The notes under the pieces are model-generated. The model had not been told where the DNA came from. It saw only the letters and a program-made list of their open reading frames with translations, and did not search any database. DNA of 64,000 nucleotides from Flavobacteriaceae bacterium PS02334. Lineage in GTDB: Bacteria > Bacteroidota > Bacteroidia > Flavobacteriales > Flavobacteriaceae. The stretch covers positions 372,001 to 436,000 of the forward strand of contig JASCOH010000001.1 in NCBI GenBank assembly GCA_029959295.1, given 5' to 3'. Positions within the stretch are counted from its first letter, which is position 1. Every line of letters begins with the position of its first letter. A program made the position numbers and the translations under genes. This document shows, piece by piece, positions 1 through 64,000 of this stretch.

Positions 1-703
1 TCTTGTAAGCTTCATCCACTTTTCTTTCCAAACCAAGGCGAACCATTTCAGAAAATTGCTTTGGAAAACCTTCTGCAATTACCGAAATCACTCCTGCTCC
101 TCCAGCCAAAACCATTGGAAGCGTTACCATATCGTCGCCAGAAATCACCAAGAAATCTTTTGGTTTCAATTGGATTAATTTCATCGCCTGAACAATATCG
201 CCCGCAGCTTCCTTAATTGCTACAACATTTTTAAAATCATTTGCCAAACGAATTACCGTTGAAGGCAAAACATTGCTTCCTGTTCTTCCAGGCACATTAT
301 ATAAAATCACAGGAAGCGGTGAAGCTTCAGCAATCGCTTTAAAATGCTGGTAAATTCCTTCTTGCGTCGGTTTGTTATAATAAGGAGAAACAGAAAGCAC
401 TGCAGAAAATCCTGTAAAATCTCTAGCTTTCAATTCTTCCACGACTTCTGCCGTATTATTTCCGCCAACGCCTAAAACCAATGGCAGTCTTCCATTATTA
501 GTTTCAATAACCGTTTTGATCACCAATTCTTTCTCTTCCTTTTTCAATGTTGCCGGTTCTCCGGTCGTTCCTAAAACAACCAGATAATTGATTCCGTTGT
601 CGATTTGATAATTGACAATTTTTTTCAAGGCCTCAACATCCACAGAAAAATCTTTTTTAAACGGTGTAACAAGTGCAACGCCTGTTCCTATAAGTGACTG
701 CAT
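1..703 (-). CDS. dapA: 4-hydroxy-tetrahydrodipicolinate synthase, 3' end outside window
   Basis: Condenses pyruvate with aspartate semialdehyde, the first committed step of lysine and diaminopimelate synthesis, in the cytoplasm. The N-terminus reads [16 protein letters not shown], followed by the family motifs [12 protein letters not shown] (about residues 40-52), [14 protein letters not shown], the YNVPGRTG loop and the Schiff-base lysine in [10 protein letters not shown]. The C-terminal part lies beyond the left edge. The ATG at 703 is two bases from the stop of the upstream gene, so the two are very likely co-transcribed. Family assignment is firm from the motifs; the missing end cannot be judged. 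Confidence 0.95.
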
Positions 704-704
704 A

Positions 705-1223
705 TTATATTTTGTTTAGTATTTTTAGATATTTGAATAATTCAGAAACAAAAACTTTATAATTTTCCGCATTCGTGTTGATCATAAAGTGGTTTAATCT
801 TTTATCGATAGTTGAAAATCCGACTTTAAAATTGGCTTTAGATTTGAACGTCGTAATCATCAATGGCGCTTTTTCAGTATCATAATAACTGATCAGCATG
901 TCAAATTCTTGATTGGTAAAATTGGCTACGTTTTCGTTTTCCAAAGTTCCCTTAAAACTTAAATCTTTATGGCTGAAACTTGGATAATTTATTACTTCTT
1001 TTTTCTTAAATCTATCTTTATAAAGCAATATTTGGATATTCTCACGTTTAATTCCATGAGCCAAAAGTTCTTCAATCAAGTTCACTTTATCTTCGAAATA
1101 AGTCTTGTCAATTAACATGCCGACCGTTTCTATCGGATGTGGTGACGGATTTCCCTTAACGTGCAGGGAGCTTTTTTTTAATATTCTTTTCGCAGAAAAA
1201 TTCTTGAAAAAATTTAGAAACAT
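705..1223 (-). CDS. DUF6913 family protein, function unknown
   Basis: A 172-residue protein without signal peptide or clear membrane segment. The N-terminus is basic ([12 protein letters not shown]), the middle is rich in charged residues, and a hydrophobic [16 protein letters not shown] stretch lies near residue 120. I recall this as the conserved flavobacterial family DUF6913, which commonly sits next to dapA; that label is from memory, not from a search. It ends one base before the dapA start and is probably translated from the same message. No catalytic motif is evident, so no role is proposed. Confidence 0.75.
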
Positions 1224-1233
1224 AGTACTTTTG
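1204..1233 (+). promoter_or_regulatory. Flavobacterial-type promoter for the split 5'-nucleotidase genes
   Basis: TTG at 1204-1206, a 19-base spacer, then TACTTTTG at 1226-1233. This matches the Bacteroidota -33/-7 consensus (TTG, TAnnTTTG) exactly. It lies 40 bases upstream of the lipoprotein start at 1273 and overlaps the 5' end of the divergent DUF6913 gene. Experimental start-site data are absent. Confidence 0.65.
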
Positions 1234-1272
1234 CTTGGTCTACAAATTTAATCAAATTAAGCCGTAATTCAG

Positions 1273-2055
1273 ATGGTAAATCTAAAAAACTACAACGTTA
1301 TCTTAAAACATTTTGTTCTAATTATAACACTTATTTTCACGTTCGCATGTTCTCCTAAAAAGGAATATGTCACAAAAATCGAAGGAAAACAAATCGGAGT
1401 TACAAATGCAAATGGCGAAGACGCTAAAATTGAAGCTTTTGTAAAGCCATATCGCGAAAATATCGACAAAGACATGAACGAAGTTTTGGCTTTTGCACCA
1501 GAAACTTTAGATAAAAGCAAAGGCGAATGGCAAACTAACCTTGGAAGCCTTCAGGCAGATGTCACTTTGGCTGCTGCGGATAAAATTTTCAAGCTAAGAG
1601 AAAAAAAGTCAATCGACATCTGCCTTTTGAATCACGGAGGAATTCGTTCAATTATCCCGCAAGGAAACGTTACGACAAGAACTGCTTTTGAATTGATGCC
1701 TTTTGAAAACAATCTGGTAGTTGTAGCTTTAAAAGGCGAACAAATCGCAGAAATGGTCAATTATATTATTGCAGAAAAGAAACCGCATCCGCTTTCTGGA
1801 ATGCAGATTATCTTGAATAAAGACGCAAAATCATACAAAAGTATTTCTGTTCAAGGAAAACCTTTGGATCTGAATAAAACGTATTACGTAGCGACAAATG
1901 ATTATTTATACAACGGAGGCGACAGCATGAATTTCTTCAAAAAAGGAAGCGCCGTTTATGATTTGGATTATAAATTGAGAAATGTCTGGATTGATTATTT
2001 CAAGGAAGTAGACACGATTCCAACTCCGAAGAACCAAAGAATTATTGTAGAATAA
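1273..2055 (+). CDS. 5'-nucleotidase C-terminal domain lipoprotein
   Basis: This protein resembles the substrate-binding C-terminal half of UshA-type 5'-nucleotidases. A signal sequence ends in a lipobox (TFACSPK, Cys near residue 26), placing it in the envelope. Family marks follow: LGSLQADVTLAAAD, CLLNHGGIRSIIPQG (the loop that stacks on the nucleotide base), FELMPFENNLVVVALKG and ATNDYLYNGGDSM. At 260 residues it has only the C-terminal domain; the catalytic metallophosphatase half is the next gene, 27 bases downstream. The two products probably work together as a split enzyme releasing phosphate from extracytoplasmic nucleotides. A good promoter precedes it. Confidence 0.9.
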   Translation: MVNLKNYNVILKHFVLIITLIFTFACSPKKEYVTKIEGKQIGVTNANGEDAKIEAFVKPYRENIDKDMNEVLAFAPETLDKSKGEWQTNLGSLQADVTLAAADKIFKLREKKSIDICLLNHGGIRSIIPQGNVTTRTAFELMPFENNLVVVALKGEQIAEMVNYIIAEKKPHPLSGMQIILNKDAKSYKSISVQGKPLDLNKTYYVATNDYLYNGGDSMNFFKKGSAVYDLDYKLRNVWIDYFKEVDTIPTPKNQRIIVE

Positions 2056-2082
2056 GTTCAAATCCGACTAAAAAATAGCAAA

Positions 2083-2997
2083 ATGAAAAGAAGAGATTTT
2101 ATACAAAAAACTGTTGCAGGTTCAGCGTTATTAACTGTTGGCGGATTGTCTTTGAGCAGTTTTAACACTTTAGAAACCAAACATATTACGATTTTACATA
2201 CCAATGACGTTCACAGCCACATTGATCCGTTTCCTGCTGATCATCCGCGAAATGCAAATATGGGCGGCGTTGCGAGAAGAGCAAATTTGATTGAAAGCAT
2301 CCGCAAAGAAAACCCTAATGTTCTGCTTTTAGACGCTGGCGATATTTTTCAAGGAACGCCGTATTTTAATTATTATGGTGGCGAATTAGAATTCAAACTG
2401 ATGAGCATGCTGAATTATGATTTGGCCACGATGGGAAATCACGATTTTGACAATGGTTTAGAAGGATTTTATGCCCAATTGCCTCACGCTAAATTTGACT
2501 TCGTAAGTGCCAATTATGATTTCAAAAACACAATGCTCGACGGAATCGTAAAACCATACAAAACCTTCAAAAAAGACGGAATTAAAATTGGAGTTTTTGG
2601 CCTAGGAATTGAATTAGAAGGTCTGGTTGACAAGAAAAACTACAAAGAAACTGTTTACAAGAGTCCTGTTGAAACTGCTCAAGAAATGACACGAATTTTA
2701 AAAACGCAGGAAAAATGCGATTTAATTATCTGCCTTTCACACATTGGATATACTTACAAAAATGAACCGAACAAAGTTTCTGACCTGAATTTAGCAGCAC
2801 AAACTAAAGATATTGATTTGATTATCGGAGGCCACACGCACACTTTTTTAGACAAACCGACAATAGTAAAAAACCTAGACGGAATCGATACTTTGGTGAA
2901 CCAAGTCGGCTGTTATGGAATCAATTTAGGAAGAATTGATTTCTATTTCGACAAGGATAAAAATAAAAGTAATTCCGGAAGAACGATTGTAGTTTAA
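2083..2997 (+). CDS. Tat-exported metallophosphatase, 5'-nucleotidase N-terminal domain
   Basis: Catalytic half of a UshA-like nucleotidase. The N-terminus KRRDFIQKTVAGSALL is a twin-arginine signal. Dinuclear-metal motifs of the calcineurin-like superfamily follow in order: HTNDVHSHI (about 44-52), LLDAGDIFQGTPYF (about 85), ATMGNHDFDNG (about 118) and LIIGGHTHTF (about 248). At 304 residues it stops before the nucleotide-binding domain, which is encoded separately just upstream. Different export routes (lipoprotein and Tat) for the halves of one enzyme are notable. Cleavage of nucleotides or another phosphoester is inferred; the exact substrate is not. Confidence 0.9.
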   Translation: MKRRDFIQKTVAGSALLTVGGLSLSSFNTLETKHITILHTNDVHSHIDPFPADHPRNANMGGVARRANLIESIRKENPNVLLLDAGDIFQGTPYFNYYGGELEFKLMSMLNYDLATMGNHDFDNGLEGFYAQLPHAKFDFVSANYDFKNTMLDGIVKPYKTFKKDGIKIGVFGLGIELEGLVDKKNYKETVYKSPVETAQEMTRILKTQEKCDLIICLSHIGYTYKNEPNKVSDLNLAAQTKDIDLIIGGHTHTFLDKPTIVKNLDGIDTLVNQVGCYGINLGRIDFYFDKDKNKSNSGRTIVV

Positions 2998-3042
2998 AAA
3001 ATTAGCGAATTAGCGTATTCCAAAATTCGCTAATTCGCTAAT
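2994..3042 (-). terminator. Hairpin terminator behind ligA, between convergent genes
   Basis: A perfect 15-bp inverted repeat has arms at 3001-3015 and 3028-3042 and a 12-base loop. On the minus strand it is followed by a run of six T, the expected shape of an intrinsic terminator for ligA. The stem could also stop transcription from the plus-strand nucleotidase genes. Each arm is itself a partial repeat of TTAGCGAA. Confidence 0.7.
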
Positions 3043-3054
3043 CATATAATTCGC

Positions 3055-5109
<2,055 letters not shown>

Positions 5110-5128
5110 TTATACTAAATATTGTAAT

Positions 5129-5605
5129 TTACGAAGCTTGAATTATACCATTAATTTGAAGATATAATTGGCCGTCGCTTAAAATTGCGCCTTGCTGTAT
5201 CAATTCAAAAATAGCTTCATTTCTGTCTTTGTCGTATTCTTTCTGGCCTAATTTTATCTCGACAGTTTCTGTAAACATATTGTCGCTAAGCCACTGCAAT
5301 CCTTCTTTTGTCATAAAATCAGTTTCCGCAACCAATGATTTCAAAACGATTGTTTTAACCAATTTCTCTTGGCAGTGAAAAAGGAATATAAAATTTTTAG
5401 AAAAATGTTCCAAATAGTTTGCTCCGGTTAAAACACCTTCCCAAATCAAGTCAGAGAAAACGTCTAATTCTTGCTCTGCCACTTCTGGCTGTTCGGCTTT
5501 AATCTTATCCCACTCGCATTTGTCAATGGATTGTGTTGCTAAAAAATTAGCAAATTCTTGATGAAGCGCTTCGAACTGTTCTTTTGTTAGTCTTCTGTAT
5601 TTCAT
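5129..5605 (-). CDS. DUF6495 family protein, function unknown
   Basis: A 158-residue soluble protein beginning MKYRRLTKEQFEALHQEFANFLA. It is acidic and mostly helical in appearance, with a conserved-looking DVFSDLIWEGVLTGANYLEHFS segment near residue 55. I recognise it as the flavobacterial family DUF6495 from memory. It lies 73 bases upstream of ligA in the same direction, a plausible operon. No signal peptide, membrane segment or catalytic motif is visible. Confidence 0.75.
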   Translation of the reverse strand: MKYRRLTKEQFEALHQEFANFLATQSIDKCEWDKIKAEQPEVAEQELDVFSDLIWEGVLTGANYLEHFSKNFIFLFHCQEKLVKTIVLKSLVAETDFMTKEGLQWLSDNMFTETVEIKLGQKEYDKDRNEAIFELIQQGAILSDGQLYLQINGIIQAS

Positions 5606-5741
5606 TATTAGGTACTAGTTTTTGGGTTCTAGGTTCAGGAAAAATTTCCTTTTAAAATTTCAAAATTGAAAATTCCAAGTTCAAAATTCATTATTAATTT
5701 CAAAATTTTGAATATTCAATCTAGAACAAAGAATTTTGAAA

Positions 5742-5770
5742 TAAAAAAAATCCCGACTTTCATCGGGATT
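5742..5770 (-). terminator. Terminator of the rpsF-rpsR-rplI operon
   Basis: Arms AATCCCGA and TCGGGATT flank a short loop, with eight A (T on the minus strand) on the side away from rplI. It begins 22 bases after the rplI stop. The rest of the gap to DUF6495 (5606-5741) is AT-rich and contains several imperfect copies of TTCAAAATT with no coding potential. Confidence 0.85.
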
Positions 5771-5791
5771 CTATATTCATGTTGAAAAATA

Positions 5792-6232
5792 TTATTTCTC
5801 AGCAACGATTTCGTATGGCAATTCAACGATAACATCTCTGTGCAATCTCACGCTAGCAGTATATTTTCCTGTACGTTTAACAACACCAGAAGTGATGAAT
5901 TTTCTATCGATTGGTTGACCAGCTTTTTCTAAAGCTTCAGCGATATCGATGTTAGTGATTGAACCAAAAAGTTTCTCACCGCCAGCTTTAGCTGTAAGTT
6001 TTATTTCAAGTGCTTTCAAAGATTCTGCTACTTTTTTAGCATCATCAACTACTTTCGCTTCTTTGTGCGCTTTTTGCTTTAGGTTTTCAGCCAAGATTTT
6101 CTTAGCAGAAGGAGTTGCCATGTGAGCAAAACCTTGTGGGATTAAAAAGTTACGACCATATCCGTTTTTTACAGTTACTACATCGTCTTTAAAACCTAAA
6201 TTTTGAACGTCTTTTTTTAAGATCAATTCCAT
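5792..6232 (-). CDS. rplI: 50S ribosomal protein L9
   Basis: Binds 23S rRNA at the base of the L1 stalk. The N-terminal domain carries MELILKKDVQNLGFKDDVV and the glycine-rich NGYGRNFLIPQGFA signature, followed by the long connecting helix (lysine/alanine-rich, about 45-75) and the C-terminal domain (LFGSITNIDIAEAL ... VELPYEIVAEK). Length 146 is normal. Last gene of the rpsF-rpsR-rplI operon and followed by a clear terminator. Confidence 0.97.
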   Translation of the reverse strand: MELILKKDVQNLGFKDDVVTVKNGYGRNFLIPQGFAHMATPSAKKILAENLKQKAHKEAKVVDDAKKVAESLKALEIKLTAKAGGEKLFGSITNIDIAEALEKAGQPIDRKFITSGVVKRTGKYTASVRLHRDVIVELPYEIVAEK

Positions 6233-6296
6233 GTTGTTGTCCTTTTTTAATAGAAGTTAGGTTCCGTTTGACGAGAAACCAACAACTGAGTTTTTA

Positions 6297-6593
6297 TTAT
6301 TTTAATAAATCGGCCACGTATGGCATTAAAGCTAAATGTCTTGCTCTTTTCACAGCAACTGACACTTTTCTTTGGTATTTTAATGAAGTTCCAGTTAAAC
6401 GACGTGGAAGAATTTTTCCTTGCTCGTTAACGAATTTCAATAAAAAATCTGCATCTTTATAATCAATATATTTGATACCAGATTTTTTGAAACGACAATA
6501 CTTTTTAGTTTTGTTTGTTTCTATGTTCAAAGGCGTTAGATATCTGATATCTCCGTCTTTTTTTCCTGAAGCTGATTGTTGTAGGGTTGCCAT
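6297..6593 (-). CDS. rpsR: 30S ribosomal protein S18
   Basis: Small-subunit protein that pairs with S6 on the platform. Signature residues [19 protein letters not shown], then [20 protein letters not shown] and the terminal [12 protein letters not shown]. At 98 residues it is longer than many S18 proteins because of an N-terminal extension (about residues 1-30), which is common in Bacteroidota. It starts five bases after the rpsF stop, so translation is probably coupled. Confidence 0.97.
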
Positions 6594-6598
6594 AATAA

Positions 6599-6940
6599 TT
6601 ACGCTTTAGCTGCTTTTAATTTTGCTCTTCTTCTTTCTGCCCAAGAAATTGCGTGTTTGTCAAGACTTACAGTCAAGAAACGCATAACTCTTTCGTCACG
6701 TCTGAATTCAGTTTCGAAAGCGATTAATACTTCTGGTGACACTTTGTACTCAAATAAATGGTAAAAACCACTTTTTTTGTGTTGGATTTCGTAAGCCATT
6801 TTTTTTAGGCCCCAATCCTCTTTTGATACCATCTCGGCTCCTCTAGAAGTAAGAAAATCTTCGAATTTGCTTACTGTTTCCTTTACCTGTACTTCAGATA
6901 AAACGGGATTCAAGATGAAAACAGTCTCATAATGATTCAT
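6599..6940 (-). CDS. rpsF: 30S ribosomal protein S6
   Basis: Partner of S18 in the small subunit. The N-terminus [16 protein letters not shown] and the central [20 protein letters not shown] are diagnostic; 113 residues is typical. First gene of the three-gene ribosomal operon, preceded by a consensus promoter whose -7 box ends 33 bases before the start codon. Confidence 0.97.
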
Positions 6941-6973
6941 AATAATATATTTTATTTGTTATAAAATTGGGTG

Positions 6974-7003
6974 CAAAAGTAACCTTTTTATTTTAATATA
7001 CAA
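6974..7003 (-). promoter_or_regulatory. Promoter of rpsF-rpsR-rplI
   Basis: On the minus strand: TTG (plus 7001-7003), a 19-base spacer, then TACTTTTG (plus 6974-6981). This fits the Bacteroidota consensus TTG-N19-TAnnTTTG with no mismatch and leaves a short leader before the rpsF ATG at 6940. It has the same spacing as the promoter at 1204-1233. Confidence 0.75.
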
Positions 7004-7105
7004 ACCAAATTTCACTTTAATCGATGAACTGCAAAAAAACTAGGCGTAGGTGTATTATTATTAAAAAAAATATATACTTTTATGAAACCAATTAATCGCT
7101 ATAAT

Positions 7106-7804
7106 ATGAAATTGAATTGTGTCGTAGTTGATGACAGTGCAATACAAAGGATGACCGTTACAAAACTAGCATCCAATAACCCACATTTGAATTTGGTAGG
7201 GGATTTCCCTAATGCCATTGAAACTAAAAACTGCCTTAGCACTACTGATGTCGACCTAATATTTCTTGATATCGAAATGCCGATTATCAACGGTTTTGAC
7301 CTTTTAGACGGATTAAAAGTAAAACCACAGATTGTTTTCATCACATCAAAAGCCGAATATGCATTAAAAGCTTTCGATTATGATGCCACGGATTACCTTC
7401 AAAAACCAATCACGCCGCAGCGGTTCAACATTGCCGTAAAAAGAGCGCTCGACCTGCATATTTTAAGAAAAGAAAATGTGGATGACGACAGCGATTTTAT
7501 TTACATCAAAAGCAATTTGAAGAAATTAAAGGTATATGTTGCCCGAATCAAATGGATTGAAGCCTACGGCGACTATATCAAAGTAGTGACAGACGACGAA
7601 AATCATTTGGTACTTTCCACAATGAAAGCTTTTGAGAATGACCTGCCTTCGGAAAAATTCATTCGCGTGCACAAATCTTTTATCGTAAATGTTGACAAAG
7701 TAGCTCGTTTCAACAGCAAATATGCAGAAATCGGTGTGCATAAAATTCCATTAAGCAGAAACAAAAAAGAAGAACTTATCAAGGCGCTTGAAGCCGAAAA
7801 TTAA
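7106..7804 (+). CDS. LytTR-type response regulator
   Basis: DNA-binding two-component response regulator. Receiver domain: VVVDDSAIQRM at the N-terminus, phospho-acceptor Asp in LIFLDIEMPIINGFDLL (about residue 55 from this start), the Ser/Thr switch in VFITSKAEYA and the conserved Lys in TDYLQKPI. The C-terminal LytTR domain (about 130-230) has the typical WIEAYGDYIKV and KFIRVHKSFIVNVDKV motifs. An in-frame ATG at 7082 exists, but the family usually begins MKLNCVVVDDS, so I prefer 7106. No histidine kinase adjoins it. Its stop codon overlaps the convergent priA stop. Confidence 0.9.
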   Translation: MKLNCVVVDDSAIQRMTVTKLASNNPHLNLVGDFPNAIETKNCLSTTDVDLIFLDIEMPIINGFDLLDGLKVKPQIVFITSKAEYALKAFDYDATDYLQKPITPQRFNIAVKRALDLHILRKENVDDDSDFIYIKSNLKKLKVYVARIKWIEAYGDYIKVVTDDENHLVLSTMKAFENDLPSEKFIRVHKSFIVNVDKVARFNSKYAEIGVHKIPLSRNKKEELIKALEAEN

Positions 7805-10251
7805 TAAAAATCAACATTCGCCGCCACCTTTATCGGTCGGTATTGCGGGACAGCCTCAAAACTATTCAGTATTTTCTGGATAGTTTTTTTTGTACTTCCC
7901 AGTGGCTTATTTTGCGGAATCTTGATTAATATAGTTCGAATATACTCATTCCTGATTCTGCTGATAACAGGCTCTTCCGGACCCAAAACCGGTATATCTA
8001 AATTCTGGCTCATCACTTGGTACAGCCACATCGAACCTTCTTTCAATTTATCAAAATCACGATGTTTCAGCGTAATTTTGATCAGCCTATAATAAGGAGG
8101 ATATTTAAAAACATGGCGGTCATACAATTGTTCCTTGTACATCCCGATATAATCGTTGTTCGTCACCTGCTGAATCGTGTTGTGATTCGGATTATAAGTC
8201 TGGATAATCACTTTCCCCCTTTTCTCCGAACGGCCAGCTCGTCCAGAAACCTGCGTCATCATTTGGAAGCTTCTCTCGAAAGCCCTAAAATCAGGATGGT
8301 ACAGCATATTATCGGCATTCATGATTCCAACCAAAGACACATTATCAAAGTCCAAACCTTTGGCAAGCATCTGAGTGCCCACCAAAATATCAATCTCCCG
8401 ATTTTTAAAACTGTCGATTATTTTTTCGTAGCCGTATTTGCCGCGCGTAGTATCTTGGTCCATTCGCCCTACTTTCTTCTCTGGAAACAATTCCTTGATC
8501 TCCATTTCAATCTGTTCCGTTCCAAAACCTTTCGTAGTCAAATCCACGCTCGAGCAATTGTGGCAATTCGTAGGCTTTGCCATAGAATACCCGCAATAAT
8601 GGCATCGCAATTGGTTCTTATTCTTATGGTAGGTCAAACTCACGTCACACTGCGGACATTCCGGAACATGGCCGCAAGTAATACATTCCAAAACCGGCGA
8701 ATAACCGCGGCGGTTCTGAAACAAGATAATCTGTTCGCCAAGCGCCAAAGCTTCCACCATCTGTTCTAAAAGCGTGTCGCTGCAATGCCCTTTCATCCTT
8801 TTTCGGAAATATTTGTCTTTCAAATCCACCAATTCAATCTCCGGCATCATCACGTTTCCATAACGCTCGCTGATTTCCACCAGTCCAAATTTGTCATTCG
8901 TAGCATTAAAATACGTTTCCAGACTAGGAGTCGCCGAACCTAAAAGCACTTTCGCCTTAAAAGAATTAGCCAAAACAATAGCCGAATCCCGAGCGTGATA
9001 ACGCGGTGCGGGATCATGCTGCTTAAAAGTCTGCTCGTGTTCCTCGTCAATAATCACCAAGCCCAAATTATGGAAAGGCAAAAACAAAGCCGACCTCGCC
9101 CCGATCACAATCTTCGCCTTCGGAGAATTTTCAAGCACTTGTTTCCAAACCTCAACACGCTCGTTATTGGTATATTTTGAATGAAAAACCGCCACTTGGT
9201 TTCCAAAAAACGAAGTCAGTCGCCCGACAAGCTGTGTGGTCAGGGCAATTTCTGGCAGGAGAAACAAAACCTGCTTCCCTTCCTTTATATAGTCTTCAAT
9301 TAATTTAATATAGATTTCCGTCTTCCCGCTCGACGTCACGCCGTGCAAAAGGCAGACTTCTTTTTCGCTAAAAGCCGTCGCAATTCCGTCAAACGCATTT
9401 TGCTGTGCGGCGCTCAACTGCAGGTTTTTCTCCCTAATATTTTTGTCAAAAGAAACGCGATCTTCCTGAATGTGGTATTCTTCAAAGATGCCTTTTTCTA
9501 CCAAAGTTTTAATGACTGAAGAAGAAGCACCCGACTTTTCCGCCAGCTGTTTTACCGAAATCGGCTTTTTGTCCGCCGCTTTCAGCTGAAAAAACGAAAG
9601 CAAAATATCTTTCTGTTTTTTGGCCGATTTTAATTTATCCAAAAGTTCCGACAAGCCTTCATTAGAATCATATTCTGGACTCAAACGCACATAGCGAATC
9701 AATTTCGGAGTATACAATTCCACCACTTCTTCCTCCAGTGTCAAGATGTTTTTATCGATCATTTTCTGAAGCACCGGAAAAACCGTCTTCTTCCCCAAAA
9801 TCGAAATAATATCCTGTACTTTCAGCGAACTCTGGTGTTGCAACGCATCATAAATCAAAAACTCCTCGTCAGAAAGTGCCGCTTCGTCAATAAAAGTATC
9901 TTTGGCCTGCGAAATCACCGTCTCCGTTTCCAGCAAAAAAGCGGAAGGCATCGCGCCACGGTAAACATCGCCGATGGCACACATATAATACGACGCGATC
10001 CATTGCCAATGCGCAATCTGAATTTCAGTCACAAGAGGCGTTTCGTCTAAAATCTGGTGAATTTCCTTGGCTTCGTATAAAGCAGGCTCGTTTTGATGCA
10101 GTTCAATGGCCAGCGCCGTATAAATCTTGCTTTTCCCAAAAGGCACCGCAATGCGCATTCCCTTTTTGATGTAGCCATACTCTGCTTCTGAAACGCGATA
10201 CGTAAAAGTTTTGGACAGCGACAAAGGAAGAATAACTTCTACAAAATACAT
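7801..10251 (-). CDS. priA: Primosomal protein N' (replication restart helicase)
   Basis: Superfamily 2 3'-5' helicase that recognises stalled forks and reloads the replisome. At 816 residues it has normal length. An N-terminal DNA-binding domain starts FVEVILPLSLSKTFTYRV. Walker A is LLHGVTSSGKTEIYIKL (about 300), the DEAH-type box is VIIDEEHEQ, and an eight-cysteine double zinc-binding insertion (CITCGHVPECPQCD ... CHYCG ... CHNC) is followed by the helicase C motifs VGTQMLAKGLDF and QVSGRAGRSEKRG. It overlaps the stop of the LytTR regulator by four bases. A REP-like palindrome lies directly at its promoter. Confidence 0.96.
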   Translation of the reverse strand: MYFVEVILPLSLSKTFTYRVSEAEYGYIKKGMRIAVPFGKSKIYTALAIELHQNEPALYEAKEIHQILDETPLVTEIQIAHWQWIASYYMCAIGDVYRGAMPSAFLLETETVISQAKDTFIDEAALSDEEFLIYDALQHQSSLKVQDIISILGKKTVFPVLQKMIDKNILTLEEEVVELYTPKLIRYVRLSPEYDSNEGLSELLDKLKSAKKQKDILLSFFQLKAADKKPISVKQLAEKSGASSSVIKTLVEKGIFEEYHIQEDRVSFDKNIREKNLQLSAAQQNAFDGIATAFSEKEVCLLHGVTSSGKTEIYIKLIEDYIKEGKQVLFLLPEIALTTQLVGRLTSFFGNQVAVFHSKYTNNERVEVWKQVLENSPKAKIVIGARSALFLPFHNLGLVIIDEEHEQTFKQHDPAPRYHARDSAIVLANSFKAKVLLGSATPSLETYFNATNDKFGLVEISERYGNVMMPEIELVDLKDKYFRKRMKGHCSDTLLEQMVEALALGEQIILFQNRRGYSPVLECITCGHVPECPQCDVSLTYHKNKNQLRCHYCGYSMAKPTNCHNCSSVDLTTKGFGTEQIEMEIKELFPEKKVGRMDQDTTRGKYGYEKIIDSFKNREIDILVGTQMLAKGLDFDNVSLVGIMNADNMLYHPDFRAFERSFQMMTQVSGRAGRSEKRGKVIIQTYNPNHNTIQQVTNNDYIGMYKEQLYDRHVFKYPPYYRLIKITLKHRDFDKLKEGSMWLYQVMSQNLDIPVLGPEEPVISRIRNEYIRTILIKIPQNKPLGSTKKTIQKILNSFEAVPQYRPIKVAANVDFY

Positions 10252-10274
10252 TTTTGGTGGATTTGATTGTGTTA

Positions 10275-10305
10275 CAAAGATAAGTCATTGCGAGGAACGA
10301 AGCAA
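10275..10305 (-). promoter_or_regulatory. Candidate priA promoter, -33 box inside a REP-like unit
   Basis: Minus strand: TTG (plus 10303-10305), a 20-base spacer, then TATCTTTG (plus 10275-10282), agreeing with TAnnTTTG. The -7 box ends 23 bases before the priA ATG. The TTG and most of the spacer belong to the repeated GATTGCTTCG element, so a mobile repeat appears to supply half of the promoter. Confidence 0.55.
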
Positions 10306-10314
10306 TCACATAAT
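10284..10314. repeat. REP-like unit, single arm
   Basis: Begins GTCATTGCGAGGAACGAAG and ends CAATCACATAAT. It shares the GTCATTGCGA(c/g)... GAAGCAATCACAT pattern with the two hairpins at 10366-10454 and 10829-10910. No inverted partner is close by, so this is one arm of the element. Confidence 0.75.
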
Positions 10315-10365
10315 AAACTTCTAAAAACAACTTCCACAAGCAAAATCGATAATCAAAACCACACG

Positions 10366-10454
10366 GTCATTGCGACGAAGGAAGCAATCACATCACGATT
10401 GTGGACAAAGATTGTCTATTCTGATTATGTGATTGCTTCCTTCGTCGCAATGAC
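10366..10454. repeat. REP-like hairpin, perfect 28-bp arms
   Basis: Arms at 10366-10393 and 10427-10454 are exact reverse complements (28 bp) around a 33-base loop. The arm starts GTCATTGCGACGAAGGAAGC. It sits immediately downstream of the minus-strand GIY-YIG gene, ten bases from its stop, and could act as its terminator or as a substrate for the nuclease. Confidence 0.9.
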
Positions 10455-10463
10455 AAACCGCAA

Positions 10464-10775
10464 CTAAACTGTCATAATATCCTCAATTTCCCCAAACAAA
10501 TCCAACCACAAAGGATTCAAATCCTCAATAAGCCTAATCTTTGCAGCTCTCGAACCTCCTTTCAATTGCTTCTCGCGAGCAATCGCATCTCCAATCATTT
10601 GAAATTGCTCATAATAAACCAGCTTATTTAAATTGTATTTTGCAGAATGAGAATTTGGAAACTGTTTATTGATATGTTGCAAAATTCTTTGAGGAAGATT
10701 TGAAGTAACTCCTATATATAATGCAGTATTGTATTTATTGGTAACAATGTATATAAATCCAGGTTTCATAGGCAT
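10464..10775 (-). CDS. GIY-YIG nuclease family protein
   Basis: Small single-domain endonuclease of the UvrC N-terminal/UPF0213 type. The core reads FIYIVTNKYNTALYIGVTSN (GIY appears as the variant IYI, followed by YIG), then the conserved Arg in LPQRILQHI, the YYEQF strand and the metal-binding Glu in AIAREKQLKGG. Length 103 is normal for stand-alone copies. Start could also be the Met at residue 3. The gene is bracketed on both sides by REP-like palindromes, suggesting a link between nuclease and repeat. Its biological role is not established from sequence. Confidence 0.92.
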   Translation of the reverse strand: MPMKPGFIYIVTNKYNTALYIGVTSNLPQRILQHINKQFPNSHSAKYNLNKLVYYEQFQMIGDAIAREKQLKGGSRAAKIRLIEDLNPLWLDLFGEIEDIMTV

Positions 10776-10828
10776 ATAATTTTTCTTTAAATTTAATAGT
10801 TTTTACAAATCAACAAGCAAAACATGCC

Positions 10829-10910
10829 GTCATTGCGAGGCAAGAAGCAATCACATAATCACAAGCCATGTCGATAATCGTGATAGGATTGCTTCGTGCC
10901 TCGCAATGAC
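10829..10910. repeat. REP-like hairpin upstream of the GIY-YIG gene
   Basis: Arms at 10829-10852 and 10887-10910 match as reverse complements at 23 of 24 positions, around a 34-base loop. They belong to the same family as the hairpin at 10366-10454 (shared GTCATTGCGA and GAAGCAATC). The element lies between the nuclease start and the YihY gene stop. Confidence 0.9.
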
Positions 10911-10940
10911 TATGTTGCTCTGTAACTTTGCAATTTAAAA

Positions 10941-11864
10941 TCAATTAAAAAGATGCTTCCGCTTCAATCGGTTAATCGCCCCATTCAATTCAAAGCCCAA
11001 AAGCAGAATCATGCAGTTCAGCCAAATATAAATCATCAAGATCAAAAGCGTTCCGATAGACCCATAAAGCTCGTTATACTTGGCAAATCGCACCACATAA
11101 ATACCAAAAACAAAGGAAGTAAGAATAATCAAAACCGTAGTAAAAATAGACCCGATGCTGAAAAAAGAATTGCGTCGCGTCTGCTTGGTTCCAAATTTAA
11201 AAAGTATGGAAGTCGCCGTAAGAATCATAATCCCCACAAACACAAACCTTCCGATACTCACGAAGTTAATCGCCTCAAAGAACCCGTCGTTCTTCATCTG
11301 GTGGATAAAATATTCAAAAACAACAATCGAGGAAACCGTAATGATGAGCAATAGCGAAAGCAACATCGCAATGCCAATTGAAACGGCATATTGCCTAAAA
11401 AACCCGCGGGTCACGGTAATATGTCGGGAGATTTCAAAACCTCCTAAGATGGCATTGACGCCATTCGCCATTAAAAATATAGACAATAAAAACCCCGAGG
11501 AAAGCAATCCCTGGTAAGAATTATTCAAGATATCGCTGATGATTTTCGCAATCGCGTCATACGTATTCGGAGGCACGCTTTCCTCCACAAATTTCAAGAA
11601 ATCGGCCTGAAAACCTTCAATAGGAATATACGGAATCAAGTTCAAGATAAACAGCGCAAACGGAAAAAGCGCCATGAAAAAGCTGAACGCAATCGCACTC
11701 GCCCGATAAGAAAATGCTCCTTTGGCAATCCCGATAAAATAAAGTTCGAGCAGATCATAAAACGACAAGCCTTCAAGCCAGGGGAGTTTTATCTTCTGCG
11801 TAAAATGCATTAAAGGGCGTATAACGGGAATCTTTTCGAGCTTGTATTCTATTATCTTAGTCAC
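10941..11864 (-). CDS. YihY/BrkB family inner membrane protein
   Basis: Multi-pass membrane protein of the YihY (formerly virulence factor BrkB) family. About six hydrophobic segments are visible, with the family features YFIGIAKGAFSYRASAIAFSFFMALFP near residue 45 and the last helices TVLIILTSFVFGIYV and LLILMIYIWLNCMILLLGFELN. Length 307 is standard. It lies 13 bases downstream of nadC in the same direction, so it is probably in that operon. The molecular function of the family is not settled; the old name ribonuclease BN is a mis-assignment. Confidence 0.9.
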   Translation of the reverse strand: MTKIIEYKLEKIPVIRPLMHFTQKIKLPWLEGLSFYDLLELYFIGIAKGAFSYRASAIAFSFFMALFPFALFILNLIPYIPIEGFQADFLKFVEESVPPNTYDAIAKIISDILNNSYQGLLSSGFLLSIFLMANGVNAILGGFEISRHITVTRGFFRQYAVSIGIAMLLSLLLIITVSSIVVFEYFIHQMKNDGFFEAINFVSIGRFVFVGIMILTATSILFKFGTKQTRRNSFFSIGSIFTTVLIILTSFVFGIYVVRFAKYNELYGSIGTLLILMIYIWLNCMILLLGFELNGAINRLKRKHLFN

Positions 11865-11877
11865 TTTTTTGTGTTTT

Positions 11878-12735
11878 TTAGATGGCTTTTAGGCTTAAAT
11901 CCATATTGTAAACCGAATGCGTCAAAGCGCCTGAGGAGATAAAATCTACGCCGCATTCTGCATAATTACGGATGGTCTTTTCATTAATATTTCCAGAAGA
12001 TTCCGTCTGGCATTTGTCACCAATCAAAGCAACAGCTGTCTTGGTATCTTCAAAATTAAAGTTGTCAATCAAAATCCTGTAGATGGAATCAGATTCTAAG
12101 ATTTCCTTGATTTCATCTAGGTTTCTGGCTTCCACAATAATCTTCAAATCTAAGTTATTTTCTTTTAAATAAGCAGTCGTTTTGGCAATAGCCTTGGTAA
12201 TGCCGCCTGCAAAATCAATATGGTTGTCTTTCAGCATAATCATGTCATACAATGCAAAACGGTGGTTCTCGCCTCCCCCAATTTTCACGGCCCATTTCTC
12301 AATAGCGCGAATCCCCGGAGTCGTTTTTCTGGTGTCTAAAACCTTGGTTTTTGTTCCTTCAATCAGATTTGCGAAGAACTTAGTTTTCGTCGCAATCGCA
12401 GACATGCGCTGCATTGCGTTCAAGACAAGGCGTTCTGATTTTAAGATAGACTGCGAGCTTCCGGTCACGTGAAAAACCACGTCACCGAATTTTACAGGCG
12501 TTCCGTCAGCAATAAAAGTTTCTATTTGTAAGTCGGGATCTACGTAGTTGAAAATCATTTTGGCAAATTCGACACCGGCAATCACGCCTTCATCTTTTAC
12601 CAAAAGTTTCGCTTTTCCTTGGGCATCCGCAGGAATACAAGCCAATGAACTGTGGTCTCCGTCGCCAACATCTTCCCGGATTCCGTTTTCTATGATTAAT
12701 TTTAATTCGTTCTGGAATTGTGCTTCTGAAATCAT
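11878..12735 (-). CDS. nadC: Nicotinate-nucleotide pyrophosphorylase (carboxylating)
   Basis: Converts quinolinate and PRPP to nicotinate mononucleotide in de novo NAD synthesis. 285 residues. Diagnostic elements: the N-terminal REDVGDGDHSSLACIP, LNAMQRMSAIAT, the active-site stretch LDTRKTTPGIRAIEKWAV with KIGGGENHR, MLKDNHI, VEARNLDEIKEIL, and the C-terminal ESSGNINEKTI plus GVDFISSGALTHS. All catalytic Arg/Lys/His positions appear intact. nadA and nadB are not in the window. A terminator for the preceding gene isolates it upstream. Confidence 0.96.
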   Translation of the reverse strand: MISEAQFQNELKLIIENGIREDVGDGDHSSLACIPADAQGKAKLLVKDEGVIAGVEFAKMIFNYVDPDLQIETFIADGTPVKFGDVVFHVTGSSQSILKSERLVLNAMQRMSAIATKTKFFANLIEGTKTKVLDTRKTTPGIRAIEKWAVKIGGGENHRFALYDMIMLKDNHIDFAGGITKAIAKTTAYLKENNLDLKIIVEARNLDEIKEILESDSIYRILIDNFNFEDTKTAVALIGDKCQTESSGNINEKTIRNYAECGVDFISSGALTHSVYNMDLSLKAI

Positions 12736-12902
12736 TTTGAAAATTTAATTGAAGCTAAAATAATAAAATCTTTCTGACTTTGGCTGAATTTTTCTTTAAT
12801 AAAACACAGTGTTTTGGGTTTCAGAAGCCTTTGAATTTATATGCAGAAGAATTTCAGGCAAGTATAGTATCCTGCTAAAGAAAATTGAAAAGTTTTAAGC
12901 AT

Positions 12903-12938
12903 AAAAAAAGTCCGAATCGTGATGATTCGGACTTTTTT
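12903..12938 (-). terminator. Terminator behind the low-complexity secreted protein gene
   Basis: Stem GTCCGAATC / GATTCGGAC with a five-base loop, seven A on the left and six T on the right, so it can work in both directions. It starts 20 bases beyond the stop of the minus-strand gene at 12958. The remaining gap to nadC (12736-12902) shows nothing recognisable. Confidence 0.85.
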
Positions 12939-12957
12939 ATAAATGCTGAAAAATTTA

Positions 12958-13380
12958 CTATTTCGGCTGCGGAGTTGTTCCTGTCGGAGTTGTTCCAGTT
13001 CCAGTAGGATTCGTCACTCCCGAAGGATTTGTTGTTGTCCCATTTGGATTTACAGTACCATTCGGATTTGTTGTTCCGTTAGGATTCGTTGTTCCGTTAG
13101 GATTAATTGACGCCGGATCAGTCGTAGTCGAAGCTGGCTTTGGCGCTCCACTCGGATCATAAGTCGAATTATTCGATCTAGTGCTTTTCATCGACGACGA
13201 TTCTGTGCTTTTTGCCTTGTCAGTCGCTGTTTTCTTCTTGTCCTTTTTCTGAGGATCTTGTTGCGTACTCGTTTTTGTAGTCGTAGAACTGCTGTTTGTC
13301 GTACTCGTTTTCGTATCCGTTTGTGCGGATGCTAAGCTGAATGCAAAAAATGCACCAAGCAATAAAAGATTCTTTTTCAT
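12958..13380 (-). CDS. Secreted low-complexity Ser/Thr/Pro/Asn-rich protein
   Basis: I do not recognise a family. The best start is the ATG at 13380, which gives the signal peptide KKNLLLLGAFFAFSLASAQ. The mature part is entirely low-complexity: a Ser/Thr-rich block, a Lys-rich block (PQKKDKKKTATDKAK), then a C-terminal series of NPNGTT-type repeats (about residues 100-125) grading into PTGT repeats. It looks like an unstructured surface or linker polypeptide. An upstream in-frame TTG at 13434 would bury the signal peptide and is rejected. Confidence 0.75.
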   Translation of the reverse strand: MKKNLLLLGAFFAFSLASAQTDTKTSTTNSSSTTTKTSTQQDPQKKDKKKTATDKAKSTESSSMKSTRSNNSTYDPSGAPKPASTTTDPASINPNGTTNPNGTTNPNGTVNPNGTTTNPSGVTNPTGTGTTPTGTTPQPK

Positions 13381-13580
13381 AATTGTATATTTTAGTTGCA
13401 ATTTTATCACGCATTTGTCATCGTGCTTATACAAATTTAGTCTATCAATAAGTGTTTTCTTTTACAAAACCTCTATTGAATTTTGCATAATATCCTGAAT
13501 TGCAACTATTTTACACCTAAAAACAATACGCTCTAGATTAATTCTATGTTTTGTATTTTTGAAATCTGAATTAAGAAAAA

Positions 13581-14054
13581 ATGAACATCAAGCTGATTGC
13601 CATTGGCAAAACTGACAATAAAGCGCTTCAAACTTTAATCGATGACTATCAAAAGCGATTGTCCTTCTACATAAAGTTTGACTTAGAAATTATTCCGGAT
13701 ATCAAAAACGTAAAAAATCTTTCAGAATCCCAGCAGAAAGAAAAAGAAGGCGAATTGATTCTGTCAAAACTCACTCCAACCGACCAATTGATTCTCTTAG
13801 ATGAAAACGGAAAAAACTTTTCCAGCGTAGCTTTTTCAGAAGAATTACAAAAGAAAATGAATTCGGGAATCAAGACTTTAGTTTTTGTAATCGGCGGTCC
13901 GTACGGTTTCTCAGAAACAGTTTACGCAAAATCACAAGGAAAAATTTCGCTGTCTTTAATGACATTTTCACATCAAATGGTGCGGCTGTTTTTTATTGAG
14001 CAGTTGTATCGCGGTTTTACTATTTTAAGGAATGAGCCTTATCATCATCAATAG
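13581..14054 (+). CDS. rlmH: 23S rRNA (pseudouridine1915-N3)-methyltransferase
   Basis: SPOUT-class methyltransferase modifying pseudouridine 1915 of helix 69. 157 residues, standard. N-terminus MNIKLIAIGKTDNKAL; the AdoMet knot is formed by LILLDENGK, FVIGGPYGFS and SLSLMTFSHQMVRLFFIEQLYRG; the C-terminus ends in NEPYHHQ, matching the usual YHxx ending. No anomalies. Confidence 0.97.
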   Translation: MNIKLIAIGKTDNKALQTLIDDYQKRLSFYIKFDLEIIPDIKNVKNLSESQQKEKEGELILSKLTPTDQLILLDENGKNFSSVAFSEELQKKMNSGIKTLVFVIGGPYGFSETVYAKSQGKISLSLMTFSHQMVRLFFIEQLYRGFTILRNEPYHHQ

Positions 14055-14059
14055 TTTTT

Positions 14060-14175
14060 TAGGCAAAAGTAATTAGGCAAGAGGCAAAAGTTTTAGATTG
14101 TAATTTGACCGAAGAGCTATTTCAGAAAGTAATTCCACAATATTGTAAAACTTTTTGCCTATTTACTTTTGCCTA
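14060..14175. repeat. Imperfect long inverted repeat between rlmH and folP
   Basis: Left arm 14060-14094 and right arm 14147-14175 are reverse complements apart from a six-base insertion in the left arm. Each arm carries repeated AGGCAAAAGT words. The right arm covers the last five folP codons. It may terminate both convergent genes. Confidence 0.75.
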
Positions 14176-14983
14176 TTGCATCAAATAGAGCAACACATTC
14201 CACAGCTTCTTTTACATCATGAACCCTCAAAATCTTAGCACCTTTCATCAAGGAAACCGTGTTTAAAAACGTAGTTCCATTCAAAGATTCTTGGGGCGTA
14301 ATTCCCAATTTTTTATAAATCATCGACTTCCTTGAAATTCCTGACAGCAAAGGCAAATCTAACATTTGAAATAATTCCAATTTATTCATTACTTCAAAAT
14401 TCTGTTCCAAAGTCTTTGCAAATCCAAAACCTGGATCGATAATAATGTCGTTAATCCCCAAACTTCTCGCTTCGTTCACTTTTTCTGAAAAATAAAAAAG
14501 CATTTCTTTTATAATATCCTCATAATTTACCAGGCTTTGCATCGTCTTCGGATCGCCTTTCATGTGCATCATTATATAAGGAACATTATATTTCGCAACG
14601 GTTCCCAGCATCTTTCCATTCAAATTTCCTGCAGAAATATCATTGATAATCGCAACTCCAGCTTCAATCGAAGCCTTTGCAACTTCACTCCTAAAAGTAT
14701 CCACAGAAATCAAAATCTCGGGGAAAATGCGAACCAACATTTCAATTACTGGAATAATTCTTCGCAATTCTTCTTCTTCCGAAACAAATGCAGCGTTTGG
14801 CTTTGATGAATACGCGCCGATATCAATAAAAGTCGCTCCATCGGAAAGCATTTTTTGCACTTTATCAATGATGACTTGATCACTGTCGTTTTTTCCTCCG
14901 TCATAAAAAGAATCGGGAGTTATATTTAAAATTCCCATCACTTTGGGAGTAGATAAATCGATGAGTTTTCCTTTGCAGTTCAT
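14159..14983 (-). CDS. folP: Dihydropteroate synthase
   Basis: Joins p-aminobenzoate to hydroxymethyl-dihydropterin diphosphate in folate synthesis; the target of sulfonamides. 274 residues. Signatures: MGILNITPDSFYDGGK (about 15-30), FIDIGAYSSKPNA, ISVDTFRSEVA, IINDISAGN, IIIDPGFGFAKTLEQN, LSGISRKSMI and the final ILRVHDVKEA. Loop residues appear standard. It is transcribed away from the DUF1599/MauE cluster; this divergent arrangement is one I associate with Bacteroidota. Confidence 0.97.
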   Translation of the reverse strand: MNCKGKLIDLSTPKVMGILNITPDSFYDGGKNDSDQVIIDKVQKMLSDGATFIDIGAYSSKPNAAFVSEEEELRRIIPVIEMLVRIFPEILISVDTFRSEVAKASIEAGVAIINDISAGNLNGKMLGTVAKYNVPYIMMHMKGDPKTMQSLVNYEDIIKEMLFYFSEKVNEARSLGINDIIIDPGFGFAKTLEQNFEVMNKLELFQMLDLPLLSGISRKSMIYKKLGITPQESLNGTTFLNTVSLMKGAKILRVHDVKEAVECVALFDAIGKSK

Positions 14984-15126
14984 TTTGGGTGCAGGGTTTT
15001 GGGTCTAGGGTTTTGGGCTAATTGAAACGAAGAAAAAGTTCTATGCAAATCCTTGCATCTTTTACCTTTCACCCTAAACCTTTTTTCACTATTTTTGGAC
15101 AAATTTCATACAAATATACACCAATA

Positions 15127-15669
15127 ATGAATAGAACTTCTCAAGAATATGACAGCGTTATCAGCATTTGTCGTACCTTATTCGTAAACAAAATGACCGA
15201 TTACGGAAGTGCTTGGCGCATTTTACGCCTTCCTTCTTTAACCGACCAAATTTTCATCAAGGCACAAAGAATCAGAAGCTTGCAAGAAAACGATGTTCGA
15301 AAAGTAGACGAAGACGAAACCGGAGAATTCATCGGAATCATCAATTATTCGATTATGGCTTTGATTCAATTGGAACTTGGAGTTGTGGATCAGCCTGATT
15401 TAAACGTAGAAAGAGCGACACAATTATATGACGAAAAAGTAGCGCTGACTAAAGAACTGATGGAAGCTAAAAACCATGATTATGGCGAAGCTTGGCGCGA
15501 AATGCGCGTGAGTTCTTTAACCGATTTGATTCTTCAGAAATTGCTTCGCGTAAAGCAGATTGAAGACAACAAAGGCAAAACGATTGTATCTGAAGGCATT
15601 GACGCCAATTATCAAGACATGCTAAATTATTCGGTTTTTGCACTTATTTTAATGGGTTTTGCCAAATAA
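15127..15669 (+). CDS. Tandem DUF1599 (nucleotide modification associated) protein
   Basis: 180 residues from the ATG at 15127; the upstream in-frame start at 15022 would add an unlikely 35-residue tail. It contains two copies of one domain: DYGSAWRILRLPSLTDQI (about 25-42) recurs as DYGEAWREMRVSSLTDLI (about 118-135), and GIINYSIMALIQLE as DMLNYSVFALILMG. I identify it as DUF1599, also called nucleotide modification associated domain 1. A TATTTTTG -7-like box lies at 15090-15097. The role is unknown, but conserved linkage to folP and the MauE gene suggests a housekeeping one. Confidence 0.85.
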   Translation: MNRTSQEYDSVISICRTLFVNKMTDYGSAWRILRLPSLTDQIFIKAQRIRSLQENDVRKVDEDETGEFIGIINYSIMALIQLELGVVDQPDLNVERATQLYDEKVALTKELMEAKNHDYGEAWREMRVSSLTDLILQKLLRVKQIEDNKGKTIVSEGIDANYQDMLNYSVFALILMGFAK

Positions 15670-15725
15670 CAACTCATTAACAAATTAAATTTCACACAAG
15701 CCTTATTTTTGAGAAAACTTAAAAT

Positions 15726-16817
15726 ATGGAAAACATAAAAAAATACCTCCCCTGGACAATTAGGATTATTATTTCCTTCTTATTCCTAATTTCCGCTGTT
15801 GCAAAGTTATACCCGAGTCCGTATTTCGCTATTTCTACTTTTGAAGTAAAGCAATTATATCCGATGGGATTTTCAGAAGATGTGGCTGTATTTTTCTCTA
15901 GAATCTTAATCGGAATTGAATTGGCACTCGGAATTTTACTATTGCAAAATAACTATTTGAGAAGAATAATTATTCCTGCAACAATCTTAATGTTGGTCGT
16001 TTTTACAACCCATTTAACGATTGACACGATTCAAAACGGAGGAAATTCTGAAAACTGCGGTTGTTTTGGAAGCCTTCTTCCAATGACGCCGATTGAAGCA
16101 ATTATCAAAAATGTTGTGGCAATAATTTTATTGGCAGTTTATTTATACGTAGTTCCAAAAATCACTAACGAAAAAAGCAATTTCTGGGTTTTGACAACGG
16201 TAACTTTCGCAGCGATTCTAACACTGTTTATGATTGCGCCGATTCAGCCAAAAGAAGCGGAAGTTGTTTCTGAAGAAATTGAAACTCCAACACCAACTGT
16301 AGAAACTTTTCAAGCACAAAATGCAGATACAATACCACTTGGAAAGAAAGAAACGACAGTTGCAGAAGAAGTAAAAACTGAAACAGCAAAACCTGCAACC
16401 GATGAACCAGCGCAACAAAAATCTGGTTATTCACAATATTTTTCAAACATCGACAAAGGCAAAAAAATCTTGGCGCTTTTCGTTCCAGGTTGTGAGCACT
16501 GTCGCGATGTGGCGAAAGAATTGACCGAAATGAAGGCGAAAAACAAAAATTTCCCTGAAGTTCAAATTGTTTTCATGAACGAAGAAGCCAATTTGATTCC
16601 TGATTTCTTTAAGTTTGCAGGAGCAGAATATCCTTATAAAGTAATTGAAATTATTCCTTTCTGGAAACTTTTGGGTACTGGAAAAGATACTCCAGGCGTA
16701 ATTTATCTTTGGAATGGCAACAAAATCAAGGAATGGGACGGAATCAACGAAAAGAAATTTGTGGGTTCTGAACTTACAACTGTCCTGAAGAAAAACTATT
16801 CTGAAATAAAGAAATAA
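15726..16817 (+). CDS. MauE/DoxX-type membrane protein fused to a thioredoxin-like domain
   Basis: 363 residues. The N-terminal half has about four membrane segments with the layout of MauE/DoxX proteins (FLFLISAVAKLYPSPYFA near residue 18, SRILIGIELALGILLL, IIIPATILMLVVFTTHL) and a periplasmic CGCFG pair (Cys111, Cys113). A Glu/Thr/Pro-rich linker (about 175-235) leads to a thioredoxin-like domain with CEHC (Cys256, Cys259) in VPGCEHCRDVAKEL. The combination suggests electron transfer to or from the periplasm for disulfide chemistry. I know similar proteins as the BT_3928 family. The permease gene follows two bases later. Confidence 0.85.
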   Translation: MENIKKYLPWTIRIIISFLFLISAVAKLYPSPYFAISTFEVKQLYPMGFSEDVAVFFSRILIGIELALGILLLQNNYLRRIIIPATILMLVVFTTHLTIDTIQNGGNSENCGCFGSLLPMTPIEAIIKNVVAIILLAVYLYVVPKITNEKSNFWVLTTVTFAAILTLFMIAPIQPKEAEVVSEEIETPTPTVETFQAQNADTIPLGKKETTVAEEVKTETAKPATDEPAQQKSGYSQYFSNIDKGKKILALFVPGCEHCRDVAKELTEMKAKNKNFPEVQIVFMNEEANLIPDFFKFAGAEYPYKVIEIIPFWKLLGTGKDTPGVIYLWNGNKIKEWDGINEKKFVGSELTTVLKKNYSEIKK

Positions 16818-16819
16818 CG

Positions 16820-17896
16820 GTGATAAAATACCTTTTAAATAAAATAGGATATGCCCTGCTGACGCTTTTTGGAGTGGTCACAGTCATATTCTTTTTATTT
16901 AATGTCTTGCCCGGAGACCCTGCGAGAATGATGCTTGACCAGAATGAGAATTCGGAACAATTGGCTATTGTCAAGAAAAAATATGGTTTTGACAAGCCGA
17001 TTTCTACGCAGTATTTTTATTACCTAAACGACCTCTCTCCTATTTCTTTCCACAGTAAAAACTCAGAAGATTATACTTTTCTTTCCGAAGGAAAATACAA
17101 TGCCGTCTCCTTGTTTTCTATCGGAAATAACGAAGTGGTTTTAAAGTCGCCTTACTTGCGCGAAAGCTTTCAAAAAAGCGGCAAAAAGGTTTCTGCCGTA
17201 ATTGGAAACACGTTGCCGAATACTTTTCTCTTGGCGCTTTTTGCGATTATAATTGCGATTTCTATCGGAATTATTCTCGGAATTATTTCTGCATTATATA
17301 AAGATACTTGGATTGACAGAATTATTGCGCTTTTAAGCACGCTCGGAATGAGCATTCCTTCCTTTTTCAGTGCCATTTTATTTGCTTGGTTTTTCGGATT
17401 TCTGCTTCACAATTACACCGGCTTGAACATGACCGGAAGCCTTTATGAAGTGGATGATTTTGGCGAAGGTTCTTACATCCAATGGAAAAATATTTTGCTT
17501 CCTGCAATTGTTTTGGGAATTCGTCCGCTTGGGGTTGTGATTCAGTTGATGCGCAATTCTTTGCTGGAAACTTTTGGCCAAGATTATATCAGAACGGCAA
17601 GAGCAAAAGGTTTATCTGAATTTCAAATTATCAGAAAACACGCTGTCAAAAACTCCTTAAATCCTGTAGTTACTGCTATTTCAGGCTGGTTTGCATCCAT
17701 GCTTGCCGGTGCCGTTTTTGTCGAATATATCTTCGGCTGGAATGGTCTTGGAAAAGAAATCGTGGAAGCCTTAAACAACTTAGATTTGCCCGTTATCATG
17801 GGCTCTGTGATTGTGATTGCTACGACTTTTGTGGTGATTAATATTTTGGTGGATTTGGTCTATGCTTATCTGGATCCTAAAATTCGCCTACAGTAA
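16820..17896 (+). CDS. OppB/DppB-type ABC transporter permease
   Basis: Inner-membrane permease of peptide/nickel importers. It starts at GTG, two bases after the MauE stop. N-terminal VVTVIFFLFNVLPGDPARMM is the OppB signature; six membrane segments follow; the cytoplasmic EAA loop is GQDYIRTARAKGLSEFQII, and VFVEYIFGWNGLGKEIVEAL is near the C-terminus. The periplasmic loop after helix 1 is long (about residues 55-130). No ATPase, second permease or binding protein is nearby, so its partners must be encoded elsewhere or its role has diverged. Confidence 0.9.
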   Translation: MIKYLLNKIGYALLTLFGVVTVIFFLFNVLPGDPARMMLDQNENSEQLAIVKKKYGFDKPISTQYFYYLNDLSPISFHSKNSEDYTFLSEGKYNAVSLFSIGNNEVVLKSPYLRESFQKSGKKVSAVIGNTLPNTFLLALFAIIIAISIGIILGIISALYKDTWIDRIIALLSTLGMSIPSFFSAILFAWFFGFLLHNYTGLNMTGSLYEVDDFGEGSYIQWKNILLPAIVLGIRPLGVVIQLMRNSLLETFGQDYIRTARAKGLSEFQIIRKHAVKNSLNPVVTAISGWFASMLAGAVFVEYIFGWNGLGKEIVEALNNLDLPVIMGSVIVIATTFVVINILVDLVYAYLDPKIRLQ

Positions 17897-18077
17897 TTCT
17901 TATAGCTTCAAAAATACTTTTGCGATCGAAATCCTATTAAATAATATTTTTTCTCACTGTTTTCAAATAAAGATTAGTTTTAAGTTATGATACCGTTACA
18001 ATCATTTTATCACTGCGCTTTAAATTTTCAAACAACATAATAATTATGTAACACGTCTTAAGAATTCTGGAAGTATC

Positions 18078-18105
18078 TTTTGCATACTAAAATAAATATG
18101 CAAAA
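18078..18105. promoter_or_regulatory. Inverted repeat at the start of the glycosyltransferase gene
   Basis: TTTTGCATA (18078-18086) and TATGCAAAA (18097-18105) are perfect 9-bp inverted arms around a 10-base AT spacer; the last base of the right arm is the A of the start codon. It could be an operator or an mRNA hairpin limiting translation. The preceding gap (17897-18077) is AT-rich with no clear gene. Confidence 0.45.
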
Positions 18106-19151
18106 TGAATTTTTTAATTGAAATAAATAAATTTAGAAGGATTCTTACCAGAGGCATGACCAGGAATATCGGGCGTTCAAGAAGAATTCCTAAATTGAAT
18201 AGCGGTGAGCTTCCCAATTTTAAAAGAATTTTAATTTCAAGACCGAACGGGCGTTTGGGAAATTTATTAATGCTTACTCCTTTGCTTCGTGAAATAAATG
18301 CTAGTTTTCCTGACTGTAAAATTGACTTGTTTGTAAAAGGAAACCTTGCTCCTATTTTATTCAAAAATTATCAAAATATTGACCAAATTATATATCTTCC
18401 GAGAAAGCCTTTTAATGAATTGATCAAATACCTGAAGGTTTGGACTACGATAAAAAAGCACCATTATGATTTGGTAATTAATATAGACAAAGGCTCTTCT
18501 TCGGGGAGAATTGCCACAAAAATCTCCAATTCAAGGTTAAAAATTTTTGGTGACGAAATTGAAAATATAGCTGAAAAATATCAGGATTATCCACATATGG
18601 CAAAATTTCCGGTATATAATTTCAGGGAATATTTGGCACTTTTGGGTTATCCTTTAAAAGAAAATACTGTTCCTTCTTTAGATTTAAAACTAAGTGATTC
18701 TGAGATTTCAGAAGGCAAAAAAATATTGAAAGATCTTGTCAAAAATGATAAAAAAACAATTTCTATTTTCACTTATGCGACTTGCTCGAAATGCTATTCC
18801 ACAAATTGGTGGGAAGAATTTTATGGAAAGCTAAAAACAGAATTTCCTGATTACAATATTATTGAAATTCTGCCGATTGAAAATGTATCGCAAATTGACT
18901 TTAAGGCCACTACTTTTTACAGCAAAGATGTTCGAGAAATTGGTGCAATAATAGCAAATACAACTATTTTCATCGGTGCCGACAGCGGCATAATGCACTT
19001 GGCGAGCGCCACAAAAGCACCTACACTTGGTTTATTTTCTGTGACAGACACAAAAAAATATGCGCCTTATAATTTTAAAAATGTTGCGATTGATACCAAT
19101 TATTGCACTTGTGAAGACTATATCAAAACACTAAAAAATATGCTTGACTGA
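18105..19151 (+). CDS. Glycosyltransferase family 9 (heptosyltransferase-like)
   Basis: 348 residues. The GT9 pattern is visible: N-terminal ILISRPNGRLGNLLMLTPLL (nucleotide-sugar domain entry) and C-terminal TTIFIGADSGIMHLASATKA, the donor-binding motif of heptosyltransferases. HHYDLVINIDKGSSSGR lies at about residue 120. It probably adds a sugar to lipopolysaccharide or another envelope glycan; donor and acceptor cannot be told. It stands alone, with no other LPS genes around. A palindrome overlaps its start codon. Confidence 0.85.
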   Translation: MNFLIEINKFRRILTRGMTRNIGRSRRIPKLNSGELPNFKRILISRPNGRLGNLLMLTPLLREINASFPDCKIDLFVKGNLAPILFKNYQNIDQIIYLPRKPFNELIKYLKVWTTIKKHHYDLVINIDKGSSSGRIATKISNSRLKIFGDEIENIAEKYQDYPHMAKFPVYNFREYLALLGYPLKENTVPSLDLKLSDSEISEGKKILKDLVKNDKKTISIFTYATCSKCYSTNWWEEFYGKLKTEFPDYNIIEILPIENVSQIDFKATTFYSKDVREIGAIIANTTIFIGADSGIMHLASATKAPTLGLFSVTDTKKYAPYNFKNVAIDTNYCTCEDYIKTLKNMLD

Positions 19152-19240
19152 TTCAAAATCTTTTAATTTGATCGATTTGATCAGATTTTAATTTCAGAAA
19201 TATTACATTTGGAAATATTGTTCCAAAATAAATTAAAGCG

Positions 19241-19747
19241 ATGGCTAATATGATAGAGAAAATTCCAAGTGACTTATCTCTTTTGAAGGAAATCTATGAG
19301 AAATGCGGCTTCAGAATTTCTGAAATAATTCCAGAAAAAGAAAGTGCAGCATACAGCGCTTATGATTTAAAACTAAATTCGTTATTTGTTAAATTCAGAA
19401 CTTCAAAGATTACGCCGACAAAAACCGGACAGTTTGTAACTCTCTGGAAAAGAATTGAAAACGGACCGATTGCCCCTTTTAATAGTGCGGACAAGATCGA
19501 TTTTGTAATTATAAGTTGCAGAGATAATAAAAATTTTGGACAATTTATTTTTCCGAAATCAGAGTTGATTAAAAAAGGAATTTTTACAGATAAAAAAGAA
19601 GGAAAACGTGCTATCCGAGTTTATCCGCCTTGGGATGTGGCAACTAATAATCAAGCAAAAAAGACACAAGAATGGCAATCGAACTATTTTTTAAATCTTG
19701 AAAACGAACTAGATTGTGATTTGATAAAAAGTGTATTTGAAGTATAA
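19241..19747 (+). CDS. MepB family protein
   Basis: 168 residues, soluble, no signal peptide. The sequence matches my memory of the MepB family (named from the staphylococcal mepRAB operon): FVKFRTSKITPTKTGQFVTLWKR (about 47-70), the GPIAPFNSADKIDFVII stretch, FGQFIFPKSELIKKGIF and KRAIRVYPPWDV near residue 130. The biochemical function of MepB is not known. A TACATTTG box at 19204-19211 could be its -7 element. No mepA-type efflux gene adjoins it. Confidence 0.85.
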   Translation: MANMIEKIPSDLSLLKEIYEKCGFRISEIIPEKESAAYSAYDLKLNSLFVKFRTSKITPTKTGQFVTLWKRIENGPIAPFNSADKIDFVIISCRDNKNFGQFIFPKSELIKKGIFTDKKEGKRAIRVYPPWDVATNNQAKKTQEWQSNYFLNLENELDCDLIKSVFEV

Positions 19748-19804
19748 AATTTTGTAATATCTTTCCAAAAAATTCTGCAGCAATATTATAAAATAGCCAA
19801 TCTT

Positions 19805-20170
19805 ATGAAAAACATATTTCTACTTTTATTATTAATTTCAAGTCTTTCATTTGCCCAATCAAAAGACTGTTCAAGGCTGAAAAATTGCAAATTAGAATCT
19901 TTACTAGCCGAAGACAAATCTTATATTATCATAAAAAATAATGAATACAGCCAGATTTATGACGATGGCAATTTTGTGAAAGCGAAGATAAATTGGATTG
20001 CCAATTGCGAAGCAGAAATCACAATTTCAGAAGTTTCAATTCCTGATTTCTCTTTGGCTACTGGCGAAAAATTGAATTTAAAAATAGACAAAATTACAGG
20101 TGATATCGCAGAATGCTCTGTAAAAATGCAAGGAGAAACTTATAATTCAAAGTTTAAAATTACAAAATAG
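19805..20170 (+). CDS. Small secreted protein, function unknown
   Basis: 121 residues with a clear signal peptide (KNIFLLLLLISSLSFAQ). The mature part has four cysteines (KDCSRLKNCK, ANCEAE, IAECSV), which could form two disulfides, and a beta-rich look. I do not recognise the family. It follows mepB by 57 bases and ends at a strong bidirectional terminator, so it may share the mepB transcript. Confidence 0.8.
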   Translation: MKNIFLLLLLISSLSFAQSKDCSRLKNCKLESLLAEDKSYIIIKNNEYSQIYDDGNFVKAKINWIANCEAEITISEVSIPDFSLATGEKLNLKIDKITGDIAECSVKMQGETYNSKFKITK

Positions 20171-20178
20171 AGTTTCAT

Positions 20179-20213
20179 AAAAAAACCGATGCAGAATATA
20201 CATCGGTTTTTTT
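20179..20213. terminator. Bidirectional terminator
   Basis: Stem AAACCGATG / CATCGGTTT with a nine-base loop, flanked by A and T runs on both sides. It separates the plus-strand secreted protein gene (stop at 20170) from the convergent lysine-rich protein gene (stop at 20219). Confidence 0.9.
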
Positions 20214-20218
20214 ATAAA

Positions 20219-20761
20219 CTATTTCTTTTTTCCTTTAGCTTTTGATTTCTTTTTCGCTTTGGCTCTTTTCTTAGCTTTTTCTTTCTTTTTTGCCTTCGCT
20301 TTATCTTTCGCTTTTTGTTTTTTTGCCTTATCCTTTTTAGCTTTTGCTTTCGCCTTTTCTTTTTCTTTTGCTTTCTTAGCTTTATTTTTAGCTTTTGCTT
20401 TCAATTTTGCTTTTTTAGCTTTCGCTTTTTCCTTTTCTTTCATCTTTTTATTTTTCTTTTTATCGGTTTTTGAATTTTCTTCAGCTGGAGTTCCCTCTAA
20501 ATTTTCACTTGGAGTTGCTGCAGCGCTTATTTCTGCAGGAAGTTCAGCCACTGTTTCTTCTTTAGTTTCTTCAGTGGTCGCTGGTTTTTCGACAGCTTTT
20601 TTTACAGGTGCTTTTCGAGGAGCTACCGCAGTTCTCTTGCGAACTGGTTTTGCTTCTCCAGAAGTATTTTCAACAACTTCAGGCGAAGTATTTTCGACTG
20701 CTAAATTGTTTTCTTGCGTTTCTGGCAAAGCATCCAGATCAGTTTTAACAGGTTGTTTCAT
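20219..20761 (-). CDS. Lys/Ala-rich histone H1-like protein
   Basis: 180 residues in two parts. Residues 1-100 are disordered and Glu/Pro/Thr-rich, with a short basic AT-hook-like patch (KPVRKRTAVAPRKAPVKK, about 38-56). Residues 100-180 are almost only Lys, Ala and a few Glu/Asp in KAKAK-type repeats, ending KSKAKGKKK. The composition resembles bacterial histone H1-like proteins (HctB, AlgP), which bind DNA non-specifically. A nucleoid role is inferred; alternatives are an RNA- or polyanion-binding tail. The repeat DNA also yields a long opposite-strand open frame, which is a shadow. Confidence 0.75.
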   Translation of the reverse strand: MKQPVKTDLDALPETQENNLAVENTSPEVVENTSGEAKPVRKRTAVAPRKAPVKKAVEKPATTEETKEETVAELPAEISAAATPSENLEGTPAEENSKTDKKKNKKMKEKEKAKAKKAKLKAKAKNKAKKAKEKEKAKAKAKKDKAKKQKAKDKAKAKKKEKAKKRAKAKKKSKAKGKKK

Positions 20762-21167
20762 GGATTGTCTTAGTTAATTTATAGTATTATTTTTTATTAC
20801 TAATTAGTAAAAAGGCATTAAAGGTTTACAAATGATTAATTCAATGTAAATTTAACGTTAACAAATGTAAGAATTATAAGCATTCGCCAATGTTAAGCTT
20901 TTAGTTTGAGGCAATTCTTAACATTGGAAATCAAAATCACTTAAAATTTTGATAAAAAAAGATATTTTGAAGTGCTCATCTTCATCTTTTTAAATCTTAA
21001 TAAAGTGTCAAAAACAGCCTTTTGTTTAGTTTTTTCAATTTAAAGGCGTAAATTCAATATGAATTAGAACTTTTCCGAAATTAAAAATTAACTGGAGGAA
21101 AGACATTCTGAAGGAAATCAAGTCTCTAATAATCACTTTGCCAAGTATAAAAACAAACCTACAAAAT
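20762..21167. other. AT-rich gap with a hairpin at 20887-20927
   Basis: Divergent intergenic region of about 400 bases. The one strong element is CCAATGTTAAG (20887-20897) with its exact reverse complement at 20917-20927 and a 19-base loop. It could be an operator or an RNA hairpin. No promoter matching the consensus is convincing and I see no small gene. Confidence 0.5.
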
Positions 21168-21626
21168 ATGAGAAAAATAGCCATTGTCCTGCTTTGCATC
21201 ATTGCGTTGGGCGCATGCAAATCTAAAAAGCCGGAAGCTCCAAGAGTGGAAAGAGAAGAAATCATGGATGTAAGCGATTTTCAAAAACAAAAGGCGTATG
21301 AACTTGGAAAAAGAGTCCTGAATACCTGCAATACTTCAAGATTTAAACCTTTTACGACAAGCGAGGCAACTGAAAAAGTAATCCAAAATACAACTTTAGA
21401 AAGGCTTTCAAGCACGTGCAGCAAATATTTGATCAAATATGGACAATTTCAAGACCTCAAATTAGTAGAAGTGATCCACAATAAAGAAGATAATTCTTTG
21501 GTTTTTAGGTATAAGGCAGAATACCAGAGAAAATACAAGCAAAAAGAACTGCAGGTTACTTTAAATAGCGACAATAAAGTTTCTGCCATCAAATCTACAG
21601 ATTGGACAGATATTTACAAGCCATAA
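21168..21626 (+). CDS. Predicted lipoprotein, function unknown
   Basis: 152 residues from the ATG at 21168, preferred over 21138 because it puts the signal peptide RKIAIVLLCIIALGACKS at the very start; the lipobox is ALGAC. The mature protein is polar with a KYLIKYGQFQDLKLVEVIHNK region and resembles small flavobacterial lipoproteins of the DUF3887/NTF2-like fold, though I cannot confirm that. The neighbouring gene 42 bases downstream is also NTF2-like. Confidence 0.75.
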   Translation: MRKIAIVLLCIIALGACKSKKPEAPRVEREEIMDVSDFQKQKAYELGKRVLNTCNTSRFKPFTTSEATEKVIQNTTLERLSSTCSKYLIKYGQFQDLKLVEVIHNKEDNSLVFRYKAEYQRKYKQKELQVTLNSDNKVSAIKSTDWTDIYKP

Positions 21627-21668
21627 GAAGTTTGCGGTTTTTTGCGTATTTTTATTCAAAAATCCGAA

Positions 21669-22142
21669 ATGAATTCGAACGAACAAATTATTGAAGAATT
21701 TTATGCCGCTTTTGCAGATGGAAATCCTGAAACGATGACCAGCTGTTATCATCCTGAAATTGTTTTTGAAGATCCTGCTTTTGGGAAATTGCACGGAAAA
21801 GACGCTTCAGATATGTGGCACATGCTTATCGAGCGCGCCAAAGGAAACCTAGAAATAGAATTTTCTAACATAAAAGCAGATGCCAATAAAGGAAGTGCTG
21901 AATGGATTGCAACCTACAATTTCAGCAAAACCAACAGAAAAGTGGTCAATAAAATCAAGGCTTCTTTTGAATTCAAGGACGGACTGATTATCAAGCATAC
22001 TGACTATTTTGATTTTTATAACTGGTCGAAGCAAGCCTTGGGAACTACTGGGATATTACTGGGCTGGTCTTCCTTTCTTCATAAAAAAGTACAAAATCAG
22101 GCACTGGAATCACTGCGCAAATACCAGAAGAAAAATCCTTAA
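21669..22142 (+). CDS. SnoaL/NTF2-like family protein
   Basis: 157 residues from the ATG at 21669 (MNSNEQIIEEFYAAFADGN). The pattern EEFYAAFADGNPETMTSCYHPEIVFEDPAFGKLHG followed by DMWHMLIERA and a final IIKHTDYFDFYNWSKQALG is typical of the nuclear transport factor 2-like superfamily, cone-shaped proteins that bind or isomerise small hydrophobic molecules. No catalytic assignment is possible. Cytoplasmic, no signal peptide. Confidence 0.85.
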   Translation: MNSNEQIIEEFYAAFADGNPETMTSCYHPEIVFEDPAFGKLHGKDASDMWHMLIERAKGNLEIEFSNIKADANKGSAEWIATYNFSKTNRKVVNKIKASFEFKDGLIIKHTDYFDFYNWSKQALGTTGILLGWSSFLHKKVQNQALESLRKYQKKNP

Positions 22143-22217
22143 ATTAACATACATTTAAAAACTAAGACCCCATAATTGCTTAATTTTAAGGAAACACAAT
22201 TTCTTAGAATTATCATT

Positions 22218-24503
22218 ATGGCAAATACCTTTTTAAACTCTTTTCTGCCGCTTTTTTACATTTCATGGTTTGACGATGTGCTGACAGAAACAGAAATGAA
22301 TACGATCAAAGAAGCCATCAACACTCAAGATTGGCTTACAAAAACAGACAAAAAAGAACTTCTCTCAAAAATAAATATTGAAAATCCGCCGACAAGAACT
22401 GAACTTCTGGCTTGGAAAAAAATCATATCTAAGGGAATCAATGAAGACAACGACGAAGAATTATTAACCGACGTCGCCATCAAATTAGCCTTGCTCGAAA
22501 ACCCTAAGCTGGAAGACGAAAAGCTAAAAGAGCTGTATTTTTTCCTTCAAAATCTTGAAAAAGCATTGGGAATCATAAGCAATGAAGCCGTTTTTGCCTT
22601 CAAGGAAAAGCACGACAACACGATTACTTCAAAATATGCTACCGAAACTAATTTTTCAGTAGAAAAGCTCACTGAAATTTTAGATGGAAACCAAGCAGAA
22701 ACCATCAATAAAGTAAAAAAAATCATCAGCCGTCCCGCTTTCAAATACGAAGAATCGACTGATATTGAAATCTACCGCGAAAAAGTCTTGAAATGGTGCA
22801 AGATTTTAGCTAAAGAAGGATTGGGTTCCACTGCTTATCCAAAAAAACATGGCGGCGAAGACGATGTGGAAGCTTACTTTTCAATTATGGAAACGTTGAG
22901 CTACCACGATTTGAGCTTGGTCATCAAATTCGGAGTGCAATTTGGGCTTTGGGGAATGAGCATCCAGTCTTTGGGAACTGAAAAACATTATGCAAAATAT
23001 TTGAAAAAAGTAGGAACCTTGGCACTTCCTGGCTGTTTTGCCATGACGGAAACCAATCATGGTTCTAACGTGAAATCGCTTGAGACTACAGCAACTTATG
23101 ATCATAAAACCAAAAGTTTTACGATCAATACGCCTCACAAATTAGCTCGAAAAGAATACATCGGAAACGCCGCAAGAGACGGAGAAATGGCCACCGTTTT
23201 CGCAAAATTAATCATCGACGGAATTGACCACGGCGTGAATGCCTTCATTGTCCCGATTCGAGATGCAAAGAAAAATGTTTTAGAAGGAATCACAATCGAA
23301 GACTGCGGTCACAAAATGGGCTTGAACGGCGTCGACAACGGAGTCATTTATTTTGACAACGTAATTATTCCAAAAGAAAATATGCTCGACAGATTTGCTT
23401 CTGTAAATAGCAAAGGAGAATTCGAAAGCCCGATTGCAAGCGACAACAGGCGCTTTTTCACCATGCTAGGGACATTAGTCGGGGGAAGAATCGGAATTCC
23501 AAGATCAGCTTTAGCCGCAGCAAAATCAGCCTTGACAATTGCCATCAGATATGGCGACCAAAGACGACAGTTTGGGCCACAAGGCGGTTCTGAAGTGCCA
23601 ATCTTAAATTACAGAATGCACCAGCGAAGATTGATGCCTTATTTGGCAAAATCTTATGCGATACACTTTGCTTTGCAATATGTTACACAGAGATTCTTGA
23701 AGCGCAAAGAAGCTGAAATGCAAGAAATAGAGGCGCTTGCCGCAGGGATGAAAGCCTATGCTACTTGGAATACCCGCGACACCGTTCAAGAATGCCGTGA
23801 AGCCTGCGGTGGCAAAGGATATCTTTCTGAAAACCGCTTTGGGGCTTTGAAAAATGATACCGAAGTCTACACTACATTTGAAGGAGACAATACGGTTTTG
23901 ATGAATCTGGTGGCCAAAAACAGGCTTTCTGAATTTAAAAACCAATTTGGAGAAATGAACGCCCTGAGCCTTTTCAATTACGTTGTCGACCAGGCCAAAA
24001 CTTCCATTACTTACAAAAATCCGTTTGCTACAAGAAATACCGATGAAGCGCATATTGTTGATAGCGAGTTTCATATTCATGCTTTTCAGTTTCGCGAAAA
24101 AGAAATTCTGGCTTCTGCTGCAAAGCGAATTAAGAAATTATTAGACAGTGGCTTAGATTCCTTCGACGCTTTTAATATCGCACAGCATCATTTGATAAAT
24201 GTTGGGCAGGCCTATCTGGAGCGAGTAGTTTTAGAACAATTCCAGCTCCAAATTGAAAATATGAAAGACGAAGGCTCAAAAGCAATCTTAAATAAATTAT
24301 GCCAGCTTTATGCACTTTCAACTATCGAAAAAAATGCCAGCTGGTACCTCGAACAAGGCTATATGGAAGGCGTAAAAACAAAGGCAGTCAGAAAAGCGGT
24401 CAACCAGTTATGCTGGGAAATTAGGCAGAGCGCTGTGCCATTGGTAAACGCTTTTAACATCCCTGAAAGCTGCTTGAGCGCTCCTATTATCTTGAACAAA
24501 TAA
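22218..24503 (+). CDS. Large acyl-CoA dehydrogenase/oxidase-like flavoprotein
   Basis: 761 residues from the ATG at 22218. Unlike the usual 380-600 residue acyl-CoA dehydrogenases, it has an N-terminal helical extension of about 170 residues and a long C-terminal domain, the plan of peroxisomal acyl-CoA oxidases. Motifs: GCFAMTETNHGSNVKSLET (FAD/substrate loop, about 275), EYIGNAARDGEMATVFAKL, GLNGVDNGVIYFDNV, YGDQRRQFG, ECREACGGKGYL and YTTFEGDNTVLM (oxidase-type signature). It probably carries out the first step of fatty-acid beta-oxidation. Whether O2 or an electron-transfer flavoprotein is the acceptor is open. Confidence 0.88.
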   Translation: MANTFLNSFLPLFYISWFDDVLTETEMNTIKEAINTQDWLTKTDKKELLSKINIENPPTRTELLAWKKIISKGINEDNDEELLTDVAIKLALLENPKLEDEKLKELYFFLQNLEKALGIISNEAVFAFKEKHDNTITSKYATETNFSVEKLTEILDGNQAETINKVKKIISRPAFKYEESTDIEIYREKVLKWCKILAKEGLGSTAYPKKHGGEDDVEAYFSIMETLSYHDLSLVIKFGVQFGLWGMSIQSLGTEKHYAKYLKKVGTLALPGCFAMTETNHGSNVKSLETTATYDHKTKSFTINTPHKLARKEYIGNAARDGEMATVFAKLIIDGIDHGVNAFIVPIRDAKKNVLEGITIEDCGHKMGLNGVDNGVIYFDNVIIPKENMLDRFASVNSKGEFESPIASDNRRFFTMLGTLVGGRIGIPRSALAAAKSALTIAIRYGDQRRQFGPQGGSEVPILNYRMHQRRLMPYLAKSYAIHFALQYVTQRFLKRKEAEMQEIEALAAGMKAYATWNTRDTVQECREACGGKGYLSENRFGALKNDTEVYTTFEGDNTVLMNLVAKNRLSEFKNQFGEMNALSLFNYVVDQAKTSITYKNPFATRNTDEAHIVDSEFHIHAFQFREKEILASAAKRIKKLLDSGLDSFDAFNIAQHHLINVGQAYLERVVLEQFQLQIENMKDEGSKAILNKLCQLYALSTIEKNASWYLEQGYMEGVKTKAVRKAVNQLCWEIRQSAVPLVNAFNIPESCLSAPIILNK

Positions 24504-24520
24504 TTCTCATAATTTCAATA

Positions 24521-24565
24521 ACGAGGAAACATTAGTACTATAATTTACTAATGTTTCCTCGTTTT
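24521..24565 (+). terminator. Strong terminator after the acyl-CoA dehydrogenase gene
   Basis: A perfect 17-bp stem (24521-24537 with 24546-24562) with an eight-base loop and a following T run. It lies 18 bases after the stop codon. Confidence 0.9.
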
Positions 24566-24996
24566 CATTATTATATTTCTGTAAGGTATTATAATACAAT
24601 TAAGCATTTCTAATTCTTACAAATATTGGCACCAAAAGTAACTTACCACTACAGTACCAACTAACTTTTCAGGTAATACTTATCCTCTCCATTTTAAAAA
24701 TAAAAAGTAAAAATTACAATATTTTAATTAAAATATATTACTAAAAAAATTTTGATTAAATGCATTTCAACGTCGTTTTGTGTTGTTCATCGATTATATT
24801 TAGTATTGTTGATAGTAACAATAGTATTGTTTGGCAACAACAACAGAATGTTATAATTTTCAACTCAATACTCTATAATATACTTACCTACCGCCTATAA
24901 ATTTAACTTTTCGCCAAAGTTTCTATCTTATTCTCCTCCTATAATTTCTTACAGCCAGACACAACTATTATATAAAAGATTTAGATATTTTAGGTC
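24566..24996. other. AT-rich non-coding stretch before the surface-protein block
   Basis: About 430 bases with no open frame of interest. It contains a short interrupted palindrome TATTGTTGATAGTAACAATA near 24802-24821 and a nearby ACAACAACA run. It marks the left boundary of the higher-GC surface-protein region. No attachment site or integrase is visible. Confidence 0.5.
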
Positions 24997-25293
24997 ATGA
25001 AAAAAGTAATACTCTGTTGCCTTTTATTTTTTGCTTTTGCGTCGTCGCAGGCAATTGCCTATGGCAACAACAGAAATATTCTTTTTACTGATGAAGAAAC
25101 AACAATTGCGTCAGACACTCTGATATATATAAAACCCGGAACGGCTACCAATTTTAAGATTCAGAATTCCGTTTTGCAAGACAGTGTCGCAATTTCCAAA
25201 CACGAGGAGGTTGTTTATATAAGTGACGGATCAACTATTTTCTTTAGTGAAGGCACTATTACCAGCCACTCCTTTTTATATAAAAGCAGCTAA
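24997..25293 (+). CDS. Secreted protein, probably the 5' part of a frameshifted gene
   Basis: 98 residues with a signal peptide (KKVILCCLLFFAFASSQAIA). The body, including LIYIKPGTATNFKIQNSVLQ and EEVVYISDGSTIF, resembles the N-terminal part of small flavobacterial exported proteins. It ends abruptly in SHSFLYKSS. The downstream frame (+1) continues the sequence in the same style (FYIKAAKKTAPIVLKKNKK), with a 71-base overlap. A one-base change somewhere in 25223-25288, for example in the T run at 25272-25276, would join them into a protein of about 200 residues. It may be a true pseudogene, a sequencing error or two overlapping genes. Confidence 0.6.
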   Translation: MKKVILCCLLFFAFASSQAIAYGNNRNILFTDEETTIASDTLIYIKPGTATNFKIQNSVLQDSVAISKHEEVVYISDGSTIFFSEGTITSHSFLYKSS

Positions 25294-25618
25294 AAAAACA
25301 GCGCCCATTGTTTTAAAAAAGAATAAAAAGCTTTCAGCTCCATCTGTTCCTGTTCTTGAAATAAATAAGACATTTTTAGTAGCATCAAAGCTGGTACAGC
25401 TTCCTGAGCCTATAATGGCTATCGCAGTAGTTTCAAGTCCGAAGCAGCCAAATGATGCTAAAATATATCGAGATTTCCCAGCTATTCCATCAGATTTCTA
25501 TTTGAATTTTTATAGAGAACACAAATTAAAACTTTCTGCATATCAAGAGCATCAAGACTTCAAAAGCACTGCAGATGCCATGGATTATGCCCTTTTCAGC
25601 CGTCCACCAACGACCTGA
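25223..25618 (+). CDS. Probable 3' part of the frameshifted secreted protein gene
   Basis: The open frame starts at GTG and has no signal peptide, so an independent exported protein is unlikely. From PFYIKAAKKTAP onward it is Lys/Pro/Val-rich, then ends in a compact polar region (DFYLNFYREHKLKLSAY ... FSRPPTT). Composition fits the continuation of the upstream frame. Function unknown. The next gene is the large tail-fibre-like protein 111 bases downstream. Confidence 0.5.
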   Translation: MTDQLFSLVKALLPATPFYIKAAKKTAPIVLKKNKKLSAPSVPVLEINKTFLVASKLVQLPEPIMAIAVVSSPKQPNDAKIYRDFPAIPSDFYLNFYREHKLKLSAYQEHQDFKSTADAMDYALFSRPPTT

Positions 25619-25729
25619 TTGACACCCCCCCTATTGCCCTTTTATTTAATATAAATAAAATACTTTTTGCATTGCCACCTTTTTTCAAGGTAGGACAAGA
25701 ATAGCAATTTAATTTAAAATTTTAAAGAC

Positions 25730-28198
25730 ATGAAAAAACAACTTTACACTATAGCAGCCCTTTTAGTTATGGGAATTGCCGCCAACGCACAAGTAGGCAT
25801 CGGCACCGTAACACCTGATGCCTCATCAATGCTTGACATCAAAAGCACGACGGCGGGCTTTTTAATGCCAAGAATGACAACTGCCAACAGAACAGCAATT
25901 GCATCTCCTGCGGCAGGTCTTCAGGTTTTTGATACGACCACAAATAGCATCTGGTTCTTTGACGGTACCGCTTGGAAAGACGCTGCAACCAGCACCAACA
26001 TTTACAACAGCGATGGCTTATTAACAAACAGCCGTACAATTGACTACGATGGCTACGACCTAACCTTTTCTGAAGGAACAGGATCTACATTTTTTAACAG
26101 CACCAACCCGCTGCCTGTGCAAATCACGGGACCTTTAAGCACCATCCCAAATAGCATATTGCGCATTGGCGGGGCATCGGGCACGGCGGCCGTGGGACAG
26201 CAGGCGCTTATTGGTTTTAATCCTAACTTCATTAGTGGCGCTTATCCGATAGCCATCGGTGCAGAATATGTGAATGGTTCAGCCAACGAAGGTGCTGCTG
26301 ACTTTGTTGTTAAAACATCAGGCGGCGGTGGCGCCGTAACCAGGTTTGTAGTACAAAATGCTGGTAACGTGGGTATTGGAACAACAACCCCTGGCGCAAA
26401 ACTAGACGTTGCAGGTACGGTAAAAATCACTGACGGCTCTCAAGGTGTTGGAAAAGTATTGACTTCAGACGCCAACGGTTTGGCCAGCTGGTTAACGCCG
26501 AGTGTTACAAGCGACACCAATATTTATAATGCTAGCGGCACGCTTACTAGCGGACGTACGGTAACTATGAATGACAAGAATCTTCAGTTTAATTCTACAA
26601 CAGGTACTTTTGTAATTAATACAGTAGCAGGTTCACAGGCATTTACGCAAACAGGCGCCGGTGTTTTTGGTATCGATGCTCCTAACGTAAGCAATGGCCG
26701 TTTCGTAGTACTCGAAAACGGAAATGTGGGTATCGGAAAAACACTCCCGACCTCTAATCTTTCTATTGTAAATAATGGCACAGCTACATCAATTGGCGGT
26801 GGCGCGGTTACCAACAATGCTTTAAACATTAGCAATCCTACAGGAGGAAGATCTGTCGTAGCTTCTATGTCAGCCTTCACAACAGGTGGCGTGGCAAAGG
26901 AAATCTATTTAGGTATCAACCCAAATCTTAACAGCGATGCAGGTACGTTTACCTTAACCCGCAACGCAGGAGGAAATGATTTGACGATAGATCTTTCTAC
27001 GGGTTATGTAGGCATCGGTGCAGGTACGGCTGCCGCAAAACTAGACGTTGCAGGTAATATAAAAATCGCTGATGGTACGCAAGGTGCCGGAAAAGTATTG
27101 ACTTCTGACGCCAATGGTTTGGCCAGCTGGACAACGCCGAGTGCTGGAGCAAGCACCAATATTTATAATACTAACGGTACGCTTACCAGTGGCCGTACAG
27201 TAACACAAGGAGCTAATGACCTTCTCTTCATAGGTACAAATAACATAACTTTTGCTGGCACAGCTGGTACAGGTGCCGCCTTTACAGTTAGAGATGCCTA
27301 CGCCAAATCAATTTCATTTGACCTTAACTCAAATACTACGCATAATGACCCTGTATTGCAATTTAAAGCTTATAGCACTGGTAATATATCACGCATAGGC
27401 ACTGCTGGTTCAAACTTTGGAATATACACAAAAGGAACATTAGCGACAGATGCAAATCTGACCACAGCCTCACTGTATGTCACTAATACTGGTGATGTAG
27501 GTATCGGCACTAATACGCCGGGAGCTCCATTAGAAGTTGCTGGTGCAAACCCGTTTATTAGTACGACAAGAACCATAACGCCTACTAATGGGGATATTGT
27601 TGGAGGGCTATATTTTACAGCTACTAACGGATCAACTGATGTATTTGGCGCTTCAATTAATACCCAGGCAAACCAAAACTGGAATACTTCAGGCCGCGGT
27701 ACGGACATGATTTTTAGCACAACGCCATCTGGATCAAATAATCAAAAAAACATCACAATGACTGGCGCCGGTGCTTGGGTGCCTAACATTTATAACGCCT
27801 CTACGAATCCCAGCCAAACACTTGGTACTACTGGCAATCGCTGGTCTACGGCTTATCTGAATACTGCTGCTGTTGTTACATCAGATGGCCGTTTGAAAAC
27901 AAACATCAAAAATGTAAGCTATGGTTTAGCTGATGTGATGAAGATGCGCCCGGTAACTTATAACTGGAAAACAGATCCTACAAATAACCACATGGTAGGT
28001 TTCATAGCACAGGAGATGGAAAAGATTATACCTGAAGCAGTGGAAGCGCCTAAAAGTGAAAATGATCATTACGGTGTTAGATACGAAGAGCTGATTCCAG
28101 TACTTACAAAAGCCATTCAAGAGCTGGAAGCTAAAAACACAGCCTTGGAGTCTCGATTAGAGCAATTGGAAAAAGCGGTAATAGCTTTAAAAAAATAA
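25730..28198 (+). CDS. Tail-fibre-like surface protein with C-terminal S74 chaperone domain
   Basis: 822 residues. Signal peptide (KKQLYTIAALLVMGIAANAQ), then the common Bacteroidota head VGIGTVTPDASSMLDIKS. The body is a series of beta modules of the form NVGIGTTTPGAKLDVAG and KVLTSDANGLASW (about residues 215-265 and 430-480). The C-terminus (about 715-800) reads SDGRLKTNIKNVSYGL, FIAQEMEKIIPEAV and ends in a coiled coil (IQELEAKNTALESRLEQLEK). This is the peptidase S74 intramolecular chaperone, which trimerises and self-cleaves in phage tail spikes. Likely a trimeric surface adhesin. It shares an identical block with the next gene. Confidence 0.88.
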   Translation: MKKQLYTIAALLVMGIAANAQVGIGTVTPDASSMLDIKSTTAGFLMPRMTTANRTAIASPAAGLQVFDTTTNSIWFFDGTAWKDAATSTNIYNSDGLLTNSRTIDYDGYDLTFSEGTGSTFFNSTNPLPVQITGPLSTIPNSILRIGGASGTAAVGQQALIGFNPNFISGAYPIAIGAEYVNGSANEGAADFVVKTSGGGGAVTRFVVQNAGNVGIGTTTPGAKLDVAGTVKITDGSQGVGKVLTSDANGLASWLTPSVTSDTNIYNASGTLTSGRTVTMNDKNLQFNSTTGTFVINTVAGSQAFTQTGAGVFGIDAPNVSNGRFVVLENGNVGIGKTLPTSNLSIVNNGTATSIGGGAVTNNALNISNPTGGRSVVASMSAFTTGGVAKEIYLGINPNLNSDAGTFTLTRNAGGNDLTIDLSTGYVGIGAGTAAAKLDVAGNIKIADGTQGAGKVLTSDANGLASWTTPSAGASTNIYNTNGTLTSGRTVTQGANDLLFIGTNNITFAGTAGTGAAFTVRDAYAKSISFDLNSNTTHNDPVLQFKAYSTGNISRIGTAGSNFGIYTKGTLATDANLTTASLYVTNTGDVGIGTNTPGAPLEVAGANPFISTTRTITPTNGDIVGGLYFTATNGSTDVFGASINTQANQNWNTSGRGTDMIFSTTPSGSNNQKNITMTGAGAWVPNIYNASTNPSQTLGTTGNRWSTAYLNTAAVVTSDGRLKTNIKNVSYGLADVMKMRPVTYNWKTDPTNNHMVGFIAQEMEKIIPEAVEAPKSENDHYGVRYEELIPVLTKAIQELEAKNTALESRLEQLEKAVIALKK
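26756..26970 (+). repeat. Identical 215-bp block, copy 1
   Basis: Exactly identical to 28818-29032 (offset 2062). It encodes NLSIVNNGTATSIGGG through TLTRNAG. The 180 bases before it are also nearly identical. Points to recent duplication or gene conversion. Confidence 0.92.
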
Positions 28199-28222
28199 AA
28201 AGATTCTGAATTGCATAGACAA

Positions 28223-28260
28223 TAAAAGCCCGAAACTCCTCAAAAAGTTTCAGGCTTTTA
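28223..28260 (+). terminator. Terminator after the S74 surface protein gene
   Basis: Arms AAAAGCCCGAAACT and AGTTTCAGGCTTTT (one unpaired C) around a short A-rich loop, ending in a T run. It lies 24 bases after the stop codon and separates the two paralogous genes. Confidence 0.8.
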
Positions 28261-28310
28261 AAAAATTAAAATTAATCCAAACAATTTATTAATTATTTAT
28301 ACCATTTAAA

Positions 28311-29564
28311 ATGAAAAAACAATTTTACACATTAGCAGCCCTTTTAGTTATGGGCATTACTGCCAACGCACAAGTAGGTATTGGCACTGTAACACCTGAT
28401 GCCTCATCAATGCTTGACATCAAAAGCACAACGGCTGGCTTTTTAATGCCAAGAATGACCACTGCCAACAGAACAGCAATCGCATCTCCAGCGGCAGGTC
28501 TTCAGGTTTTTGATACGACCACAAATACCATATGGTTCTTTGACGGTACCGCTTGGGTAAACTCCGGTGGTACAGCTACTAATATTTATACATCCAACGG
28601 AACACTCTCTGGTAATCGCTCCGTGAATATGGCTGACAAGAATCTTCAGTTTAATTCTACAACGGGTACGTTTGTAATTAATACAGCAGCAGGCACACAG
28701 GCATTTACGCAAACTGGCGCCGGTGTTTTTGGTATCGATGCTCCTAACGTAAGCAATGGCCGTTTTGTAGTGCTTGAAAACGGAAATGTGGGTATCGGAA
28801 AAACACTTCCGGCATACAATCTTTCTATTGTAAATAATGGCACAGCTACATCAATTGGCGGTGGCGCGGTTACCAACAATGCTTTAAACATTAGCAATCC
28901 TACAGGAGGAAGATCTGTCGTAGCTTCTATGTCAGCCTTCACAACAGGTGGCGTGGCAAAGGAAATCTATTTAGGTATCAACCCAAATCTTAACAGCGAT
29001 GCAGGTACGTTTACCTTAACCCGCAACGCAGGCGGTGTAGATATGACCATGGACCTCAGTAACGGTAATGTAGGCATCGGTGTAGGTGCGCCTGGAAATA
29101 AACTTCACGTAACCTCAGCTTCCGCAAGCACTTCCGGAATCAGAATGACAAACCTTACCAATACAGTAACTACCAAAACTGCCAATGCAGCCACTTTGGG
29201 AGTAGATGCTAACGGAGATATCGTAATAGCAAGCAATGCGGCAAGCACAGCGGCCAAAAACTTTATCTATATGCCAAGTATCGCTATTGATGTTTCGGCT
29301 AACGTAACAGGGGCTACTAAAAACTTATACAGCCTATATAGTGCACAGTTTACAACACCCAAAGCTGCCAGTACAGGCGCACCTGCTGCAATCCCTGTTT
29401 TACCGGCCGCTACCGATTTTTATTATTATGTAACCTATGCCGATCCTGCCGTTTTTACAGGTGCTATGACCATTGATGCTTCAGGTGTGCTGACGTACAA
29501 TGTAACAGCAAGTGCTGTGACAGATGCTACGTTTATCAACATTGTTCTTGTACCTAAAAACTAA
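28311..29564 (+). CDS. Paralogous tail-fibre-like surface protein without S74 domain
   Basis: 417 residues. The first 85 are almost the same as in the gene at 25730 (signal peptide, VGIGTVTPDASSMLDIKS, FDTTTNTIWFFDGTAW). The next section (about 107-245) is nearly identical to an internal block of that protein. The C-terminal 150 residues differ: a spacer, then a FYYYVTYADPAVFTGAMTI beta domain instead of the coiled-coil S74 chaperone. It probably forms a surface fibre or cap with its own fold. The downstream lectin-like gene starts six bases after its stop. Confidence 0.85.
   Translation: MKKQFYTLAALLVMGITANAQVGIGTVTPDASSMLDIKSTTAGFLMPRMTTANRTAIASPAAGLQVFDTTTNTIWFFDGTAWVNSGGTATNIYTSNGTLSGNRSVNMADKNLQFNSTTGTFVINTAAGTQAFTQTGAGVFGIDAPNVSNGRFVVLENGNVGIGKTLPAYNLSIVNNGTATSIGGGAVTNNALNISNPTGGRSVVASMSAFTTGGVAKEIYLGINPNLNSDAGTFTLTRNAGGVDMTMDLSNGNVGIGVGAPGNKLHVTSASASTSGIRMTNLTNTVTTKTANAATLGVDANGDIVIASNAASTAAKNFIYMPSIAIDVSANVTGATKNLYSLYSAQFTTPKAASTGAPAAIPVLPAATDFYYYVTYADPAVFTGAMTIDASGVLTYNVTASAVTDATFINIVLVPKN
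28818..29032 (+). repeat. Identical 215-bp block, copy 2
   Basis: Same sequence as 26756-26970 with no mismatch; see that entry. First differences: C at 29033 against A at 26971, and the base before the block on the left. Confidence 0.92.
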
Positions 29565-29570
29565 AACAAG

Positions 29571-31004
29571 ATGAAAGCTACAATAAATAAAATAAAAAAC
29601 AACCTGTCCACCGGATGCCTCTTTGTCTTAGCTTTACTTTTTGCTGGCAATATGGCACAGGCACAAAATCCCGGGGGGGTTACCGGGCACAACCTGTGGT
29701 ATAAAGCAGATGGAGGCGTAACCACAAGTGGCGCATTGGTTAGCCAATGGAACAATCAGTCGAGCAGCAACTTTAATCAATTGCAGGCAACTTCTGGAAA
29801 TCGGCCAACATTTAATAGTACGACCAGCTTGTTCAACTTTAATCCCACATTGGGTTTCACGGGCAATGATTATATGAAGAGTATTTTTGAGTCTTCTAAC
29901 ATTGCCAGCACAAGCAACAGCTCATTTTCTGTACAGAATTCCTCTTCAAATTCTGGATACAGGGATATCTATTCTGCTACATCATCCTTTAGTAACGTGT
30001 ATGAATACAGATTAACCCCTAGTAATAGTTTAGAGTATGGTCAGCACTTTGGTTCCTTTACTTCTTTCATTTCGCCGAATGGATCACTGGCTCTGAATAC
30101 GCAATACTTAAGCTCGACCATTTACACGCCAGGTTCGGCCAATATTTATTCAAGTGGCACTTCAATAGCTGCTGCTTCTACTACCTTAACTTCTCCTACC
30201 AACATAACACAGATAGGGGTGGGTGTCAGGGTTTCCAGTAGTGGTGCATATGCCACTGACTTTTTTTATACAGGCAATATTGGTGAGATAATTCGTTTCA
30301 ATACTAACCTAAACACTACCCAACGCCAGCAGGTAGAAAGTTACCTGGCTATTAAATATGGCCACACCTTGCCTTATAATTATTTAGCATCAGATGGTAC
30401 AACAACAACTTATACCGTTGCAGGCTATGCTAACAATATTGCAGGTATTGGAAGGGACGACAATACGGCTTTATTGCAAAAGCAATCCAAATCTGTAAAC
30501 ACAGGCAGCCAGGTGGTGATGGCACTGGGCACAGCTGCAACAACAAACCTGCTGAACGCCGGGACTATTCCCACAGATAAGCAATTCTTTGTTTGGGGAA
30601 ATGATACGGGAAGCGCAACTACTACTTCTACTATTACCGGTTTAGGAACGGTTACCCTAAGGCTCACTCGTGTTTGGAAAACGCAAAATACCAATGGGTT
30701 TGATCAGCAAATAACGGTTTATTATCCAGTAAGTAGTTTCACTGCCTTTGGCACAACTCCATATTTGATATACGCCACTACAGCAGCATTGCTAAATACA
30801 GGGGCTACAGCCATAGCAAACAGTGGAACAGTTTCTATTAATGGGGTAAGCAATTATGCCTTTACCGTTCCTGCATCCAGATTAGGCAATATGAATTTCT
30901 TTAGTTTCGGAATTACAAATGTACCTCTGCCAACACAAAGAACCCATGTTTTAGTTAATCCTTCAACGATCAACAGCAGCCAGCAAAACGGCAGAGTGAA
31001 ATAA
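29571..31004 (+). CDS. Lectin-like (LamG/DUF8202-type) surface protein, no sorting tail
   Basis: 477 residues with a signal peptide (CLFVLALLFAGNMAQAQ). NLWYKADGGVTTSGALVSQW is the typical start of the concanavalin-like module of Bacteroidota surface proteins; the module ends in LAIKYGHTLPYNYLASDG. A second domain with GIGRDDNTALLQKQSKSVN and FFVWGNDTGSAT follows (I recall this as DUF8202). Such proteins are usually much longer and end in a T9SS C-terminal domain. This one stops at NSSQQNGRVK without it, so it is truncated or retained by another means. It follows the preceding gene by six bases, suggesting an operon. Confidence 0.8.
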   Translation: MKATINKIKNNLSTGCLFVLALLFAGNMAQAQNPGGVTGHNLWYKADGGVTTSGALVSQWNNQSSSNFNQLQATSGNRPTFNSTTSLFNFNPTLGFTGNDYMKSIFESSNIASTSNSSFSVQNSSSNSGYRDIYSATSSFSNVYEYRLTPSNSLEYGQHFGSFTSFISPNGSLALNTQYLSSTIYTPGSANIYSSGTSIAAASTTLTSPTNITQIGVGVRVSSSGAYATDFFYTGNIGEIIRFNTNLNTTQRQQVESYLAIKYGHTLPYNYLASDGTTTTYTVAGYANNIAGIGRDDNTALLQKQSKSVNTGSQVVMALGTAATTNLLNAGTIPTDKQFFVWGNDTGSATTTSTITGLGTVTLRLTRVWKTQNTNGFDQQITVYYPVSSFTAFGTTPYLIYATTAALLNTGATAIANSGTVSINGVSNYAFTVPASRLGNMNFFSFGITNVPLPTQRTHVLVNPSTINSSQQNGRVK

Positions 31005-31121
31005 ATAGTATTCTATTTCCCTGCTAGCGCAAGAATCTCGATGCCACTAGCTTATTTTAAATAATTTAGAGTTAGTTATAAGCTATTATTTGCAACTGTG
31101 GTGGGCGCAAAATAATGCCAT

Positions 31122-31153
31122 AAGTCTGGAGTGGTAAAACACTTCAGGCTTTT
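31122..31153 (+). terminator. Terminator with G-U pairs after the lectin-like gene
   Basis: AAGTCTGGAGTG (31122-31133) pairs with CACTTCAGGCTT (31140-31151) through ten Watson-Crick and two G-U pairs around a six-base loop, followed by a short T run. The G-U pairs suggest it acts as RNA. Confidence 0.65.
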
Positions 31154-31174
31154 ATGAAAACAAAAGCTTAAATA

Positions 31175-31372
31175 ACCCAACCGTTTACCCCTGAAGACCC
31201 AACCGGTTGGGTAAGGTAACCTAACCGTTTACCCCTGATGACCCAACTGGTTGGGTTACATGACCCAACCAGTTACCCCTCGGTACCTAAAATTTTACCC
31301 TATACAACCCAAGCGGTTGGGTCACATGACCCAACCGGTTAGGTTATCCCACGCAAACGGTTGGGTCTAGCC
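31175..31372. repeat. Nine-unit array of 22-bp palindromic repeats
   Basis: Nine units begin at 31175, 31197, 31219, 31241, 31263, 31285, 31307, 31329 and 31351, exactly 22 bases apart. The best unit carries the perfect 16-bp palindrome ACCCAACCGGTTGGGT. Units 1, 3 and 5 end in a GTTTACCCCTGA-like variant, while 2, 4 and 7 end in GGTTGGGT plus about six bases, so a 44-bp super-repeat is visible on the left. A degenerate tenth unit may follow at 31373. The period is not a multiple of three and all frames have stops, so the pattern is kept at DNA or RNA level. It lies 88 bases before the next gene. Confidence 0.9.
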
Positions 31373-31460
31373 CGCACCAACGCTGGGCTTGATGTAAAAG
31401 CAGAGGCAGGATAAGCAAGCTTTTATAAAAAAATTAATTAACCATTAAACCATAATAACT

Positions 31461-31982
31461 ATGCCGATTGACAATTTAGGACGCCTGCACCTTACTGCAG
31501 CACAGAAAACAAGCGTAAGCAGTGCTTTAACAACTATTGAAGCCATCTTGCTGACTGTTACGCAAAACTTAAGTTCAGAAGAGCGCCAGCGCTATGGCAG
31601 CGTAAATGAGACAAACAAATTGCTGGTCAATAAAGTTCGCGATTATTACCAAACACAGCCCACACTAGCCAGCACCGACATTGACTGGGTAGAATATGAG
31701 GCTGATTTTCAAGACCGGGCTTTTGCAGACACTAATGAGCAGCGCCTGCTGACCATCTTGAGGATGCTTACTGACTTTAAGATTGTTCATGACTTTGATA
31801 ATTATCAAGCTGCATTGACAGACTATGGCTATACGCAATACAAGGCGGGCACAAAAACGCCAGGTTTTACTGAAAAAGCCAGCGACATGAAACAGCTTTT
31901 TCCAAATGTTACAGGTGCTAACGGAAGCACAGCTAAAAAAGAGAACAGTGCGCCCGGCGCTGCAAGCGAGCCGGAAATATAA
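31461..31982 (+). CDS. Helical protein of unknown function
   Basis: 173 residues, no signal peptide. Predicted to be mainly helical (LTAAQKTSVSSALTTIEAILLTV, LSSEERQRYGSVNETNKLLVNKVRDYY), with a disordered Lys/Ala/Glu tail. It resembles a family I have seen often in Bacteroidota, about 150-200 residues with a NLSSEERQRYG-like motif, but which has no assigned function. Its base composition matches the surface-protein block, higher in GC than the men genes that follow. The 22-bp palindromic array sits just upstream and is the best candidate for its control region. The 31983-32208 gap holds nothing I can support. Confidence 0.8.
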   Translation: MPIDNLGRLHLTAAQKTSVSSALTTIEAILLTVTQNLSSEERQRYGSVNETNKLLVNKVRDYYQTQPTLASTDIDWVEYEADFQDRAFADTNEQRLLTILRMLTDFKIVHDFDNYQAALTDYGYTQYKAGTKTPGFTEKASDMKQLFPNVTGANGSTAKKENSAPGAASEPEI

Positions 31983-32208
31983 AGTTGCAGTTGCTCCCGT
32001 TAGCGAAAGTATTGTGGACGTGACAGAAGCTATGCCCTGGCCGACGTGATGCTGCATAAAAAATAACAGCCCTAAGTTTAATAGTACTTCCTCATTCATT
32101 AGCTACAAGCTACTTCAAATTGCCCTGCACCCTTAGGCCTGCAGGGCTTTGAAGTTATTGCGCCTTTTCAAATCAAAGAGGCAGCCACCAAAAGCACACT
32201 CGCCAAAA

Positions 32209-33243
32209 TCAAAAACCCGCTTCCCAATCTAATTCAGGATTATACGCCAATTCCCCATCCTTCACTTCTAAAGGACAGTCAAAATTATTAGTATAAAGAC
32301 CGCCAGTCCCTAATCCCTGAGGCATTAAATTGTGCTGTAAAAAAGTCCATTGCGCAATCGCATTCAAACCGATGTTGCTCTCCAAAGCGGAAGTAATCCA
32401 CCAGCCGATATTGTATTTTTCAGCAAGCAGAATCCATTCTTTCGAACCTCGAAAACCGCCCACCAAACTAGGCTTTAAAATGATAAATTGAGGCTTGATT
32501 TTTTGTAATAAAGCTTCCTTTTCATTGTAATTAAAAACACCAATCAGCTCTTCATCCAAAGCAATAGGAAAAGGGGTCGTTTTACACAGTTCTGACATAC
32601 TGTCATGCTGATTTTTTTCTATAGGTTGCTCAATACTATGCAATTCAAAACCAGACAATTGATTTAATTTACCTAAAGCTTCTTCAGAAGTAAATCCGCC
32701 GTTCGCATCCACCCTGATTTCGATGGTTTTTGCATCATAATTTTGGCGGATAAAGCGCAATAATTCCAATTCTTTATCAAAATCAATAGCCCCGATCTTC
32801 AATTTTATGCAGTCAAAACCTTGCGCCAGTTTCTCCTCAATCTGCTCTTTCATGAAGCCTGGTTCTCCCATCCAGACCAAGCCATTTATCGGAATATTTT
32901 TTGCCCCTTTTGTAAACTCCGAAGGAAATAAAACAAACGGATTTTCGCTTTCCAAAGACTGAAAAGCCATCTCGATTCCAAACTGAATCGAAGGAAATTC
33001 CAACAAAGATTCCCACAGCTTTTCCTTTCCTAAAGCAATATTCTCGCAGGTCCATTTTAGCTTTTCTTCATAATCAGGACGGTCGTCGACACTCAAGCTT
33101 CTGAGGATGCCACACTCGCCTATCCCTTTTTTGCCGTTTTCTTCGAGAATAAGAAACCAAGTCTCTTTGTGGGTCATTACACCTCGCGACGTCCCAGAAG
33201 GGCGCTTAAAATCAAGAATATATTTTTGATAAGTAGCTTTCAT
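32209..33243 (-). CDS. menC: o-Succinylbenzoate synthase
   Basis: Enolase-superfamily dehydratase that makes o-succinylbenzoate for menaquinone. 344 residues. The catalytic Lys pair lies in CIKLKIG (about 165), metal ligands in IRVDANGGF, HSIEQPIE and ALDEELIG, and the second catalytic Lys in ILKPSLVGGF. The N-terminal capping domain begins YQKYILDFKRPSGTSRGVM. A dipeptide epimerase is a possible alternative for this subgroup, but menA and menB lie 2-6 kb upstream on the same strand, which favours MenC. It appears to be the last gene of that run. Confidence 0.92.
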   Translation of the reverse strand: MKATYQKYILDFKRPSGTSRGVMTHKETWFLILEENGKKGIGECGILRSLSVDDRPDYEEKLKWTCENIALGKEKLWESLLEFPSIQFGIEMAFQSLESENPFVLFPSEFTKGAKNIPINGLVWMGEPGFMKEQIEEKLAQGFDCIKLKIGAIDFDKELELLRFIRQNYDAKTIEIRVDANGGFTSEEALGKLNQLSGFELHSIEQPIEKNQHDSMSELCKTTPFPIALDEELIGVFNYNEKEALLQKIKPQFIILKPSLVGGFRGSKEWILLAEKYNIGWWITSALESNIGLNAIAQWTFLQHNLMPQGLGTGGLYTNNFDCPLEVKDGELAYNPELDWEAGF

Positions 33244-33272
33244 TTTTTGAGTTTATTCTATAAGGCTTTCAT

Positions 33273-33351
33273 CCTGCAAGGTTTTTCAAACCTTGTAGGT
33301 ATAATTTTTAAGCGTTTACAAATACCTACAAGGTTTAAAAAACCTTGCAGG
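33273..33351. repeat. Nested inverted repeat between menC and the TPR gene
   Basis: Two 30-base arms (33273-33302, 33322-33351) are reverse complements with one mismatch; each arm contains its own smaller palindrome around AAGGTTT. The CCTGCAAGG...CCTTGTAGG form is one I recall as dispersed in flavobacterial genomes. It lies in the 116-base gap inside the presumed men operon. Confidence 0.85.
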
Positions 33352-33359
33352 AGCTTAAA

Positions 33360-34571
33360 TTAGTCTTCAAATAATTTTAAAATCCTTTCAAAATCATCAT
33401 TTTTGAAACCGGCTTTCTGCAGGTCGTCGAAGTCTGATTTTGTTTTTGCAGCCCAGCTTAATTTTGAAGTGACATTCTGGGTCTTGTATTTTTTGTGAAG
33501 CTCTTTTGCTTTTTTATAATCGTCGTTCAGCAGATACAAATGTGCCAGATTCAGCTGCACCAGCAATTCAGAACCATCTAGCCTTTCTGCTTCCTTCAAA
33601 GCTTTCTGCGCTTTTTCAAACTGCCTGGAATACAGATAATATTGCCCCAAAGCATTGTAATCTAAAACAGTAGCATTGTCATTATCCACGATTCCTGCCT
33701 GCAATAACTGGATAGCCTCTTCGTATTTCTTATTCTTGAAAAGCTGTTGCGCATCCAATCGGATGGCAGTCAAGATTGATTTGTTCGCTGGTTTTTCAGA
33801 AAGGCAGGCATTTCCGAAATCTTTGAAAGCTTTTGACTTTTCAATTGCAAGAAGGCTTTGAAATTCCTTGAACTTGTATTTTGCCTGCAATTTCTCTAAA
33901 ACGCAAAGCGAAAAATCATCCGGAGTAAGCAATTGCTTTGCAAATTCTGAAGTCTTTATCTGCTTTAAAATCGCTTGGCGGCCGTCAAGATTCCAGCCTT
34001 TGCTGAGCTTGTTGTCTACCCACGGCACGACTTCCAAAACAATTTTCTGCTTCATGATCCAGTTTTGGCTTTCAAATCCGAACCAAAGATTTTCTCCGTC
34101 CGCAGAAAGGCAAGATGATTTGTCAAGCGTAAGGCGTTTGGCATCTTTGCTCAAAGGCGCATTTTGCGCCAGGCATGCTTTTGTCGTCTTGCCGTATTTT
34201 TGATAGTCAGTGGCGAAATTTGCCGTAGAAAAAATAGCATACTTGCATTTGTCGTCTCCAGAAACCTTAGACATCAAGAAAACCGCCCCGGCGCTTCCCT
34301 GGCTGATTCCAGAAGGATCAGGAATCGCTTTCAACAGCGAGACCAAGCTGTTTGCCATCTGCTGGTTTTCATCGAGAAGCGTGATTCTGTAAACGACTTC
34401 GGTTGTTCCCGTAGGCAGGTCTTCGGTTTTCACAGAAACCCTGTCGCCGGCAGAAACGATGATTTCTTTTGTGGTCGCGCGGTCTTTATCCCAGTAGCCG
34501 TCTTGCTGGGCAAAAATGGCTTGCTGTGATGCAAAAAGCAAGAAAGACAGCAGTAGTTTTTTTGTAGACAT
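33360..34571 (-). CDS. Exported tetratricopeptide-repeat protein
   Basis: 403 residues with a signal peptide (KLLLSFLLFASQQAIFAQ). The N-terminal half (about 25-200) is a beta-rich domain (VSVKTEDLPTGTTEVVYRITLLDENQQM, WFGFESQNWIMKQKIVLEVV). The C-terminal part has TPR-like helices: NKKYEEAIQLLQAGIV, DYNALGQYYLYSRQFEKAQKALKEA and LLVQLNLAHLYLLNDDYKKAKEL. Probably a periplasmic scaffold. It lies between menC and the UPF0173 gene on the same strand; a direct role in quinone synthesis is not indicated. Confidence 0.8.
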   Translation of the reverse strand: MSTKKLLLSFLLFASQQAIFAQQDGYWDKDRATTKEIIVSAGDRVSVKTEDLPTGTTEVVYRITLLDENQQMANSLVSLLKAIPDPSGISQGSAGAVFLMSKVSGDDKCKYAIFSTANFATDYQKYGKTTKACLAQNAPLSKDAKRLTLDKSSCLSADGENLWFGFESQNWIMKQKIVLEVVPWVDNKLSKGWNLDGRQAILKQIKTSEFAKQLLTPDDFSLCVLEKLQAKYKFKEFQSLLAIEKSKAFKDFGNACLSEKPANKSILTAIRLDAQQLFKNKKYEEAIQLLQAGIVDNDNATVLDYNALGQYYLYSRQFEKAQKALKEAERLDGSELLVQLNLAHLYLLNDDYKKAKELHKKYKTQNVTSKLSWAAKTKSDFDDLQKAGFKNDDFERILKLFED

Positions 34572-34718
34572 TTTATGGAATGGATTACTTTATAGCCCCG
34601 ATTGAAGCGAAAATCTTTTTTCTGGCTTTTTCAGACAGAAAAAAATTGGAGCGGAAAGCGGGAAAATGGATTGCTGAAAAAGCCCGAGCCACTCGCTTCT
34701 AAATTTTTAAATTAAATT

Positions 34719-34760
34719 CCCTCGACTACGCTGTGTCTCTCGACTGCGCTCGGGGTGACA
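34719..34760. repeat. Short dispersed-type repeat, CTCGACTRCGCT copies
   Basis: CTCGACTACGCT and CTCGACTGCGCT occur 18 bases apart, followed by CGGGGTGACA. I recall this as a common intergenic element in Flavobacterium. The remainder of the gap 34572-34718 is unremarkable. Confidence 0.5.
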
Positions 34761-34762
34761 AA

Positions 34763-35440
34763 TTAAAGCTCTAAAAACGCTCCGATTTCCAGCAACATCA
34801 AGTCTTTGCCTTTGTCGAAGAATTTCTTTTTAGCGTCTTCATGATTGATTTTTATATAGCCGAAAGTATCGTAGTGATAGCCCAAAACTTTGTCGCATTC
34901 CACGAAATCAGACGCAATGATAGCATCTTCAACATCCATCGTGAAGTTGTTTCCGATTGGCAGAATCGCCAAATCGAGCTTTGTTCGCAACGGAATCAGC
35001 TTCATGTCGAAAGTCAAAGCGGTGTCGCCAGCGATGTAAATATTTTTGTGCTCGCCTTCAATCACAAAACCGCCGGGATTTCCGCCGTAAGTGCCGTCAT
35101 GAAAAGAGCTTGAGTGGATGGCGCTGACATATTTCACGGTTCCGAAGTCGAATTTCCAGCTGCCACCGTGGTTCATCGGATGGCTTTTAAACCCTTTTTT
35201 CTCGTAATAGGTAGCAATTTCAGCATTAGAAACGATTGTTGCGCCGGTTCTTTTTGCGATAGCTTCCACGTCTAAAGTATGGTCTCCGTGAGCGTGCGTT
35301 ACCAAAATGTAATCTGCTTTCAGCTCGTCAATGTTGATGTGGCTGGCCAATTCGTTCGCAGAAATAAAAGGATCGACTATGATGTTTTTGCCTCCGACTT
35401 CGATGCCGAGGCTTGATTGTCCGTAGAAAGTAATTTTCAT
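34763..35440 (-). CDS. Metallo-beta-lactamase-fold hydrolase, UPF0173 type
   Basis: 225 residues. Starts ITFYGQSSLGIEVGGKNIIVDPFI, then the metal-binding HAHGDHTLD (THAHGDH motif, about 48-56), the FHDGTYGGNPGGFVIE segment, IYIAGDTALTF and a final VLGYHYDTFGYI with the last His ligand. This matches the UPF0173 family of metal-dependent hydrolases; the substrate is unknown. It is located 11 bases from menA in the same direction. Such a link to men genes in Flavobacteriia suggests, but does not prove, a role in quinone metabolism. Confidence 0.9.
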   Translation of the reverse strand: MKITFYGQSSLGIEVGGKNIIVDPFISANELASHINIDELKADYILVTHAHGDHTLDVEAIAKRTGATIVSNAEIATYYEKKGFKSHPMNHGGSWKFDFGTVKYVSAIHSSSFHDGTYGGNPGGFVIEGEHKNIYIAGDTALTFDMKLIPLRTKLDLAILPIGNNFTMDVEDAIIASDFVECDKVLGYHYDTFGYIKINHEDAKKKFFDKGKDLMLLEIGAFLEL

Positions 35441-35451
35441 ATTCTTAATTT

Positions 35452-36399
35452 TTAGCTATTTACAATAATATCTGAGAAGAAAAAGATCATGCAAAGCGAC
35501 AGCAAAATCGACAAAAGGAAAGTGCTGAGCGCTAATTTTTTCAATTCAGGATCTAAGGCTCTCGGCTCTTTATTTCTAGAAACGGTGATCAGATGTTTGG
35601 TCAACGGGAAATAAGCGAGAAGAAAAATGTATTGGTCGAAATTAAAATCTTTTAAAATGGCAAATGCCAAGACCAAAACCATGGCAGAAATGATCAAAAA
35701 ATAGTGATAAACCTTCGCTTTTGCACCGCCGATTTTCACTACGATTGTATTTTTTCCTGATTTTCTATCAGAAGCTTCGTCACGCATGTTGTTCAAGTTC
35801 AAAACGCCTACGCTTAAAAATCCGATGGCGATTGCAGGAAGAATCAATCGGTAATCAACTTCTTTGGAGTATAAAAAATTGACGCCCAAAGTGCTTACCA
35901 ATCCGAAGAAGACGAATACGAAGAAATCTCCAAAACCTCTGTATCCGTAAGCCGTGTCGCCAACCGTGTAGCGAATTGCCGAAGCGATTGCCAATAATCC
36001 AAGCACGACAAACAAAATTGAATACCAGATATAAGCTTCACCGAAGGCAAAATAAATCAGTAAAAGTGCTGAAATAAACGTCAATACCGAAGTAATGATA
36101 ATTGCCTTTTTCATGGCCTCAGGAGAAATCACGCCACTTTGGATGGCACGTTTTGGACCGATTCTGTCTTCGTTATCGGTGCCTTTCATTCCGTCGCCAT
36201 AATCATTTGCGAAGTTCGACAAAACCTGCAACCCAAGCGTTGTAAGTATTGCAAAACCAAACAATTGCCAATTAAAAACTTCTGTTGGCGTTAAAACATT
36301 TGCCGTTGGATAAGCCAAGGCATACATACTTCCGACAATAATTCCTGATACCGACAGCGGTAAAGTTCGCAGGCGCGCTGCTTCAACCCAATGTTTCAT
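35452..36399 (-). CDS. menA: 1,4-dihydroxy-2-naphthoate prenyltransferase
   Basis: Integral membrane prenyltransferase attaching the polyprenyl tail to dihydroxynaphthoate in menaquinone synthesis. 315 residues with eight or nine membrane helices. The two Asp-rich motifs are NFANDYGDGMKGTDNEDR (about 65-82) and NNMRDEASDRKSGKNT (about 205-220), which bind Mg-diphosphate. N-terminal HWVEAARLRTLPLSVSGI is characteristic. It lies between a PH-domain gene and the UPF0173 gene. Confidence 0.95.
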   Translation of the reverse strand: MKHWVEAARLRTLPLSVSGIIVGSMYALAYPTANVLTPTEVFNWQLFGFAILTTLGLQVLSNFANDYGDGMKGTDNEDRIGPKRAIQSGVISPEAMKKAIIITSVLTFISALLLIYFAFGEAYIWYSILFVVLGLLAIASAIRYTVGDTAYGYRGFGDFFVFVFFGLVSTLGVNFLYSKEVDYRLILPAIAIGFLSVGVLNLNNMRDEASDRKSGKNTIVVKIGGAKAKVYHYFLIISAMVLVLAFAILKDFNFDQYIFLLAYFPLTKHLITVSRNKEPRALDPELKKLALSTFLLSILLSLCMIFFFSDIIVNS

Positions 36400-36435
36400 T
36401 TTTAATGTTTATTCGTAAATAATTCTTTTGCAAAG

Positions 36436-37947
36436 TTACATCCAATTTTCTTTAGATGTCTCCACTTGATAGAGCCAAAAATTGACTAATTGCTTAATTT
36501 CGGTAAAATTACCAAAATGAAAGTGAACATCTCCTGCAGCGGTGTGCAAAGTTAGGTGGCCGACATCAGAACTTTTGTGCCAAAAATATTGCTTGGTCGT
36601 GATTCCTTGAATTTTATGCGGTTCGATAATATCATGCTGTACATCCCAAGCGCCGTGTTTGTAAATGACAAAATCTTCGTTGGAATAGAGTCGGTTGTTT
36701 TTAAATCCGAAATAAATCAGAAAGCCTGTCAAAGCGAAATATGCGAAGATGAAAGGCAAATAAAAAGTCAAATTCTCAAGAATATATTCTGATAAGAAAT
36801 AAAAAATCGCAATCGGAATCAGTATTCCGAAGAGAATTCTAAATAACAAATAGCGAAAATTTGGCTTGTGTGATTGTCCTTTTTCTGGAATTTTATTAAA
36901 AATAATTCTCAAGATTTCGTCTCTTTCTTCGGCATCACAACCCGGAACTTCGATGACGTTGCTCTGCTTCTGCTTTTCTTTGACTTGATCGCTGGAAGCC
37001 TGTTTCATGTACATATCGAGAATCTTGAATTTCTTCTGGAAAAAATTCTGTGCGTAAGTCGTGATTTGAACTTTTGCAGGATTCAACAAAGTATTCTTCT
37101 TGGCAAATAACCCAGAAGTCACTACTAAAGAATGCTTCTGTTTTACAATTTCAAAATCGAAATGCTTGATAAATGTTCGGATAATATTGATGAGCAAAAC
37201 TACAACCAGAAGTCCTAAAATTAAAATCCCCGCAGAAACAAACCCGACACTTTCCTCAAAGGCAGAATCTACTTGCGATTCATCGAGCTCAAAAGTATCG
37301 ACTGCGTCTTTAAAAGTTTGATATAATGTAATTATGAAAGTGATTAAAATAGCAATCGTTCTTGCATAATTTGATGTAATTCCTACTTTAAATAAAGTGG
37401 CATAACTTATTTTAATAAAAGGCTTTGAAGTATTTATTTTTTCAGGAATTGCTTCTAGATTTTCGTCTAAAACTTCTTTGTTATTGTCATAATCTAACAA
37501 TCTTTCTTTCAGAATTAAAGCCAGATTTTGGTCAATGGCACGGATGCTGATTTCTTTCTTGTCGGTTCCGGCAGTGTCAATATCAAGGCTGTAAACGCCG
37601 ACAATCTTCTGAATTATCGATTGGTTGATATTCACCTGCTGGATTTTTGAAAGCTGGATATTTATTCTGCTTTTGTTTAAAATTCCTTTGCTTAAGATGA
37701 ATTCTTGCTTTTCTTCGTCTAGGAAAAATGTAAAATTTCGGTATTTCAAGAAAGCTACTACGCCGACTAGAATTACAATTCCGAGGAAACTCAAACCTAC
37801 AATTACATATTTTTCAGGTTCTAATTTAAAAAGGATGATCAATAACGGCGCCCACATTGCACGAATTACGCTTTGAAACGTATCGGCAAACATAATCACG
37901 ATTCCTGTGATTGATTGTCTTTGCGGGGTTTTGAAATCGATCTGCAT
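36436..37947 (-). CDS. Membrane protein with repeated bacterial PH domains (YdbT-like)
   Basis: 503 residues. Pairs of membrane helices (near residues 15-65, 185-260 and 370-410) alternate with bPH2 domains marked by the SRINIQLSKIQQVNINQ, NPAKVQITTYAQNFF and DVQHDIIEPHKIQGITTKQ stretches. This is the plan of Bacillus YdbT, which pairs with YdbS. The preceding gene encodes the YdbS-like partner and overlaps it by one base (shared A of TAATG), so the two are translationally coupled. Membrane surface binding is expected; the exact role is unknown. Confidence 0.88.
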   Translation of the reverse strand: MQIDFKTPQRQSITGIVIMFADTFQSVIRAMWAPLLIILFKLEPEKYVIVGLSFLGIVILVGVVAFLKYRNFTFFLDEEKQEFILSKGILNKSRINIQLSKIQQVNINQSIIQKIVGVYSLDIDTAGTDKKEISIRAIDQNLALILKERLLDYDNNKEVLDENLEAIPEKINTSKPFIKISYATLFKVGITSNYARTIAILITFIITLYQTFKDAVDTFELDESQVDSAFEESVGFVSAGILILGLLVVVLLINIIRTFIKHFDFEIVKQKHSLVVTSGLFAKKNTLLNPAKVQITTYAQNFFQKKFKILDMYMKQASSDQVKEKQKQSNVIEVPGCDAEERDEILRIIFNKIPEKGQSHKPNFRYLLFRILFGILIPIAIFYFLSEYILENLTFYLPFIFAYFALTGFLIYFGFKNNRLYSNEDFVIYKHGAWDVQHDIIEPHKIQGITTKQYFWHKSSDVGHLTLHTAAGDVHFHFGNFTEIKQLVNFWLYQVETSKENWM

Positions 37948-38468
37948 TAAATTTCGTTTTGGATTTTCTGCATCAGAAGTTCCTTGATGTTTTCTGCTTT
38001 TTCTTTTTCGATTCCGGAAATTTTTACATCGCTTGTACTTCCGCCAGCTGTAAAAATTTGGATTTGCGCTAAGTTGAAAATCCTAGAAAAAACGCCTTCG
38101 TGCATGGCAACGTGCTGAATTCTGTTAAAAGGAATCATCGTTGTAGTTGTGGAAATCAATCCTCTTTTGTATAAGATATCTTTTTCTCTTACTGCAAAAC
38201 CGCGCCTTTTTACGCTTGCGGTAATTCCGAAGAATAAAATCAAGGCAAAAACCAGATAGGAAATTCCGAAAATCAGATAGCTTGTTTTGGCTTGGAGTTC
38301 TTCGTTAAGGTACAGCAAAACACTTATTCCGATGGCGAGAATTACTAAAACTATGGCAATATTGATGTGAACTACTTTTGTGTAATTTTTATGCAAGGGA
38401 GAAAAATTCACTTCCTCGAATTTGGGAAGTGAATTTAGATTTAGTGTTTCGTTTGTGAAGTTTTCCAT
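37947..38468 (-). CDS. PH-domain membrane protein (YdbS-like)
   Basis: 173 residues: an N-terminal cytoplasmic tail, two membrane helices (VHINIAIVLVILAIGISVLLYL and YLIFGISYLVFALILFFGI, about 33-80) and one bPH2 domain with FAVREKDILYKRGLIS and TTTTMIPFNRIQHVAMHEG. It overlaps the YdbT-like gene at the stop/start junction. The two-gene unit sits inside the menaquinone run, between menB and menA. Confidence 0.88.
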   Translation of the reverse strand: MENFTNETLNLNSLPKFEEVNFSPLHKNYTKVVHINIAIVLVILAIGISVLLYLNEELQAKTSYLIFGISYLVFALILFFGITASVKRRGFAVREKDILYKRGLISTTTTMIPFNRIQHVAMHEGVFSRIFNLAQIQIFTAGGSTSDVKISGIEKEKAENIKELLMQKIQNEI

Positions 38469-38606
38469 TATTTTGTTGCGGGTTTTAACGCAAAGTTACG
38501 CAAAGGTTTCTCGCAAAGTTTCACAAAGGAAATACTTTCTAAGTTCACCAAGCTTTTCTGTAATACTGATAGCTTTTGGCTGTTGCCTAATTACTTTTTC
38601 CTAAAA

Positions 38607-39446
38607 TCAAGGCAAATATTTCTTCTCGAAATTTGGCTTTCTTTTCTCTAAAAAGGCATTTCTTCCTTCTTTTGCTTCTTCAGTCATATAGGCCAAACGA
38701 GTTGCTTCGCCTGCAAAAACTTGCTGTCCGACCATTCCATCATCTGTTAAGTTCATGGCGAATTTCAGCATTTTGATTGACATTGGGGATTTTTCAAGAA
38801 TTTCTTGCGCCCATTGATATGCGGTGTCTTCCAACTCATCGTGCGGAATCACGGCATTCACCATTCCCATGTCAAAAGCGTCTTGCGCTGAATAGTTTCT
38901 ACCTAAAAAGAAAATTTCTCTGGCTTTTTTCTGTCCGACCATTTTGGCCAGGTATGCAGAACCATAACCTCCGTCAAAACTTGTTACGTCAGCGTCAGTT
39001 TGCTTGAAAATCGCATATTCCTTGCTTGCTAAAGTCAAATCGCAAACTACGTGAAGACTGTGACCGCCACCGACAGCCCAACCCGGAACTACTGCAATGA
39101 CTACTTTTGGCATAAAACGAATCAATCTTTGCACTTCTAAAATATTCAAGCGGTGCATTCCGTCGTCGCCAACATATCCTTGGTTTCCTCTCGCCTTTTG
39201 ATCGCCACCGCTACAAAAAGAATACACGCCATCTTTTGACGACGGACCTTCCGCAGAAAGCAAAACTACGCCTATGGACGTGTCTTCTTGGGCATCATAA
39301 AAAGCTTGGTATAATTCTGCGGTAGTTTTTGGACGGAAAGCATTTCTTACATCTGGGCGGTTGAAAGCGATTCTTGCAACGCCATTTGATTTTTTATAAG
39401 TTATATCTTCGAAATCTTTAACAGTTTGCCAGTTTATTGCACTCAT
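38607..39446 (-). CDS. menB: 1,4-dihydroxy-2-naphthoyl-CoA synthase
   Basis: Crotonase-fold enzyme cyclising o-succinylbenzoyl-CoA. 279 residues. The N-terminus DFEDITYKKSNGVARIAFNRP, the oxyanion-hole region YSFCSGGDQKARG, VVPGWAVGGGHSLHVVCDLT (active-site helix start), the MenB-specific DADVTSFDGGYGSAYLA and the C-terminal EGRNAFLEKRKPNF all fit MenB rather than general enoyl-CoA hydratases. First gene of the men run in this window; menD, menE and menF are not here. Confidence 0.95.
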   Translation of the reverse strand: MSAINWQTVKDFEDITYKKSNGVARIAFNRPDVRNAFRPKTTAELYQAFYDAQEDTSIGVVLLSAEGPSSKDGVYSFCSGGDQKARGNQGYVGDDGMHRLNILEVQRLIRFMPKVVIAVVPGWAVGGGHSLHVVCDLTLASKEYAIFKQTDADVTSFDGGYGSAYLAKMVGQKKAREIFFLGRNYSAQDAFDMGMVNAVIPHDELEDTAYQWAQEILEKSPMSIKMLKFAMNLTDDGMVGQQVFAGEATRLAYMTEEAKEGRNAFLEKRKPNFEKKYLP

Positions 39447-39514
39447 TTTATTATTATTTTAGCGTAAAAATAAATCATTTTTCACAGACTACGAATAAAC
39501 AAAACAAATTAATA

Positions 39515-40624
39515 ATGAAGAAAACGTTCTTTAGCATCGCATTTTTGACACTGGCATTTTCAGCCTATTCCCAAAAATATGAATTTCAAACTATTAAAGA
39601 CATTGAATGCACGCCTGTAATTTCTCAGGGTGCGACGGGAACTTGCTGGAGCTTCTCTTCTACTTCTTTTTTAGAGGCCGAAATCATCAGGAAAACTGGC
39701 AAGAAAATAGACCTTTCAGAAATGTACAATGTTCGCCACACCTATCCTAAAAAGGCTTGGAATTATGTCATGCGACAGGGACATGCGCAATTTGGAGAAG
39801 GCGGCCTGAACCATGATGTGATCAATAGCGCTAAAGATTTCGGGCTTGTGCCTGTAAGTGCTTATTCGGGCTTGGTTGGAAATTCTGAAAAATTTGACCA
39901 TCGAAAGATGGTTGAAGAATTGGAAAAATTATTGAAAAAATATGCTGATCCTTCGACAAAATTAGATCCGAAATGGAAAAATGAGGTGAGCGCTATTTTA
40001 GATAAATATATGGGTGCGGACATCAACCAATTCACTTATGACGGAAAAACTTATTCGCCAAAAAGTTTCTTGGAAATGACCAAATTAAATTTGGATGATT
40101 ATGTAACGATAAGTTCTTTCACGCACGAACCTTACTATAAAAAATTTATTTTAGATATTCCCGATAATTTTTCTAACGGAAGTTTTTATAACATGCCTTT
40201 GGATGAATTCGTAGAAAACATCGATTATGCGCTTGATAAAGGCTATACTTTGGCTTTGGATGCCGATGTGAGCGAGAAGACTTTTTCTGGAAGAAACGGA
40301 ATTGCCGTCATTCCTGAAAATCAGTCAGATGAAAAAACCATCTTGACAGAAATCAAGACTGAAAAAGAAATTACTGCCGCATTTCGCCAGCAAGAATTTG
40401 AAAATTTCAACACTACTGACGACCATCTGATGCACATCGTAGGAAAAGTGAAAGACCAAAAAGGCAATGTTTACTATAAGGTAAAAAATTCTTGGGGGAC
40501 TGCGAATAATGGAAACGAAGGCTTTATTTATATGAGCGTTCCTTATTTGAGGCTCAAAGCTATTTCAGTACTTTTAAGCAAGGATGCTTTGGACAAGAAA
40601 ACAAAAAGACAATTAGGATTTTAA
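39515..40624 (+). CDS. Exported C1-family (papain/bleomycin hydrolase-like) cysteine peptidase
   Basis: 369 residues from the ATG at 39515, which opens the signal peptide KKTFFSIAFLTLAFSAYSQ; the start at 39437 would lie inside menB. Catalytic Cys44 in QGATGTCWSFSST, the conserved Gln earlier in CTPVISQG, His in DDHLMHIVGKV and Asn in YKVKNSWGT complete the papain-type triad. The layout matches C1B peptidases (PepC/bleomycin hydrolase), here exported, so likely a periplasmic or secreted aminopeptidase. All catalytic residues are present. Confidence 0.9.
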   Translation: MKKTFFSIAFLTLAFSAYSQKYEFQTIKDIECTPVISQGATGTCWSFSSTSFLEAEIIRKTGKKIDLSEMYNVRHTYPKKAWNYVMRQGHAQFGEGGLNHDVINSAKDFGLVPVSAYSGLVGNSEKFDHRKMVEELEKLLKKYADPSTKLDPKWKNEVSAILDKYMGADINQFTYDGKTYSPKSFLEMTKLNLDDYVTISSFTHEPYYKKFILDIPDNFSNGSFYNMPLDEFVENIDYALDKGYTLALDADVSEKTFSGRNGIAVIPENQSDEKTILTEIKTEKEITAAFRQQEFENFNTTDDHLMHIVGKVKDQKGNVYYKVKNSWGTANNGNEGFIYMSVPYLRLKAISVLLSKDALDKKTKRQLGF

Positions 40625-40699
40625 AAACCAACCGCAGATTTAATTTTAATATTCAAACCTGCGGTTATTATTTTTTTACTATTTATCCTAAACTTTATC

Positions 40700-41125
40700 A
40701 TGAAAAAATTCAGTACTGATCATCATATCCCAACGGTTTCCTTATTATGGATTACTGTCTTAATTTTATTTGCGACGCCGTTTTTTACTCCTAATAATTC
40801 TTTGAGCGAAATCATTCCGATTATCATCATTGCAATCTGTGGCCTTATTCTTCTTTGGATTTTATTGGATACAAAATATGTTATCGACCATTCTTATCTT
40901 TATTATTATTCTGGACCAATTCGCGGAAAAATTGACATTTTTAACATCCATACGATTGAAATCCAAAAAAATTGGTGGGTTAATGCAACTCTCAAACCTG
41001 CTTTAGGAACAAAAGGATTCATTATAAAATACAATACTTATGATGATATTTACATTTCTCCGAGAGACAAGCAAAAATTCATTGAAACTATTTTAGACCT
41101 GAATCCGCAGATCGAAATCAAGTAG
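40700..41125 (+). CDS. Small PH-domain-like membrane protein
   Basis: 141 residues. Two membrane helices (LLWITVLILFATPFF, IIPIIIIAICGLILLWILLD) are followed by a single beta-rich domain (YVIDHSYLYYYSGPIRGKID, FNIHTIEIQKNWW, ALGTKGFIIKYNTYDDIYISP) ending in a short helix (DKQKFIETILDL). This is the arrangement of the bPH_4/YyaB-like PH family. It follows the C1 peptidase by 75 bases. Role unknown; the third PH-type protein within 5 kb. Confidence 0.75.
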   Translation: MKKFSTDHHIPTVSLLWITVLILFATPFFTPNNSLSEIIPIIIIAICGLILLWILLDTKYVIDHSYLYYYSGPIRGKIDIFNIHTIEIQKNWWVNATLKPALGTKGFIIKYNTYDDIYISPRDKQKFIETILDLNPQIEIK

Positions 41126-41959
41126 TTATCCGATTTTTACAGAAGTCATATTTAAAGAACCACCGATCATTTTATCATTAAAAAAAGAAGTTTCCTCTTT
41201 TTCATCCTGCAAAGCAAGCGCATACAATAAAGGATAATAGTGATCTGGCGTTGGAATTGCCAATTTTGAGGCTTTGTTTAAAGTTTCATAATTAATCAAA
41301 GCCTTATGATCTTTATCAGAAATTTTATCTTTGAAAATTTTATCCATTTCAATGGCCCAATCAAAACCATAATTCGGTTCGTTGATTTTATTCCAGGCAA
41401 CCATTCTTAAATTGTGGACCATATTCCCGCTTCCGATAATCAAAACTCCTTTTTTGCGGAGCGATGCCAATTGTTTTGCCAAATCATAATGGTATTGCGG
41501 CGGTTTGCTGTAATCAATACTCAATTGCAAAACAGGAATATCTGCATCTGGGTACATATGGCGAACGACCGTCCAAGTTCCGTGATCTAATCCCCAATCA
41601 TGATCTAATCCGACATCTGTCGTGTGAATTAATTTTGCCGTAGCTGAAGCCAATTCTGGACTTCCTTTTGCAGGATATTGCACCTTAAACAATTCTTGCG
41701 GAAATCCTCCAAAATCATGAATCGTTTTTGGATTATCCATTGCCGTGATGTGGGTTCCTTTTGTGAGCCAATGTGCCGAAATTACCAAAACTGCTTTGGG
41801 TTTTTGAATCGTCTCGCCCATTTTTGCCCACGTCTGCGAAAACTCGTTATCTTCAATTCCGTTCATCGGCGAACCGTGCCCGATAAATAAAACGGGGTGC
41901 TTGCTATCTTCTTCGCCTAAATCTTTTGTCCAATTATAAAAAGGTTGTAATGATGCCAT
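41126..41959 (-). CDS. ygiD: Class III extradiol dioxygenase (4,5-DOPA dioxygenase, YgiD-like)
   Basis: LigB-type non-haem metal enzyme that opens catechol rings. Metal and acid-base residues: HPVLFIGHGSPMNGI at the N-terminus, VLVISAHWLTKG, DHDWGLDHGTWTVVRHMYP and IIGSGNMVHNL, then the C-terminal TPDHYYPLLYALAL. I start it at the ATG at 41959, which is preceded by a perfect AGGAGG seven bases away, giving 278 residues. An open frame extends to a TTG at 42037 and would add VRKDFIKTITGGIA, similar to a Tat-like leader in some Bacteroidota homologues. The start therefore stays uncertain; the function call does not. Confidence 0.88.
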   Translation of the reverse strand: MASLQPFYNWTKDLGEEDSKHPVLFIGHGSPMNGIEDNEFSQTWAKMGETIQKPKAVLVISAHWLTKGTHITAMDNPKTIHDFGGFPQELFKVQYPAKGSPELASATAKLIHTTDVGLDHDWGLDHGTWTVVRHMYPDADIPVLQLSIDYSKPPQYHYDLAKQLASLRKKGVLIIGSGNMVHNLRMVAWNKINEPNYGFDWAIEMDKIFKDKISDKDHKALINYETLNKASKLAIPTPDHYYPLLYALALQDEKEETSFFNDKMIGGSLNMTSVKIG

Positions 41960-41966
41960 GGCTATT

Positions 41967-41972
41967 CCTCCT
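41967..41972 (-). promoter_or_regulatory. Shine-Dalgarno site deciding the ygiD start
   Basis: Minus strand AGGAGG followed by seven bases and ATG. Strong Shine-Dalgarno sites are rare in Bacteroidota, so this one stands out. It is within the longer reading frame, where it would encode the glycines of ITGGIA, so chance cannot be excluded. Confidence 0.45.
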
Positions 41973-42061
41973 GTTATTGTTTTTATAAAATCTTTACGTA
42001 CCAAATCTTTAATATTTGTATATACAAATATAGTCAATTAATTTGATAAGATTGCTAAAAT

Positions 42062-42095
42062 AAAAAAACGCTTTCCAATCATGAAAAGCGTTTTT
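42062..42095 (-). terminator. Terminator after cvfB
   Basis: Stem AAAACGCTTT / AAAGCGTTTT with runs of A and T on either side, nine-base loop region. It lies 22 bases beyond the cvfB stop on the minus strand and upstream of ygiD. Confidence 0.85.
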
Positions 42096-42116
42096 AATTT
42101 ATATAAAACTTTAGAG

Positions 42117-42956
42117 TTAATTTTCTTTTACAAGGTAAATTCCGTCTTCTTTTATTTCTATTAATTTCTGCTTGTATAAAGTTCCCACCGCTTTTTTAAA
42201 TGTTTTTTTGCTCATCTTTAAAACCGTTTTTATATCTTCTGGATGGCTGTTGTCATTTAAGCGAAGAAATCCTCTGTTGGCGCGAAGCTCATCTAGAATC
42301 TTCTCTGCATTTGGCTCTACTGCTTCAAAACCTTGCTTTTGCAGGCTGACGTCAATTTTTCCATCAGGGCGAATTGTTTTGATGTAGCCGCGAAGCCTGT
42401 CTCCTGTTCGGATCCTTTCGTCATAAACTTCATCCTTGTAAATCAATCCTTTATGCTGTTCGTTAATAATTACATTTATCCCTAAATCAGTAATATGCGA
42501 AACGATCAAATCTACTTCCTCGCCTGTTTCAACCGAAAGATTATCGTTATTTAAAAACTGGTTGGTCTTGCTGGAAGCCACCAAACGGTTGGTTTTTTCA
42601 TCCATATAAAGATAGACCAGATAACGCTTTCCCTGTTCCATCGGACGCGCCTGTTCTTTAAAAGGAACCAAAATGTCTTTCTCCATACCCCAATCTAAAA
42701 AAGCACCGACTTGGTTCACATAACTCACGCGCAGAAGCGCAAATTCGTTAAGCAGAATATAAGGCTCAAGTGTGGTCGCCACGGGTCTTTCTTCATGGTC
42801 AAGGTAGACAAAAACACTAATCTCCTGTCCTATTTCAAAAACCTTCGGGACATATTTATTTGGCAACAGCACATCGTCTTTTCCGTCAGTTAAAAAAAGA
42901 CCTACCTGCGTGTCGCGATCAATTGTCAGCGTATTGTATTTTCCTATTTCAATCAT
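42117..42956 (-). CDS. cvfB: CvfB-like S1 RNA-binding protein
   Basis: 279 residues built from S1/OB modules: the N-terminal half (KYNTLTIDRDTQVGLFLTDG, YVNQVGAFLDWGMEKDILVP), a canonical S1 core (LIVSHITDLGINVIINEQ, GLIYKDEV, RTGDRLRGYIKTIRPDGKIDVSL, about 150-215) and a C-terminal winged helix (HPEDIKTVLKMSKKTFKKAVGTLYKQKLI). This is the CvfB plan (YitL family), RNA-binding proteins linked to expression of virulence factors in Gram-positives. A TACCTTTG -7-like box lies at 42977-42984 on the minus strand without a clear -33 partner. Confidence 0.88.
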   Translation of the reverse strand: MIEIGKYNTLTIDRDTQVGLFLTDGKDDVLLPNKYVPKVFEIGQEISVFVYLDHEERPVATTLEPYILLNEFALLRVSYVNQVGAFLDWGMEKDILVPFKEQARPMEQGKRYLVYLYMDEKTNRLVASSKTNQFLNNDNLSVETGEEVDLIVSHITDLGINVIINEQHKGLIYKDEVYDERIRTGDRLRGYIKTIRPDGKIDVSLQKQGFEAVEPNAEKILDELRANRGFLRLNDNSHPEDIKTVLKMSKKTFKKAVGTLYKQKLIEIKEDGIYLVKEN

Positions 42957-43094
42957 TTTTTTTCAATATCAATATGCAAAGGTAAAGCAATTCAATGAAT
43001 TTTGTATGAAAAGTAGCAATACCTCTGCCTTTATTCTATAAATTTAAATTTGCAATTATTATATTTACGCCAGCAAATCCTACACCTTAATATA

Positions 43095-44204
43095 ATGAAA
43101 GTTTTCCGAAAAAATATTTTTCTATTCCTAATTCTATTCTTTCTTCCTTTAAAAACTATTGCCTGTTCTGCGTTCATGCTAAAGGGAAAAGATTATTGTC
43201 TGGTTGGTTTTAATGAAAATTGGAAAACAATGCCTGGAATGGTTGTCATCAATAAAAGAGGAATCAGCAAGCACAATTTAAGTTGGAATCATTTGGTTTC
43301 TAAAAATCCTATTAATGAGAAAACTACAAATTGGGTTTCAAAATATGGCTCAGTTAGCTTTAATCTTTTGGGTTATGACCTTCCTTGTTATGGCGTAAAT
43401 GAAAAAGGCCTTTTCTTGGTAGAATTGTATTTAGAAAAAACTTCGCCTGTAAAAAACCCTTCACAAGCCAATATGTTTTGGGGACAATGGATTCAATATC
43501 AGCTTGATAATTTTTCTACGGTTGATGAGTTGGTTAAGAATTTAGACAATGCTCCTGTAATTGATTGGTGGCCAAGCGCTGCCGGAAGCCATTTCTTTGC
43601 CAGCGACGCCGATGGAAATACTGCTGCAATTGAATTGATTGGTGGCAAATTTAAAATTTCACGAAATGAGTCGATGCCAATACCTTTATTATGCAATGAG
43701 GAATATTCTCAAGAATTAGCAACAGTTAATCAGTATGATTTTCGTGGTGGCACAAAGCCTTTTTCTTTCGAAACGGCTACAAAATGGGAAGATCGATTTC
43801 CAAGAGCGACATATATGCTTGAAAATTATAACGTTTCCAAAAAATCACCATTAGAATATTCTTGGGAAATTTTAGACAATATATATTCTGGAGAATGGCA
43901 AATGGTTGCTGATATCAAGAATAAAAAAATATATTTCAGGTCAAATGTTGGAAAGGAAATCAAGTCAATTGATTTGGCAAAAATAGATTTTAACCCAAAA
44001 TCTGAGACTAAATATATCGATATTAATTCTTCACTTAAAGGTGATGTTACTAAAAGTTTTTCAAAATTGACTCCAGAAATCAATTTAGATTATATTTTGA
44101 AAGGATTTCCTGTGGGATATGACAACAAAGAATTTCCTGCTTCAGAAGAGTTTATCTTTATTCAAAAAAACTTAAATTCTTACTTCAAAAGAGAGTCAAA
44201 ATAA
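43095..44204 (+). CDS. Exported Ntn-hydrolase, linear amide/choloylglycine hydrolase family
   Basis: 369 residues from the ATG at 43095. The signal peptide (FLFLILFFLPLKTIA) ends directly before Cys24 in CSAFMLKG. In this family the catalytic residue must be an N-terminal Cys, so signal cleavage itself would create the active enzyme. Further marks: VGFNENWKTMPGMVVINKRG, YGVNEKGLFLVELYL, SHFFASDADGNTAAIELIGG and the Arg in FPRATYML. The absence of Leu at the -3 position argues against a lipobox. Likely hydrolyses an amide bond in the periplasm; the substrate (bile salt, penicillin V or N-acyl amine) is unknown. Confidence 0.85.
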   Translation: MKVFRKNIFLFLILFFLPLKTIACSAFMLKGKDYCLVGFNENWKTMPGMVVINKRGISKHNLSWNHLVSKNPINEKTTNWVSKYGSVSFNLLGYDLPCYGVNEKGLFLVELYLEKTSPVKNPSQANMFWGQWIQYQLDNFSTVDELVKNLDNAPVIDWWPSAAGSHFFASDADGNTAAIELIGGKFKISRNESMPIPLLCNEEYSQELATVNQYDFRGGTKPFSFETATKWEDRFPRATYMLENYNVSKKSPLEYSWEILDNIYSGEWQMVADIKNKKIYFRSNVGKEIKSIDLAKIDFNPKSETKYIDINSSLKGDVTKSFSKLTPEINLDYILKGFPVGYDNKEFPASEEFIFIQKNLNSYFKRESK

Positions 44205-44289
44205 GTTTAAATACATGTTTATTTAGCATAATTTTTATAGTAATATTTCACTGCATTTTAGGTGTCAAGTTTCTGCAAAATAAAATTTT

Positions 44290-44317
44290 TAGTCCCATCT
44301 TTTTGGGACTTTTTTTA
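44290..44317 (+). terminator. Terminator after the Ntn-hydrolase gene
   Basis: Stem AGTCCCA / TGGGACT with a short loop and seven following T. It sits 86 bases after the stop. Confidence 0.85.
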
Positions 44318-44683
44318 TGCTCATAATTAGTGTTTTACGCTTTTTGAAGCGTTAAAATGGCTTATTTCGGTAAAAAAGAACAAAAATTAAGATAATTGTG
44401 TAGTCTTAAAATTACAAATTAAGTATTTTATGACATTTTTTTTGAAGAAAATGTATGCTATTTTTTTTAGATAATGCAGTTCATCTATAAAATCGTGCAT
44501 TACGTCGATTATTTATGGAATAAATGAATTAACCACGCAATAATTTTCTAAACCCTTTTGAATAGCTATAAATTCACAAAAAATATATACCGCATTTTCG
44601 GTTATATTTATTTGGAGGCATTTGTACGAAATTTTCGTGCGCCAAAAATGATAGAAATTAATATAAAATTCAATCTAGATTAT
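44318..44683. other. AT-rich non-coding stretch
   Basis: About 365 bases with many T runs. An imperfect hairpin (TTTTACGCTT / AAGCGTTAAAA) occurs near 44332-44356. No convincing promoter. An open frame reaching back to 44558 reads through low-complexity AT sequence and is not taken as coding. Confidence 0.45.
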
Positions 44684-44917
44684 ATGAAAATGAACCATTC
44701 AAAAATCCTAAAAATTGCACTACCGGTTTTTGCATTTTTAACAACAATTTCAACTGTAGCAAAAACTACACACCAAGTCCATTTAAAGCAAGACGGACCT
44801 GAACCGCCTCCTGGAGTTGCAATAGATAACTATATCCTTCTATTGTTAGCTTCTGCAGTAATTTTTGCAGGAATTTATTTTTTCAAAAAAAGAAATGTTG
44901 CTGAAACGAGGCTATAA
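44684..44917 (+). CDS. Small signal-peptide/PPPG/transmembrane protein
   Basis: 77 residues from the ATG at 44684 (MKMNHSKILK); 44690 is also possible. A signal peptide (ILKIALPVFAFLTTISTVAKT), a short mature part with DGPEPPPGVAIDNY, then one membrane helix (ILLLLASAVIFAGIYFF) and a basic tail KKRN. This architecture, a proline cluster followed by a helix and Lys/Arg, resembles small C-terminal sorting-signal proteins that are common in flavobacteria, but no function is established. It is directly upstream of the T9SS protein. Confidence 0.7.
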   Translation: MKMNHSKILKIALPVFAFLTTISTVAKTTHQVHLKQDGPEPPPGVAIDNYILLLLASAVIFAGIYFFKKRNVAETRL

Positions 44918-45001
44918 TAAAACAATGACGGTTAACGACGGCTATATGTCAGACGTAGAATATCAATATAATAATCCTTTTTAATCTTAAATATTATCCA
45001 T

Positions 45002-47386
45002 TTGAAAACAAATACTCTAAAACCCAAAAAAAGGCTTTTTCCTAACAAAGGATATATAACAGCCTTGGCCATATTTGGTTACGGCATTTGTAATGCACAA
45101 GTGCAGAACAATAATTCAATCTATGTCAGCGATAATGCCAATTTTTATGTTTCCACAGGAAACTTCAATTTTGGAAATAGCCCGGCTACGACTCAAACAA
45201 CCAAAACGGCTTCCACTTATGGCGTTTTATCTTTTGGTGCAACAGCCCAAGCTTTTGGTGCAACAGATAACCACTACTTAAATGGTTATGCCAGAACATA
45301 TGGTACGACGCAAGCAATATTGCCAGTTGGAGCAAATTCAGTATATGCGCCAATCGCTGTAACTCCAAGTGCAAATACTGGAGTTGACGGTGCATATTAT
45401 AGAAGTGCTGCCTCAACTATTGGAACAAATATGGCTTCTACTATAAGCGCAATATCCACAGTTGAATACTGGGATATAAGAGGTGCAAATGCAATAAATA
45501 ATAGTGCACAAATTACCTTATCATGGAGGCCTTCAAGTGACATTGCAAATTTAACTGCAGGATCTCTGAATAATCTAGTTATTATCGGATGGAATGGAAC
45601 ACAGTGGACGAATATTACCTCAACTATTGATGCTACTTCCATTTTAGGAACAACAAGCACTTTTGGCGAAGGATCAATAACTACTAATTCAATTGTTCCG
45701 CTAAATTTATTTTCTGCATTTGCCTTAGGATCTAAAGTAGAAGCATGTGCTAATCTAGTCGCTTCTTCTGGAATTACTAAAACTTGGAATGGGGGATGGT
45801 CTCCTTCTGCTCCAACACTTGCTGATCCAGTTGTTATAAACTCAGCTTATACTGGTGGAACTTTTTCATGTAACTCCTTAGTTTTAAATGCTGATGTTAC
45901 ATTGACTGATGGTCAATATGCAGAAATTGTAAATGATGTAACAGGATCTGGAAAAATAATCATGTCAAGCCAGGCAAGCGTTGTGCAAAGAAATTCAACT
46001 GCAACAGCACCAAATATTGAATTGACAAAAACTACACGCCAGATGCGTCGATTTGACTATATCTATTGGGGTACGCCTATAGCAGGAGATTTTAAATCTC
46101 AACTTGCCGGTGCTATTGCACATGGACAGTCAGTTGCCGGAGCATTTGATATTCAATATAAATATGTATCAGGAGCTGGTGGAGGATGGAATGTACTTGA
46201 CCAAACTCAAACTGGACGCGGTTTCATTACACGTATAAAAATGCAAGCTCCATTCTTAGACGCTACAACTCAAGAAAATATCGATATGAAATTTACTGGA
46301 GTAGCCAATAACGGAGATATAAATGTATCTGTTGTAAATAATGTAGCATCTCCAAATGGAGGTACAAGCCATAATTTGTTAGCAAATCCATATCCTTCTT
46401 CTCTTGATGTAGACAAATTCCTTTTTGAAAATGAAGATATCGATGGTGCTGTATATTTATGGACAGCTGCGACTTCCTCTGGATCAAATAACAATGTGAC
46501 AAGTTATACGCAAGCAGATTATGCAGTTTACAACTTTGCAGGTGAGATAAACGCTTCACCAATCGGTCAAAAAATTGCTGGTAAAATTGCTTCTGGACAA
46601 GGTTTCAATGTAAAAGCATTAAATCCAGGTTCTGTTACTTTCACAAACTGTATGCGTCTTACAACAGGAAATAACAATTTCTTCCGTATTGCAAACAGAA
46701 CAGAAGAAGTAAAAGATCGCTTTAAATTGAACATGTCAAATGCTGGTGTTTATAGCCAAATTTTAATTGCTTATTTGCCACAAGCTACTTTAGGATATGA
46801 CAGGCTTTATGATGCAGGAAGAAATTCTTCAAGTACAGCACAATTGTATAGTATCCTTGAAACTGATGGCAGAAAACTTGCAATCAATGGTCGTCCAACA
46901 TTTTTTGATACTGACATAGTACCTTTAGGTGTATCGAAAAACAATACAAATGCTGAAACATTTACAATCAGTATTGATGAAAAAGAAGGTGTATTCAGTT
47001 CAGGAGAAGCTAGAGTTTATCTTCATGACAAAGCGCTTCAGGTGTATCACGATTTTGCAAACGGACCGTATAATTTTACGACAAGTGAAACAGCTGCTAA
47101 TAGTAGATTCGAAATTGTATACCGAAATGCTGCGCTGAACAATGTTGATTTTACAACAAGTAAAGTAAATGCTTCTATTAAAAACCAAGCTTTCAATGTT
47201 GCTGCTTCTTTAGGAATGACACAAATTGAAATCTATGATATTGCAGGAAGATTAGTAATGTCTTTCAATGCCGAAGGACAAAAAAATACTACAAAAGCAT
47301 TCAACCATGCTGATGGCGTATATATTGCAAAAATAAAATTAGAAAACGGATCAATAGCCACACAAAAATTAATTAATCAAAAATAA
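45002..47386 (+). CDS. T9SS-secreted protein with type A sorting domain
   Basis: 794 residues. The start is TTG: no in-frame ATG precedes the signal segment (KRLFPNKGYITALAIFGYGICNAQ). The body has beta-sandwich segments, with the flavobacterial hallmark SHNLLANPYPSSLDVDKFLF near residue 460 and IASGQGFNVKALNPG. The last 75 residues form the Por/T9SS type A sorting domain: GMTQIEIYDIAGRLVMSF, GVYIAKIKLENG and IATQKLINQK, so it is exported and attached or released by type IX secretion. The OmpA gene begins 32 bases after its stop. Confidence 0.88.
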   Translation: MKTNTLKPKKRLFPNKGYITALAIFGYGICNAQVQNNNSIYVSDNANFYVSTGNFNFGNSPATTQTTKTASTYGVLSFGATAQAFGATDNHYLNGYARTYGTTQAILPVGANSVYAPIAVTPSANTGVDGAYYRSAASTIGTNMASTISAISTVEYWDIRGANAINNSAQITLSWRPSSDIANLTAGSLNNLVIIGWNGTQWTNITSTIDATSILGTTSTFGEGSITTNSIVPLNLFSAFALGSKVEACANLVASSGITKTWNGGWSPSAPTLADPVVINSAYTGGTFSCNSLVLNADVTLTDGQYAEIVNDVTGSGKIIMSSQASVVQRNSTATAPNIELTKTTRQMRRFDYIYWGTPIAGDFKSQLAGAIAHGQSVAGAFDIQYKYVSGAGGGWNVLDQTQTGRGFITRIKMQAPFLDATTQENIDMKFTGVANNGDINVSVVNNVASPNGGTSHNLLANPYPSSLDVDKFLFENEDIDGAVYLWTAATSSGSNNNVTSYTQADYAVYNFAGEINASPIGQKIAGKIASGQGFNVKALNPGSVTFTNCMRLTTGNNNFFRIANRTEEVKDRFKLNMSNAGVYSQILIAYLPQATLGYDRLYDAGRNSSSTAQLYSILETDGRKLAINGRPTFFDTDIVPLGVSKNNTNAETFTISIDEKEGVFSSGEARVYLHDKALQVYHDFANGPYNFTTSETAANSRFEIVYRNAALNNVDFTTSKVNASIKNQAFNVAASLGMTQIEIYDIAGRLVMSFNAEGQKNTTKAFNHADGVYIAKIKLENGSIATQKLINQK

Positions 47387-47417
47387 TCTTATCAATTAAG
47401 ATTTGATTTATATAGAT

Positions 47418-48698
47418 ATGAAAAAAACACTAATACTAATTGCGATAGTTGCTTTAGGTTCTAAAGCAGTAGCTCAAGAGGAAAACTTAAGTGAAAAAGG
47501 ATTATTCAACAGATGGTCCATTGAAGCAAATGTAGGACAGAATAAGGCTGTAAGGCCTTATTCTGAAGGCTACTACTCCTCAGATCCATCAAACTATTTT
47601 AATTTCTCTGGAGTTGATCACTATGATTTAGGTGTTCGTTATATGTTTTCAAACTTATTCGGTTTGAAAATTGATGGAGCTTATGACCTTATTGAAAGCC
47701 AATCTGGCAGTGGATCATTACCTTTTGAGACTAAACAATATCGTTTAGGCCTTCAAGGAGTTGCAAATCTTGGAAGAATTATGAGATTTGAGACATTCAC
47801 TAGCAGATTTAACATCTTGGGGCATGCAGGTTTGCAAGTGTCAAGATTAGAGCCACAAACTGGTTTAAACGAAGGAGTTACTGAAGATAATGGTGGTATT
47901 ATGCTAGGTCTTACACCGCAATTGCGTATTACTGATTGGCTTGTTTTGACAGGTGATTTCACTGTAATAAGTAATGTGCGTCAACACTTTAACTGGGATG
48001 GTAATTATTCTGCAGAAGATAATAATCTTTCTGGGATGATGTACAATACATCTTTAGGACTTACAGTTTATTTGGGTAAAAAAGAAAAACATGCTGACTG
48101 GTACATTCCAAATGCAAGCAAACCTAATGAAGAAACTCAAAAAAGATTGGATAATCTTGAAAAAAGCATCCAAGATACTGACAGAGATGGTGTAATTGAT
48201 GCATTTGATCTTCAAAATAATACGCCAAATGGTGTAACAGTTGATAGAGTAGGAAGATTCATCGATGTAAACAAAAACGGAATTCCAGATGAGTTAGAGC
48301 CTAAAGATGGTAAGGATGGAGCAACTTCAGCTGTTGTAAGCAAACAAGATGCTATCAAGTTATTAATTGAAAAAGGATATGTAAATGTATTCTATGATGT
48401 TAATGAAGACCAGCCAAATAGCGGTTCTACAAACAATGTATATTATATTATCAAATTCTTGAGAAGTTACCCAGATGCAAAAATTACCCTTAAAGGCTTT
48501 GCTGATGTTCGTGGTAATGAAAAATCTAATAAAGATCTTTCTCAAAGAAGAGCTGAAAAATTATATGATATTGTTAGAGCAAGCGGTATCGATGCTAGCA
48601 GAATTAAAATTTCTGGTGAAGGTGTTGATAAAGACTATCCAACAGATACAAAAATAGGATTAGATTTGGCAAGAAGAGTTTCTATATTCTTAGAATAA
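47418..48698 (+). CDS. OmpA-family outer membrane protein with TSP3-like repeats
   Basis: 426 residues from the ATG at 47418. Signal peptide (KKTLILIAIVALGSKAVAQ), then a beta-barrel region (about 25-225), a coiled linker (PNEETQKRLDNLEKSIQ), Ca-binding thrombospondin-3-like repeats (DTDRDGVIDAFDLQN, DVNKNGIPDELEP) and a C-terminal OmpA peptidoglycan-binding domain (LKGFADVRGNEKSNKDLSQRRAEKL, KISGEGVDKDYPTDT). It anchors the outer membrane to the cell wall. Pairing with a T9SS protein gene is a recurrent flavobacterial arrangement. Confidence 0.92.
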   Translation: MKKTLILIAIVALGSKAVAQEENLSEKGLFNRWSIEANVGQNKAVRPYSEGYYSSDPSNYFNFSGVDHYDLGVRYMFSNLFGLKIDGAYDLIESQSGSGSLPFETKQYRLGLQGVANLGRIMRFETFTSRFNILGHAGLQVSRLEPQTGLNEGVTEDNGGIMLGLTPQLRITDWLVLTGDFTVISNVRQHFNWDGNYSAEDNNLSGMMYNTSLGLTVYLGKKEKHADWYIPNASKPNEETQKRLDNLEKSIQDTDRDGVIDAFDLQNNTPNGVTVDRVGRFIDVNKNGIPDELEPKDGKDGATSAVVSKQDAIKLLIEKGYVNVFYDVNEDQPNSGSTNNVYYIIKFLRSYPDAKITLKGFADVRGNEKSNKDLSQRRAEKLYDIVRASGIDASRIKISGEGVDKDYPTDTKIGLDLARRVSIFLE

Positions 48699-48718
48699 TC
48701 ACTTCTTAATAAATTAAA

Positions 48719-48752
48719 AACCCTGCTCATTTCTGAGCAGGGTTTCTTTTTT
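48719..48752 (+). terminator. Terminator after the OmpA gene
   Basis: Perfect stem AACCCTGCTCA / TGAGCAGGGTT with a short loop, followed by a T-rich run. It also separates the convergent TPR gene. Confidence 0.92.
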
Positions 48753-48777
48753 TATCAAAATTGAATTCTATAAAATA

Positions 48778-49383
48778 TTATTGGCAATTATTTTTTATTA
48801 GTTCATAAGCATTTGCATCACCCAATTCTCCAGCTTTGCTCCAATCCTCACAAGCTCCTTTTAAATCATTCAGCTTTACTTTTGCTGCTCCCCTATTATA
48901 ATATGTAGCTGAATAGTCTGATTTAAGAGAAATTGATTTATTATAATCTAAAATCGCTCCTTTAAAATCTTCTAATTCAAATTTAGCCAAACCTCTGTTG
49001 TAAAATTTTCCAGCTTCATTAGGCTTTAAAGAAATAGAAGTAGTATAATCTGAAATTGCTCCTCGAAAATCTCCAAGATCATATTTTGCATTTCCTCGGT
49101 AATAGTAAGCATCTTCTAGCTTTGAATCAAGAGAGATCGCTTTTGTCAAATCAGCTACGGCACCAATGGCATCACCAATAATCAGCTTATCGAAAGCCCG
49201 ATTAACAAAGGCTTTTATATAACCAGGGTTAAGTGCAATTGCCTCAGTATAAGCATTAATAGCACCTTGCCAATTTTCAGCTTTATCACTTTCAATACCA
49301 AGATTATAATGTTCTACAGCAGTCTGCCCATAGATTGAACTAGTGAAGATAAAGAAGCTCGATATGATGAAATTCTTACTCAT
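48778..49383 (-). CDS. Exported tetratricopeptide-repeat protein
   Basis: 201 residues with a short signal peptide (FIISSFFIFTSSIYGQ). Five TPR units follow in regular spacing: AVEHYNLGIESDKAENWQGA, AYTEAIALNPGYIKAFVNRA, LEDAYYYRGNAKYDLGDFRGA, AGKFYNRGLAKFELEDFKGA and ATYYNRGAAKVKLNDLKGA, then a CEDWSKAGELGD repeat resembling Sel1. Probably a periplasmic protein-protein adaptor. No operon partner; convergent with ompA. Confidence 0.85.
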   Translation of the reverse strand: MSKNFIISSFFIFTSSIYGQTAVEHYNLGIESDKAENWQGAINAYTEAIALNPGYIKAFVNRAFDKLIIGDAIGAVADLTKAISLDSKLEDAYYYRGNAKYDLGDFRGAISDYTTSISLKPNEAGKFYNRGLAKFELEDFKGAILDYNKSISLKSDYSATYYNRGAAKVKLNDLKGACEDWSKAGELGDANAYELIKNNCQ

Positions 49384-49430
49384 CGTTAATAGATTTGGGA
49401 AATCTAATTTACGAAAAATTTAAGACATAG

Positions 49431-50198
49431 TTATTGCTTTTCGGTCAAATATTTCCAATATCTTTTAGGAACATGCTGCACATGAAGTTTCATATTTTTG
49501 CGAGCCGGAATATTGGTACTTTTAAAATAATCATTCCAAAGCAGTGCATAAAGTTCCTGCTTTTCTTGAAGGACATCTGAAGGCAAATCGACAGAACTAG
49601 ATTTTGCAACAGGTGCATAATCTAATTTAATTTCCTCTACTTTTTCTAAATCATAAAACAATCCGTAGTGTCTTTTCAAATCATAGATAATCCACTTCTG
49701 GTCAGCATATCTATTTTTAAAAAAGGAAGAAATCAACGGCAATACATTAAAATCAGGTTCAATCGGAGCGTAAAAAATACCGTCAGCCGTTTCTTGAAAT
49801 CGAATAAAAGCTTTCATTCTATGCTTTTCACGATTGACGCTTTTATCCATTTTTGAAATTGCTATAACAGACGGATGTCCATAATTTACTTCTGCTCCTT
49901 TCAGATTATCAAAAATATAGCACGCAAAATCAAACAAATGCTGAAAACTTTCCTCCGTTTCTGAAAGATACGTTTTGTAAAACCGCATTTGCCAGTCACC
50001 ACTTATTTTCTTTTTCAAGCCAGTCCAAACGCGCTGTGCTTTTGCTTCATCATTAATGATTTCAAAGGTCTCTTCTAAAAGTTTCGGATGAAAATGACTC
50101 TGACTTACCAATTGAACCGCACCAGGTTTTCTTTCATAAAATTCAAAAATAGCAGTCAACAAACCTTCCAGGCTTCCATCAAAAATGTAAATTGTCAT
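49431..50198 (-). CDS. TIGR03915-family putative DNA metabolism protein
   Basis: 255 residues, soluble. Starts TIYIFDGSLEGLLTAIFEFYERK and contains LFDFACYIFDNLKGAE, then VNREKHRMKAFIRFQE (about 120-135), FYAPIEPDFNVLPLIS and FFKNRYADQKWIIYDLKRHYGLFYD, marks of the TIGR03915 family (DUF4130). The family is always paired with the radical SAM protein encoded directly upstream; here the stop and start share one base (TAATG). A DNA repair or modification role is the published guess for the pair, without a known reaction. Confidence 0.88.
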   Translation of the reverse strand: MTIYIFDGSLEGLLTAIFEFYERKPGAVQLVSQSHFHPKLLEETFEIINDEAKAQRVWTGLKKKISGDWQMRFYKTYLSETEESFQHLFDFACYIFDNLKGAEVNYGHPSVIAISKMDKSVNREKHRMKAFIRFQETADGIFYAPIEPDFNVLPLISSFFKNRYADQKWIIYDLKRHYGLFYDLEKVEEIKLDYAPVAKSSSVDLPSDVLQEKQELYALLWNDYFKSTNIPARKNMKLHVQHVPKRYWKYLTEKQ

Positions 50199-51454
50199 TA
50201 AAAAAGCGTTAGTTGGTTCTGTGGGATTTTTAAATATTTACTATTGCTTTCAGAAAGAATCAAGTTTTTTATATGCATAGCTTCAGGTGTATTTAATTGG
50301 AAAATACTATCTGCATAACGAATAAAATGCTTGGCACGATTAAACGCAATTCCGATTTTCTTTAACTGATCGGCCCGCAATTTGCCAAATTTTCTAGCCT
50401 GTACAATTTTCTTTGCCGAGCCCACTCCTATTCCGGGAACGCGCAAAATCATTTTATAATCAGCTGTATTTATATCTATCGGAAAATGCTCCATATTGCG
50501 CAACGCCCAACTCAATTTCGGATCAATATCCACATCAAGATGCGGATTCTTTTCATTCAAAATTTCATGTACGTTAAAGCCATAAAAACGCATCAGCCAA
50601 TCGGTTTGATACAATCTATTTTCACGCAAAAGCGGAGGCTGGCTACCAATCATCGGCATGCGATCGTCATAGCTTATCGGGATATATCCTGAATAATAAA
50701 CGCGCTTCAAGTCATAATTTTTGTAGTATTCATTAGCGCTGTACATGATTTCCATGTCAGTTTCAGGAGTCGCGCCAATCACCATCTGCGTGCTCTGCCC
50801 TGCCGGAACAAACTTTGGCGTACTTCTAATAATTTTCTTTTCGTCCTTAAACTGAATGATGCTGTCCTTGATAAAAGACAATGGTTTTTTCACATCGTCA
50901 TGCGATTTATCCGGAGCCAAAAGTTTCAATCCTGCTTCCGTCGGCATTTCTAAATTGATACTCATTCGATCAGCATAAAGTCCGGCTTCCGTCAGCAATT
51001 CTTCACTTGCGCCAGGAATAGTTTTGAGGTGGATATAGCCATTGAAATTATTTTCTAAGCGTAATTTCTTGGCAATTCTAACCAAGCGTTCCATCGTGTA
51101 ATCCGCATTTTTGAAAATTCCTGAACTCAAGAATAATCCTTCAATGTAATTGCGTCGATAAAAACTCATAGTCAGTTCTACGACTTCTTCCACCGTAAAT
51201 GCGGCGCGTTTCACATCATTGCTTTTTCTCGAAACACAAAACGCACAATCAAAAATGCAGTGATTTGTAAGCAGAATCTTTAACAAAGAAACACAGCGAC
51301 CATCTTCTGTATAAGTATGGCAGATTCCCGAACCGCTTGAATCGCCCAAACCTTTACTGGTATTTTTTCTATTGCTCCCGCTCGACGAACATGAAACATC
51401 ATATTTTGCAGCATCGGCAAGGATTGTTAGCTTTTCACGGATTCTTTCTGACAT
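50198..51454 (-). CDS. Putative DNA modification/repair radical SAM protein
   Basis: 418 residues. The iron-sulfur cluster motif is CIFDCAFC (CxxxCxxC, about residue 72-79). Radical SAM core marks follow: GLFLSSGIFKNADYTME, GYIHLKTIPGA, DRMSINLEMPTEAG and STQMVIGATPETDMEI. The C-terminal third ends in a helix-hairpin-helix (INTADYKMILRVPGIGVGSAKKIVQARKFG), a non-specific DNA-binding module. This is the TIGR03916 family, partner of TIGR03915. It is the first gene of the pair, with a separate upstream region to the divergent catalase. Confidence 0.9.
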   Translation of the reverse strand: MSERIREKLTILADAAKYDVSCSSSGSNRKNTSKGLGDSSGSGICHTYTEDGRCVSLLKILLTNHCIFDCAFCVSRKSNDVKRAAFTVEEVVELTMSFYRRNYIEGLFLSSGIFKNADYTMERLVRIAKKLRLENNFNGYIHLKTIPGASEELLTEAGLYADRMSINLEMPTEAGLKLLAPDKSHDDVKKPLSFIKDSIIQFKDEKKIIRSTPKFVPAGQSTQMVIGATPETDMEIMYSANEYYKNYDLKRVYYSGYIPISYDDRMPMIGSQPPLLRENRLYQTDWLMRFYGFNVHEILNEKNPHLDVDIDPKLSWALRNMEHFPIDINTADYKMILRVPGIGVGSAKKIVQARKFGKLRADQLKKIGIAFNRAKHFIRYADSIFQLNTPEAMHIKNLILSESNSKYLKIPQNQLTLF

Positions 51455-51651
51455 GTTTTCTTTCTTTTTGCGTAGTTTTTAAAAGTACTAATTCAGAGAA
51501 AAAATATTGACTGAACAATAGTTAATTTTTAAATTATTTTAGATTTCTAATTTCAAAAATTCTGCAACCTTTCTTGAAAATTTTATAATCACTAATCCTT
51601 TAAAAATGATAACCTTTATACTCATTGCAATCAACAGAAAAACAAACTACT

Positions 51652-53826
51652 ATGAAAAAGAACGACGCAAATTCAAAGACTTTTGATAATGCTAAACTTC
51701 AGGATTTGGAAAAAAACAAATCTGATGGAACAGGTCAATTTTTGACAACCGATCACGGAGTCAAAATCAACGACGACAATAACTCCCTGAAAGCTGGCGA
51801 ACGCGGTCCTTCCTTATTGGAAGATTTTATCTTGCGTGAAAAGATTACGCATTTTGACCATGAAAGAATTCCGGAAAGAATTGTGCATGCAAGAGGTTCA
51901 GCTGCTCACGGTTTTTTCCAACCTAATGCCGAGGCGGCAAAGTTTACAAAAGCAGGATTTTTGAAAGATGCTAATTTGACAACACCTGTATTTGTACGCT
52001 TTTCAACAGTTGCAGGCTTTCGTGGCTCGACAGATTTGGCTCGCGATGTCCGCGGTTTTGCCGTAAAATTTTATACGCAGGAAGGAAATTTTGACTTAGT
52101 TGGAAATAATGTTCCTGTCTTTTTTATACAAGATGCTTCTAAATTTCCTGACCTAATTCACGCTGTAAAACCAGAACCGCATCACGAAATGCCTCAAGCA
52201 GCTTCAGCTCACGATACGTTTTGGGATTTTATTTCCCTGATGCCTGAATCGATGCACATGATTATGTGGGCGATGTCTGATCGAGCTATTCCTAGAAGTT
52301 ACCGAATGATGGAAGGTTTTGGCGTGCATACTTTCAGATTTATCAATGAAGATAATAAGTCACACTTCGTAAAATTCCACTGGAAACCAAAATTAGGAAC
52401 CCACGCCGTAGTTTGGGACGAAGCTGTAAAAATTTCAGGCAATGATCCTGATTTTCACCGTAGAGATTTATGGGAAGCCATCGACAGCGGCAGTTTTCCT
52501 GAATGGGAATTAGGCGTGCAGCTTATTCCCGAAGAAGACGAACATAAATTTGACTTCGACCTTTTAGATCCTACGAAGCTTGTTCCTGAAGAATTGGTTC
52601 CGGTAACTGTCATCGGAAAAATGGTCTTGAACAGAAATCCGGATAACTTTTTTGCAGAAACAGAGCAGGTTGCTTTTCATCCAGGACATGTAGTTCCTGG
52701 GATTGATTTCTCAAATGATCCATTATTGCAAGGAAGACTTTTCTCTTATACGGATACACAATTATCACGATTAGGAAGTCCAAATTTTCACGAAATTCCA
52801 ATCAACAGAACCATTGCGCCGATGCACAATAATCAGCGTGACGGCCACATGCGACAAGAAATAAATGTTGGAAGAGTAAGCTATCATCCTAATACTTTGG
52901 GTGGAGGCTGCCCCTACCAAGCAAAAATTGCCGAAGGCGGATTTTCTAGTTTCAACGAAAGAATAGATGCGCAGAAAGTACGTGAAAGAAGCGAAAGTTT
53001 CTCTGATCATTTCAGCCAGGCAAAATTATTCTTCGGAAGCCAGACGCTAACTGAACAAGACCATATCATTAATGCCCTGCGTTTTGAGTTGGGAAAAGTT
53101 GAAGTTCCTGCTATTCGTGAAAGGATGTTAGGATTATTATCTCAAGTAGATACAACTTTAGCAGAAAAAGTAGCTTTTGGATTAGGAATTCCAGTTCCAA
53201 AAAGCCCAGAAAAACCGATGAATCATGGCGTTGGCGCAGATGCTGATCCTAAAAAGCACGAACCAAAAGACGTGACTTCAAGCATTCAGGCTTCTGACGC
53301 ATTGAGCATGATCTTAAACAAAACCAATTCGCCAACAATCGAATCAAGAAAAGTTGCGTTTTTGTGCAGTGATGGTGTGGACGCAGATTCTATAAATAAC
53401 TTGAAAGCGGCTTTAGAAAAAGAAGGCGCTCAAGCAAAAATCATAGGAACAAATGCGACTTCAATCAAAGCTTCTGACGGAAGTGAGATTAAAGTTGACC
53501 ACAGTATTTTGACTTGTTCATCTGTTTTATTTGATGCAATTTTTATTCCTTCAGGAAAAGAAAGCGCAGACAAGTTGCTTTTGGAAGACAAAATTCCAGA
53601 CTTTTTAAATGATGCTTACAAACATTGCAAAGTCATCGGTGCTGAAAAAGAAGGCATGAAATTATTAGAAGAAATTAATGCCTTCAGAAAACTTTCTTCG
53701 GAAGACATACGTGAATATGGAATCATAACAAATTCTGGAAACGCAAAGAATTTCTCAGGAAACTTCATCGAAGCAATGGGAAAACACCGCATCTGGATTC
53801 GTGAAAAATCGATTAAAATGAACTAA
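51652..53826 (+). CDS. katE: Large-subunit catalase (HPII/KatE type)
   Basis: 724 residues from the ATG at 51652; the upstream TTG at 51625 is rejected. Decomposes hydrogen peroxide. Catalytic His79 in IVHARGSAAHGFF; conserved RFSTVAGFRGSTDLARDVRG and GNNVPVFFIQDASKFPD (distal Asn); the haem-binding Tyr in LFSYTDTQLSRLG. After residue 500 it has the extra C-terminal flavodoxin/DJ-1-like domain (KVAFLCSDGVDADSINNL onward) typical of clade 2 catalases. It is followed ten bases later by a small acidic gene. Stress regulation is likely but not visible in the sequence. Confidence 0.95.
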   Translation: MKKNDANSKTFDNAKLQDLEKNKSDGTGQFLTTDHGVKINDDNNSLKAGERGPSLLEDFILREKITHFDHERIPERIVHARGSAAHGFFQPNAEAAKFTKAGFLKDANLTTPVFVRFSTVAGFRGSTDLARDVRGFAVKFYTQEGNFDLVGNNVPVFFIQDASKFPDLIHAVKPEPHHEMPQAASAHDTFWDFISLMPESMHMIMWAMSDRAIPRSYRMMEGFGVHTFRFINEDNKSHFVKFHWKPKLGTHAVVWDEAVKISGNDPDFHRRDLWEAIDSGSFPEWELGVQLIPEEDEHKFDFDLLDPTKLVPEELVPVTVIGKMVLNRNPDNFFAETEQVAFHPGHVVPGIDFSNDPLLQGRLFSYTDTQLSRLGSPNFHEIPINRTIAPMHNNQRDGHMRQEINVGRVSYHPNTLGGGCPYQAKIAEGGFSSFNERIDAQKVRERSESFSDHFSQAKLFFGSQTLTEQDHIINALRFELGKVEVPAIRERMLGLLSQVDTTLAEKVAFGLGIPVPKSPEKPMNHGVGADADPKKHEPKDVTSSIQASDALSMILNKTNSPTIESRKVAFLCSDGVDADSINNLKAALEKEGAQAKIIGTNATSIKASDGSEIKVDHSILTCSSVLFDAIFIPSGKESADKLLLEDKIPDFLNDAYKHCKVIGAEKEGMKLLEEINAFRKLSSEDIREYGIITNSGNAKNFSGNFIEAMGKHRIWIREKSIKMN

Positions 53827-53836
53827 AATCAAAATT

Positions 53837-54046
53837 ATGTCAGAAGAAAAAAAAGAGGATGTTCCAGAAATCAAGAAAATTTCAGACAATGTGTATATCA
53901 ATGTTTCTAAAATAAAATCAGAAAATGTTGATCTTGACGGTGATTCTGACGAAGAAGAAAGTGAAACCGAAGATGATTCAAAATCTCCAGAAGAAAAGTC
54001 GGAAGACGACAGAAATCAAGGCGATGAAACAGTCGGAATTCCTTAA
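53837..54046 (+). CDS. Small acidic protein downstream of catalase
   Basis: 69 residues, starting SEEKKEDVPEIKKISDNVYINVSKIK and then nearly all Asp, Glu and Ser (DEEESETEDDSKSPEEKSEDD). No family recognised. Expected to be disordered. It is ten bases after katE, with a terminator behind it, so it is probably co-transcribed. A plain reading is a short stress-linked acidic peptide; that is inference. Confidence 0.65.
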   Translation: MSEEKKEDVPEIKKISDNVYINVSKIKSENVDLDGDSDEEESETEDDSKSPEEKSEDDRNQGDETVGIP

Positions 54047-54067
54047 TAAATTAAACCTTTTAAAATA

Positions 54068-54099
54068 AAAAAGTGGAAGCTCATGGCCTCCACTTTTTT
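54068..54099. terminator. Bidirectional terminator between katE operon and corA
   Basis: AAAAAGTGGA pairs with TCCACTTTTT, with a further imperfect inner stem. Runs of A and T on both sides suit both convergent genes. Confidence 0.85.
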
Positions 54100-54105
54100 A
54101 TTTAA

Positions 54106-55008
54106 CTACAACCATTTCTTCCTTCTAAACCAAACAAAAATTACGACAGAAACAATTCCCATAGCTAATAAAGCGCTCGGATAGCCCCATTTTTCTTCAA
54201 GTTCGGGCATGAACTTAAAGTTCATTCCATAAATTCCTGCTATAAAAGTCAATGGCATGAAAAAGACCGAGAAAATCGTCAAAATCTTCATTACGTCGTT
54301 TGTTTTTCGGGCAGAAAGAGACAGATAAATATTTAGCAAGTTGTTCGCATCATCGTGAACTTGGTCATAAAGTGTCAGCAATTTTAAATGAAGATCTCTG
54401 GCATCTTGCAAAGCTGGCTTATCTTTCTCTTCTATTTTAACCGAATTGAGCACCTCATTGGTCAATAAGAAAAGCTTTTTGCAAAGTCCCGCCTTGCGCT
54501 TCAAATAATACATTCCTTCGATCATGTCTGCAGGAACATTTTTCTTCAAGAAAACCTTCGATTCATAATAATCAATTTCTTCTGAAAGCTTAAAGACTGG
54601 CGCCTCATAAGTGTGCAGCGTTTCCCAGATAATTTTTACAGCCATAGCTCCGGCAGAAGTCACTTTTCCAGAATCGATACAAGTTTCTCTTATGCTTTCC
54701 ATCACTGGCTGGGCTTTTCGATGAATGGTGATGATAAAATTAGTATTATAAAAAACTGCAATTTTGGTCGTCATTTCCCTAATCGTCTGTTCGTGTTCTT
54801 GCGAATGCTCTAAAACTCTCACTATAAAAAAGTGGGTATTGTTGTGCTCTTCATACTTCGGCAAATGGTCAGGATCTAAACTATCCATAAAAGTATAAGG
54901 ATTGAGGTCATATTCGTTGCCTACTTTTTCAAGTTCTTCGCGCGTCGGATTCGTAATATCAGTCCAGACAATGTCAGTATCTTTAAACTTGGTGGTTGCT
55001 ACAGCCAT
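54106..55008 (-). CDS. corA: CorA-family magnesium/divalent metal transporter
   Basis: 300 residues. Large N-terminal cytoplasmic domain (VWTDITNPTREELEKVGNEYDL, HFFIVRVLEHS), long helices around residues 170-240, then two C-terminal membrane helices. The CorA signature GMN lies in FIAGIYGMNFKFMPEL after LTIFSVFFMPLTFIAG; the last helix ends VVIFVWFRRKKWL. Forms a pentameric channel in the inner membrane. Metal specificity (Mg, Co, Ni) is not told by sequence. Confidence 0.93.
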   Translation of the reverse strand: MAVATTKFKDTDIVWTDITNPTREELEKVGNEYDLNPYTFMDSLDPDHLPKYEEHNNTHFFIVRVLEHSQEHEQTIREMTTKIAVFYNTNFIITIHRKAQPVMESIRETCIDSGKVTSAGAMAVKIIWETLHTYEAPVFKLSEEIDYYESKVFLKKNVPADMIEGMYYLKRKAGLCKKLFLLTNEVLNSVKIEEKDKPALQDARDLHLKLLTLYDQVHDDANNLLNIYLSLSARKTNDVMKILTIFSVFFMPLTFIAGIYGMNFKFMPELEEKWGYPSALLAMGIVSVVIFVWFRRKKWL

Positions 55009-55272
55009 GAAATCATTTTTAGCATAAATTTAGAATATTATTAGGCAGCTTTTTGTGAAAGAATAGTGAAATTATTTTTGAAAATCATTGAGATTATTTA
55101 AAACCTCTATAAATCTTTCGATTTTCCCTTTTAAATTTTCATAAAAAAATCGCCTTTTGGCATTACATCGAGAAAAAACAACCAGTCATCGAGTATTTAT
55201 AGTTTTTGAGGCTTTATCAGCCAAAGTTTCTTATTTTAGCCATGATCGTTAAAAAAACTCAACGCCAGAATC

Positions 55273-55920
55273 ATGAATGTAAGCCAAATTATTCGGTTAA
55301 ACAGATATCAATCTGTTATACAGTGCATCGAAGAGAATTTTGAAATTCTTGCTGATTTTCCTGAATTCGAGCTTTCCTTTATCTTTTTCAAAAGCAAGAT
55401 TTCTGAAATTTTGGAAGTATTGCGAAAGGAAAACCAAATGAGCTATGAAATCATATTCAAGGGTGAAGAAACAAAGCGAAAAATCTGCAGAGCTGGTGCC
55501 GATATTGAAATTCTCTTAAAAATAATTATCTTAAACGAATCGTCGCTTGAACTGTCAGCACGATCAAAGGCAGTCTATGATGAATTGTACCAAAAGAAAG
55601 ACCAGCTTCTTTTAAACCGCCTTCAGTCCATTCACGAAGAAGCCAAGCAGAAGCTTTCAGAGCTTGCAAGATATGGCATTACACTAAATCTGCTTAATGA
55701 ATATGAAACCATGATCAGTAATTATTTTCATAAAATACTGCCGGCCAAAAAAAGAATAACCAACAAAGAATCAAAACTGCTCCTGAAAAACCTTTTCAGG
55801 CAAACTGAGGCCGTCTTAAAAGAAGGCTTAGATAAAAATGCAAAAGCGCTGAAAGCCTCACATCCTGATTTTTTTGATAAGTACAAGCTATTGCGAAACC
55901 ACAAAAATCAGCATTCTTAA
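55273..55920 (+). CDS. Helical cytoplasmic protein of unknown function
   Basis: 215 residues, no signal peptide or membrane helix. Almost entirely helical by composition, with coiled-coil stretches (YDELYQKKDQLLLNRLQSIHEEAKQKLSEL) and a basic tail (FDKYKLLRNHKNQHS). I do not recognise a family. It is transcribed away from corA across a 264-base AT-rich gap with no consensus promoter, and convergently with the HTH gene across 139 bases without a clear terminator. Confidence 0.7.
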   Translation: MNVSQIIRLNRYQSVIQCIEENFEILADFPEFELSFIFFKSKISEILEVLRKENQMSYEIIFKGEETKRKICRAGADIEILLKIIILNESSLELSARSKAVYDELYQKKDQLLLNRLQSIHEEAKQKLSELARYGITLNLLNEYETMISNYFHKILPAKKRITNKESKLLLKNLFRQTEAVLKEGLDKNAKALKASHPDFFDKYKLLRNHKNQHS

Positions 55921-56059
55921 ATGTAGAAACTAAAGCAAACTTTCAAAAACCTTGTCATTCTAAAAGAGAATCACAATAAAGTTTTTAAATCGAAAGTTGC
56001 AGGAATGGAGACTTAAATTTTCTTGAAGTTTTCTATTTCAAAAACTGCTTTTGCCCTAT

Positions 56060-56449
56060 TCACTCTTCCGTATTCCTCTTTTTCAAAATCTCCTGCACTT
56101 CGTCTACTGACTTTTGATTCAGCCATTCTTGCACAGAAATTGTTTCTTCTTTTGGTTTTAGCGGTTTTATTTTATTGAGCTCGTGATTTTCTGGGAGGTT
56201 CATTTCTCGCAATGCAAAAAGGTCATTCGGAGTACAATTCAGGCTAGTGCAAAGAACCGTCATTTGGTTAAAATTCAACTGCACGATTTCACCTTTCAAC
56301 ATCTTATTGGCAGACGTAGTGTTGATTCCTAATTTTATAAGATAAGCATAGGGATGCAGAATATTCCTTGCTTTAAAAACCGGGTGCAGGTTTAAAACGA
56401 TGCTGCTTTTATTAATTTTTATATTCGATCTTTTATGGCTTGGAAACAT
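56060..56449 (-). CDS. Small HTH (Cro/C1-like) regulator
   Basis: 129 residues. An XRE-type helix-turn-helix is visible at about 25-80: ILHPYAYLIKLGINTTSANKML (helices 1-3), then VQLNFNQMTVLCTSLNCTPNDLF, the characteristic last helices of Cro/C1-like domains. The C-terminal 45 residues are charged (KPKEETISVQEWLNQKSVDEVQEILKK) and could be an oligomerisation helix. It is transcribed away from the 21-bp repeat array that fills its upstream region, making those repeats its most likely binding sites. No partner toxin or phage gene is nearby. Confidence 0.82.
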   Translation of the reverse strand: MFPSHKRSNIKINKSSIVLNLHPVFKARNILHPYAYLIKLGINTTSANKMLKGEIVQLNFNQMTVLCTSLNCTPNDLFALREMNLPENHELNKIKPLKPKEETISVQEWLNQKSVDEVQEILKKRNTEE

Positions 56450-56499
56450 AGTCTTGATTTTAAGAGTCTAATATAATGAATAAATCAATAACTATACAT

Positions 56500-56680
56500 T
56501 CTCTAGAACATTTTCTTCTATCTCTAGAAGCTTAGTTTCTATATCTAGAACCTTATATACAGTCTCTACAACCTTTTATACAATCTCTAAAAGCTTATCT
56601 TCTATCTGTAGAAACAAATATGTTATCTGTAAAACATTATATACATTCTGTAGAGTACTATATCCATTCTCTAGCTATAA
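56500..56680. repeat. Nine-unit array of 21-bp repeats upstream of the HTH gene
   Basis: A TCTCTAGAA-like core recurs with its inner base at 56503, 56524, 56545, 56566, 56587, 56608, 56629, 56650 and 56671, exactly 21 bases apart. The left four units keep CTAGA/CTACA; four later units read CTGTAGA or CTGTAAA. Between cores the sequence is A/T-rich (TATATAC, TTTATAC). In one plus frame the units read as heptads (SLEHFLL, YIQSLQP), but a TAG at 56533 breaks it. The array spans 50-230 bases upstream of the HTH start. The gap to 56808 otherwise shows nothing. Confidence 0.88.
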
Positions 56681-56808
56681 ATTGAAAATTAGACAGCTGA
56701 AAGCACCAAACAACGAAGCAAAACAGCAAAAAGAAAGGAGGAAACTCGATAGGGCTATCAAGAATCCTCCTTCTTATTATTTGAGATTGTTTCTAAGGTT
56801 TAGAAAAT

Positions 56809-58443
56809 CTATTTCTTCTTTCCGATATTGATGTTGTCGAAGCTGGAAACATCGATCACCTCTTCTAAATCTACATCAAACGAAATATTTATCGAATCGC
56901 CCACTATGGTTACTGGCAATTCATTTGACAATTGCGAAGAACCCACGAAGATATTAGGGTAATCTTTTATGGTAAAATAATAAAAGCTGTTGCCGTTTTT
57001 CACGTCGTTTTCAATTCTTGTTACCACAGATTTGTAACTTTTTTTGTTTGAAACCGCCGCCGGATCAATTCCGTTATCCGCCATGTTGTAGACGTTTTTA
57101 TAGGCCATCAACGTTTCGCGCATGGTATTCCCAACTCCCACAATCGTGTAATCGTTGATGGAAACCATGGCGAACATTTTCACCAAACCTCCGTCGTCTT
57201 TCAGCGTCATTACATACGTCGGAATATTGTTGATCAGGTAAGGAATCGGCAGTGACGCGTGGTATCCTTTCTCCTGCACTTTTCCTTCGGCTGAACTTTG
57301 CGCCGCGAATTCTGTCGCACCGCTTTGTCTGTAATACGTCGCTTCTTTGGTTCTCGTGTCGACCAATACAAAACCTACGGCAGATTCTTCTTTTCCTACG
57401 GATGACAAGCCAGTGTACCAGTAGGATTTGTGGTTTTCTCCATAAACCAGAGTCAGTCCCTCGGTGGTCATTAATTTATTTTCGTTTGACCAGTTCCAGT
57501 AGCCATGGACATATTCTCCCCAGTCGTTTAATTGTTCCTCAACAAAGCTGATCGGCTGGATTCTGTCTACCCAAAGTGGCGTGTTGGCAATGTCATATTC
57601 TTGAATTGCGCCTGTTTGAGCATCAACAACCAGAACTCCCGTAGCATCATTTCCGGCAAAGCCGATGCGTTTTTTATATTTGGTCACAATCCAATACGGA
57701 TGGCCGTTATCGTCAATTTCAAAATTAAAATCTTCTAACCCAACCGTTGCATATCCGTTGAAATAAACATGTCGGTCTATTCTTGATCCGAAGAAAGCGC
57801 CTGATTGGTACTTGATTCTGACTGGTTTTCCTTTCACCTCTTGAATCAATTTCACATCTCTTTCGTTAGTTGCAGAAACCATTACATAGCCTGGCGTGCC
57901 GCCGGAATTATTATACCATTTAAAAAAACCGGTGTGCAATAATGGCGCAACCCAGTACAATTCATCATTTACTTTTTGGATTGTAAATTCGCCTATTTCT
58001 GTCTGGCTTCCCAAAGAAGGCTGTGAACCGATGATTTTTTCTCCCAAAAGCAAGGCTAATTCTTCATCGACCACGCGAATTTTATCTAAAGAAATTGGCG
58101 CGATATGGTTCTTTAAATTTTGTCCGTCTTCTACTTTTCCGATTAATTTTTGGTAGGCATCGCTTCTGAACATCGGCAAGCTTGTCAACAACGGCACAAT
58201 TACCACATAGGCCAAAACGGCAAATAATATATAAAAGAAAAGTTTTGGCGGTGCTGAAACTAGGCGTAATTTGTTGGTAGGCTTTATTACTTCTAATTTT
58301 GTAAAAATGATAATTGAAATCAGAATCAGAAAAAGCAACAGAACCGGAAGGCCGATAAATCCGTAATTAATGACTGGAAGCGCCATATAAAACAATAAAA
58401 ATCCGAATAAGAGAAGTCCTAAAATTGGGATAATTTTTTTCAT
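56809..58443 (-). CDS. Large membrane-anchored protein, function unknown
   Basis: 544 residues. Three N-terminal hydrophobic segments (about 5-30, 33-50, 70-95) are followed by a long extracytoplasmic domain. It begins with VEDGQNLKNHIAPISLDKIRVVD and contains two similar motifs, TGVLVVDAQTGAIQEYDI (about 270) and VGFVLVDTRTKEATYYRQSG (about 350), reminiscent of PepSY-type repeats, plus EFIEEQLNDWGEYVHGYWNW-like aromatic stretches. I recall similar proteins in Firmicutes and Bacteroidota without assigned function. It could be a cell-wall or sensor protein. No operon partner. Confidence 0.75.
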   Translation of the reverse strand: MKKIIPILGLLLFGFLLFYMALPVINYGFIGLPVLLLFLILISIIIFTKLEVIKPTNKLRLVSAPPKLFFYILFAVLAYVVIVPLLTSLPMFRSDAYQKLIGKVEDGQNLKNHIAPISLDKIRVVDEELALLLGEKIIGSQPSLGSQTEIGEFTIQKVNDELYWVAPLLHTGFFKWYNNSGGTPGYVMVSATNERDVKLIQEVKGKPVRIKYQSGAFFGSRIDRHVYFNGYATVGLEDFNFEIDDNGHPYWIVTKYKKRIGFAGNDATGVLVVDAQTGAIQEYDIANTPLWVDRIQPISFVEEQLNDWGEYVHGYWNWSNENKLMTTEGLTLVYGENHKSYWYTGLSSVGKEESAVGFVLVDTRTKEATYYRQSGATEFAAQSSAEGKVQEKGYHASLPIPYLINNIPTYVMTLKDDGGLVKMFAMVSINDYTIVGVGNTMRETLMAYKNVYNMADNGIDPAAVSNKKSYKSVVTRIENDVKNGNSFYYFTIKDYPNIFVGSSQLSNELPVTIVGDSINISFDVDLEEVIDVSSFDNINIGKKK

Positions 58444-58673
58444 TTTAATTTTGTGTTTTGGTTTTTAAATAAGTCTTCGTAAATTTAAAATGTTACAGTA
58501 ATGGTAATAGTTTTGGAAATTTATAAAAATTGCAGCAGTTAATTTCATTATCACGAGAAAGTATTTTAGAAGTTTAAGAATCTATTAAAACTATCTTTGA
58601 AATTCACTCTTTTACAAATAATTAAGAACGCAATACCTATTTTTGCTAATTGCACTAAAAATCCTCCACGCTT

Positions 58674-59348
58674 ATGAAGCTCCTTGTTGTTGAAGACGAA
58701 CCAAACTTATTATCGATTATCAGGAAAGGACTTTCTGAAAATAATAATGAGGTGAGCGTGGCGATGGACGGAAGAACGGCGCTGGAAATGATTCAGAATC
58801 ACACTTTTGACGTAATTATTTTAGACATCATGCTTCCTGATATTAACGGAATCGAAATCTGCAGAAGATTGCGTGCCGCTAAAAACTTTGTGCCGATTTT
58901 GCTTCTGACTGCATTGGGAACTACTGAAAATGTAGTCACCGGATTGAACGCTGGCGCGGATGATTATATGGCAAAGCCGTTTAAATTCTCAGAATTGCAA
59001 GCCAGAATCAGCGCTTTGGCAAGACGTTCAAACCAAGACAATAAGCCGAATGACACAATTGTAATCGACGATTTAGAAATAGACGGACGTTCAAAATCGG
59101 TAAAACGTGCTGGAGAATCTATCATTTTGACCGCCAAAGAATTCAAGCTTTTGTATTACCTGGCGAAGAATTCAGGAATTATTTTATCTAGGGAAAAAAT
59201 ATTAGACAACGTTTGGGACATCAATTTCGACATGAATACGAATGTGGTCGACGTTTATATCAATTATGTCAGAAATAAAATTGACAAGCCTTACCAAAAC
59301 AAATTGATCCACACCATGAAAGGTCTTGGATATGTCATAAAATCATAA
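58674..59348 (+). CDS. OmpR-family response regulator
   Basis: 224 residues. Receiver domain with phospho-acceptor Asp51 in VIILDIMLPDINGIEI, acidic pocket VVEDEP and the LLTALGT / DDYMAKPFKF switch residues. The C-terminal winged helix (about 125-224) has LTAKEFKLLYYLAKNSG, ILSREKILDNVW and VDVYINYVRNKID. Closest in style to CusR/ArlR-type regulators. The cognate kinase gene follows three bases after its stop. A TATTTTTG -7-like box lies at 58638-58645 without a clear -33. Confidence 0.93.
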   Translation: MKLLVVEDEPNLLSIIRKGLSENNNEVSVAMDGRTALEMIQNHTFDVIILDIMLPDINGIEICRRLRAAKNFVPILLLTALGTTENVVTGLNAGADDYMAKPFKFSELQARISALARRSNQDNKPNDTIVIDDLEIDGRSKSVKRAGESIILTAKEFKLLYYLAKNSGIILSREKILDNVWDINFDMNTNVVDVYINYVRNKIDKPYQNKLIHTMKGLGYVIKS

Positions 59349-59351
59349 AAG

Positions 59352-60740
59352 ATGCAGATCAGGAAAAAAATTACGGTTACTTACATCGCGCTTTCTTGCT
59401 TCAGCACGCTCCTTTTGAGCGTTGTGATTTTCTTTCTATTCAAGCAAAATAACGAGTATTATTTCTTGAAAAGGCTTCAAGATCGCGCCAAAATTGCCTC
59501 TTCGATTTATTATCAGAATGATGCAGTGAAGTCGAAATATTTTCAAGAATTCAAGAAAGAAGGCCTGGAAGAATTGATCGAGGAGAAAGATTTTGTTTTG
59601 AAAGTGAACGGAAGCAATACTTTTGAATACAACACTGATTTGAACCTGCCTTCAGAATTTTATTCTCAGGTCATGAAAACTGGCCAGAGCTGGATTGAGG
59701 AAGATTACCGTTATTATTATGGCCAGATCTTTACAGAATCCGGACAAAAATATATGGTCATTGTTACTGCAAAAGACCGCAGAGGAAACACCAGCACGAT
59801 TTATATTCTTCAGATTTTAATCTTTGGAGGATTAGGATTTGTAATCTTGGCTTATTTCTTCGGAAAATTTTTGGCACGAAGAGTCATTGGCCCGATGGCG
59901 AGAATTACAAAAGAAGTAAAGAGAATCAGCGCTTCCAACCTGCATAACCGCTTGCCGGATACTGAAGGCCAAGACGAGATTTCTGACCTGACGAAGACTT
60001 TTAATGACATGCTTGACCGACTGGAAACTTCTTTTGAAATTCAGGCCAATTTTATCAATAATGCGTCGCACGAATTAAAAACGCCAATCACGACGATTAT
60101 TGCCGAGACTGAAATCATGCTCTTGAAAGAAAGAGCAACTGAGGAATATGTTTCGTCTTTGGAGAACATCAACAAGCAGGCTTCAAAACTTGGAAATCTT
60201 ACGGAAGGACTTTTAAAACTGACCCAAACAGGCTATGATGGAAGAAAGCAGGTTCATGATATTGCCCGAATCGACGAGATTCTTTTAGACGTAAAATGTT
60301 CTATTGACAAGATTTATCCTAACAATCGCGTGAATATCAAGCTGAACGAAGCTCCTGATAATGAGTCGCTGTTGACGATTCCTTGCAATCGCCCTTTGCT
60401 AGAACTGGCTTTGAATAATATTATTTCTAACGGCGTGAAATATTCTGATAATGACGAAGTTTTTGCGACGCTTACGGCGGATAAATCTAAGATTAAAATC
60501 ACGATTACGGATATCGGCATCGGAATCCCGCCGGAAGATATTCCTTATTTGTATGAGCCTTTTTTCCGTGGAAAGATAGCTTCGAAATACAATGGCTATG
60601 GACTCGGACTTCCCTTGGCCATGAAAATCATACGAATGCACAACGGCGAATTGCAGATTCAATCTGAAACCGGAAAAGGAACGGTCGTGAATATTATTTT
60701 TGACAAAACTAACATTAGAAATTCTAATCTTAAATCTTAG
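59352..60740 (+). CDS. Sensor histidine kinase
   Basis: 462 residues. Two membrane helices (YIALSCFSTLLLSVVIFFLF and IYILQILIFGGLGFVILAYFF) enclose an extracytoplasmic sensor loop of about 110 residues; a HAMP domain (about 172-225) follows. The phospho-acceptor His240 is in INNASHELKTPITT. ATPase boxes: N-box NNIISNGVKYS, G1 DIGIGIPPEDIPYLYEPFFRG and G2 GYGLGLPLAMKI. It forms a two-component system with the preceding regulator. The signal is unknown. Confidence 0.93.
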   Translation: MQIRKKITVTYIALSCFSTLLLSVVIFFLFKQNNEYYFLKRLQDRAKIASSIYYQNDAVKSKYFQEFKKEGLEELIEEKDFVLKVNGSNTFEYNTDLNLPSEFYSQVMKTGQSWIEEDYRYYYGQIFTESGQKYMVIVTAKDRRGNTSTIYILQILIFGGLGFVILAYFFGKFLARRVIGPMARITKEVKRISASNLHNRLPDTEGQDEISDLTKTFNDMLDRLETSFEIQANFINNASHELKTPITTIIAETEIMLLKERATEEYVSSLENINKQASKLGNLTEGLLKLTQTGYDGRKQVHDIARIDEILLDVKCSIDKIYPNNRVNIKLNEAPDNESLLTIPCNRPLLELALNNIISNGVKYSDNDEVFATLTADKSKIKITITDIGIGIPPEDIPYLYEPFFRGKIASKYNGYGLGLPLAMKIIRMHNGELQIQSETGKGTVVNIIFDKTNIRNSNLKS

Positions 60741-60820
60741 GAAATTCTAATTTTAATCTAAACTGGCTCTAATCTCGGAGGTCTTATTTTGTATGTATAA
60801 TAACCAAAGTAATTATACAT

Positions 60821-61546
60821 ATGAAAAATATACTAATACCGACGACGCTTCAACCCGACACCATTAATGCTGTAAAAACAGCTATCAAACAATCAAAAGG
60901 AAAAAACTGCAATGTAGTTTTGCTGCAGGTTTGCGATATTCCTGATACCGATTCGAGCTCTTTTTTTATTAGAAGCATTAAAAACGAACTGAATGTTTCT
61001 CAAAAAACTATTTTGGAAGCTTGCAGAAATCTCGTGGCCGTTTCTCAACATTGCACATTTAAATTACAGCATCAATATGGCATTTCAGCTCCTGTGATGC
61101 GTAATTTATTAGAACATCTTCATGTTGGACTGATCATTCTGACACCTTCGTATAAAAGTGCAGAGAAGAAAATCCACAATCAATTCCTCCAGATTTTATC
61201 GAATTGCAAATGTCCGATTCTTCACTTGAATTCTAATTTTGAAGAACACGAATTGAACAAAGCCATGTATTTGGAGCAAAACAAGTCAAAACTTCAAGCC
61301 GAAGATTTACAGCAATTGGTGCAAGGACAATTTAATTTCAGAATCGTCAGCCATGCGAAGATTTTTGAAGACCAAAGCGTAGAAGAAATCAATCCGGAAT
61401 TGTCTGCAGCGATTTCTAAGAATGAAATCAATCTGCTGATACAGACTAGAAAACCTGAAAAAATAAAATTAAAAAAGAGCGGAAAATCTAAAGTAAACGA
61501 AAGTTTAGGATTGCCAGTTCTTTCCTTATACGAAGAAATTGTTTAA
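60821..61546 (+). CDS. Universal stress protein-like (UspA fold) protein
   Basis: 241 residues. The N-terminal domain has the UspA opening KNILIPTTLQPDTINAVKTAI, VLLQVCDIPDTD and the HLHVGLIILTPSYK strand, followed by CPILHLNSN. A shorter second half (about 150-241) repeats the pattern loosely (FNFRIVSHAKIFED, EINLLIQTRKP). The ATP-binding GxxG motif is not obvious. It lies 80 bases after the kinase gene and 48 bases before the bestrophin gene, so it could be a target of the two-component system. Confidence 0.72.
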   Translation: MKNILIPTTLQPDTINAVKTAIKQSKGKNCNVVLLQVCDIPDTDSSSFFIRSIKNELNVSQKTILEACRNLVAVSQHCTFKLQHQYGISAPVMRNLLEHLHVGLIILTPSYKSAEKKIHNQFLQILSNCKCPILHLNSNFEEHELNKAMYLEQNKSKLQAEDLQQLVQGQFNFRIVSHAKIFEDQSVEEINPELSAAISKNEINLLIQTRKPEKIKLKKSGKSKVNESLGLPVLSLYEEIV

Positions 61547-61594
61547 AAAAAGATTCTCACAAAAAGCGATTTATAAACTTAAAGTAAAAAATAT

Positions 61595-62545
61595 ATGCTG
61601 CTAAAAAAGAAAATTCCGATGAAATATGTTCTCGGAAAAATTAAGATAGAATTAATTCTGGTTGTAATGTACGTAGTTTCATTTGACTTGATTCACCGTT
61701 ATTTTGATGCGGCGGTAATGAATATTCCTATTGCAATTCCGACTATAATTGGTACGGTTATTTCATTATTGCTAGCTTTTAAATCAAACCAAGCGTATGA
61801 CCGCTGGTGGGAAGCGAGAATGATTTGGGGCGCGATTGTTAATGACTCTCGAACCTTATTGCGCCAAGTTATTGGTTTTTACAAAGACCCAGATTTTTCT
61901 GTGGAAGCTGATGAATTCAAGGAAAGTTTTGCAAAAAGGCAAGCGGCGTGGTGTTATAGTTTGGGCCAAGCCTTAAGAGGAAAAGATCCGTTGAAACCAA
62001 TTAAAAATTTGCTTACTGCAGATGAATTTCGCTATGTTTCGAAACACAAACACGTTCCGAATGCGATTTTAATTTTGCACTCGAGAGCCTTAAAAATGGC
62101 ACAGGAAAAAGGAAAAATTAACCGATACCAACAAGTTGAAATTGATAATACTTTGACGCGTTTGTGTGAGTCCATGGGAAAATGCGAACGTATTAAAAAT
62201 ACAGTTTTTCCAACAACATATAGCTTATATATCAGATTCACACTTTGTCTGTTCATTATGCTATTGCCTTTCGGACTAACAAATTTGGTTGGATGGTTGC
62301 AAATTCCTTTGGTAACTACTATTGCTGCGGCCTTCTTCTTGGTTGAAAAAATGGCAATCCATCTTCAAGATCCTTTTGAAAACAGACCTACAGATACGCC
62401 TGTAACTACGATTTCTACAGCAATTGAAAAGAATCTGATTCAAATGGTAAATGAATTTAGAGATGAATTTGATGATACTATTGAAAAATCAGAAACTTCT
62501 TTGCATCACATTCAGCCAGTTAAAAACGCTTATTTTGTTCTTTAG
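61595..62545 (+). CDS. Bestrophin-like chloride channel family (UPF0187)
   Basis: 316 residues. Prokaryotic bestrophin plan: N-terminal helix, the FKSNQAYDRWWEARMIWGAIVNDSR signature (about 65-90), a middle region with NRYQQVEIDNTLTRLCESMGKCERIKNTVFP, and two C-terminal membrane helices (TLCLFIMLLPFGLTNLV, LVTTIAAAFFLVEKMAIHLQDPFE). Family members form pentameric anion or cation channels. Preceded by the UspA-like gene, and closed by a terminator. Confidence 0.9.
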   Translation: MLLKKKIPMKYVLGKIKIELILVVMYVVSFDLIHRYFDAAVMNIPIAIPTIIGTVISLLLAFKSNQAYDRWWEARMIWGAIVNDSRTLLRQVIGFYKDPDFSVEADEFKESFAKRQAAWCYSLGQALRGKDPLKPIKNLLTADEFRYVSKHKHVPNAILILHSRALKMAQEKGKINRYQQVEIDNTLTRLCESMGKCERIKNTVFPTTYSLYIRFTLCLFIMLLPFGLTNLVGWLQIPLVTTIAAAFFLVEKMAIHLQDPFENRPTDTPVTTISTAIEKNLIQMVNEFRDEFDDTIEKSETSLHHIQPVKNAYFVL

Positions 62546-62563
62546 GGTTGTTTTAATGTTGCT

Positions 62564-62597
62564 AAAAACCGGCTTCAAAAGAGCCGGTTTTTTTTAT
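62564..62597 (+). terminator. Terminator after the bestrophin gene
   Basis: Stem AAAACCGGCT / AGCCGGTTTT with a seven-base loop and a long T run. Confidence 0.92.
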
Positions 62598-62682
62598 TTT
62601 TATCGAAACATTTTAACCAACCTAGACCATTATTTCTTAAAAAAAAATTACTTTTACATAAAAACTATAAACATTCCATTTT

Positions 62683-63210
62683 ATGAAGACAAACAATTTC
62701 AAGAGTATTGCTAACAGAGCATTCTTAATTTTAGGTTTCTTATCGTTCACTTTTTTCGCATCTTGTTCAAGTGACAATGATCCTGAAGCTGTTGCAGAAA
62801 AATTCTTAAACCACGTAAACAAAGGCGAATTTAAAGAAGCTAAAGAATATTGCGACGAGCAAACAGCGTCTCTAATCGGAATGATGGAGTCAATGGCTGG
62901 CGATAAAACCAAAGAGCTTAAAGATCAAAACATCAAAACTGAAATTATTTCTTCTGAAGTAAAAGATGACAAAGCGACTGTAAAATACAAATCTACAGGA
63001 GGGAAAGCGGGTGCTACAACTGGTGCTGAGCAAACTTTAAATCTTGTAAAAGTAGATGGAAAATGGAAAGTGACTATCGATAAAGAAAATGCAAACAAAG
63101 AAGGAGGAGCAAAAACTCCAGAAACTGATGTTGAAGCAACTGATTCTTTAGCAACTCCAGCTGATACATTGGCTGCACCTGCTGCAGATACAGTGGTTGC
63201 TCCTAAATAA
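62683..63210 (+). CDS. DUF4878-like lipoprotein
   Basis: 175 residues. Signal sequence with lipobox (FLSFTFFASCSSDND, Cys near residue 29). AEKFLNHVNKGEFKEAKEYCDEQT and VKVDGKWKVTIDKE fit the DUF4878/NTF2-like lipoprotein group, envelope proteins of unknown role. The last 35 residues are low-complexity (Ala, Pro, Thr, Asp), like the tails of flavobacterial surface lipoproteins. The next gene begins 33 bases later. Confidence 0.85.
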   Translation: MKTNNFKSIANRAFLILGFLSFTFFASCSSDNDPEAVAEKFLNHVNKGEFKEAKEYCDEQTASLIGMMESMAGDKTKELKDQNIKTEIISSEVKDDKATVKYKSTGGKAGATTGAEQTLNLVKVDGKWKVTIDKENANKEGGAKTPETDVEATDSLATPADTLAAPAADTVVAPK

Positions 63211-63243
63211 TTGCAACTCAAAAATAATTTAAAAGCATTACTA

Positions 63244-63912
63244 ATGAAGAAGATCCTCTTTTATTTAGTAATGCTTTTTCTTTTAGGATTTATTTCCTAC
63301 AAAGCTTTTTTCTACTTTGACAAAAAATCTGAACAGGCAGAAATTGTAAAAAATGAAGCTGTGACAAGGCTTTCTTCAGAAGAAATTGCACAGATTCAAG
63401 AAGGCGATTTTATCCTCAGAAGAGGTTTTGGATTCTTCAGCGATTATATTTCGAAAGAACTAAATAATGGCGAGATCGATGTGACTCATGCCGGAATTAT
63501 TACCAAAAGAAATGATTCTTTATTTGTAATTCATTCTCTTTCTTCAGATGTAACTGAAATTGACGGCTTGCAGATGCAGCCTTTGCAAGAATTTTTAAAA
63601 TATTCTTATCCTCACAAAATCATTATTACAAGATTAAAAAACGCAAATCCAGCAATGGGCTTGAAGATATCTTCTTTGGCAGAAAATTATCTGGCAAAGC
63701 ATATTCCGTTTGACCACAAAGGAAATTTTGACAATGATGAAGCGCTGTTTTGCACCGAAATGATTTGGAAAATTTTAGAAAAAGACCTTCAATGCGTAGA
63801 ATTGCCAAGCGAAGCAAAAGCCAGAAAAGATTTTTTCTTCTCAATGACGCCGATGTATGACACAAAATATTTTGACATTAAGGTAAATCAATACAAAATC
63901 AAGAATAAATAG
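63244..63912 (+). CDS. YiiX-like permuted NlpC/P60 cysteine hydrolase
   Basis: 222 residues from the ATG at 63244 (the earlier start at 63211 lacks support). N-terminal membrane anchor (KKILFYLVMLFLLGFISYKAFF). The YiiX-type fold is shown by IQEGDFILRRGFGFFSDYIS, the catalytic-pair His in IDVTHAGIITKR and the Cys in EALFCTEMIWKI, order His before Cys as in the permuted papain-like group. Likely cleaves an amide or acyl bond in peptidoglycan or lipid; the substrate is not known. FabD follows. Confidence 0.85.
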   Translation: MKKILFYLVMLFLLGFISYKAFFYFDKKSEQAEIVKNEAVTRLSSEEIAQIQEGDFILRRGFGFFSDYISKELNNGEIDVTHAGIITKRNDSLFVIHSLSSDVTEIDGLQMQPLQEFLKYSYPHKIIITRLKNANPAMGLKISSLAENYLAKHIPFDHKGNFDNDEALFCTEMIWKILEKDLQCVELPSEAKARKDFFFSMTPMYDTKYFDIKVNQYKIKNK

Positions 63913-63945
63913 TATTTTTGCCATCACAAAACAAAACGAATTTAA

Positions 63946-64000
63946 ATGAAAGCATACGTATTTCCAGGTCAAGGTGCCCAATTCACAGGAATGGGAAAAG
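63946..64000 (+). CDS. fabD: Malonyl-CoA:ACP transacylase, 5' end only
   Basis: Only 18 codons are in the window: KAYVFPGQGAQFTGMGK. The FPGQGAQ motif is the N-terminal signature of FabD, which loads malonyl groups onto acyl carrier protein for fatty-acid synthesis. A TATTTTTG box at 63913-63920 matches the -7 consensus. A larger polyketide or fatty-acid synthase acyltransferase domain cannot be excluded from so short a piece. Confidence 0.85.
   Translation, partial: MKAYVFPGQGAQFTGMGK

Follow-up and report, generated by a model that had tools for sequence, protein, structure and literature searches.

The window analysed here is a 64,000-nucleotide stretch (C11:372001–436000) of a 4.59-Mb genome, on a contig (C11) of 1.04 Mb. 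Its minus strand carries a gene for a 129-aa HTH protein at 56060–56449. Upstream of this gene, nine direct repeats of 21 bp form an array at 56497–56685. In the direction of the gene, each unit begins with a TTCTAGAGA-like core and continues with a variable A/T-rich part. The lag-21 identity of the array is 0.667, and none of 5000 dinucleotide shuffles exceeded 0.471 (best of lags 10–35). TRF also returned the period 21, together with its multiples 63 and 84. The initial annotation had described nine 21-base repeats in exact phase, with variable AT-rich filler at fixed spacing, ending about 50 bases upstream of the HTH start; all of this was borne out, the measured distance from the proximal array end to the start codon (56449) being 47 bp. 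It had also ascribed a TCT(c/g)TAGAA-like core to all nine repeats. The core itself was recovered as TCTSTARAA-like on the plus strand, but units 3, 4, 8 and 9 deviate from it at one or more positions.

The spacer between the array and the start codon (56450–56496, minus strand) contains a weak candidate −7 box, TATATTAG, at 56468–56475. This box differs by one mismatch from TANNTTTG, the phylum's known −7 element (PMC6847099); no exact TANNTTTG box is present in the window's own promoter. Another tandem array, with an 18-bp period, is located elsewhere in the window at 13032–13199.

The HTH protein matches Pfam HTH_26 (E 6.7e-7) with 29.9 bits against a gathering cut-off of 22, which places it in this domain family. 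HTH_26 was its only Pfam match, no NCBIfam match was found, and family searches assigned no family to the C-terminal extension that makes up the last third of the protein. Its predicted structure has a mean pLDDT of 82, and the best Foldseek matches of the model in the PDB are XRE-type HTH domains, none of them at E ≤ 0.001. The nearest solved structure is SaPI2 Stl (8q86), whose HTH domain superposes over 68 columns (Foldseek E 2.3e-3) and which is likewise the top profile match (E 0.0023). The likeness is limited to the HTH part and implies no relation in the C-terminal extension or in function. Neither a plasmid collection (72,556 records) nor a phage collection contained a match to the protein, and viral contigs yielded two 22-residue matches and nothing more. 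On these searches, a phage or plasmid origin was rejected.

Coupling of the array to the HTH gene

A profile built from nine homologues was searched against 299 Flavobacterium genomes. The matches split cleanly into 39 full-length relatives (E ≤ 5.3e-19) in 27 genomes and short HTH_26 proteins (E ≥ 9e-11). With the addition of two homologues found in a different family of the order, five in further families of the class and phylum, and one in F. jejuense (L130), the comparison covered 47 full-length homologues. The family is patchy, being found in 5/346 genomes at the order level (E ≤ 1e-12) and in 7/395 at the phylum level (E ≤ 1e-10), each count including the window genome and other Flavobacterium.

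Comparison of orthologous HTH loci, as proposed in the initial annotation, showed that the array accompanies the gene and keeps its period. A 21-bp array lies directly upstream of 46 of the 47 homologues (38/39 Flavobacterium members, 2/2 in the order, 5/5 in the class and phylum and 1/1 for F. jejuense) and of none of 21 short HTH_26 controls. L045 is the one exception, its 20-kb stretch being free of such an array. When the best period between 10 and 35 was determined in the 300 bp upstream, it was 21 for 38/39 members and for 0/21 controls. The controls are a selection from a longer match list and represent few independent cases, because by eye they are mostly orthologues of one another; two of them (L004 and L005) were anchored at the start of the match rather than at an ATG. 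Near-identical copies are counted among the 47 loci (L037 and L058 from one genome, L012–L014 from another), and statistics on 37 arrays leave out L058 and L045.

The wider control came from a tandem-array scan of 772,472 bases at 13 periods between 15 and 30. It covered 36 stretches, the window and 35 others of about 20 kb, centred on the genes of the family, so that the flanks served as background. The scan gave 37 matches at period 21, one at 18 and one at 22. Of the period-21 matches, 35 lie upstream of family genes, one is an orphan array that was fetched deliberately, and one lies beside a homologue of the 173-aa protein described below. No published description of such a module of HTH gene and array was found among the open-access papers listed in the literature searches.

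The arrays consist of 8–15 units and end 1–199 bp before the start codon. Because the finder needs 8 units to begin with and then advances 21 bp at a time, the lower limit is a floor and the register is partly a matter of construction. From one unit to the next, 33% of positions change (370 units, 333 junctions), and yet the period is kept. Outside the units of the arrays, 23 further unit-like matches were found, six in register (including the four highest) and 17 out of register, many of the latter in low-complexity arrays. The mean G+C content of the arrays is 26%, and no A/T–G/C sub-periodicity near 10 was seen inside the unit.

The repeat sequence varies from locus to locus, even between syntenic orthologues, and the period is always 21. 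Among the syntenic orthologues L003, L031, L033–L035, L037 and L038, which are followed by the same gene of about 730 aa, HTH identity is 62–96% and array similarity ranges from 0.28 to 0.92 without any change of period. Some units of the window array and of L012–L015 look dyad-like by eye. For the arrays as a group, palindromic operators are unsupported: reverse-complement self-similarity was 0.335 versus 0.341 for column shuffles, and 0/37 arrays fell below 0.05.

Candidate promoter elements lie near the proximal end of some arrays. The TANNTTTG box occurs in the last 110 bp of 17/39 loci, where 3.3 are expected, and in 13 of the 16 such loci that have an array it lies beyond the array end. 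The box was also present in 6/21 controls, so it marks promoters and no more. At L012, the TTG of the last unit begins 20 bases before TATATTTG, at about the position of a −33 element. The upstream ORF is divergent from the HTH gene at 22/33 loci, and not in the window.

Array similarity tracks HTH similarity (Mantel rho 0.31, 0/5000), a correlation that could arise from common descent alone. Specific co-variation of the array with the putative recognition helix, beyond that with the rest of the protein, was unsupported (partial r 0.06, a value reached by 305 of 2000 permutations). A scan of 11-residue windows, uncorrected for multiple comparisons, gave its highest correlation around helix 2 (r 0.43). 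Since changes in the arrays have no specific tie to the putative recognition helix, we infer, rather than observe, binding by the HTH protein.

The neighbour clusters that recur at the loci comprise a synteny block, families that are large and common, a protein of 311 aa without a known family and T9SS-type surface proteins, of which the single one searched contains CHU_C and TIGR04131. No small partner gene common to the loci was seen among the clusters inspected. The 311-aa protein, with a length of 310–341 aa across loci, is the one encoded divergently from the HTH module at five of them (L078 8551–9486, L080 10500–11435, L084 10534–11478, L104 8404–9336 and L108 10531–11556).

Orphan arrays and copies of the module

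Arrays that match a resident core and have no intact HTH gene beside them were found in five of the six genomes searched with a resident core, eight in all. A core pattern search of the window genome returned four arrays: the cis array of the window HTH gene, the cis array of L008, a 53% paralogue of the window protein, and two orphans of nine units each (C11:92342–92519 and C44:426741–426916). One further single pair of core matches lies at C69:137629. The two orphans match different cis arrays best. The C44 orphan scores 16.4 with the window-array matrix versus 1.8 with that of L008, and the C11 orphan scores 22.5 with the L008 matrix versus 12.2 with that of the window array. Both lie between convergent genes, after hairpin-and-T-run sequences, and their neighbours are presumably concerned with heme uptake and pectate lyase.

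The other orphans are two in G013, one in G249, two in G189 and one in G741; in G009, searched with its resident core at two mismatches, none was found. This count leaves out G228, where only a foreign core was used, and other resident cores such as that of L011. By position, three of the eight orphans are flanked by convergent genes and three lie in intergenic regions of tandem genes; of the other two, one has genes pointing away on both sides and one is at a contig end. Among five orphans tested, one (G013 C5) has an HTH remnant beside it, the truncated 5′ end of the gene. When five orphans were compared with five cis arrays, their lag-21 identities were similar (0.64–0.80 versus 0.68–0.76).

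The genome G013 contains three copies of the module at three sites, 92–94% identical over 731–744 bp, which indicates that gene and array were copied together. The order of units is common to module copies L012 and L013 or L014 (0/2000) and is shared weakly between L012 and L015 (29/2000). L008 and its trans array also share unit order, at an offset of 2 (10/2000); no significant sharing was observed for the other cis–trans pairs tried. F. saliperosum retains a decayed remnant of the HTH gene (query residues 73–114), and the 420 bp before it contain no 21-bp array, a single case of joint loss of gene and array.

Smaller sequences were also noted around the modules. A fragment of the 3′ end of the HTH module, 88% identical, lies at L084 14087–14223, away from an intact copy. 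Dispersed repeats of 130–145 bp occur near two of the G013 modules (L083 4062–4204, 5864–5990 and 8801–8943; L084 7021–7152 and 12783–12924) and may resemble integron attC sites.

A second protein family with similar arrays

The initial annotation had pointed to a second array with a period of nearly two turns in the same window, and it exists at about 31173–31370 with a period of 22 bp. It consists of ACCCAACCGGTTGGGT-type dyads and lies upstream of the gene for a 173-aa protein (31461–31982) of no known family and with no detected HTH, the model of which has a mean pLDDT of 60. Relatives of this protein were found in 30/249 Flavobacterium genomes. At the loci obtained for 30 of the 43 matches (L233–L262), a 21-bp array lies up- or downstream in 16/30, the window's own array being the 22-bp one. 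Judged by eye, the units are dyads whose half-sites can be exchanged; at L246, each side may carry ACCCC or ACGTC. In these neighbourhoods, the most frequent gene is shared by at most 3/30 loci, and the 311-aa neighbour of the HTH modules has no detectable relation to the 173-aa protein. The 173-aa and HTH families are unrelated, and both have 21/22-bp arrays.

Interpretation and comparison with known systems

The probable explanation is that the small XRE-type protein binds its own array cooperatively and represses itself, the orphan arrays being further targets or sinks. Array and HTH gene would form a single heritable module, and each module has its own repeat sequence. As 21 bp corresponds to about two helical turns, the protein could line up head to tail along one face of the DNA. 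The sites would fill cooperatively and thereby repress the protein's own promoter, which would lie within the gene-proximal end of the array or a little past it. Cognate orphan arrays in the same genome would be bound by the same protein and may serve as additional targets, or as sinks by which the level of free protein is set. Cooperative head-to-tail autorepression best explains the two-turn phasing, the placement upstream of the gene and the promoter at or near the proximal end, and the fixed spacing with changing sequence points to a self-controlling genetic switch of unfamiliar build.

An operator array autoregulating the HTH protein had already been proposed in the initial annotation. 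The coupling at 46/47 loci supports it; the lack of palindromes in the group, the cognate arrays away from the gene and the missing link to the recognition helix go beyond it or count against it. The orphans between convergent genes have no obvious promoter role and count against the operator reading, as does L045 with its array-free stretch. We rate autorepression no higher than probable because helix co-variation is missing and because a second family without a detected HTH has similar arrays.

The orphan arrays suggest titration or bridging, and the array could instead be mainly a structural site, comparable to a centromere or to handcuffing, at which the HTH protein would bring cis and trans arrays together by bridging or condensation, for chromosome positioning or dosage sensing; autoregulation would then be secondary. 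Many-unit orphans with a cognate core, three of eight between convergent genes, would fit such a role, as would the fixed period over many units and the lack of a common small partner gene in the clusters inspected. We nevertheless consider it unlikely. The family is patchy (27/299 genomes), so it cannot be essential; the array almost always sits immediately before the gene, where an operator is expected; and no adjacent motor ATPase, such as ParABS or ParMRC partition has, was noticed among the neighbour clusters, which were inspected without a ParA or ParM model.

Two further explanations seem to us rather improbable, each to a similar degree. The first is that the repeats are satellite-like and spread either alone or as a small mobile unit that includes the HTH gene, leaving the orphans as relics. 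The three near-identical copies in one genome and the truncated HTH start beside one of five orphans are in line with this. However, the orphans are internally as regular as cis arrays, neutral satellites would hardly keep 21 bp across the phylum with differing sequences, and the plasmid and phage collections gave no match. The second is that the array is read not by the HTH protein but by a different factor (a nucleoid protein of the host, or a mechanism based on RNA), and that the adjacent gene merely depends on it. The arrays of the 173-aa family and the missing recognition-helix co-variation speak for this reading. In contrast, the neighbour is itself a protein of DNA-binding type, and a single common reader is hard to picture because the cores vary from locus to locus.

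A decayed or hidden heptad-coding gene, the other proposal of the initial annotation, can be dismissed: 21 is a multiple of 3, the plus frame from the ATG at 56476 is indeed broken by just one TAG, and a different plus frame stays open over the entire window array, but 24/37 arrays have no open frame and the spread of unit differences over codon positions gives no sign of coding. The fractions are 0.44, 0.32 and 0.37 at positions 1, 2 and 3 of the proposed frame in the window, the lowest (0.32) falling on the third position of the open frame, and 0.30, 0.32 and 0.29 in the pooled open frames of all arrays.

Beyond autorepression of single genes, the modules may belong to a chromosomal iteron-like system across Bacteroidota, in which a small HTH protein is joined by a cis array and by trans arrays of matching core, with mutual bridging or titration; we advance this tentatively. 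Each module would have a private address, by which the cell would read the copy number or position of distant sites. The repeats would be renewed in concert with the 21-bp phasing held, and the 173-aa family, with its half-site-swapping dyads, would put the same architecture to use in parallel.

This series of protein–site pairs, in which the sequence changes and the spacing stays exact, bears on the co-evolution of binding specificity and sites and on the number of phased sites that a switch requires. The orphan arrays pose the testable question of long-range titration or bridging on bacterial chromosomes. If binding is confirmed, orthogonal protein–array pairs could become parts for laboratory gene circuits.

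Among known systems, BldC is a small HTH protein that binds direct repeats of varying number cooperatively and head to tail, which shows that small HTH proteins can polymerise on such repeats (PMC5859096). However, BldC is a MerR-like wHTH protein that serves a regulon through short AATTXXXX(C) repeats, and the available text of that source mentions no fixed 21-bp array beside its gene (PMC5859096), whereas the present family has HTH_26 and a 21-bp period. XRE/Cro-C1 autoregulators share the fold and the likely autoregulation and often act as dimers on palindromic motifs (PMC12565409). In contrast to their palindromic operators, the arrays found here are direct repeats with no detected dyad symmetry.

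In iteron plasmids, phased direct repeats of about two turns, with lengths of about 17–22 bp, lie upstream of a gene for a DNA-binding protein and mediate autorepression and handcuffing. The present arrays are likewise phased direct repeats in this length range next to a gene. They differ in that the protein is of the XRE-type HTH class without a Rep match (HTH_26 alone in Pfam, nothing in NCBIfam), that they lie on a large chromosomal contig (1.04 Mb), with no match of the window protein among plasmid records, and that their repeat sequence varies between loci. Because the units are not palindromic as a group, the arrays resemble iterons more than ordinary XRE operators.
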